IMG/VR virus record: IMGVR_UViG_3300021964_000294
Span: 1-31,817 of that record
Origin: a virus
DNA length: 31,817 bases
Strand: one strand, 5' to 3'
Shown here: one piece after another, positions 1 through 31,817 of the stretch
How positions within the stretch are numbered: position 1 is the stretch's first letter
How the letters are laid out: every line of letters starts with the position of its first letter
Translations under genes and position numbers: made by a program
Notes under the pieces: generated by a model
What the model was told of the DNA's origin: nothing
Database searches by the model: none
What the model saw: only the letters and a program-made list of their open reading frames with translations

Positions 1-36
1 GTGCAAAGCGAAACTTAGTGCAAGGAATTTATCTTG

Positions 37-123
37 CAAGGAAGTTGGTACTGGTGTAACCATCAGTAAGCAATCGTATAGAAAGTTCTTAGTTATGCCT
101 GGTGCATAGTTATAACTTCCTTG
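37..123 (+). other. Structured non-coding segment with two hairpin arms
   Basis: A 10-bp perfect stem pairs 37-46 (CAAGGAAGTT) with 114-123 (AACTTCCTTG). Inside it are two arms: 49-56 with 61-68 (8 bp including one G-U, loop TAAC) and 90-98 with 104-112 (about 9 bp including G-U pairs, loop CTGGT). About 20 nt between the arms are unpaired. Positions 1-36 carry a repeated TGCAAGGAA (19-27 and 35-43) and no gene. The arm lengths do not fit a tRNA. The drawn fold is inference from complementarity, and the element may begin before the window. Confidence 0.45.
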
Positions 124-154
124 GTGTATGGTGTCATTCGTGGCACCATATACC
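123..154 (+). other. 14-bp hairpin with TTCG loop, possible weak terminator
   Basis: Positions 123-136 pair with 141-154 over 14 bp, with two G-U pairs, around a TTCG tetraloop. It is followed by only TTTAAT, so the U-tract is poor for an intrinsic terminator. It may end an upstream transcript or simply be part of the structured leader that fills 1-480. Confidence 0.5.
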
Positions 155-179
155 TTTAATACCCTACAACAAAAAAATT

Positions 180-340
180 GTAATATTACTTAATGCGTAC
201 ACCTCTAGGAGGCAGATACGGCCACAGGTAGCACCTGTTAGTTAAAAAATACGTGCGTGTTCGCAACCGACGACAAACCTTGACATTGTTCAAGGTCAAT
301 GGGAATGACGGCCAATGTAAGACGCATTAAGTAATATTAT
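180..340 (+). ncRNA. Candidate structured RNA closed by an 18-bp perfect stem
   Basis: Positions 181-198 (TAATATTACTTAATGCGT) are the exact reverse complement of 322-339, with a G-U pair possible at 180/340. The 123 nt enclosed hold several local hairpins: 202-205/209-212 (CCTC/GAGG), 224-229/233-238 (ACAGGT/ACCTGT), 254-257/262-265 (TGCG/CGCA) and 277-283/290-296 (ACCTTGA/TCAAGGT). The word ACGGCCA occurs at 218-224 and 308-314, so the GGCC cores could also pair. There is no credible ORF. A structured RNA is the preferred reading; a small inverted-repeat mobile element is the alternative, but no clean target duplication abuts the repeats. Confidence 0.55.
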
Positions 341-347
341 TTGTAAT

Positions 348-411
348 TGGTGGAATGAATGGCGAAAGTCCCAATACTTCACTCAGAGGAAGCGTTCTGA
401 GCATTCCATCA
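348..411 (+). ncRNA. Candidate three-way junction
   Basis: The outer stem pairs 348-357 with 402-411 (10 bp, one G-U). Arm 1 is a small GAAA tetraloop hairpin around 361-372. Arm 2 pairs 382-387 with 396-401 (CTCAGA/TCTGAG) and directly abuts the outer stem. The segment lies between the 18-bp element and the first gene, so it is probably part of the same leader transcript. Confidence 0.45.
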
Positions 412-428
412 TATTACATAAAATGTAG

Positions 429-450
429 GTAAGGGAAACACACCCCTTAC
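429..450 (+). terminator. Hairpin just before first gene, weak terminator-like
   Basis: GTAAGGG at 429-435 pairs with CCCTTAC at 444-450 around an 8-nt loop, then ATAGTTTTAATATT follows. The short TTTT run makes it terminator-like. The next gene's ribosome-binding site (AAAGGAAA near 473) lies about 25 nt downstream, so it could equally be a 5' leader hairpin or an attenuator. Confidence 0.35.
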
Positions 451-486
451 ATAGTTTTAATATTAAATAATAAAAAGGAAACTGAA

Positions 487-705
487 ATGAAAAGTATAAG
501 ATATCACTTGATATGTGAATTAAATCAAAGGTGGAATGTAGCCTTTGGTATTAAAATGTTTGAGTTCAAAATGTTAAAGACCAATGCGTTATTAGCATTA
601 GATGAATGTCAATCATTACAAGAAGTAAAGAATCTGATGAGTGATTATCGTAGGTATGATATGTTATCTACAACAAGCGGTAGTCAATCAGCATTCTATA
701 GTTAG
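487..705 (+). CDS. Small early protein, unknown function (72 aa)
   Basis: I do not recognise this protein. It has no signal peptide, membrane segment or metal motif. It reads as a soluble, mostly helical protein with a leucine/alanine-rich middle (about residues 28-50) and a Ser/Thr-rich C-terminus. The ATG at 487 follows an AAAGGAAA ribosome-binding site at about 473-480. It is the first gene after about 480 nt of structured non-coding sequence and is followed by another long structured gap, which suggests it is an isolated early transcription unit. Confidence 0.6.
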   Translation: MKSIRYHLICELNQRWNVAFGIKMFEFKMLKTNALLALDECQSLQEVKNLMSDYRRYDMLSTTSGSQSAFYS

Positions 706-715
706 AGGCAAACAA

Positions 716-773
716 CAGCTACTACGATAGGGATTTCAAAGAATGAAACCTGAAATACTATTGTAGTAGTCTG
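716..773 (+). other. Long imperfect hairpin after the first gene
   Basis: CAG (716-718) plus CTACTACGATAG (719-730) pair with CTATTGTAGTAG (758-769) plus CTG (771-773), with one G-U pair and one bulged T. An upper stem pairs ATTTCA (733-738) with TGAAAT (751-756). TTTAATA follows, so it may act as a weak terminator for the gene ending at 705, or stabilise that mRNA's 3' end. Confidence 0.5.
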
Positions 774-806
774 TTTAATATAGAATTACAAGAGGCAAGA
801 AATATT

Positions 807-894
807 AGGGAAATAATTGCATTACAGGATGAACAGTAATGATACTAATGCAACTATGTGCACAATAGTCTATAATGGTATAGATTATTTCCCT
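807..894 (+). ncRNA. Candidate four-way-junction RNA with no unpaired junction bases
   Basis: The outer stem pairs AGGGAAATAAT (807-817) with ATTATTTCCCT (884-894), 11 bp perfect. Three arms fill the interior exactly: 818-824/846-852 (TGCATTA/TAATGCA), 853-857/865-869 (ACTAT/ATAGT) and 870-874/879-883 (CTATA/TATAG, loop ATGG). Each arm begins on the base after the previous one ends. The result is a cloverleaf-like four-way junction. It has no T-loop consensus and 11-bp rather than 7-bp outer pairing, so it is not a normal tRNA. Confidence 0.5.
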
Positions 895-927
895 TTTATT
901 TTGTATATTCACACACAAAAAAAGAAA

Positions 928-1095
928 TAGATAGATAAAATAAAAGGTAGTAAAAAGATATAGAACACCATATTAATTTATAATGTATAGTTCACTATAC
1001 AGTGTTCATTTCTGTGTCGGAAAAAGAGGGCACACTGCAAAAACATATCAAAGACGACTAAGAGCGGTGCAAGCACTATGGCTTTTATCTATCTA
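928..1095 (+). promoter_or_regulatory. Structured 5' leader element, copy A of a twin pair
   Basis: A 13-bp perfect stem pairs 928-940 with 1083-1095 (TTTTATCTATCTA). Inside, GAACAC (963-968) pairs with GTGTTC (1002-1007) and encloses GTATAG/CTATAC (985-990/995-1000, loop TTCA). A further arm pairs GTGT (1014-1017) with ACAC (1032-1035). CAGTGT (1000-1005) could instead pair with ACACTG (1032-1037), so alternative folds exist. The element ends about 20 nt before the ATG at 1118. Copy B at 1630-1797 is also 168 nt and shares the closing arm and the blocks GCAARAACATAT, AAGAG, GTGCA and TATGG. No known riboswitch class was recognised. Confidence 0.55.
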
Positions 1096-1117
1096 AGATA
1101 ATGAAAGGAAAAATAAT

Positions 1118-1189
1118 ATGTTTAGATGTAATAAATGTGGTAACTATAGTCCAAAAGAATGTTACCCAAAATGTAAAAGGAGTAAATAA
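1118..1189 (+). CDS. Four-cysteine microprotein, putative zinc knuckle (23 aa)
   Basis: This 23-residue frame begins at an ATG 8 nt after an AAGGAA ribosome-binding site. It contains Cys4, Cys7, Cys15 and Cys19 in the pattern C-x2-C-x7-C-x3-C, then a basic tail (KCKRSK). Four closely spaced cysteines suggest a minimal metal-binding knuckle that could contact RNA or DNA; that role is inference. Its TAA stop overlaps the next ATG (TAATG at 1187-1191), so the two genes are probably translationally coupled. It is the first gene downstream of leader element A. Confidence 0.6.
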   Translation: MFRCNKCGNYSPKECYPKCKRSK

Positions 1190-1536
1190 TGAATAAAATG
1201 ATAGCAAGTTTAACAATAACAATAATGGTATTATTAATTTTTATGGGTTGGGTAACAACAACCTATAAACCAGTAACTATTGAGAATAGTACAGGACCAT
1301 TACCTAAAAAGGAAACAAGGTCTAATTATGAATTACCAGAGCTTTCTGAAGAAGAACAAGCAGTAACTGATAGTTTAATAAAACATACAGTTAAACAAGC
1401 AGAAATAGAGTCAGAGAGAAAAAGCATAGAAAATATGCGTAATGAAGTTATCAAGATACTGGATGAAACAGTAGAAGAAGATAGCACCATTACGGTATCA
1501 TTTAATATGCAATGGACCCCTTCGTGGGTAGATTAA
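1189..1536 (+). CDS. Small membrane-anchored early protein (115 aa)
   Basis: Residues about 5-25 form one hydrophobic helix (IASLTITIMVLLIFMGWV), which looks like an N-terminal membrane anchor or uncleaved signal. Residues about 50-95 are charged and probably coiled-coil (EEEQAV, ESERKSIENM). The C-terminus is short and aromatic. No family was recognised. It starts on the overlapping TAATG of the four-cysteine microprotein and precedes the pseudoknot-like segment at 1539. It may be an early protein acting at the host inner membrane, which is inference from topology only. Confidence 0.65.
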   Translation: MNKMIASLTITIMVLLIFMGWVTTTYKPVTIENSTGPLPKKETRSNYELPELSEEEQAVTDSLIKHTVKQAEIESERKSIENMRNEVIKILDETVEEDSTITVSFNMQWTPSWVD

Positions 1537-1538
1537 GT

Positions 1539-1614
1539 AAAGGAAGTTAATCTTTTAAAGTGCGTGGCAAGGTTTTGTTTATATCAGTTAGTACTTCCTT
1601 TCCCTTGCCAGCAC
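1539..1614 (+). ncRNA. Candidate H-type pseudoknot
   Basis: Stem 1 pairs AAAGGAAGT (1539-1547) with ACTTCCTTT (1593-1601), 9 bp perfect. Stem 2 pairs 1560-1572 with 1603-1614, 12 bp perfect apart from one bulged G at 1564. The order is 5' arm 1, 5' arm 2, 3' arm 1, 3' arm 2, which is the pseudoknot order, and the two 3' arms are separated by one base, allowing coaxial stacking. It begins right after the stop codon of the membrane protein gene. If the stems cannot coexist they are two competing hairpins. Confidence 0.5.
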
Positions 1615-1629
1615 ACCCCTGATAAGATT

Positions 1630-1797
1630 TTAGATAGGTAAAAATAGAATGTTTTATAATGAGGATGTCAAGCACATACAGTAGAATATTTCATGATTAG
1701 GCCAATCATTAGTACTTATAATACTTGTGTGTAGAAACACTTTATAAGCAAGAACATATTTCGAAGAAGAGTGCACATATGGTTTTTATCTATCTAA
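1630..1797 (+). promoter_or_regulatory. Structured 5' leader element, copy B of a twin pair
   Basis: A 15-bp stem (one G-U) pairs 1630-1644 with 1783-1797 (TTTTTATCTATCTAA). Interior arms include ATGATT/AATCAT (1693-1698/1704-1709, loop AGGCC) and CTTATAA/TTATAAG (1715-1721/1742-1748), enclosing GTGT/ACAC (1727-1730/1737-1740). The 3' part repeats copy A: GCAAGAACATAT (1748-1759), then AAGAG, GTGCA, TATGG and the closing arm. Both copies are followed by a gene whose start reads AAGGAAAA(A)TAATATG. Copy A and B are probably paralogous regulatory RNAs; the ligand or partner is unknown. Confidence 0.55.
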
Positions 1798-1825
1798 TAA
1801 ATTTAGTAATAATAAGGAAAATAAT

Positions 1826-1999
1826 ATGAAAATAAAAAGTAAAGAAGTAATAGATAGAGATACAATTTGGCTTGTTTATTATGACGCAGACAATGATGAA
1901 TTGTATCGCACAAGAATAGAAAAAGTAAAAGAAAGGTGGAACAAAGAAGAAGAATATGCGTTAGATAAATATAATGATAATATGGAGAGCTATAGATGA
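1826..1999 (+). CDS. Small charged early protein (57 aa)
   Basis: The frame opens at the ATG at 1826 after an AAGGAAAA ribosome-binding site and encodes 57 residues. It begins with a possible beta strand (DTIWLVYYD at residues 12-20), then a long charged helix rich in Lys and Glu. The TGA stop overlaps the next ATG (ATGA at 1996-1999), showing operon organisation. It is the first gene after leader element B, the position that the four-cysteine microprotein holds after element A. No family was recognised. Confidence 0.6.
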   Translation: MKIKSKEVIDRDTIWLVYYDADNDELYRTRIEKVKERWNKEEEYALDKYNDNMESYR

Positions 2000-2313
2000 A
2001 TAAAGATAATATAACATATACAGATAATGCAGGAAACGAAGTTACTACAAACAGAAAATATACTAAGTTTCCATACGATTTAAAACAAGTGGCATTCTTA
2101 GAAAGAGGTCACGATATGCTTAATGTACGCAATCCATTCAGTGGAGAAGTATATATGTTATCACCAGTAGAAGAAAGTGTCTACTCTATGATAATGGGAG
2201 CACAAATGATGCCTGGATATGAACGAAGTTCTGATTTAATACAGATTGTTCGCAAAGGCTTGAATTGGTTTAGAGACAATAATGCAAAAGCATATATGGC
2301 TTTATTAGATTAA
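1996..2313 (+). CDS. Conserved phage hypothetical protein (105 aa)
   Basis: This protein has the layout VRNPFSGEVYMLSPVEESVY (about residues 44-63) followed by GLNWFRDNNAKAYMALLD at the C-terminus. I associate that combination with a hypothetical protein common in marine podoviruses and myoviruses, but I cannot name a function. The start overlaps the previous stop by four bases, and a ribosome-binding site (GGAGA at about 1984) lies inside the previous gene. It is probably soluble, and its use as an early protein is inferred from position only. Confidence 0.65.
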   Translation: MNKDNITYTDNAGNEVTTNRKYTKFPYDLKQVAFLERGHDMLNVRNPFSGEVYMLSPVEESVYSMIMGAQMMPGYERSSDLIQIVRKGLNWFRDNNAKAYMALLD

Positions 2314-2341
2314 TAATGATAATAATAAAAAGGAGAGTAAA

Positions 2342-3064
2342 ATGATAGATAGAACTATGTGGTTTCTATATAATAGACTTGGTAGTGAGGATAGACAAGC
2401 ACCAAGTATCGATAATATTTCTGGTATGTTCTTTAATTACTGGAAAATAATGAATGCAATGGATATCAATACACAAACATTGAGTGCTATTGATATTTAC
2501 AATGGTCTTAATAATTGCTATGATAAAGCAGCAAGACAAACAGCAAAGAACCTATATGAATTTGGTGAAGTTGCAGCAAATGCTGATTATCGTGTAAGTT
2601 ATTACGAACAAGAACACGAAATACACGATGTCTATGCTAACTGTGTAAATCTAAATGAAGTCTTGATTGAAGGTGGTGAACCTGAATTTGATGATACAGA
2701 CCCATTTAAAGAAGCACTAAATGAAGTAGTATACGAAGACATAGATTATGAAGTAGAAAGTGAATCGTTTAATATCTATGAAGACGGTATTGAATGGTAC
2801 AAAACCTGTCACCCTGCTGATGATAAGTTAATGACTTATATGTACGATACAGGTAAGAACCTTGACTGGGATGCTATTGACGAGTTCCTTGGTGATAAAC
2901 TAGATATGGTAGACCACCAGAATGCTGATATGCATATAAGTCAAATTAGAAAGTTTATGTTAGATAGACTTGCTAATCAAAATGTTGATATCATAGATAG
3001 TTTAAAACAGACTGACAATGGTATGAAGGAAGTGAACCCAGAAACAGGTGAACTTCAAGACTAA
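2342..3064 (+). CDS. Acidic early protein, unknown function (240 aa)
   Basis: A strongly acidic protein with Asp/Glu-rich stretches near residues 115-150 and 168-195. It has no membrane segment and no metal motif I recognise. The ATG at 2342 follows AAGGAGAG at 2331-2338, a strong ribosome-binding site. The acidic character could suit a DNA-mimic or a protein that binds a basic host factor, but that is speculation. It is followed by the hairpin at 3077-3134 and then a separate gene. Confidence 0.65.
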   Translation: MIDRTMWFLYNRLGSEDRQAPSIDNISGMFFNYWKIMNAMDINTQTLSAIDIYNGLNNCYDKAARQTAKNLYEFGEVAANADYRVSYYEQEHEIHDVYANCVNLNEVLIEGGEPEFDDTDPFKEALNEVVYEDIDYEVESESFNIYEDGIEWYKTCHPADDKLMTYMYDTGKNLDWDAIDEFLGDKLDMVDHQNADMHISQIRKFMLDRLANQNVDIIDSLKQTDNGMKEVNPETGELQD

Positions 3065-3076
3065 TTGAGTACATAA

Positions 3077-3134
3077 TCAGAATAGAGGTAGTATGTAAGG
3101 CGGTCACCGTGACGCATTACTACCTCAGTTCTGA
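3077..3134 (+). promoter_or_regulatory. Long 5' leader hairpin
   Basis: TCAGAA (3077-3082) and GAGGTAGTA (3085-3093) pair with TACTACCTC (3118-3126) and TTCTGA (3129-3134) around a small internal loop. The top is a second short stem, 3100-3106 with 3110-3115 (loop CCG, one bulge). No U-tract follows. The gene at 3162 begins 27 nt later with an AAGGAGAG site, so this is more like an mRNA-stabilising or processing hairpin than a terminator. Confidence 0.5.
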
Positions 3135-3161
3135 ATCATAATAAAATAAGGAGAGTATAAA

Positions 3162-3611
3162 ATGGGTTTAGACCAATATGCAGGTACAATGCGTACAAAA
3201 ACATATGAATATAAAACACCAGAAGGTGATAAAAAAGTAGATGAATATCAAATGGCAGGTCCATTTGAATGGCGTAAACACGCTAGACTTCAAGAGTTTA
3301 TGAATCAATTATATATGGAAAGAAATAATGTAAAACATAAATGGGAAGAAATAGGAATGGATAACGAAGATACTTATTGGAATCCTGTTAGTTGGAATAG
3401 CTTAGAATTATCCGAAGATGATATTAATCAATTAGAAAAAGCTATAAACAGTCAATACAGTGGTTATTTTTGTGACGGTGGATGTTTTTGGGGTCACGAA
3501 ATACAAGAGTATCAAGCAGATTACTACAAAGAACAAGATTTAGAATTTGTAAAATTTGCAAGAAAAGCATTAGCAGATGACGAAACAGTTATCTACGAAT
3601 GTAGTTGGTAA
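3162..3611 (+). CDS. MGLDQYA-type conserved phage protein (149 aa)
   Basis: The N-terminus MGLDQYAG, the segment FEWRKHARLQEFMNQLY (about residues 31-47), and a later GYFCDG..FWGHE block with a tryptophan end match a small family widespread in phages. It is sometimes labelled phosphoglycerate kinase, probably wrongly: 149 residues is far below the roughly 400 of that enzyme and no nucleotide-binding motif is visible. Function unknown. It has its own strong ribosome-binding site and sits alone between two structured gaps. Confidence 0.65.
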   Translation: MGLDQYAGTMRTKTYEYKTPEGDKKVDEYQMAGPFEWRKHARLQEFMNQLYMERNNVKHKWEEIGMDNEDTYWNPVSWNSLELSEDDINQLEKAINSQYSGYFCDGGCFWGHEIQEYQADYYKEQDLEFVKFARKALADDETVIYECSW

Positions 3612-3681
3612 TTTAATAATTGGTGCTCCCTGAGTAGTGAGTTAAATGGTTCAGTTCTCCAGGATACAGCCAAACATATTG

Positions 3682-3747
3682 TCCCCTAGTGTCGGCCTAG
3701 TATGTCGTAACGGTGTATAAATCTAGATGGTAAACACGGCTAGGGGA
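3682..3747 (+). promoter_or_regulatory. Leader element closed by TCCCCTAG/CTAGGGGA
   Basis: Positions 3682-3689 pair perfectly with 3740-3747 (8 bp). Inside, TGT (3690-3692) can pair with ACA (3734-3736), and CTAG recurs in the interior, including the palindrome ATCTAGAT (3721-3728). The element ends about 20 nt before the ATG at 3767, next to its ribosome-binding site. The rest of the gap (3612-3681) has only weak complementarity and no ORF. Confidence 0.45.
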
Positions 3748-3766
3748 TGATAAAATAGGAGAATAT

Positions 3767-4000
3767 ATGAAATACGATAAAAATAATAATCCTTTAAAGT
3801 TTGAAGAAAGCTTTGAAGAACGATTAAAAAATCATAAAAATGTAGACCCTTGGAGTAAAAAGGGTATAAAAGAACGTGAAGAGTTCTACAAACTATATGG
3901 TAGAGGTTGGTTTTGGTTTACAGGCACAGGGTTTGTTCCAAGATATGCTGATAGTTGGGTAGAACAATTTAGAGCAAAGGATACAGATGGAAACGAATAA
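3767..4000 (+). CDS. Small protein, unknown function (77 aa)
   Basis: It has a charged N-terminal half, a helix-like centre, and an aromatic segment GRGWFWFTGTGFVPRYADSW at about residues 46-65. No membrane segment is convincing because the aromatic stretch contains Gly, Arg and Thr. The ATG follows AGGAGA at 3757-3762. The 3' end overlaps the next gene by 14 nt, so it leads a tightly packed operon running to 5270. Function not recognised. Confidence 0.6.
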   Translation: MKYDKNNNPLKFEESFEERLKNHKNVDPWSKKGIKEREEFYKLYGRGWFWFTGTGFVPRYADSWVEQFRAKDTDGNE

Positions 4001-4244
4001 AAAAGATATGGATGATATGTGGGTATGTGATTATTGTGGTACTGAAGAAGTAGACGAAAAAGCGTGGGTCAATATGAACACCCTTGAAGTTACAGAATGT
4101 GTTGAAGAAACTACATATTGGTGTAATAATTGTAATGATGAAGTAGCACCATTAACATACTTTGAATGGACAGAAAAGATTGCTGAAGAATGTGGAGGCA
4201 ATAAAGATAAATATGATGAAATAACAGCAGGGAGTAGAATGTGA
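3987..4244 (+). CDS. Zinc-ribbon-like small protein (85 aa)
   Basis: Two C-x2-C pairs, Cys14/Cys17 (CDYC) and Cys46/Cys49 (CNNC), are separated by 28 residues, the spacing of a zinc ribbon. Between and after them are acidic stretches. This suggests a small metal-stabilised protein that binds nucleic acid or another protein, possibly a transcription or replication accessory; that function is inference. It overlaps both neighbours (14 nt upstream, 4 nt downstream), which supports coupled translation. Confidence 0.65.
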   Translation: METNKKDMDDMWVCDYCGTEEVDEKAWVNMNTLEVTECVEETTYWCNNCNDEVAPLTYFEWTEKIAEECGGNKDKYDEITAGSRM

Positions 4245-4453
4245 ATAATGAAATAGCAAATGGTAAAGAAAAAATAGATGCAAGTATATCTATTGATGTA
4301 TACTATTCTTTTGACGAAGAAGGAGGATACTACATAGATACTGATAGTATGCGAGAAGAGTTTGAAAAAGCATTAGATGAAATAGAAGGTGATATATCAA
4401 ACTTAAATCACGAACGACAAGAACATTTAAGAACAAAACATATGGAGGGTTAA
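4241..4453 (+). CDS. Acidic small protein (70 aa)
   Basis: A short acidic protein. Residues 15-35 look like beta strands (SISIDVYYSF, GGYYIDTD) and residues 36-65 a charged helix, possibly coiled-coil. It starts within the previous gene's last codons (overlap 4241-4244) and its TAA stop shares a base with the next ATG (TAATG at 4451-4455). No family recognised. Confidence 0.55.
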   Translation: MNNEIANGKEKIDASISIDVYYSFDEEGGYYIDTDSMREEFEKALDEIEGDISNLNHERQEHLRTKHMEG

Positions 4454-4659
4454 TGAAAAATAATGAAGAAATATGTGCTACAATATATCATGATGAAGAT
4501 GTAGCAACAGGAATTGTATTTAGTGAATCATTTGAAGAGCTAGGAGAACTAGCACAATTAGATGTATTAAAAGACATAATGCAAGAAATAATTCCTATAT
4601 ACAATAAAACATTAGAAAGTTATCAAACATACTTAGGAAGGATTAGAGATGGAGAATAA
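4453..4659 (+). CDS. Small acidic protein (68 aa)
   Basis: The N-terminus has a probable strand (ICATIYHDED), followed by two helices with hydrophobic spacing (SFEELGELAQLDVLKDIMQE and PIYNKTLESYQTYL). It is preceded by a TATGGAGG ribosome-binding site inside the previous gene and overlaps the next gene by 11 nt. Function not recognised; its position suggests it belongs to the early accessory operon. Confidence 0.55.
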   Translation: MKNNEEICATIYHDEDVATGIVFSESFEELGELAQLDVLKDIMQEIIPIYNKTLESYQTYLGRIRDGE

Positions 4660-5038
4660 TGCAAGAATAATAACAAACATACAAAACACTTTGATGATGG
4701 TTCGTGAACAGCTTGATGCTGAGAATATAGTACCAAAGAAAGTAAAGTATACATCATTATTGATTGATGACATTGGTCAACGATTAGATATTGGTGCTGA
4801 AAAGTATGGTATGCAGGTACCAATAGAAGAATCAGATGGTAGAATATTTACACAAGAAGCATACGAAGAACTATGTGATGCTATTGTGTATTTATCTTCT
4901 ATAGGACTTAATCTAATTGCTAAAGCTAAAACTGAAGATGAACGAAATAAAGCACATAAGATGGGTAGTGTATTATTTAATATTACCTATCAAACAATAA
5001 AGTATATGGAGGAAATCTATGAAAAAGAAGAGATATAG
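4649..5038 (+). CDS. Helical protein, possibly MazG-like nucleotide pyrophosphohydrolase (129 aa)
   Basis: The protein is all-helical by appearance. The segment around residues 50-80 contains AEKYG and then QEAYEELCDAIVYL. The spacing E-x2-D-x3-YL resembles the second metal-binding helix of all-alpha NTP pyrophosphohydrolases such as MazG and dUTPase-like phage enzymes. The first EExxE helix is not clear, so the assignment is tentative. If correct, the enzyme would adjust the nucleotide pool during phage DNA synthesis. It overlaps both neighbours. Confidence 0.4.
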   Translation: MENNARIITNIQNTLMMVREQLDAENIVPKKVKYTSLLIDDIGQRLDIGAEKYGMQVPIEESDGRIFTQEAYEELCDAIVYLSSIGLNLIAKAKTEDERNKAHKMGSVLFNITYQTIKYMEEIYEKEEI

Positions 5039-5270
5039 AAAGGATGAACTTCAATTACTTTCAAAGCAGTTTGTAATGAAAAGAATAGAAGGGTTTGAGA
5101 TAGAAGAACAGCGTAAATATTATCTTGAACCTAAATTAGTAGATGAATGGTCATATTATGTTTATTGTACCTGGAGAGAAAATACTATGATAAGAGGTTG
5201 GGATTTAAGATATCTTGATGACACACCCCTTGGTATGCCTGCGGTTATGGATAAGCGTAGATATGAATAG
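5019..5270 (+). CDS. Small basic/aromatic protein (83 aa)
   Basis: It begins with a basic patch (KKKRYRKDE) and is rich in Tyr, Trp and Arg through the middle (EWSYYVYCTWREN). The ATG at 5019 has a GGAGGAAA ribosome-binding site immediately upstream inside the previous gene. It is the last gene of the accessory operon before the 17-bp hairpin at 5279. A nucleic-acid-binding role is possible from charge, but no motif supports it. Confidence 0.55.
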   Translation: MKKKRYRKDELQLLSKQFVMKRIEGFEIEEQRKYYLEPKLVDEWSYYVYCTWRENTMIRGWDLRYLDDTPLGMPAVMDKRRYE

Positions 5271-5278
5271 ATAAAGTA

Positions 5279-5319
5279 ATTGGATTAGTGAGTTATTATA
5301 TGTAACTTACTAGTCCAAT
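5279..5319 (+). promoter_or_regulatory. 17-bp hairpin ahead of the recombination/replication operon
   Basis: Positions 5279-5295 pair with 5303-5319 without mismatch (two G-U pairs) around a 7-nt loop (TTATATG). The sequence that follows is A-rich, not U-rich, so this is unlikely to be an intrinsic terminator. It stands 30 nt ahead of the ERF-like gene's ATG and could protect or process the replication-operon transcript. Confidence 0.55.
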
Positions 5320-5349
5320 AATAATAAAAATATAATAAGGAGATATTAT

Positions 5350-5916
5350 ATGAAGTTTAAAGGTAAAGAATATACCGAAGTAAAAGATAGAATCATCGCA
5401 TTCGCAGATGAATTTCCAGAATCAACTATTGAAACACAAGTACTAAGTGTAAATCAAATTACAGATACACCTACAGGAGAATCTTGTAACGAGTATGTAA
5501 TTAAAGCAATAGTTAGACCAAACCCTGTACAACAACCAGAATGGTTTTATGTTGGTCATGCAGCAGAGCGTGATAATACAGGATTTGTAAACAAAACATC
5601 AGCATTAGAAAATGGTGAAACATCAGCAGTAGGTCGTGCATTAGCATTTGCAGGCTTTGGTGGTGACTTTTCTATTGCTAGTAAAGAAGAAATAGATAAT
5701 GCTAAAGCAAAACAAAAGCAAATTAATCCTACAGTAGCATCATTATCAGCTATGGATAAAGCAGCTAATAATGCAGCTAAAGCAGGTAAACTACCAGAAG
5801 AAGACCACTTGCGTTACAAACAAAAACGACAAGCAGGATTCTTTGATACTAAACTTAAAGTAAGTCAGAGTACAGAGTACTTTGAATCGTTAACGAAAAC
5901 AGAAGGAGCTCAATAA
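5350..5916 (+). CDS. ERF-family-like single-strand annealing protein (188 aa)
   Basis: Residues 81-119 contain NKTSALENGETSAVGRAL and then a Gly/Phe segment and SIASKEEIDNA. This is the typical core of the ERF/Sak group of phage recombinases (ENxxTSAxGRAL followed by IASxEE). Such proteins bind single-stranded DNA and anneal complementary strands, feeding recombination-dependent replication. The C-terminus (about 120-188) is Lys/Ala-rich and looks flexible. The SSB-like gene starts one base downstream, and the primase-helicase follows, which fits. Exact family placement needs a profile search. Confidence 0.6.
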   Translation: MKFKGKEYTEVKDRIIAFADEFPESTIETQVLSVNQITDTPTGESCNEYVIKAIVRPNPVQQPEWFYVGHAAERDNTGFVNKTSALENGETSAVGRALAFAGFGGDFSIASKEEIDNAKAKQKQINPTVASLSAMDKAANNAAKAGKLPEEDHLRYKQKRQAGFFDTKLKVSQSTEYFESLTKTEGAQ

Positions 5917-5917
5917 T

Positions 5918-6451
5918 ATGGCTATAACTGGAACAAAAGTGAAAACCAACACTTCAAATAAAAATTGGTTTATCAATCACTGCAGAATTGTAGAAGCAGA
6001 ACAAATAGATTCTCAATACAATGACTGTAGTATTCGTATGAAGTATGAAGATGTAGATAGTGGATATAACTATACTTCATTCATCAATCAGAACTTTGAA
6101 AAAGATAATAATGGTATTGTAACTGGACTTAAATATCCAGATGATGTGAATACATTGTATCTTGCAGCTAACGCTGATTTAAATGTATCTGATGTAGGTC
6201 AAGTAAATGTAGAAAAGTTAATTGGTAAAGAAGTAGCAGTACTGAATTACAAATCAACTGGTAAATATAAGAACGCTACATGGGGAGTAGTATCATCTTT
6301 AGATAATACGGATGAACTTGGTAAGCGTTTTATGGACCAAGTTGCAAAAGGTTATCCTAAGAACTACATGAAACCTACACCTGAAATACTTGAAGCTAAA
6401 AGTGGAGACACTTTAGACAATGGTATGAAGGTAGACGACTTACCATTTTAA
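5918..6451 (+). CDS. Single-stranded DNA-binding-like protein (177 aa)
   Basis: The C-terminus ends in an acidic tip, KVDDLPF, close to the DDDIPF tip that bacterial SSB uses to recruit partners. The N-terminal 130 residues alternate short beta-like segments (CSIRMKYEDV, EVAVLNYKS) compatible with an OB fold. It would coat single strands during replication and recombination. Its neighbours are the annealing protein and the primase-helicase, and the stop overlaps the next start (TAATG). The fold is inferred; the tip is directly visible. Confidence 0.6.
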   Translation: MAITGTKVKTNTSNKNWFINHCRIVEAEQIDSQYNDCSIRMKYEDVDSGYNYTSFINQNFEKDNNGIVTGLKYPDDVNTLYLAANADLNVSDVGQVNVEKLIGKEVAVLNYKSTGKYKNATWGVVSSLDNTDELGKRFMDQVAKGYPKNYMKPTPEILEAKSGDTLDNGMKVDDLPF

Positions 6452-6711
6452 TGACTGCTCAAGACATTTTATTAAGATGGATTGACTCTAAGGCTAAATC
6501 TTCCGACGGACACTTTGCTAGCTATGATTTAGAAAGTGAAGTGCCTGTCTACGGAAGGTTAGCACACCAAAAAGTACATACCCCAAGTACTTATTCTAGG
6601 GCATTTAGAAAGATACGTGAAGGTAACACTTTAATGCGTTTAGGAATAGAGTTAGAAGAATATATTAATTCAGATACAAAGGTAAAAGGATGGAAAATAA
6701 AGAGACTATAA
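6451..6711 (+). CDS. Small basic protein in the replication operon (86 aa)
   Basis: A basic protein beginning on the TAATG of the SSB-like gene and overlapping the primase-helicase gene by 22 nt. The section HTPSTYSRAFRKIRE (about residues 43-57) resembles a DNA-recognition helix, and the whole could be a small winged-helix domain; this is a weak structural guess. The tight packing suggests a replisome accessory or loader. Confidence 0.55.
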   Translation: MTAQDILLRWIDSKAKSSDGHFASYDLESEVPVYGRLAHQKVHTPSTYSRAFRKIREGNTLMRLGIELEEYINSDTKVKGWKIKRL

Positions 6712-8483
6712 TTGAAATAATCAATGGTAGTGTTTCCAGTCGTAATGGAACTGTGTGTACTGTAGATGAATTTAATAGTATGATTAGTGAACATGAATGG
6801 AATGGTGAAATGTATAGAAGCTATTACAGCTTTGATGAAACTATGAAAGATTATGTAGAAAAAAATCGTACTGTTAAAGGATTTGATGGTCTTACATATT
6901 TAGATTCAATTATATTGGATGTAGATAAAGGTAATATACCAGATGACCAGTTCCAACCTTATTTGTTACAATGCCTAGGTGAAATACAAGACCTGGGCAT
7001 TAACAAAAAGCACGTTAATATATGGTTCAGTGGTAAGGGATATCATATAGAACTATTAAATGTATTTGGCTTTCAACCAAGTAGAGTATTACATGAAAAA
7101 GTAAAGCTTACTATGAAAGAACATTTATCATTTGCAGATAGTATATTTGATAAAACCCGTATCATAAGAGCACCATTTAGCTTAAATAAAAAGACAGATT
7201 TATATAAAATATATATACCTTATCATAGAATCTGGAATTTAGATTATGCTGAAGTGCAAGAAATGGCTTCTAATAGTGATTCATATCAATCATATCGTAA
7301 TGAAGATTGTGATTGGTACGATGATTTATTTAGAGACAAAGAAGTAGAACCGTATTTACAAAACCTTATTGTATCTACATCTAAAGCAGTAACAGGAGGA
7401 AACTATCGTAGTAAAGATACTACATCTGTTGTTACGTGTATGCAACACGCATTCAATGAAGGTCCAGTAAAAGGACAAAGAAATATGAAAATGATGCGTA
7501 TGTCTAGTACATACAAACGTGCAGGTGTTCCTTATATTGTAGCATTAAATGGTATGTTACAATGGAGTGCAGGAACAATGGATGATGAAGAAATAATAAG
7601 GACAGTAAGTAATGTGTATGACGGAAACTACCAGTATGGCTGCAATGATGTTATCATGGCAGAATATTGTGACCCTAAATGTATACACTTTAAACGTAAA
7701 GACTATACATTAGATATTAAAGATGTAAATGAATTGACAGCATCTTTAGTAGAATACTTACAAAATGATGTAACTAAAATGTCAATTAATATGGCTGATA
7801 TATTCGATTGCCAAGACTATGTAATTAAACCAGGAGAACTTGTAGTATTTTCTGGTGATACTGGTATGGGTAAATCTGCGTTCGTACAAAATGTAGTACA
7901 AAGAGCTAATAAAAATACTTTGTTTCTATCTTTAGAGATGAATGAATTTCTTACATTTAGACGATTTGTACAAATAGCAAACAATCAAACTGAGAAATGG
8001 GTAATAGACCAAGTAAAGTCTAATCCTAATATATCATTTGAGAAACAACTTGGTCATATACAAGTAATGACTATAGCACCAGAGATAGAAGCTATCAAGA
8101 AAGTAATAGCTACACATGAACCTAATATTCTTGTAGTAGATACTACTGATGAAGTTCATGTTGATAGAGTTGAGTCTGAAATACAACGACAAAACATTAT
8201 CATTGGTGCATTAAAAGAAATGGCACAGAAACATAATATAATTATTATAGCTGTGCATCACGTAAACAAGATATCTGCAGCAGGTAACACCATAGCTCTA
8301 CATTCATTGAAGGGTAGTACTAACGTAGTACAGAAAGCAGATAAAGTAATCATGGTTAAAGGTAATCGTGACGAGAAAGCTAGAGTAATATCTAGTGAGA
8401 AATCAAGAGATGATGGCAAGTTTGAAATGACAGCACTCTTTGATTACGAAACAATGACCTTTAGAAATGTAGATTGGAGTTAA
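6690..8483 (+). CDS. Primase-helicase: archaeo-eukaryotic primase fused to DnaB/RecA-like helicase (597 aa)
   Basis: Residues about 60-170 carry archaeo-eukaryotic primase motifs: DVD at 77-79 (metal binding), SGKGYH at 114-119, and R157/R160 within RIIRAPFS. A cysteine-bearing linker follows (C250, C318, C327, C331), possibly a zinc or Fe-S site. Residues about 370-597 are a RecA/DnaB-type ATPase: Walker A GDTGMGKS (389-396), Walker B ILVVD (480-484), HHVNK (523-527) and KGSTNVVQKADKV (541-553). The protein should unwind DNA and make primers at the phage fork. It lies after the SSB-like gene. No DNA polymerase is seen in the window. Confidence 0.8.
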   Translation: MENKETIIEIINGSVSSRNGTVCTVDEFNSMISEHEWNGEMYRSYYSFDETMKDYVEKNRTVKGFDGLTYLDSIILDVDKGNIPDDQFQPYLLQCLGEIQDLGINKKHVNIWFSGKGYHIELLNVFGFQPSRVLHEKVKLTMKEHLSFADSIFDKTRIIRAPFSLNKKTDLYKIYIPYHRIWNLDYAEVQEMASNSDSYQSYRNEDCDWYDDLFRDKEVEPYLQNLIVSTSKAVTGGNYRSKDTTSVVTCMQHAFNEGPVKGQRNMKMMRMSSTYKRAGVPYIVALNGMLQWSAGTMDDEEIIRTVSNVYDGNYQYGCNDVIMAEYCDPKCIHFKRKDYTLDIKDVNELTASLVEYLQNDVTKMSINMADIFDCQDYVIKPGELVVFSGDTGMGKSAFVQNVVQRANKNTLFLSLEMNEFLTFRRFVQIANNQTEKWVIDQVKSNPNISFEKQLGHIQVMTIAPEIEAIKKVIATHEPNILVVDTTDEVHVDRVESEIQRQNIIIGALKEMAQKHNIIIIAVHHVNKISAAGNTIALHSLKGSTNVVQKADKVIMVKGNRDEKARVISSEKSRDDGKFEMTALFDYETMTFRNVDWS

Positions 8484-8484
8484 A

Positions 8485-8667
8485 ATGATAAACATAAGAA
8501 CAGTTAACAAAGAAAATATTATGGCACAAGAAATTGTGTTTTTGTATTTATTTGTTATCGGTGTTACATATCAAAAAGAAAGAGGAGAACACTTTTCATT
8601 TAATTTTGGAATAGGTCCAATTGGATTAGAGTTCACTTTGAGGTTGTGGAATGGCACATCCAAATAA
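8485..8667 (+). CDS. Small protein with one hydrophobic segment (60 aa)
   Basis: Residues about 16-30 (EIVFLYLFVIGVTY) form a short hydrophobic segment that may be a membrane helix; the rest is glycine/aromatic. The start at 8485 is chosen because GGAG (8475-8478) lies just upstream; a second ATG at 8521 has no good site. It overlaps the nuclease gene by 17 nt. Function unknown. Confidence 0.5.
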   Translation: MINIRTVNKENIMAQEIVFLYLFVIGVTYQKERGEHFSFNFGIGPIGLEFTLRLWNGTSK

Positions 8668-8983
8668 AATACGTGGTAACAATCTTGAACGAGAAATCGT
8701 TAATCAGTCGAAAGAGGAAGGGCTCTCTGCAAAGAGGGCCTATGCCTCAGATGGTAGGTCACTAGGGTATAGTGAAGTAGTTGATTGTGTAGTAGAAGGT
8801 TGGACCATACAAGCAAAACGTAGAAAGAAAATAGCACAATGGTTATACCCAGAAAATCATGGAGATGATGTAGATGCGGTTGTGACTAGGATGGATAGAA
8901 AGGAGGCGTTAATAGTTATGCCTCTAAAAAAATGGATAAAAATGATGAAGGAGATAAAAGATGGCAACGGTAAAGCTAAATAA
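8651..8983 (+). CDS. Holliday-junction-resolvase-like nuclease (110 aa)
   Basis: The order RGNNLEREIV (Glu13), then VVDCVVEG (Asp45), then TIQAKRRKK (Gln54-x-Lys56) fits the E...D...(Q/E)xK active site of small restriction-endonuclease-fold resolvases, archaeal Hjc-like. The length is right for this group. It would cleave branched intermediates generated by the annealing protein and by replication. It sits directly downstream of the primase-helicase, and its last 23 nt overlap the next gene. Substrate specificity is inferred. Confidence 0.65.
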   Translation: MAHPNKIRGNNLEREIVNQSKEEGLSAKRAYASDGRSLGYSEVVDCVVEGWTIQAKRRKKIAQWLYPENHGDDVDAVVTRMDRKEALIVMPLKKWIKMMKEIKDGNGKAK

Positions 8984-9209
8984 AGAAGAAATAGATATGG
9001 TGTTAAAAGGTTTAGCTAATATAATTACGATTAAACATAGGTATAGAGAAGTTAAGATGCCTAATATAGATACAGATGTAATTAGAGCAGCATTACATAA
9101 ATTAGAAAACCCATTCATAAAAGAAGAAAATAAAATACTTAGAGCCTCAGAAGATTCAACCGATAGCTTTGAACCTAGAATAGGTAATTGTGAGTGTTGT
9201 GATGACTAA
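8961..9209 (+). CDS. Small protein ending in a cysteine cluster (82 aa)
   Basis: The N-terminal two thirds look like helices with Lys/Glu pairs. The C-terminus ends NCECCDD, with three cysteines within four residues, which could bind a metal but is too short for a defined finger. It overlaps the resolvase gene upstream and the 47-residue gene downstream. No family recognised. Confidence 0.55.
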   Translation: MATVKLNKEEIDMVLKGLANIITIKHRYREVKMPNIDTDVIRAALHKLENPFIKEENKILRASEDSTDSFEPRIGNCECCDD

Positions 9210-9345
9210 GTTTAATAAAGAAGAGTTATTGATAATGCGGTCAGCATTGCTTAATTTCAAGAAAGCACCTTGGGTATCACCAGGTGAGCGTAAGATTATA
9301 AAAAAAATGCTAGAAAAGATACATAAACTATTTGAAGAAGAATAA
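9202..9345 (+). CDS. Small helical protein (47 aa)
   Basis: The ATG at 9202 lies inside the last codons of the previous gene and the frame runs 47 residues to a TAA at 9343-9345. It contains a probable helix (KEELLIMRSALLNFK), a Pro/Trp turn (APWVSPGER), and a basic then acidic helix ending in EEE. The turn and basic helix suggest a small DNA-binding or adaptor protein, but this is weak. It ends just before the structured leader at 9348. Confidence 0.5.
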   Translation: MTKFNKEELLIMRSALLNFKKAPWVSPGERKIIKKMLEKIHKLFEEE

Positions 9346-9347
9346 TA

Positions 9348-9480
9348 ATTATTCCCCCTCAACTATTAACACGCTTTGAAGGAAGCGGGTGGTAAAAATC
9401 CACTTTATTCTTAATATAACGAAGCAAATACACTTGGTTGGCACTGATGTATAATATATATTAACTAGAGGGGGAATAGT
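9348..9480 (+). promoter_or_regulatory. Multi-branched 5' leader of the co-chaperonin gene
   Basis: TATTCCCCCTC (9350-9360) pairs perfectly with GAGGGGGAATA (9468-9478), extendable to 13 bp through 9348-9480. Interior arms are CGCTT/AAGCG (9372-9376/9383-9387, loop TGAAGG), GTGG/CCAC (9389-9392/9400-9403) and ATACA/TGTAT (9428-9432/9448-9452). The ribosome-binding site AAGGAGA starts right after the closing stem, and the groES start is at 9492. The fold is well placed to control initiation, for example in response to temperature or a ligand; that is inference. Confidence 0.55.
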
Positions 9481-9491
9481 AAGGAGACAAT

Positions 9492-9746
9492 ATGAAACCA
9501 TTAAGAGATGAAGTTGTAATCAAACAGCAATCTAGAGAAAATAAAACAGAAGCAGGTATTATTTTAACAACAGATGTAGCAATCAAAGAAAATGTTGGTG
9601 AAGTAGTAGCTTTTGGTAGTAAAGCAGAAGAACTAGAAATAGGAGACAAGGTATTATTTGGTCCAGGGTTTGTAGTTCAAGAAATAGATAAACAAGAATA
9701 TTTAATTATGAGTACAAAAAATATTCTATTAGTATTGGAGGATTAA
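9492..9746 (+). CDS. groES: GroES-type co-chaperonin (84 aa)
   Basis: The sequence follows GroES from end to end: KPLRDEVVIK at the start, a mobile loop with Ile23-Ile24-Leu25 (the chaperonin-binding tripeptide; IVL in E. coli), GEVVAFG, GDKVLFGPG, EYLIM and a terminal ILLVLE. At 84 residues it is shorter than bacterial GroES (97 in E. coli). The residues missing lie between AFG and GDKV, where the roof hairpin normally sits. Phages such as T4 (gp31) use a roof-less co-chaperonin with host GroEL to fold capsid protein. No groEL is present in the window, so host GroEL is the likely partner. Confidence 0.85.
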   Translation: MKPLRDEVVIKQQSRENKTEAGIILTTDVAIKENVGEVVAFGSKAEELEIGDKVLFGPGFVVQEIDKQEYLIMSTKNILLVLED

Positions 9747-10123
9747 TGGATTACAATTCTGATTTTCAATACGATTTAAAGTTCGGCAAAGAAGGTGAAA
9801 CTGAAATTGCTAAACTATTAAATGATTCTGAAGTTGAGGTAAAACGTGATAGACAAACTCAACAAACTGGTAATGTATATATAGAATATGAATCAAGAGG
9901 TAAACCATCTGGTATTTCTACTACCAAAGCTAATAAGTGGGCATACATATTACAAGATGGTTGCACTTTAATTGTTGATACAGAGCTATTAAAAAAAGCA
10001 TTACGTTATTTAATTAAAAGTAAATTGTGTGTAAAAGATATGCCTGGTGGTGATAATAATACATCACTAGGTGTATTAGTAAGCGTAGAAAGATTAATGG
10101 AAGGTATAAGAAGTGTTAAATGA
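9746..10123 (+). CDS. PD-(D/E)XK-like nuclease family protein (125 aa)
   Basis: The centre reads VEVKRDR (EVK at 31-33), TGNVYIEYESRGKPSGIST (41-59) and then KWAYIL. I recognise this as a phage family with a restriction-endonuclease-like core, in which ExK follows an upstream acidic helix (Glu16-Glu20). It may act in DNA processing or host DNA degradation. It starts on the TAATG of groES, so it is co-translated with it, and overlaps the next gene by ATGA. Confidence 0.55.
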   Translation: MDYNSDFQYDLKFGKEGETEIAKLLNDSEVEVKRDRQTQQTGNVYIEYESRGKPSGISTTKANKWAYILQDGCTLIVDTELLKKALRYLIKSKLCVKDMPGGDNNTSLGVLVSVERLMEGIRSVK

Positions 10124-10305
10124 AAGGTTATAAAGAAATAGATTATTGCCTACGCATTTTTCCTGTAGGAGATAAATGTAAAAATCTAACTGGAAAACAA
10201 ATAGAAAGATTATTTACTAAACAAGTTGCAAAGAATAGAGTAGTTAAATATTTAAAATCTATAAATTCTATTGCTGTTTATTATAAACCAGAAGTAGAGT
10301 CTTGA
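10120..10305 (+). CDS. Small basic protein (61 aa)
   Basis: A basic protein rich in Lys and Ile with two cysteines (residues 8 and 20) that do not form a recognised motif. It starts on the ATGA overlap with the nuclease-like gene and is followed one base later by the last early gene. No family recognised. Confidence 0.5.
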   Translation: MKGYKEIDYCLRIFPVGDKCKNLTGKQIERLFTKQVAKNRVVKYLKSINSIAVYYKPEVES

Positions 10306-10306
10306 A

Positions 10307-10456
10307 ATGAATGAAGATAAAACATGGAGTTTAACAAAAGAATATGAACAAAATAAAAATAATATCATATTTAAAGAAAATTTTCCATTAAAACGTATTA
10401 TAAGCGATTTATCTAAAGAAAGTGACAAGTTGCTCAAAAAAAGTCTACGAGAATAG
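10307..10456 (+). CDS. Last early gene, small charged protein (49 aa)
   Basis: The frame of 49 residues opens at the ATG at 10307, one base after the previous stop, and closes with TAG at 10454-10456. It is charged, Lys/Glu/Asn-rich and helical by appearance (RIISDLSKESDKLLKKSLRE at the C-terminus). The ribosome-binding site is poor (GTAGAG about 12 nt upstream), so it probably depends on coupling. Its stop codon lies inside the loop of the terminator hairpin at 10446-10471. Confidence 0.45.
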   Translation: MNEDKTWSLTKEYEQNKNNIIFKENFPLKRIISDLSKESDKLLKKSLRE

Positions 10457-10483
10457 CCCTAGAAGCTCGTAAAATATTTTTTT
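10436..10483. terminator. Bidirectional intrinsic terminator between convergent arms
   Basis: TACGAG (10446-10451) pairs with CTCGTA (10466-10471). On the + strand a run of seven T (10477-10483) follows. On the - strand the same hairpin is followed by seven T (the A-run 10436-10442). The early arm and the giant virion gene therefore share one terminator. The stem is short (6 bp) and the loop 14 nt, so efficiency may be modest. Further hairpins at 10490-10514 (AACTATC/GATAGTT) and 10523-10553 (CATTGAT/ATCAATG) lie in the same 103-nt gap but lack U-tracts. Confidence 0.55.
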
Positions 10484-10559
10484 AATACTAACTATCGCCT
10501 AATAAAAGATAGTTGAATCTCGCATTGATTAGAGGCTTAAACCTATATCAATGGTATAT

Positions 10560-13500
10560 CTAATCTAAATCTTCTTCTATTTCTTCTTCATTTGCTTCAA
10601 TTTGGTCTCTTCTTAGTTCATGAAGCGTATGAACAGGTATTCCAAACATAAATTCACCAAACATAGCAGGACTTTTATAAGTTCTAGCTACATCTCTACC
10701 AAATCTACCAAATGGAAAATAAGTTGCTAATTGATATTTAGTTAGATTTTCAAAATCACCATTTAATAATGCAGTTGTTGGTGCTAAAACAAAACGAGCA
10801 ACAGGTGGTGTTACAATACTTAATGGTGATAATACTGGATGCGGGTATTGACTAAAGAATGCACGTTCTCTTTCTTCTTCATCACCAAATAATAACATAG
10901 AAGTATCTTGCATCCAATTCATAGGAGGTGATAATGCATAATCAAATATACTTGCAACAAATACATTAGCAAGTGCTAATGCCATTAAGTCTGCAGTAAG
11001 TTGTCTTTGTGCTCTTTTAGTTTGATAACCACCAGACCACTCTTCAAATCTAGCACCTCTATATATTTTAATTCTTCTACCAATACTATTCCAAGCATAA
11101 GGATGGAAACGTGTCATGACTCTACCTAAAGATGTATTAGCTACATTAGGTCTTTGTGTTGCATGATAAATAAACTGTGATGCTTTTACAGTTCTATTAG
11201 CTAATTGTATTAACATAGGATGGTCAAAAGGTAAATTTTTACCAAACTCACCTAAAATTTTTCTAGCATTTATGTATGCTGCATCCCAAGTTCTACTACG
11301 TAACAAAAACTCAGATTTTCTCATAAAAACAGCACCAGCATTAGTAATAGCTTTGCCTGCACCTACCTCTTTAAACACTTCTCTAGTAGTCATATCAGCA
11401 AAGTTATCAAATTCTTTTTCATTTTTATCACGCAATCCATCTTTACTAATTGTTTTAGATACAGTTTTAACTGCTTTAACTAATGGTTCTGACATACCTA
11501 CGGTTTGGAATCTTGAATCTTTTTGTGCTTCATTAATTAACATATCTTCAAAAGTACCAATGTATGCTTGCCATTCTTCCCACTCTTTTCTATTTCTAAT
11601 TCTTTTGGTAATAACTTCACCACTAGCAGAGTCTAAAATTTTATATGTTGTATTTTCACCCCATACATTATCGTTCCACCAAGTATCAGATAACGCATCT
11701 GTAAATGGTTTTAATCCTACATCAGTAATAGTATTACTACCACCACCATATATGTTAGTTAAAAATGTTTTAGGGTGAAACAACAACGACATCATTTCAA
11801 ATTTACCTTCAAGGTCATTTAAATTTTGTCCTAATCTTGCTATGTACATATCTCTTGCAGCTCTATTTTTAGGTGCTGCATCTAATATTTTACCACCAAA
11901 TACTTTGTCTATACGTTCAGTAAACTCAATAACAGATTCATCTGTCATTAATCCATAACCATTTCCAAATCTACCTATTTTATTTATATTTTTTTCTTGT
12001 AATAATTTAGATAAATTTTCCATTCTTAATTCTTTAGCCATTGCTTGTGCACGTTCTAATCTTGTATCTGGGTCTATGTTGTTACGTTTCATAGCTTCTA
12101 TTTCTGCTCTGACTGAACCACGCTGTAATGTGTCTAATCCAATATGATAGTCCACACGTTCTAAAAAGTCTTTTTGTTTACGCATACCTTTTACAAAACT
12201 TTTATCAAAATCATTTTTAGCATAATCTTTTAGTAAATCAAATTCTTTTTGTGTAATACCATGAATATCAAAATTACGTATAGAAGGATATCCCATTTGA
12301 TTCTTAGCAACATCCATCATAAAGTATGCCCAAGACTCTGTAATATCTTTATCTGTTCTTAGTGGATTTTTATTTACAAAACGTTTGATATTATTACCTA
12401 CTTTTAATGATAGGTTGCTATTAATTAAATTTCTATACATAGAACCTACATACCTATCTACATGATTAATACCAAGGTCCCATTCAGGTAAACTAACTTC
12501 TTCACTTCTACCTTTCAAGTGTCCATTATATCTTGCACTATCCATAGGTTTTTGTAAAGTAAAATCTTCTATAATAGCAAGCTCTGCTATATCATTTATT
12601 CTATCGACACCTTTAGTATTATATCCTTCGTACTTTTCTCTTAATGATATTTCATATCTTAATAAAGCTTTTTTAAAAGATATTTCATCTCTATTGCTTG
12701 CAGCAAATTCTAAGTCTATAGATGATAATATTTTAGGGTCTTTAGAAGCTTTTTCTAATTCTTTTTGTATAATTTTTTCTATAGCTGCTTCATTTTGTTC
12801 TCTTCTAAACTTAGTACCAAAAGCATCTGTATGAGGAACATAATATTTACTAGTACCATCAGATGCTAAATATCTACCTATACTAATAATTTTTGTTAGC
12901 GGTTTATTACGCATATAATCTTCTTTTACTTTTCTAACTACAGCATATTCTTCTTTAGATAATTGTTTTGTAAAATCTAACTTTACCATCTTTCCTTTAA
13001 CTTTTATTTCTTTTTCAAACACACGTTCAAGATGTTCATTTAATCTTTGGTAGTATCTAAAAAAGTTAACGTCAGTAATGGAAGGTAATTGTCTTAAAGC
13101 GCTTAATGGATTGCTAGCAATTAATTCACTTAAACCTGCATACAATGCGTCTATTTTTGTTTGATTTGAAAGCAATCCGTTTGCATCTAAAAATGTTATT
13201 TTCTTTTGTTGTAAATCGTAAGCAATTTTTTTATCAACATATCCTTTTTCATTTGGCTTAGGTTCAGTTAAGATTTCTTCATCTGTAATTTTGTATTCAT
13301 TAATTTTTTTACCGACTTTTATTAATTTATCTTTTAACGTAGAAACGTTGCTTAGTATTACATCTCTTGCAACAGTTGTCATAATATTCGTGTATGCATC
13401 ATTTATCATTTTTACAACTTGTTCTGGTGTTTTATTTATACGCTCACCTTTAACGCCAGTTTCTGTTTCAAAATTAAATTTTACACCTTCTTTAGTCATT

Positions 13501-16500
13501 TTGTCAAACTCTGCTTTAAGTGCATTGTATTTGTTTTCTATATTTATTTCCTGTTCTCTGTTTTTAATACCATCATAATACTTTAATGTGCCATCTTTAG
13601 CAGGATTTGCTTCTCTTCGTATCATAGCAAATTTAAACAAGGTAGTAAAGTTATTACCTTGAGCTCTGTCTTCTGGTCGAATTAAACGTAAATTTTGTTC
13701 TATCTGCTCTTCAATGTCTTTTTGTTTAGCATTATTCATTTGATGAAACACTAAAATTAATTCTGTATTTAACTCTATAGTACTAAAAGGCATTGTACCA
13801 ATTTTATATTTAATATTACCATCTTTATCTTTTACTATATTTTTTACAAGACCTGGAGTTAAAAATTCTTTTTTGTTTTCAATAAATTTTAATTGGTCTT
13901 TCAATGTAGTAGTAGCAAAATGTTCAAACCAAGTAGGTGTACCATCTACAAAATATATTCCTTTTTCTTTGCTAAATTTTATTGATTTTTGCATTAATCT
14001 TTTAACAATACCAGGTTGTAACATAGAATCATAATAATTCATAAAATTGTTTATATCTTTTGCAGTAGCATCAGTAAACTCTTTACCTATTTGAAATCCT
14101 TGAAATGGTCTACCCGTAGTAAAAGATTCAAATTGAGCATCAATAGTAGGACCAAAACCTTTATATTTTTTTAAAAAGTTTTCTAATCTACGCAATACAG
14201 CTTTACCATACTCTGTTACGTTAGGGTCTTTATAAGCTTCTTCAAAACTAATTTTTGCATCACCAGTTTCTTTATCTACTAGAATTTTTCTATATTGTTC
14301 TTCAATAATTATTTCTTGTTTGTTTTCTTTTTCTTTAGCTATTTCTTCACGGACACCTTTTTCTAAATCTTTAACCTTAACTGTTCTAGTTTTACTTACT
14401 GGTATATCTGCATTCTTAGTAGTTTCTGGTGCTTTAATTTCATTTGTTTTATTATATACAGCATCTATGGTGTTGAAAAATACTTTACTATTAGCAGGGT
14501 CAATAGCAGGATTCTTAAACATCAATTCGTTTTGTAATCTTTCAATAGCATTCTTAATGTTTCTTACTTCTGATAGCTTTGCATTAGTATCACTGTCATA
14601 CTTCATGGTACTTTCATCAGGAAATCTTTTTTCTAAATCTTTATATATTTCTTGTATTCTATCATAACCTTCATTCAATGTATATTCTACATTCTTTTTA
14701 AGTTTATTATTATAAATAGAATCACCAAGCTTAGGATTTCCTTTTGTTTTTACAATCGGATGTGCGTGTAATGCAAAATCCATAAACGCATACATTTCTC
14801 TACGTACAATGTTTAATGCTTGTGGATTCTTAATACGTTTACTTAACATAGTATTCATTACTTTTTTCATATCAAGTATAGACTCTGCAATAGCTCTACT
14901 GTTTTCACCTTGTTTCATTTCAAAAGTTTTTCTTAATATGGTTTGTAAATCTTGTATAATGTTTTCTCTAGCCATACCTTGTTTACTTAATAACTCTATA
15001 ATGTAATCTCCTTTACGTGTTAACAAGTCAACACCAATAAGATTATTTACTGTTCCTCTAAGATTTTTACCACCTTTTAAATCATTAGTTAAAAACTTTA
15101 CATTCAAATCTTTATAAAAATCTAACAACTCTAATTCTTTAAATGTGCTACTCTTCTTAAGGTTTTGATAGGTACGTTGTAAGTACGCCACAACATTTTC
15201 TGGACTAGTAAATTTAAAGTTTAAAAACTCTCCACCCATATCTAACTTAGATAATATCTTTGCTTGCTGCATAAAGTAATTTGTTTCTGCACCTTGTTTC
15301 ATATATGGTTGCCATTGGTCTATAAAGTCTTTAGCAGCTTTAATTAATGATGGATTTTTAATTTTTCTATATTTTCCTTTACCAGTATATCTATGTTCAG
15401 GATTTACCCATACATCTTTTTTGCTTTGTATAGCTTTAGAAAATACTTTAAATGCGTGTAAACTTGTTTGTTTGTTATTGGTTAATGTATACCACTTGCT
15501 AGATTTTTGTGTGCTAATATCTTTACCATTACGTTGTACTGTAAAAAATGTTTCAAATATCTTTTGTACATTATCAGTAGCTTTACCAATTTTTACAAAC
15601 TCTGCACTATCTACTGCAATATTAATACCAGTATAACTTACATCTTTTAAAAATCCAAAGTCGTTTAATTTAATTTTTAAGGTAAGTCCATTTCCAATAT
15701 TCAATTTACCACCATTAGTAGTTATAATATCAAATAACATTTGAAAATCTGTAGTAGCATTTACAATAGTACCTACTGCTTTTTTACCTTCATATGCAGC
15801 TTTAGCAGCTTTTATTCTTTCTTTGGTGCTAAATAACATAGATAGTTTTTGACCTTCGCTAATTTCTTTATCTTGAAATACTACATCAAATAAAGTTTCT
15901 GCAATACTACGACCTTGTTTGTCGTATTTATTTTTCATAACTTTTAAATCTCTAGGTGTAGCACTAATATTACCATCTTGTAATTCATATTGTATTTTAG
16001 GATTACCAAATGCTTTTTTAACTATAGAAGGCAATGATTGATATCCTGTTACTGTATCACCATCTTTATCCATACCTCCTAAATACAAATCGTTTAACTC
16101 TGATGCAAAGAAATTATATCCACCACGTTCTACAAACCCTTTAAATGCCAATGCTCTTACACCACCATTACCACTATTAGGCGTACGCATTACCAAGAAT
16201 GTTAAAGCATCTTCTAGTAAATCTAACATTAACTTATCTTCTTTAGTTTTTTGAAGTTTTTTGTATTTTTTATATGCTTGTTCAAGAGTCATTACTTCTT
16301 GACCAACTTTTATAGGATTTTTTCTATGTTGTTCTCCGAGCATAAACTCTGTTTCTTTAAGACCATGCATACGTTCTAAACGTGGCGTATAAAGCCCAGC
16401 ATAGGCCTTAAATCCACTTTCTACACCTATTTGATTACTTCTACCTACAATGTATCTAGCAAGGATATTAGATATAAAATTCTGATTCTCTTTCATTACA

Positions 16501-19500
16501 TTAAATGCGTAATCAGTTTTCTTTAATACCTCTGGTGTAAATCCTAAGTCTGCTATTTCTGCCATATCTAATGTAGCAACATCAGATAGTTCTACAGTGT
16601 CTTTATTTACTTGTTTATTTAATTGATTTACTATTTCCTTTGCTTTTTTGGTGGTAGGATTTGCTTGTAATGTATCAATTAAATCTTGTACATTAATAGT
16701 ATCAATGTCAAACTTAACGTAATCGTCTCCACTTTTTAAAAATTCTTGTGTTAATTTTTTATTACCTTCCATATTTTTAATACGTAATTCTTGTATTGCA
16801 TCAAAATATGCTTGGTCAAAATCTTGTAATGTATTTTTATCTAAAAATTGTTTGTATAACTTTAATTTTTTTTGTCTATTAATTTCTTCTTTTTGTTTAT
16901 ACACATAATCAGTAACTGATTCATTAATACCTAGTTCTTCAGGTCTAATCTTAGCAACATCAAGTGCATCTTTAAATGACCAAGTATCATTCTTACCTTC
17001 TATCAATTCATTAAGTTTTAATTTACCAAGCTGTTTAATACCACTACCATATACTAGAATATGTGTATTAGTATCCATCATTAATTTATTTAGTCCAGCA
17101 GACTCTGGTTTAAATCCACCTGACTTAGTACGTATTTCTCCTCTACCCATTCTAGGGTTTGCTACAATAACAGGTTTTAGAAATCCGTAATCTTTAGCCC
17201 AACCAAATTTATCGCCAATACTATTCCATACATCTTCTCTAATAATAAAACCACCATCAGTTCCAGATTCTAACTCTATACCATACTTCTTTAGTTTTTT
17301 ATCGGTAACACCTACTAAGTTTAGATATCCGTATATATCACCATCCATAACCTTAGCAAGGTCTGTTGCATCCATAGGTACTACATCACTTTGTGGTAAT
17401 GTATCGTATTTGTTGTCTTTTAATACATCGCCATTAATTTTGCCTTCAGCTATATCTTGTTTTAATTCTTTTAATGCTTTCTTTAAATCTGCTTTATTAA
17501 CAGTAGGGCGTTCAATATATCCATTGTCTAACAACTTATATACCATATTAGATGCCATCTCTAATTGCTCTGTTGCACTTTTTAAATAGTCTTTACTAAT
17601 ACCAGATTCAAGCATAGCTTCTACATAAGTATTAAGATTTTCTTTGACATTGTTTGGCACTCTCTGTAATACAATTGTTCCTTTGTCTTTAGCACCACCA
17701 TAAATATAATAATCACTGTATTCTACTAGTATGTTTTCATATAATGCATCAAGTTCTTTTTTACTATATATATCTAATGGTTTTTTGTATATACCAGGAT
17801 TCTTTGGGTCTTCTGCTTTTCTAATAATAACACGTGTATCAAGTCCGTATCGTTCGTTAATAGAGTTTTCAGCAGTACGTTCTACTAGATTTTTACCATC
17901 TTTATCTACTTCTAGTTTGGGTTTACCCTTAGAATCTTTACCAGTACCTATTTCAACAATCTCTCCTGATGCATTAATAGCAAACTGAGAACGTTCTGCA
18001 TAAGTTTTAATGCGTAAAAACATAGACTTTAAAGGAACTTCACCTACTTCGTTTTTAAATTTTACCCCTTTAAACTTGCTATTAATATAAGATTCAAATC
18101 CAGAATAATCGTTTATATTTTGATATACACCTTCAATTAATAATTGTTTTGTATCATATTTGCCTAAGTTGTAATTGCTAGGTTCTTTTACAATCTGTTG
18201 ATATACTTTATCTAATGCTGCATTAATAGTTATAGGGTCGTTTATATCGCCATCTTTTGATTTCATATAGGCATTATACTCAGGGTCAAAACCATCTAAG
18301 AATCTTTTTTTAACTTCTTCTATTTGAAATTTTTCTACTGCTTGTTCTACTGCCTGTTGACGTTCTTGTGTTTTTCTAGCAAAGTCTTTATCTGTTTCAA
18401 ATTTTTTAATATATAAATCTACTGGTGTTCTACCTCTATCCATCAATGATTGTACAACATCTGACTTTGTTGCTTCTTCTGATAATTCTTTTAGTTGTTC
18501 TGGATTAGCTTTTTCAATATCTATTTTCTTTTCTTCAGCTATCTTAACAATTTCTCTATCAATAATAAGTTTAGCACCTATTTTCTGTGCACGTTGTTGT
18601 TGCTGTAAATATAATGTATTAACGTGCTTATCAAACATTTCTTGTACTTCAGGATTCTCTTTATATATCTCAGTCTTTTGTATGTCTTTCTTATATCTGT
18701 TAATGTTGCTATTACCATTCATCATAGGGTTTTCAGCAATCATTTTTCTAAACTTAATCTCTTGTGGTGATTTAGAGTTAGCACCAAAAAAGAATCCCAT
18801 CATATATTCATAGACTTGTTCTGGTAATGGTAATTGATTGTATGTAGCCATACCACCTTGGAATGCAGCACCAGATATACCACGTGCAAATGCATTAGCT
18901 GCAGTTTCATTAGTTAAAGAGTTGTCTGCTGCATCACGTACTGCCTGCTCTCCTAGTTTTCTTGTCTTAGGATTTGATAATAGCTTAGATATGTTTACAT
19001 AACGACCAATACCACCAAAAGTAACCCCTGCTAATGCACCATGCATTGTAGATTCTGCAATAGCTTTTGGTCCTTTCCATACAGAGCTAGCACCTAATGC
19101 AACGCCAAGATGTACACCTTCTCTAGCTAGTTGTTGAAATGTTTCATTCTTAAATAAACCTTTAGATAAAAATCCTTGTGATAATAAACCAGATGATGCA
19201 ATCTTTTTTTCTATATTATCAGTAACCATATCGGCTACACGCATAGGTATAGAACGTATCTGCCAACCTTTTAAATCTTTTATTTTTTTTTCACCAGCTT
19301 TCAATGCTAGCTTAACAGCTTCTTCTTGTCCTTCTTCTGCTATAAACTTAGCAAATGGTCTAAATCCACCTATTTCTATCTTAGCTGCACTTTGACCCAT
19401 TGATGCTGCTAAACCACTAGCAGATTGCTTTATAGATTCTTCAGCTGCCTCTGCTGCAACTACTTGGTCTGCTATCTTACTACGTTTAGTTGCTGCTTCT

Positions 19501-19937
19501 TTAGTTGGTCTACCTACTGCACGCTTTACTGCTAATTTAGCACCACCTCTTTTAGCTATAACCCCTGGTACTGCAGCACCCATAGATAATACACTAGCTA
19601 TAATATCAGGAGCAAATCCTATAAAGTGACCTACCTTATTAGCTAATGCTTCTGTTTGTGTATCAGCTTCTGATGCCCAACCTAGTGTGGTAAACCCTTC
19701 TACAACACCAGAAGTAAATTGATTTAATACATCACGTACACTATTCTCAGATGATGCCATATCTCTATTGAAATCAATGTCATTAGCCTTCATTCTTTTT
19801 TCAATAAAGTCTACATCTTCTTCTGAAAAGTCACGTGGATTAGACTTATAAGCTAAATCTATTCTAGTTAAATATGTTTGTTTATCGATTAATCTTTGTG
19901 AATAAAGATTATTCAAATATTGCAACTGTGTATTCAA
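10560..19937 (-). CDS. Giant virion protein, probably ejected with the DNA (3125 aa)
   Basis: One uninterrupted 9.4-kb frame. The first codon is TTG at 19937, supported by AGGAGA six bases upstream and by the previous stop just before it. The N-terminus (about 100-130, GHFIGFAPDIIASVLSMGAA) and two further Gly/Ala-rich segments within the first 370 residues are hydrophobic. The long middle is charged and helical. The last 180 residues have hydrophobic helices (LMALALANVFVASIFDYAL) and an acidic tail, like the C-terminal membrane-associated domain of large polyvalent phage proteins. Following two probable internal virion proteins, it likely enters the host and spans the envelope. No RNA polymerase or transglycosylase motif was found by eye. 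Confidence 0.65.
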   Translation of the reverse strand: MNTQLQYLNNLYSQRLIDKQTYLTRIDLAYKSNPRDFSEEDVDFIEKRMKANDIDFNRDMASSENSVRDVLNQFTSGVVEGFTTLGWASEADTQTEALANKVGHFIGFAPDIIASVLSMGAAVPGVIAKRGGAKLAVKRAVGRPTKEAATKRSKIADQVVAAEAAEESIKQSASGLAASMGQSAAKIEIGGFRPFAKFIAEEGQEEAVKLALKAGEKKIKDLKGWQIRSIPMRVADMVTDNIEKKIASSGLLSQGFLSKGLFKNETFQQLAREGVHLGVALGASSVWKGPKAIAESTMHGALAGVTFGGIGRYVNISKLLSNPKTRKLGEQAVRDAADNSLTNETAANAFARGISGAAFQGGMATYNQLPLPEQVYEYMMGFFFGANSKSPQEIKFRKMIAENPMMNGNSNINRYKKDIQKTEIYKENPEVQEMFDKHVNTLYLQQQQRAQKIGAKLIIDREIVKIAEEKKIDIEKANPEQLKELSEEATKSDVVQSLMDRGRTPVDLYIKKFETDKDFARKTQERQQAVEQAVEKFQIEEVKKRFLDGFDPEYNAYMKSKDGDINDPITINAALDKVYQQIVKEPSNYNLGKYDTKQLLIEGVYQNINDYSGFESYINSKFKGVKFKNEVGEVPLKSMFLRIKTYAERSQFAINASGEIVEIGTGKDSKGKPKLEVDKDGKNLVERTAENSINERYGLDTRVIIRKAEDPKNPGIYKKPLDIYSKKELDALYENILVEYSDYYIYGGAKDKGTIVLQRVPNNVKENLNTYVEAMLESGISKDYLKSATEQLEMASNMVYKLLDNGYIERPTVNKADLKKALKELKQDIAEGKINGDVLKDNKYDTLPQSDVVPMDATDLAKVMDGDIYGYLNLVGVTDKKLKKYGIELESGTDGGFIIREDVWNSIGDKFGWAKDYGFLKPVIVANPRMGRGEIRTKSGGFKPESAGLNKLMMDTNTHILVYGSGIKQLGKLKLNELIEGKNDTWSFKDALDVAKIRPEELGINESVTDYVYKQKEEINRQKKLKLYKQFLDKNTLQDFDQAYFDAIQELRIKNMEGNKKLTQEFLKSGDDYVKFDIDTINVQDLIDTLQANPTTKKAKEIVNQLNKQVNKDTVELSDVATLDMAEIADLGFTPEVLKKTDYAFNVMKENQNFISNILARYIVGRSNQIGVESGFKAYAGLYTPRLERMHGLKETEFMLGEQHRKNPIKVGQEVMTLEQAYKKYKKLQKTKEDKLMLDLLEDALTFLVMRTPNSGNGGVRALAFKGFVERGGYNFFASELNDLYLGGMDKDGDTVTGYQSLPSIVKKAFGNPKIQYELQDGNISATPRDLKVMKNKYDKQGRSIAETLFDVVFQDKEISEGQKLSMLFSTKERIKAAKAAYEGKKAVGTIVNATTDFQMLFDIITTNGGKLNIGNGLTLKIKLNDFGFLKDVSYTGINIAVDSAEFVKIGKATDNVQKIFETFFTVQRNGKDISTQKSSKWYTLTNNKQTSLHAFKVFSKAIQSKKDVWVNPEHRYTGKGKYRKIKNPSLIKAAKDFIDQWQPYMKQGAETNYFMQQAKILSKLDMGGEFLNFKFTSPENVVAYLQRTYQNLKKSSTFKELELLDFYKDLNVKFLTNDLKGGKNLRGTVNNLIGVDLLTRKGDYIIELLSKQGMARENIIQDLQTILRKTFEMKQGENSRAIAESILDMKKVMNTMLSKRIKNPQALNIVRREMYAFMDFALHAHPIVKTKGNPKLGDSIYNNKLKKNVEYTLNEGYDRIQEIYKDLEKRFPDESTMKYDSDTNAKLSEVRNIKNAIERLQNELMFKNPAIDPANSKVFFNTIDAVYNKTNEIKAPETTKNADIPVSKTRTVKVKDLEKGVREEIAKEKENKQEIIIEEQYRKILVDKETGDAKISFEEAYKDPNVTEYGKAVLRRLENFLKKYKGFGPTIDAQFESFTTGRPFQGFQIGKEFTDATAKDINNFMNYYDSMLQPGIVKRLMQKSIKFSKEKGIYFVDGTPTWFEHFATTTLKDQLKFIENKKEFLTPGLVKNIVKDKDGNIKYKIGTMPFSTIELNTELILVFHQMNNAKQKDIEEQIEQNLRLIRPEDRAQGNNFTTLFKFAMIRREANPAKDGTLKYYDGIKNREQEINIENKYNALKAEFDKMTKEGVKFNFETETGVKGERINKTPEQVVKMINDAYTNIMTTVARDVILSNVSTLKDKLIKVGKKINEYKITDEEILTEPKPNEKGYVDKKIAYDLQQKKITFLDANGLLSNQTKIDALYAGLSELIASNPLSALRQLPSITDVNFFRYYQRLNEHLERVFEKEIKVKGKMVKLDFTKQLSKEEYAVVRKVKEDYMRNKPLTKIISIGRYLASDGTSKYYVPHTDAFGTKFRREQNEAAIEKIIQKELEKASKDPKILSSIDLEFAASNRDEISFKKALLRYEISLREKYEGYNTKGVDRINDIAELAIIEDFTLQKPMDSARYNGHLKGRSEEVSLPEWDLGINHVDRYVGSMYRNLINSNLSLKVGNNIKRFVNKNPLRTDKDITESWAYFMMDVAKNQMGYPSIRNFDIHGITQKEFDLLKDYAKNDFDKSFVKGMRKQKDFLERVDYHIGLDTLQRGSVRAEIEAMKRNNIDPDTRLERAQAMAKELRMENLSKLLQEKNINKIGRFGNGYGLMTDESVIEFTERIDKVFGGKILDAAPKNRAARDMYIARLGQNLNDLEGKFEMMSLLFHPKTFLTNIYGGGSNTITDVGLKPFTDALSDTWWNDNVWGENTTYKILDSASGEVITKRIRNRKEWEEWQAYIGTFEDMLINEAQKDSRFQTVGMSEPLVKAVKTVSKTISKDGLRDKNEKEFDNFADMTTREVFKEVGAGKAITNAGAVFMRKSEFLLRSRTWDAAYINARKILGEFGKNLPFDHPMLIQLANRTVKASQFIYHATQRPNVANTSLGRVMTRFHPYAWNSIGRRIKIYRGARFEEWSGGYQTKRAQRQLTADLMALALANVFVASIFDYALSPPMNWMQDTSMLLFGDEEERERAFFSQYPHPVLSPLSIVTPPVARFVLAPTTALLNGDFENLTKYQLATYFPFGRFGRDVARTYKSPAMFGEFMFGIPVHTLHELRRDQIEANEEEIEEDLD

Positions 19938-19938
19938 T

Positions 19939-20598
19939 TTAGTCTCCTAATGTATCTAGAAGTTCGTTATAAACTTTTTGTTCATATCTGTTAAAGTTCT
20001 GAGTCTCTCCACTATTAGCTATAGACAATAGACTTTTTTGTAGATTTTTTTTATCTTCATAATATTGTTTATCTTGTGAGGAACCTGGTAATACATTTGC
20101 AGCATCCTCTGCTTCGTACTGAATAAATTTATCAACATTTTCATTCAAATCATATAAAGCTCTTCTAGTTAAATATGTTTTAGCTTTTTCAGATGACATT
20201 AAATATGGAACTCCTACTCCTTTTCCTATTCCAGTAAAACCAAATGTTCCATACACTTTACCAGATTCTACTGCAGTGCGTTCTATTTCATCGCCTAAAA
20301 CTTGCTTTACGGTAATATCTTCTCCACTTTCTAAAATTTCTTTAGGTCTTTCTGGGTCAAATCCCTCTGCCCTTCTTTGTCTTTCTTTTACTTTAGATAT
20401 AAGACTATCTGTTTTAGAAATGTCTTCTTCAGCTTTTATTCTTTCTAAATTGTATTTAAACTCTGCTAAAGATTTTTCATTCTCTAATTGTAACATACTT
20501 TTCTTTGCATACATTTCCATTTCTCTTCTAGGTTCATTGAATCCTCTAAGTGCTTGTAATAATGTAGCTAAACTTTGTATTGTTTCGTTGCTTGCCAT
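19939..20598 (-). CDS. Probable internal virion protein (219 aa)
   Basis: Residues about 25-75 are a long charged helix with coiled-coil spacing (MLQLENEKSLAEFKYNLERI). The middle has a glycine-rich segment (GTFGFTGIGKGVGVPYL), and the C-terminus is helical. I chose the start at 20598 (MASNETIQ) because GAGGAAT lies 6 nt upstream; a start at 20613 has no such site. It sits directly upstream of the giant gene and just downstream of the Ala/Gln-rich protein, the position of internal core proteins in podoviruses. Assignment is by context and composition. Confidence 0.5.
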   Translation of the reverse strand: MASNETIQSLATLLQALRGFNEPRREMEMYAKKSMLQLENEKSLAEFKYNLERIKAEEDISKTDSLISKVKERQRRAEGFDPERPKEILESGEDITVKQVLGDEIERTAVESGKVYGTFGFTGIGKGVGVPYLMSSEKAKTYLTRRALYDLNENVDKFIQYEAEDAANVLPGSSQDKQYYEDKKNLQKSLLSIANSGETQNFNRYEQKVYNELLDTLGD

Positions 20599-20599
20599 T

Positions 20600-21130
20600 T
20601 TATATTCCTCCATACATATCTAATAACGATTTACCATAACTTGATTTAATACCATACTCAGAAGCATACTGGTCTAATTGGAACCCAGCTGATTGTATAT
20701 CTCTAATAGCAGATGCTTCTCTTTGTTGCATTTGGAATGCAGATTCTCTAGATTGTAATGCTCTTGCTTCTTGTTGTCTTCCAAACTCTGCTTGACCTTC
20801 CATTAATGCTTGCATACCAGAACCGCTACCTGCTAATCCTGTCATACCTACTTGTCCTTGTAGTTGTTGCATTCCTAATCTTTGTTGTTGTATAGCACCA
20901 GCTTGCTCTATTTCTTGTGCTTCACCTAAAAATTGTCTTTGTGTAGCAAAGTCTGCACGTTCTGCAGAAGCTGCTTGTTGTAATGCACCATACTGTTGTC
21001 CTAATAACGTTTGTGCTCTTCTACGTTTAGCTGCTTTACGTTTACGTTCTCTTCTACTGCCAAAAAAACCTGATATTCCTTGAGCAATAGATACTCCTTG
21101 GCTTATCATAGTCATTGTAACTGGGTCCAT
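20600..21130 (-). CDS. Ala/Gln-rich probable internal core protein, gp14-like layout (176 aa)
   Basis: After a short N-terminal amphipathic stretch (MISQGVSIAQGISGFFG) there is a basic patch (SRRERKRKAAKRRRA), then an Ala/Gln-rich helical body (QQQRLGMQQLQGQVG). This layout recalls T7 internal virion protein gp14, which forms a channel in the outer membrane, but no sequence identity is claimed. The start at 21130 (MDPVTM) is preferred over 21157 because AGGAGGA lies 7 nt upstream, inside the lysozyme stop region. It precedes the 219-residue protein and the giant protein. Confidence 0.5.
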   Translation of the reverse strand: MDPVTMTMISQGVSIAQGISGFFGSRRERKRKAAKRRRAQTLLGQQYGALQQAASAERADFATQRQFLGEAQEIEQAGAIQQQRLGMQQLQGQVGMTGLAGSGSGMQALMEGQAEFGRQQEARALQSRESAFQMQQREASAIRDIQSAGFQLDQYASEYGIKSSYGKSLLDMYGGI

Positions 21131-21131
21131 T

Positions 21132-21809
21132 TTATTCTCCTCCTTCAAACGGCTCAAATACTTGGCCTAAATCATTCATAACATTTAATATATTAAAACT
21201 ATTTCCTGCAACCTTTGATGCATTCTGTTTTGCTTTAATTAACATAGCATCATTTTGACTCATAGACGGTTGTTCTTTTTCTAAATCCATTATAGCTTTA
21301 CCAAAGTTTTCTACACGTTTTGGTGTTTGTTGTTTCCAAGCAGATGCATCACCTTGACTGTTTTCATTTATTTGTTTTACTGCTTCCATATAATTTCCTT
21401 CCTTTAATGCTTTATAAGCTGATGGAAACTTTTTTGTCCATCCTGTACCTAATTGATAATTAACAGATGTTAATGCAACTTCAAAATCTTCACTATCAAT
21501 ACCTAAATCTTTTGCTTGTTGTGATGCTGCATTCATAGCAGTAGACACATCATTTCTAAACCAATCATCTGTAGTTTGTTGTGTAAGTTTAATTACATCA
21601 CCTTTTTTGTCAACTGCTACTTTTCTTTTCATACCATTAATCATTTTTTCTTCATACCTATCTATTTTATACGAAGGTAATTCATCGTTAGTAAGCAAAT
21701 GTCCAATACCACCAGTAGGTTTATCTAATGTATCTAAATAAATAACATCCATAAAACCTTCTTCTACTTTAAGTTCTTCTTGTATTTTTGTTAATTTATC
21801 TTGTGCCAT
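21132..21809 (-). CDS. T4-type lysozyme, glycoside hydrolase 24 (225 aa)
   Basis: The N-terminal domain has the T4 lysozyme active-site layout: Glu17 in KVEEGF, Asp26 in YLDT and Thr32 in PTGGIGHLLT. The spacings of 9 and 6 residues are the same as Glu11-Asp20-Thr26 of T4 lysozyme. It cleaves the MurNAc-GlcNAc bond of peptidoglycan. The C-terminal 60 residues beyond the enzyme domain are unassigned. It lies among virion genes, not beside the XhlA-like protein, so it may be carried on the particle for entry; lysis from within is the alternative. An AGGAT ribosome-binding site precedes the ATG. Confidence 0.85.
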   Translation of the reverse strand: MAQDKLTKIQEELKVEEGFMDVIYLDTLDKPTGGIGHLLTNDELPSYKIDRYEEKMINGMKRKVAVDKKGDVIKLTQQTTDDWFRNDVSTAMNAASQQAKDLGIDSEDFEVALTSVNYQLGTGWTKKFPSAYKALKEGNYMEAVKQINENSQGDASAWKQQTPKRVENFGKAIMDLEKEQPSMSQNDAMLIKAKQNASKVAGNSFNILNVMNDLGQVFEPFEGGE

Positions 21810-21812
21810 AAC

Positions 21813-22637
21813 TTATCCTGTTGTTAGTTTGTTTATTGCTTCATTTGCTATTTCATCTTGTTTGGGTTTGACATCACTCATGTCTCCACCTGTAAAAAAT
21901 CTTGTTACACCTGCTGCTGTTTGAGTTGCTTTAATAGCCTCTAAATCATAATCTACCCCAGGTATATCCTTCAAATTAACATTAGAATAATTATATCCTG
22001 TTGATTCTGCAAATACTGGATTTAGCATCGAACCATTAGTCATAGTTGTATCAAGAGTATTATCTAAATACATCTTACTTGCAACGTCTATTAAATCTAT
22101 ATTAACTTCATCTACTGGTAATACAAATTCTCCTGCCATATCTTCTGGTTCAGAAGGAACAGAATATTCAGGTTTAACTGGTTGTTCTCTAGTATCCATA
22201 TCGCCTAACATTGTAGGCTCTTCTTTATCAAATTCGTATTGTGGTTTTACTGGTGCAACTAACGATTCTTTAGGAGCAAAAAGACTAATAGTATCCACAT
22301 TAGAACTTAATCTTGGATTAATATTTAAAGTATCATTTTTTCCTTTAGCCAAAGCTCTTTGCTCTGGTGTTAAATCTTTTAATTCAACATTTTTACCATA
22401 AATTCTTTCCCCTATTTTACCACGTAAACTATCAGAATCAAATTTTCCTTTTAAATAATCTGTTCTAAAATCTTTTACAGCACCTTCTAAAGCATACATA
22501 GCTTCTTGTCCTGTTTGATATCCTAATATACCTGCGGTAACATCATCAATGACACTACCTTCATCTTTTTTCTTTCTATAAATTTGGCTTAGCTCTCCAC
22601 GAACTTGTGCCATAATTAAATCTGCTCTACTTGCCAT
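21813..22637 (-). CDS. Virion-region protein, unknown function (274 aa)
   Basis: Not recognised. The N-terminal half is helical and charged (IMAQVRGELSQIYRKK), the middle (about 120-180) is Pro/Glu-rich (KPQYEFDKEEPTMLGD, KPEYSVPSEPED) and likely disordered, and the C-terminal part ends with short helical segments. A linker-rich layout is common in tail-associated or scaffold-like proteins. It is preceded by GGAGGA and followed immediately by the lysozyme gene, so it belongs to the same transcript. Confidence 0.5.
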   Translation of the reverse strand: MASRADLIMAQVRGELSQIYRKKKDEGSVIDDVTAGILGYQTGQEAMYALEGAVKDFRTDYLKGKFDSDSLRGKIGERIYGKNVELKDLTPEQRALAKGKNDTLNINPRLSSNVDTISLFAPKESLVAPVKPQYEFDKEEPTMLGDMDTREQPVKPEYSVPSEPEDMAGEFVLPVDEVNIDLIDVASKMYLDNTLDTTMTNGSMLNPVFAESTGYNYSNVNLKDIPGVDYDLEAIKATQTAAGVTRFFTGGDMSDVKPKQDEIANEAINKLTTG

Positions 22638-22646
22638 TGTTCCTCC

Positions 22647-24416
22647 TTATGGTTGTACTACTTGCCATATAAATCCTGCATAAACATCCTGTGTTGCAGT
22701 TCCACCTGTTGTTGTTTCTCTAAAAGTAAATTTTGTTCGTGATGCATAATAAGTATCTGTAGATGCTCTATAACTTAATGAACCTCTAAATTGTAAATAT
22801 AAAGTACCACTAGATGGTGTTAATGTAGTTTGTTGAGCATATTCACTAACTGTTATCCAAGTACCACCGCTTGTAATTTTATCAGTAGCACTACTAGCAA
22901 CACGTATTTTACAATCTTTATAATTATTAGATAGTGGAAATTTTTGAACATATATACTACCCTCTCCATTTGTAACTGTCATTGTAATTACATCAGAATA
23001 ATATGTACCTCCTGTACTTTTTACTTCTGAAACATTGCTATCATTTACAGATATTGTTGGTGCTGAAGTTCCAGTAGTAGTTAAAGAAGCATCGCTATAT
23101 TCAAAGTCTGCACTTGTACCTTGACCGTTAGCAACCACCTTTACATCGTATCGTGTTAGTTGTGCTAGTCCCGTTAATTGACAATCTGTTGTCACTGCTG
23201 TATTAGATGTATTTCCACTTGCACTAGGTGTAAACGTAGTACCAGCATCATAATTAGAAGTTCCATTTACTTTCTTGTATACTGTAAAATTAGATGTTGT
23301 TACAGTATCTGCAGTAATACGTATTGTTAACGATGTATTTTGTGCACTTCCTTGCAATGCTACACTAGTTATATTTGCAGGTTTAGCATCTCTTAAATAG
23401 TCTATATTTCCACTACTATCTGTTTTAAATATATAAAATGTTGGTGCTACCCCTTTTAAACCCAGTCTAGAGTAACTACTAGATTGAGTATACAAACTGC
23501 TATACCCAGTATCCGTGTATAATTTTTTACCAGTAGATAAACTAGTTGATGAAAAATTACCATATAAAGATGTAGATGTTTGAGATAATACATCATATGC
23601 TACATTTCCTCCTGTATCATCTAAACTTGTAGGGGTATTCGTAGCAGTAGCACAAGCTACCAAATTTCCATTACTCCATAACCCAGTAAAAATATATCCA
23701 TTACTAATACCGTAAGTACCGCTATCTTCAGTATATTGTATACGTTGACTATAAAAAGGAACAGGTCCATAATTTGTAGATTCCGCAGTACCTTCAAGAA
23801 TACTATCTGGTTGCATTGCATCACTTCCATAAAAAGCACTTATTTCATATTGATATTCATATTGAAATACAGTACCAGAATTTTCAACACTATCGTCAAC
23901 AAAATCTTGGTCATTTGAAGTAGAATATATGGTGTTTTCATTTCCAGTAATAGATATAAAATCACCACTACTATTAAGTATGTGAGTATATTCAGAAGGC
24001 ATAACACCTAATGTACTTCTTTTTCTTTTAATCTGTATGTTAACAACACCACTTGCAGTAAAGCTAGTATCTGTAGAAGTGTAGTCCCAATTCAATGTAA
24101 TTATTGGACCTGCAGACTCTTGTGTATATATTGCTGTTAAATTTATAACATGATTATACGTTGTAGTACCAGTTCCAGAACCAGATGTTGAAGTAGTTGT
24201 AGCAGCTGTAGTAGTTCCAGTTACTCCAATTTCTTGTTTTTCCCATCTTTTTTTATTTTTAATTACCTGGTATAATTTATTACCAAGTTTTACAAATTTA
24301 GAATCACCATCTTTACCTTCATTATTTTTAGGCATCATTTTAGCTACAAATGCGTGAGGTACATAAGATTGTAATGTAGATACTTTTTGTAAAAATCTTT
24401 TATTTTTATCTGTCAT
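22647..24416 (-). CDS. FN3/Ig-like tail surface protein (589 aa)
   Basis: Residues 1-65 are basic; a Thr/Ser/Gly linker follows (about 68-90). The remainder is beta-rich with few charged residues. One segment at about 340-450 starts PANITSVALQGSAQNTSLTI and continues with LAQLTRYDVKVVANGQG and SDASLTTTG, the pattern of a fibronectin type III domain. Such domains decorate tails and bind carbohydrate surfaces. The start overlaps the previous stop (ATGA at 24413-24416), tying it to the nozzle-like protein. The C-terminus ends in a hydrophobic strand, GFIWQVVQP. Confidence 0.6.
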   Translation of the reverse strand: MTDKNKRFLQKVSTLQSYVPHAFVAKMMPKNNEGKDGDSKFVKLGNKLYQVIKNKKRWEKQEIGVTGTTTAATTTSTSGSGTGTTTYNHVINLTAIYTQESAGPIITLNWDYTSTDTSFTASGVVNIQIKRKRSTLGVMPSEYTHILNSSGDFISITGNENTIYSTSNDQDFVDDSVENSGTVFQYEYQYEISAFYGSDAMQPDSILEGTAESTNYGPVPFYSQRIQYTEDSGTYGISNGYIFTGLWSNGNLVACATATNTPTSLDDTGGNVAYDVLSQTSTSLYGNFSSTSLSTGKKLYTDTGYSSLYTQSSSYSRLGLKGVAPTFYIFKTDSSGNIDYLRDAKPANITSVALQGSAQNTSLTIRITADTVTTSNFTVYKKVNGTSNYDAGTTFTPSASGNTSNTAVTTDCQLTGLAQLTRYDVKVVANGQGTSADFEYSDASLTTTGTSAPTISVNDSNVSEVKSTGGTYYSDVITMTVTNGEGSIYVQKFPLSNNYKDCKIRVASSATDKITSGGTWITVSEYAQQTTLTPSSGTLYLQFRGSLSYRASTDTYYASRTKFTFRETTTGGTATQDVYAGFIWQVVQP

Positions 24417-26830
24417 CTAAGTACCTTTTCTCTGTAAATAAACTGAATATCGTCAATAGAAAAATTAGAATCTATTGTTACTGGCGTGCCGCTATTACCA
24501 CTTGTAACTAATTGTAACGTATATCCATATACTTTTTCTGACGCACTGCTTTTTAAATTAGAACTTGATATAGTAAATTTCTTTACCTTTCTGTCACCAC
24601 TTGTATTATCTAACGAACCTATAGTTACAGCATCACCGTTATTACTACCATTAGTACTTGGTATTATTTGTACTGATATATTTGTTCCGTTAGTATAAGT
24701 TATTTGAATAGCATTTAAATTTTTAGGAACATCAGGACTACCAAAATCAAACTCTTTTGTTTTCATCAGTACTTGTCCACCGCCATTGTAATCTTTACTG
24801 GAAGTGTTGCTATTCCATTTTAATAATTGACTTGCTTCTAAAGAAAATAAATCTCCATTGTTGTCATTTATAAAATTAGTAGTATCATTTGCAGGAAATA
24901 CCTCATATCCACTAGAAGTATATCCTGAATTTGTTTCTGTAGTAAATGAACCAGACTTTAAATCAAATACGTATATTTTTCCATTATCATAATTAGTTGG
25001 GTCGTATTTATCAAATATAATTAATTGTTTTTTAAATGGTACAAATCCAATTTTCATACTATCCCTATAGTCGGTTTTCCAATTAATTAAATTTTGTCCA
25101 GTATCTTTATCTTGAACTAAATCAACTAAACTATTACCGTCATATAAAAATATTCCATGTTTATTAAACCAAGCTACAAACCCTTCAGCTTTAACTAAAT
25201 GCGATTGATTTAAACATCCACGATAATCGTAGGTTCCTTCTAAAAACTCTATATCTCTAGAAACATTTATAATATATAATGTGTTTTGTTTAAATTGCAG
25301 CAATCTACCACCTAAATTTTTTAGCAAGGTAATATCTTCTCCGTCATTAATTTCAACATCTATAAAATCATCTTCTTCAAAAAAATCAAAACTATTTACA
25401 TTAGATTTTAATACTCTGTCATTTTTAGTAACTAAAGTACCTTCTTGATTATAGTATCTCACATTACCTATATATGCTTTTCTATTTAATATAGTAGATG
25501 TTTTCCATCCAGTTCCATCTCTACCCACAACAGTATGGGTATTGCTTAACAAAGGTTCTTCTGTACTAAGTTTTGTAAGTATTTGACCTTGTAAATATGT
25601 AGGAGTAGAAGCAGATGGAGGATATACGTAATAGTATTTATTAGTTGCTCCAGTTATTTCTTCAAAAGAACTATATCCGCTAACTCCACTTAATCTAACA
25701 CCTTTTTCATAATTAACTTCTGCTAATAAATACCTGCTGTCTACTTCACCGAATGCTTCATTATTTACCTCTTTATAACTGTCAATCAAACCCCAATATA
25801 CTTTAAATCCAGTTACCCTATCTTTACCTGGCTCTCTTCCAATAAAAGAAAGATATAATATATGATTTAAATTTTCTGTCATACCATTAGGTTGTTTTAT
25901 AATTCCTAAAAATGTAGGTCCACTTTCTTGTACTCCATCATATATTAACGTACCCCATAATCCATATCTTTTATCAGCAGCACCATAAACTACAATATCA
26001 CTTCTATCTGCTTGGTCAGTACTTGGTGCTCCATCAAAATATGCAATACAACCCATAGTTCCTGTGCTTGATGCAGTATCACCAAGTCTAGTATTAATAT
26101 TAGCAGGAGATAAAGCTACATAACCATTGTTTGCCGTACCTGAAGTATTTTGATAATATGGTAAACCTGAAAACATATGTACTTCAGAGTTAGCTGCTTG
26201 TCTTGGTCCGCTTCCACTAGGCAATAACATTTTGTTATCATATATACCAGTACCATCTGTATTTGTTTGAACAGGTGCAACATTCATACTATTAACACCC
26301 ATTTTACCAGACTGAGGATTTTCATTTTGAGAACCAGATGTACCAAAATTTCTAGTATATTCAATACGGCTAACTATTTTAGGTGTATTATTAGGATACT
26401 CTCTGCAAACTCTTAAATTACCATCTGCTATAAACATATCAATATTACCAGTACCTGCCGTAGCAACTGTCACAGAGGCTGTAGATGGCTCTACTATGGT
26501 ATTATTATCACTTAAATCTATAAACTTTACAACTCTATTAGTCTTATCGTGATATGCAATATACTCCTTAGAAGCTTCAGAAGCATCAGTAATATCGTAA
26601 TCTGTATTAAAATGTAATAATCCATTACCATTATTAACAGATGCAGGTAGTGTATTTGGATTTTCAGTAACAGATTCATCTACTATTTTACCTAGTGTAA
26701 CTAACTTTCCAAATATTTCATTATCTAAACCTTCTAATACATGAAATTGATTAGGTTTTAAATCTCTTATAGATGCTGTACTATTTAGCCCACCACTAAA
26801 ATTATTTACGTTTATACTTCTTTTTGGCAT
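24413..26830 (-). CDS. Probable tail nozzle/stabilisation protein, beta-propeller type (805 aa)
   Basis: The start reads NVNNFSGGLNSTASIRDLKPNQFHVLEGLD, split here only as the motifs FSGGLN, RDLKPNQ and EGLDNE. That beginning, followed by repeated strand blocks such as GGRLLQFKQNTLYIINV and FNKHGIFLYDG, is typical of podovirus tail proteins that attach below the portal/adaptor (T7 gp12, P22 gp10 type). It likely forms the hexameric tube tip. The ATG is preceded by an A-rich tract and only weak AGAG. The upstream gap contains a possible overlapping small gene. Assignment is by motif pattern and context. Confidence 0.55.
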   Translation of the reverse strand: MPKRSINVNNFSGGLNSTASIRDLKPNQFHVLEGLDNEIFGKLVTLGKIVDESVTENPNTLPASVNNGNGLLHFNTDYDITDASEASKEYIAYHDKTNRVVKFIDLSDNNTIVEPSTASVTVATAGTGNIDMFIADGNLRVCREYPNNTPKIVSRIEYTRNFGTSGSQNENPQSGKMGVNSMNVAPVQTNTDGTGIYDNKMLLPSGSGPRQAANSEVHMFSGLPYYQNTSGTANNGYVALSPANINTRLGDTASSTGTMGCIAYFDGAPSTDQADRSDIVVYGAADKRYGLWGTLIYDGVQESGPTFLGIIKQPNGMTENLNHILYLSFIGREPGKDRVTGFKVYWGLIDSYKEVNNEAFGEVDSRYLLAEVNYEKGVRLSGVSGYSSFEEITGATNKYYYVYPPSASTPTYLQGQILTKLSTEEPLLSNTHTVVGRDGTGWKTSTILNRKAYIGNVRYYNQEGTLVTKNDRVLKSNVNSFDFFEEDDFIDVEINDGEDITLLKNLGGRLLQFKQNTLYIINVSRDIEFLEGTYDYRGCLNQSHLVKAEGFVAWFNKHGIFLYDGNSLVDLVQDKDTGQNLINWKTDYRDSMKIGFVPFKKQLIIFDKYDPTNYDNGKIYVFDLKSGSFTTETNSGYTSSGYEVFPANDTTNFINDNNGDLFSLEASQLLKWNSNTSSKDYNGGGQVLMKTKEFDFGSPDVPKNLNAIQITYTNGTNISVQIIPSTNGSNNGDAVTIGSLDNTSGDRKVKKFTISSSNLKSSASEKVYGYTLQLVTSGNSGTPVTIDSNFSIDDIQFIYREKVLR

Positions 26831-26927
26831 TTTTTTTTCTCTTTTTCTTTTTGTTGTATAGTCTTCTGCTATTATTAGTAGAAACGCCTTTAGACTTTCC
26901 CCCGATAGAGTTACTTGTTACCGTCAA
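26802..26927 (-). CDS. Candidate overlapping basic microprotein with TTG start (41 aa)
   Basis: A frame on the - strand begins with TTG at 26927, five bases after GGTGAG, and ends with TAA at 26804-26802. It would encode 41 residues beginning with SNSIGGKSKG and then very Lys/Arg-rich (RRLYNKKKKRKK). It overlaps the phosphoesterase's end by 17 nt and the nozzle gene's start by 29 nt, filling an otherwise empty 80-nt gap. A-rich DNA produces Lys in many frames, so this is only a candidate. Confidence 0.3.
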   Translation of the reverse strand: MTVTSNSIGGKSKGVSTNNSRRLYNKKKKRKKNAKKKYKRK

Positions 26928-27678
26928 TTAACTCACCCCATAGAGTTGTTTTACCATCTGTTATTTCTACTACTTCTACTTTAAATTCACCATTGTCAAA
27001 CCAATCTACAATAGCAAATGCGTGACCCCAGTTATGTAATCTACCCTTTAACCACTTGTTATTCTCGTGTGACATATCTTTCAAACATCCCATAGACCAA
27101 GCACCAATGTTTCCATCAAACTTTGTCATAGTATGTCGTTGTATGTCGTGGGTATGTCCATACATAACATTCTCACCATACGACTCTAAATGTTTTTTAG
27201 CATGATACGTTGTCGCATACGCACCATGAAAGAATACTAACTTACCTACTTGGATTGGTAAGTTGTATTCTGTGTATTTGTATCCTCTCTCTTTGATTTT
27301 ACACGCTTTAAAAAATGTATAATCACTAAGATAGGGATACTTGTTAGCGAAATTATCCAACCAGAGGTCGTGATTACCTTGGAGGAGATACTTTTCTTTA
27401 CATTTAACTTTCTTAAGTACTTCATCCCATTCATCTAATCCTTCATTCACTAACCTTATATCTTCATCTACTAAAGGTAATTGAAACTCTAATGGTGGTA
27501 ACTTTTTATCTTTGTACTTCCAAGCAGAACAAGATTCCCATTCTCCAACATCTCCCAGGTTTACAAACACCTTAGGTTTAACTTTGAGTATTGCTTTCTT
27601 AACACATTCTACTGCAGCTCTATCCTCTAATGGATAATGCTGGTCAGGTATTACGATACCACGTTTTTTAAGTTTCAA
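26911..27678 (-). CDS. Calcineurin-like metallophosphoesterase (255 aa)
   Basis: All motifs of the family are in order: Asp12-x-His14 (PDQH), GD at 42-43, GNHD at 101-104, His151 in FFHG and GHTH at 174-177. These coordinate two metals and hydrolyse phosphomonoesters or diesters. The substrate is unknown; phage members are proposed to process RNA or nucleotides. The start codon is TTG at 27678, supported by AGGAGG five bases upstream. Its location among virion and small-protein genes, not with replication genes, is unusual. Confidence 0.8.
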   Translation of the reverse strand: MKLKKRGIVIPDQHYPLEDRAAVECVKKAILKVKPKVFVNLGDVGEWESCSAWKYKDKKLPPLEFQLPLVDEDIRLVNEGLDEWDEVLKKVKCKEKYLLQGNHDLWLDNFANKYPYLSDYTFFKACKIKERGYKYTEYNLPIQVGKLVFFHGAYATTYHAKKHLESYGENVMYGHTHDIQRHTMTKFDGNIGAWSMGCLKDMSHENNKWLKGRLHNWGHAFAIVDWFDNGEFKVEVVEITDGKTTLWGELIDGNK

Positions 27679-27690
27679 TGAAACCTCCTA

Positions 27691-27843
27691 TTATTTAAGT
27701 GCTTTTTTAATTTCTGCAAACAGCTTGTCATCTAATTTATTTGAAGACTTAGAAACTAAGTGTTCTCCTAAATGTAATACGATAGCTTTCAATACTTTTT
27801 CAGTACCTAGTTTTGCAAGTAACTTTCCTAAAATTGGTCCCAT
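27691..27843 (-). CDS. Small amphipathic protein, possible membrane-active (50 aa)
   Basis: The frame begins on a TAATG overlap with the coiled-coil gene and encodes 50 residues. The first 30 (GPILGKLLAKLGTEKVLKAI) are strongly amphipathic with regular Leu/Ile and Lys, and the C-terminus is charged. I recall similar small proteins next to structural genes in marine phages. A membrane-associated or holin-like role is possible; there is no full-length hydrophobic helix to prove it. Confidence 0.55.
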   Translation of the reverse strand: MGPILGKLLAKLGTEKVLKAIVLHLGEHLVSKSSNKLDDKLFAEIKKALK

Positions 27844-28040
27844 TATTTTACCTCACAATCTTTGTTGCAAGCTTCTAGGCCTTTCATATATCCCTGATGC
27901 TCGATTATCATTTGTTTAACTTCTCCCAATCTACCTTGGGCCTCTTGTATTTCCTGTACAAGTGTATTATGCTGTTCAACCATTGTTTCCATTTTAGTCT
28001 CAGCTTCTTGTCTTAGGTCTACGTTTTTTTCTTTTGCCAT
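27843..28040 (-). CDS. Coiled-coil small protein (65 aa)
   Basis: Nearly the whole length is a heptad-like helix (EAETKMETMVEQHNTLVQEI), ending with two cysteines in CNKDC. It should form a coiled-coil oligomer, perhaps disulphide- or metal-linked. Its stop shares TAATG with the 50-residue gene, suggesting coupled translation. Function unknown. Confidence 0.6.
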   Translation of the reverse strand: MAKEKNVDLRQEAETKMETMVEQHNTLVQEIQEAQGRLGEVKQMIIEHQGYMKGLEACNKDCEVK

Positions 28041-28064
28041 TGTTAGTGGTCTCCTATTATGTTA

Positions 28065-28304
28065 TTATCTATAAGCTTTTGTTTTTTTAGCTACTTTTTT
28101 AGGTTGCTTAGAATGTTGCTTTCCCTTTTTAGTATCTTTTCTTTTTTTACGTGTAGTAGCTGCGTACTCTTTATCACTTAATGCTTTAATTGCAGCATCA
28201 GGTAAATAACGTTCACCAGTTTCTGATGACTTTTTACCAGACTTTGTTCCCCACTTTTGCTTAGTCCACTTTTTTAAACTCTGTTGTGACTTAGCTAATG
28301 CCAT
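28065..28304 (-). CDS. Lysine-rich small protein 1 of the basic cassette (79 aa)
   Basis: The segments SLKKWTKQKWGTKSGKKSS, GERYLPDAAIKALS and AATTRKKRKDTKKGKQHS form a pattern I associate with a small protein widespread in marine phages. Roughly a third of residues are Lys or Arg. It may bind nucleic acid inside the particle or during packaging; that is inference. Its ATG directly follows the stop of the 60-residue neighbour (shared base at 28304). Confidence 0.65.
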   Translation of the reverse strand: MALAKSQQSLKKWTKQKWGTKSGKKSSETGERYLPDAAIKALSDKEYAATTRKKRKDTKKGKQHSKQPKKVAKKTKAYR

Positions 28305-28486
28305 TACTTATAACCTCCACCTGCTGCTTTATATCGCTTAGCAAGCATCTGTGCTTTACGAGCAGACCATTGTCCAGGCCTTCCCCCTTTACTACCAGCT
28401 TTAATCACTTGAAACAATCGTTTACGCATTGATGGCTTAGTGTAGTTACCAGCTTGATTTACTTTTGATTTAGCTTTCTTTGGCAT
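28304..28486 (-). CDS. Lysine-rich small protein 2 of the basic cassette (60 aa)
   Basis: It contains GNYTKPSMRKRLFQVIKAG, then GGRPGQWSARKAQMLAKRYK and a GGG end. The WSARKAQ block is a recognisable hallmark of a small conserved phage family of unknown function. It is very basic and could wrap around a nucleic acid. It shares stop/start bases with both neighbours, so the cassette is translated as a coupled chain. Confidence 0.65.
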   Translation of the reverse strand: MPKKAKSKVNQAGNYTKPSMRKRLFQVIKAGSKGGRPGQWSARKAQMLAKRYKAAGGGYK

Positions 28487-28716
28487 TAAATACTCGATTT
28501 ATTTTTATCTCTTTTACCTTTTAAAATAGCTTCTTTTAATTGTTTTGGAAGCTTACGTTGTTTTGGTGTTAACTTCTTATCAATAGGTCCATCATTCATA
28601 TTGTCAGTACTATTCTGTCCCTTACCTCTTTCTGTTTGTGCATAATTGTCAGTACTATTCTTTCTCTTTGGTGGTCTACCGACTTGACTACCGTATGTTC
28701 CTTTTCCCATTGGCAT
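28486..28716 (-). CDS. Basic small protein 3 of the basic cassette (76 aa)
   Basis: It starts MPMGKGTYGSQVGRPPKRK, then has an internal repeat: NSTDN occurs at residues 20-24 and 35-39. The C-terminus is basic (LTPKQRKLPKQLKEAILKGK). The GRPPK segment resembles an AT-hook core (GRP flanked by basic residues), which would suit minor-groove binding in AT-rich DNA; this is suggestive only. The ATG follows GGAGG at the correct spacing. Confidence 0.65.
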   Translation of the reverse strand: MPMGKGTYGSQVGRPPKRKNSTDNYAQTERGKGQNSTDNMNDGPIDKKLTPKQRKLPKQLKEAILKGKRDKNKSSI

Positions 28717-28728
28717 TGTATTATCCTC

Positions 28729-29013
28729 CTACCATTTAACTTTATTTGCCCAATATGCTGCAGACATTTTGCCTTTAGCTATATTCTTAGCGTGTCTTGC
28801 TTTAAAACTTCTTCTACGTGCTTTACCAGCTGCGGTTTTAGGAGCTTTACCAGCACCACTAACGCCTTGTTGACCAAAACGTATAGTCTTTACCTTGTCT
28901 CCAACTTTTGCAACCACTACGTGCGATTTTTTAGGATGACTAGGTGTACGTTTAGGTTTGTTGTAACCCGATACACCAGCTCTAGTAAGTCTTGAATCTT
29001 TTTCTCTAGCCAT
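28729..29013 (-). CDS. Basic small protein 4 of the basic cassette (94 aa)
   Basis: Segments SRLTRAGVSGYNKPKRTP, KTIRFGQQGVSGAGK and RRSFKARHAKNIAKGKMSAA, ending in YWANKVKW, are highly characteristic of a conserved small protein found across marine phages. Function is not established to my knowledge. High charge and no hydrophobic core suggest nucleic-acid or nucleoprotein contact. It begins on the TAATG stop of the 46-residue gene upstream. Confidence 0.7.
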   Translation of the reverse strand: MAREKDSRLTRAGVSGYNKPKRTPSHPKKSHVVVAKVGDKVKTIRFGQQGVSGAGKAPKTAAGKARRRSFKARHAKNIAKGKMSAAYWANKVKW

Positions 29014-29153
29014 TATCCTTGTCCTCTACTTTTCTTTTTATAGTATTTACTACTAATTTTACTTCCATATTTAGTATTATTCGACATTCCTTGACGAGTT
29101 TTCTTCTTTCCATTTGTTTGTCTTTTCTGTGTTGGTCCGAATACTTTACGCAT
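29013..29153 (-). CDS. Basic small protein 5 of the basic cassette (46 aa)
   Basis: The frame runs 46 residues from the ATG at 29153 and its TAA overlaps the next ATG (TAATG). It begins MRKVFGPTQKRQTNGKKKTR and ends with a KKKSRGQG tail. It is even more basic than its neighbours and resembles another small marine-phage family. No good ribosome-binding site is seen (AGG is about 17 nt upstream), so the exact start is uncertain. Confidence 0.55.
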   Translation of the reverse strand: MRKVFGPTQKRQTNGKKKTRQGMSNNTKYGSKISSKYYKKKSRGQG

Positions 29154-29204
29154 GATGTCAAATATAATACCTATTTTATTTCTTTCCTAATACTTTCTAT
29201 ACTA

Positions 29205-29279
29205 CTATCCAAAAATACTAATTGCAAGTATAACCAAAAAGTAGACAACCCAAATGCCCACATATACGTACTTATCCAT
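29205..29279 (-). CDS. Candidate single-helix membrane microprotein (24 aa)
   Basis: An ATG at 29279, 11 nt after the XhlA-like gene's stop, opens 24 residues: a charged MDKY start and then one hydrophobic helix (VGIWVVYFLVILAISIFG). The ribosome-binding site is weak (GTGG). Position beside the XhlA-like protein suggests a small lysis or holin-like partner. The remaining 50 nt to 29154 hold nothing I can identify. Confidence 0.4.
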   Translation of the reverse strand: MDKYVYVGIWVVYFLVILAISIFG

Positions 29280-29290
29280 TTTATCCACTT

Positions 29291-29491
29291 TTACAATAAG
29301 CCTAATACCATTGCTATAAACATACCAACAGCAGTAATACGTGCAATGTTTTTTTCATTAGTACGTACTCTACCATTTTGCTCTTTAAGTAATTCTTTAA
29401 TCTCTTTAATATCGTGATAAATATCAATTACTTGAGCTTCTATAACAGCAACTCTTTCAGCCATTTGTTCTCTGTATTCACTTACTTTCAT
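29291..29491 (-). CDS. XhlA-like coiled-coil membrane protein (66 aa)
   Basis: Residues 10-48 form a heptad coiled coil (ERVAVIEAQVIDIYHDIKEI), and residues 51-66 (ITAVGMFIAMVLGLL) are a C-terminal membrane helix. This layout is that of the XhlA/haemolysin family that assists phage holins. It would sit in the inner membrane with the coiled coil in the cytoplasm. No classical multi-helix holin is seen beside it, apart from the 24-residue candidate downstream. Confidence 0.6.
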   Translation of the reverse strand: MKVSEYREQMAERVAVIEAQVIDIYHDIKEIKELLKEQNGRVRTNEKNIARITAVGMFIAMVLGLL

Positions 29492-29499
29492 AATTTTTC

Positions 29500-29796
29500 T
29501 TACGTAAATTCTCCACCGATAGTATGACTTACATTAAATGGAGCGTTTCCTATATTATCTAATATTAAGTCACTTGCTAATATTTGAGTAGAAGACAATG
29601 GATTGTTTGTTCCTCCAACCTTATCTACTGTATCCAAAGGTCCGCCATCTGCTCCAAATGTATTTGTTATTCCATTGTATGCACTCCCAGTACACAAACT
29701 AGCTAAACTTATATCAGTAGTTTCATTGCAGTCGCTTCCAGCAACCAAATCAGTTCCTACTCCTACGTTAGTGCTTGATATTCTGGGAGTTGCCAT
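29500..29796 (-). CDS. Small Gly/Thr-rich protein, possibly virion (98 aa)
   Basis: A low-charge protein rich in Gly, Thr, Ser and Asn (NVGVGTDLVAGSDCNETTDI) with no basic patches, unlike most neighbours. Such composition is common in tail-fibre tips and other exposed virion proteins. Its start shares bases with the stop of the 83-residue gene (TAATG). No family recognised. Confidence 0.5.
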   Translation of the reverse strand: MATPRISSTNVGVGTDLVAGSDCNETTDISLASLCTGSAYNGITNTFGADGGPLDTVDKVGGTNNPLSSTQILASDLILDNIGNAPFNVSHTIGGEFT

Positions 29797-30047
29797 TACT
29801 CAGCGTCTCTTATTGCTATATAGTCTGCTAATTCTGCTTCACACTCAGTAAGTTGTGATTGTAGATTAGCTTTATGTGCTTCACATTGTGATATAGCTTC
29901 ATCTACTGATTTAACATCAGTCCAGTCTACCACTTCTACATCTTTACCAGATGCATCTTGCATAGTTCTTGTATGCTTGATTTCTACCATTTTAGGTGAA
30001 TCAACTTGTACTTGTTCTTGTACTTTTTCTGCGATTACTTTAGCCAT
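29796..30047 (-). CDS. Small protein with C-terminal coiled coil (83 aa)
   Basis: The N-terminal half has short beta-like segments (KMVEIKHTRTM, VEVVDWTDV). The second half is a charged helix with heptad spacing (DEAISQCEAHKANLQSQL). It begins 8 nt inside the end of the tail-fibre gene, so it is co-transcribed and possibly a fibre-associated protein or assembly factor. Function unknown. Confidence 0.55.
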   Translation of the reverse strand: MAKVIAEKVQEQVQVDSPKMVEIKHTRTMQDASGKDVEVVDWTDVKSVDEAISQCEAHKANLQSQLTECEAELADYIAIRDAE

Positions 30048-31817
30048 TTTTTAATTCCTCTATTTGTTTCTGTTGTTCTTTTATTGCCTCTACTAAATAA
30101 GGTATCATTTCCTCATATCGTAAAATCTTGTATTCTTTATCATCATCTGCTTTTAATGGTAGTTTTTTCTCATCAACCAAATGTGGTAAAATCTTTTCTA
30201 CTTCTTGTGCTTTAAATCCTGCACTTAATCTATCTCCACCCTTTTTCCAGTTAAATGTATGTCCTTCTAATTTGCTTACTACATCTAATCCATTCTCTAT
30301 TTTTTCAAAGTTTTCTTTTAGTCTTATATCAGATGGTGTAGTAGAGAATGCAATAACATCTTGGTCAAAGTGTGCATCTTGGCTATTGTCTATTCTCATT
30401 GCTTCTGTAGCATTAGTAGTAAATGCCATATAATTATTTGAGTGGTCATAATTAATCATACCAACATCTTGGTCGTTAATATCTCCAAATTCTATTTTAC
30501 AACCATTAGCAGCAGGACTAAGAAGTGTTAAACGAACAGTAGTGTTGTTCTCTACTAATAATTGTGAATTACTTGCAGTAAATGTTCCAGCAGAAGCATT
30601 TTTAATGTGTAGCTTAGCTTCAGGACTGGTTTCTCCTATACCGACATTAGCAGTATCTTTAATAACAAAAGCATTAGCATTAACACTACCACCAGATGAA
30701 TTATATACTTGAATACGAAATGTTCCACCCTCGTTTTGCATTTGATATGCACCATAACTTCCATTGTGAATAGCACCTGTGCTTATATTTCTATTAAATC
30801 CTAAAATACCTGTAATAGAAGAGCCTCCACCTATTTCAAAATATCCACCAGCAGTTACAAGTTTTGAATAAGTTAAATCAAGTTTTAAAATATCATTAGT
30901 TGAGCTTGGACTATTGGTTTTACCAATAAATAAACCATTGGCATTATTTGCTATATAAGCACCTGTATCAACATCATCAAACAATAATGCAGGATAAGTA
31001 CCACCATCTTCAATTTTTATATTACCATCTACTTGTAATTTTTCTGTAGGTGATGTAACTCCTATACCGACATTGCCATCGTGTGTAATTCTCATTTTTT
31101 CTGTTGGCACTGCATCGCTTGTTGCTGCTCTTGTAGAAAATGCTAAATTACCTCTATAATCTGCTACACCATATTCTTCTGCTGTAATTCTTACTGATGG
31201 ATATGTGCTATTGAAGTGATTCATACCAATATGAACTTTACCTTGAACACTACCACTACCACCTGCTACTTGTCTTATCATTAAAGCATCTGCATCATTA
31301 GTAGTTTCCTCAATGTGAAGTTTACTTAAAGGTGATGAAGTTCCTATACCGACATTACCTGAACCTCTAATTCTCATAGCTTCTGCTGTTGTTCCACCAG
31401 TACTTGTTGTAAGTATAGCTAATGCACCTTCAGAATCATTGTGAGAGTTAGCATAATGTCTTAATAATACTTGTCCTGAAGCACCTGCTACATTTGTATT
31501 ATCAAATAAAAGTGATTGATGTTCAGATAAACTACCACCACCGACAAGATGTGTTGGTGCTCCTATAATCATATTAGTAGTATCATTACTACCAGTAACA
31601 TCTAACTTAGCACCAGGTAAGTTAGTTCCTATACCGACATTTTGAGAACTATCTATTCTCATAGCTTCAGCATTACCTGAATACCATACGTGTCCACTTG
31701 TATTTGCAGAAGCACCATAAAGCATAAATCCACCTGCAAAAGAATCTATTGGTCCAACATAAAAATTATTAATTGAATTTATACCCATACCTCTAAAACT
31801 TGTGCCTGAAGCATCTT
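30040..31817 (-). CDS. Tail fibre with C-terminal S74 intramolecular chaperone (N-terminus outside window)
   Basis: The frame stays open to the window edge. An ATG at 31788 exists, but the nine codons before it (DASGTSFRG) read as ordinary fibre sequence, so the gene is probably truncated here. The body has at least four repeats of the type NVGIGTxSPxxKL, preceded by EAMRI, a common fibre motif. The C-terminal 97 residues begin at SDIRLKENF; Ser and Lys there are the catalytic dyad of the S74 chaperone, which trimerises, folds the fibre and then cleaves itself off. It probably binds the host surface. Confidence 0.8.
   Translation of the reverse strand, partial: DASGTSFRGMGINSINNFYVGPIDSFAGGFMLYGASANTSGHVWYSGNAEAMRIDSSQNVGIGTNLPGAKLDVTGSNDTTNMIIGAPTHLVGGGSLSEHQSLLFDNTNVAGASGQVLLRHYANSHNDSEGALAILTTSTGGTTAEAMRIRGSGNVGIGTSSPLSKLHIEETTNDADALMIRQVAGGSGSVQGKVHIGMNHFNSTYPSVRITAEEYGVADYRGNLAFSTRAATSDAVPTEKMRITHDGNVGIGVTSPTEKLQVDGNIKIEDGGTYPALLFDDVDTGAYIANNANGLFIGKTNSPSSTNDILKLDLTYSKLVTAGGYFEIGGGSSITGILGFNRNISTGAIHNGSYGAYQMQNEGGTFRIQVYNSSGGSVNANAFVIKDTANVGIGETSPEAKLHIKNASAGTFTASNSQLLVENNTTVRLTLLSPAANGCKIEFGDINDQDVGMINYDHSNNYMAFTTNATEAMRIDNSQDAHFDQDVIAFSTTPSDIRLKENFEKIENGLDVVSKLEGHTFNWKKGGDRLSAGFKAQEVEKILPHLVDEKKLPLKADDDKEYKILRYEEMIPYLVEAIKEQQKQIEELKNG

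What the first reader, a model, noticed from the sequence alone, without database searches (positions are those of the whole stretch)
807..894. Perfectly packed four-way junction
Four stems (11, 7, 5 and 5 bp) tile 88 nt with no unpaired base at the junction: breaks fall at 817/818, 852/853, 869/870 and 883/884. Exact tiling is unlikely by chance in AT-rich DNA. The fold resembles a cloverleaf but lacks tRNA signals. It could be a tRNA mimic, a protein-binding RNA, or, as DNA, a cruciform target for the phage's own resolvase (8651-8983).
Basis: partly seen in the sequence, partly recalled or inferred. Interest (0 to 1): 0.62.

Follow-up and report, generated by a model that had tools for sequence, protein, structure and literature searches.

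The report
Swappable structured-RNA cassette in marine phages
The four-armed fold is real and far from chance; it appears to be one of many different stem-closed RNA modules that an uncultured group of marine phages swaps in and out between its early genes, and no known RNA family matches it.

Summary
The four stems (11, 7, 5, 5 bp) sit exactly at 807-894 with no unpaired junction base. It is the only such junction in the window, and 0 of 150 shuffled windows contain one. With the outer stem fixed, 0 of 20,000 interior shuffles tile into three hairpins.

Three further distinct homologues (L160, L197, L002) keep all 28 pairs while loops change in length and sequence. The evidence points to RNA rather than DNA: in long stems of the early intergenic regions, G.U mismatches outnumber A.C 54 to 12 on the transcribed strand, against about 1:1 by composition.

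The element is one of a set of exchangeable stem-closed cassettes. At the same site, related phages carry only the outer hairpin, a different tight four-way element, another element, or none of these. No tRNA, Rfam or ORF explanation fits.

Best reading: an RNA domain of an early phage transcript, insulated or processed through its long closing stem, with the branched head as the exchangeable functional part. That function is inferred. RNA energy models do not favour the four-way form, and this element shows no compensatory double changes. Cruciform-for-RusA and tRNA-mimic ideas are not supported.

The parts
807..817 (+). P1 5' arm (pairs with 884-894, 11 bp)
   Evidence: sequence; kept in all E5 homologues, one G.U change; kept as a closed hairpin in six relatives without the head
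884..894 (+). P1 3' arm, followed by TTTATTTT
799..804 (+). outer extension of P1 (pairs with 897-902 across a TT/TT internal loop)
   Evidence: stem 799-818/883-902 found by the stem caller
818..852 (+). P2 hairpin, 7 bp (818-824/846-852), 21-nt variable loop
   Evidence: all pairs kept in 4 of 4 homologues while the loop differs
853..869 (+). P3 hairpin, 5 bp (853-857/865-869), 7-nt loop GTGCACA whose first six bases are self-complementary in every homologue (GTGCAC, GTGCAT with one G.U, ATGCAT)
870..883 (+). P4 hairpin, 5 bp (870-874/879-883); loop 4 nt here, 3 nt in L160/L197, longer with 2 extra pairs in L002
785..798 (+). conserved left flank TTACAAGAGGCAAG shared by different cassettes at this site
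898..913 (+). conserved right flank ATTTTGTATATTCACA, 5' UTR side of the next gene
714..775 (+). neighbouring stem-closed cassette E4, also at this site in other phages
180..340 (+). cassette E2, structured RNA with covarying pairs
342..419 (+). cassette E3
928..1095 (+). cassette E6, closing stem TAGATAGATAAAA/TTTTATCTATCTA
1630..1797 (+). cassette E7, similar closing stem, different interior

Best explanation
807-894 (with its outer extension 799-902) is a structured RNA domain made as part of an early phage transcript, and one of a set of exchangeable, stem-closed RNA cassettes lying between the early genes of an uncultured marine phage group. Shown here: the fold exists in the sequence, it is not chance, homologues keep every pair while loops drift, selection on such stems as a class acts on RNA of the early-gene strand, and different cassettes occupy the same site in different phages. 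Inferred: it is transcribed early; the long closing stem insulates the module (as an RNase III-type processing site, an mRNA 3'-end/terminator hairpin, or both). The four-way head is the variable functional part, most likely a scaffold that presents its loops (P2 loop, self-complementary P3 loop) to a host or phage protein, or to a second copy of itself. The patchy, swapped distribution fits accessory functions, such as host takeover or counter-defence, better than an essential one.
For: Exact tiling: 0 of 150 shuffled windows; 0 of 20,000 interior shuffles with P1 kept. Four distinct homologues keep 112 of 112 pair cells, against 34-54% when partners are slid. Between the window and L002, stems differ at 2 of 56 positions (both to G.U) and the P2 and P3 loops at 13 of 28, Fisher p 4e-6 (counts by eye, test). 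Class-wide: 111 long stems in 27 kb of early noncoding DNA against 16 per shuffle; G.U 54 to A.C 12, p 2e-7, or 14 to 3 counting one stem per cluster, p 0.013, composition expectation 0.96. At the same site: P1-only hairpin (L252, L261, L262, L264, L271, L272), another tight four-way element (L269, L293), a further element (L273), E4 alone (L243, L250, L263). Neighbouring cassette E2 shows 8 pairs with both-side changes. The bare hairpin in L007 is terminator-like.
Against: E5 itself has no compensatory double change, only two G.U changes, in four close sequences. RNA nearest-neighbour folding prefers other interiors by 0.7-1.7 kcal/mol, and P2/P3 pair probabilities are low. Interiors of the cassettes as a group are hardly more stable than shuffles (median z -0.6 against -0.4 for control pieces). 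There is no transcript data. Protein binding, processing and any accessory role are not tested.
Confidence: 0.5

Rival explanations
1. The functional part is only P1: a terminator or processing hairpin at the end of the upstream gene, and the branched head is passenger sequence that came and went.
For: P1 is kept alone in six relatives, where it is a 12-bp hairpin followed by TTTATTT, terminator-like by the scan. The interior alone is not unusually stable.
Against: The head tiles exactly in each homologue despite loop indels and substitutions, and loops change far more than stems. A passenger would not keep P2, P3 and P4.
Confidence: 0.25
2. A DNA-level element: a cruciform or single-strand hairpin used by the phage's RusA-like resolvase, a replication origin, or a MITE-like mobile insertion with terminal inverted repeats.
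For: With DNA parameters a four-way fold is the MFE of the + strand. The cassettes have inverted ends and a patchy distribution. A RusA-like gene is present.
Against: G.U >> A.C on the + strand across the class; strand symmetry is expected for double-stranded DNA. Ends differ from cassette to cassette, whereas one transposase would share them. Cassettes E2 and the T-arm type have conserved interiors inside different closing stems.
Confidence: 0.1
3. A short coding region or decayed gene: in L160 and L002 the span reads as a downstream frame (REIIALQEVSNDNNATMCIIVYN / REIIALEKILNGNNAAICIIVYN).
For: Open for 23+ codons in L160, L197 and L002.
Against: 0 synonymous and 7 nonsynonymous codon differences, with changes spread over codon positions 5:2:4. 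The window copy is frameshifted. No intact protein relative in the loci held.
Confidence: 0.06
4. A tRNA mimic or member of a known RNA family.
For: Cloverleaf-like number of arms. Another cassette in the same phages carries a T-loop-like GGGTTCGAATCCC.
Against: No ARAGORN hit, no Rfam hit at gathering, only chance-level hits below it. No T-loop, D-loop or CCA in E5; the acceptor-like stem is 11 bp.
Confidence: 0.03

Closest known systems
Early-mRNA RNase III processing hairpins of T7-like phages (own knowledge)
   Same: Long hairpins between early genes of a phage transcript
   Different: Here the stem carries an exchangeable multi-branched head, and both head and stem vary between close relatives; processing is not shown
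Phage-encoded stable or structured noncoding RNAs (phi29 pRNA, T4 stable RNAs, GOLLD; own knowledge)
   Same: Structured RNA encoded among phage genes, no protein product
   Different: No Rfam match; many unrelated small modules swapped at the same sites rather than one conserved RNA
Candidate structured RNAs found by comparative metagenomics (PMC2864571)
   Same: Structured RNA candidates inferred from environmental sequence by comparing homologues
   Different: This motif has only four distinct homologues, confined to one phage group in the collections searched
Fully stacked (4H) RNA four-way junctions such as the natural hairpin-ribozyme junction (own knowledge)
   Same: Four helices with no unpaired junction base
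   Different: No Rfam ribozyme match

Membership tests
tRNA / tRNA-like | Covariance-model or ARAGORN match; T-loop, D-loop, 7-bp acceptor, CCA | tested here: not met
   P1 is 11 bp, loops lack the signals
Any Rfam 15 family | Score at or above the curated gathering threshold | tested here: not met
   0 hits in the window; best weak hits far below gathering
Structured RNA (generic) | Pairs maintained across homologues with consistent or compensatory change | tested here: inconclusive
   100% of pairs kept, 2 consistent G.U changes, 0 compensatory; class-level G.U over A.C excess
RNase III processing site | Cleavage in the long stem by RNase III | not testable with these tools
   long P1 with a 2x2 internal loop is compatible; no biochemical data
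Intrinsic terminator | G+C-rich stem followed directly by a T-run | tested here: inconclusive
   bare hairpin in L007 is called terminator-like; the full element has a head too long for the scan
Holliday-junction / cruciform target of RusA | Conservation at the DNA level on both strands | tested here: not met
   strand-asymmetric G.U excess in the class
Holliday-junction / cruciform target of RusA | Binding or cleavage by the resolvase | not testable with these tools
   no biochemistry available
MITE-like mobile DNA | Shared terminal inverted repeats and target-site duplications | tested here: not met
   closing stems differ between most cassettes; no consistent duplication seen by eye on comparing filled and empty sites

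The most novel reading that the evidence does not exclude
The phage group keeps an 'RNA armoury': dozens of unrelated, stem-closed RNA modules exchanged between early-gene sites, each binding or mimicking a different host component (hints: a T-loop-bearing module and a tmRNA-like piece). The four-way junction at 807-894 would be one such module, possibly dimerising through its self-complementary P3 loop.
Probability: 0.25. Interest if true: 0.85.

Novelty: new variant of a known kind. Interest (0 to 1): 0.58.

Why it matters
Phage accessory regions are normally described as swapped small protein genes. If the swapped units here are RNAs, gene-based annotation misses them entirely, and they form a natural library of structured RNA inhibitors or scaffolds that can be tested one by one. 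The G.U/A.C strand test and the same-site swaps give a simple way to find such regions in other viral genomes.

Tried and rejected
Rfam at gathering and at permissive E-values: no match for this element. Similar DNA in cultured phages: none. Protein relatives in cultured phages: one weak primase hit for the helicase, none for the 805-aa protein. A scan of bacterial genomes for a T-arm cassette core: nothing. A scan of bacterial genomes with the A1 protein to find a host: nothing. Giant 3125-aa protein as an N4-type virion RNA polymerase (which would have made hairpin promoters plausible): no family or PDB support. Coding reading: rejected. First pair count was one column out of register and was redone. 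Element caller and interior z-scores: the closing stems carry most of the stability. Paper searches found no description of such cassettes, but most subscription papers are not held.

Full report
What is there. The window is a 31.8-kb linear virus record, judged marine from the phage contigs it matches. The four stems lie exactly as described at 807-894, between a 72-aa ORF (487-705) and the next gene, inside a region rich in long stems: six in the first 2 kb against 0.65 per shuffle. A search for perfectly packed four-way junctions finds only this one in the window and none in 150 shuffled windows. With the outer stem fixed, no interior shuffle of 20,000 tiles into three hairpins.

Is it conserved as a structure? 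Relatives were collected through the helicase, a neighbouring 265-aa protein and flank or core patterns. Four distinct sequences carry the element: window, L160, L197 and the L002 group. All 28 pairs are kept in all four; sliding the partners by 1-3 columns leaves 34-54%. Between the window and L002 the stems differ at 2 of 56 positions, both giving G.U, and the P2 and P3 loops at 13 of 28 (p 4e-6; test, counted by eye from the alignment). The P4 loop ranges from 3 nt to a long loop with two added pairs. There is no compensatory double change, so covariation does not prove P2-P4. RNA energies place the four-way form 0.7-1.7 kcal/mol above the best alternative, and with DNA parameters a four-way fold is the MFE for the window, L197 and L002. 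The first six bases of the P3 loop are self-complementary in every homologue (GTGCAC, GTGCAT, ATGCAT), which may mean dimerisation or coincidence.

What surrounds it. The same site, bounded by AGAGGCAAG on the left and TATTTYGTATATTCAC on the right, holds different things in different phages: this element; only its P1 as a closed hairpin (L252, L261, L262, L264, L271, L272); another tight four-way element with a long P1 (L269, L293); a further structured element (L273); or cassette E4 without E5 (L243, L250, L263). Model R1 also gives the L269/L293-type element a marginal match (24.9 bits, E 0.04 over 724 kb). A second site upstream of the 72-aa ORF is empty in four contigs and filled by different stem-closed elements in others. 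Across the relatives' early regions 74 noncoding stem-closed elements fall into 45 sequence clusters; some of these will be chance stems. Some cassettes recur with different closing stems around a conserved interior (the T-arm type in L264 and L273), and different cassettes share a closing stem (TTAGATAGATAAA..., TCAGAATAGA...). Cassette E2 (window 180-340) has eight pairs with both-side changes among six sequences, so real structured RNA sits next door.

RNA or DNA. Stems were called by Watson-Crick score only and non-standard pairs inside them counted. On the early-gene strand G.U outnumbers A.C 54 to 12 (p 2e-7), or 14 to 3 counting one stem per cluster (p 0.013). Base composition predicts about 1:1, and shuffled stems give 19 to 13. 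This is expected for selection on an RNA of that strand and not for a DNA cruciform. The same noncoding stretches hold 111 long stems against 16 per shuffle.

What it is not. No tRNA, no Rfam family. The frame running through it in L160 and L002 shows 0 synonymous and 7 nonsynonymous differences, is shifted in the window and has no intact relative. Its P1 alone looks like a terminator when bare, which is the strongest rival: P1 may do the work and the head may be optional.

How it most likely works. Shown: fold present, non-random, maintained, RNA-level for the class, exchangeable. Inferred: it is transcribed early; P1 insulates or is processed; the four-way head scaffolds loops for a protein or for self-association; swapping reflects accessory, host-directed roles. 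None of these inferred steps was tested.

Limits. Only four close homologues; no metagenome scan was available; host unknown; no expression data; cassette interiors are on the whole not more stable than shuffles.

Noticed in passing
window 180-340; L269, L277, L278, L280, L285: Cassette E2: conserved GCAGATACGG...GTGCGTGNTCGNAACCGA...CCAATGT core with compensatory changes; no Rfam match; looks like a new RNA family in its own right.
   Followed up: partly
L261, L264, L267, L272, L273 early regions: Cassette with a T-loop-like hairpin GGGTTCGAATCCC; the interior is conserved while the closing stem is entirely different between L264 and L273 yet still pairs.
   Followed up: partly
L264:5982-6124 (- strand): Match to alphaproteobacterial tmRNA, mainly a 3' UTR piece (GGGGTTTGACGCAGCCTGGCAACAGAAATGCGTC), 26.9 bits, E 5e-4, below the gathering score of 50.
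   Followed up: no
L277 and L278, early-strand coordinates 2248-2369 and 2145-2266 from the start of the 265-aa gene: Structured cassette contains GTTTTAGAGCTA, which from memory equals the start of the S. pyogenes Cas9 crRNA repeat; probably chance.
   Followed up: no
window 10560-19937 (- strand): 3125-aa protein close to a lysozyme-motif protein; no Pfam, PHROG or significant PDB match.
   Followed up: partly
window 3077-3134 and 3677-3752: Further stem-closed noncoding elements; the TCAGAATAGA...TCAGTTCTGA stem encloses different interiors in relatives, with a nested insertion in L252.
   Followed up: no
L002:3602-3720: A second element beside E5 in the L002 group re-uses the same P1 3' arm with a differently composed 5' arm (one mismatch, one G.U), aligned by model R1 at 34 bits.
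   Followed up: partly
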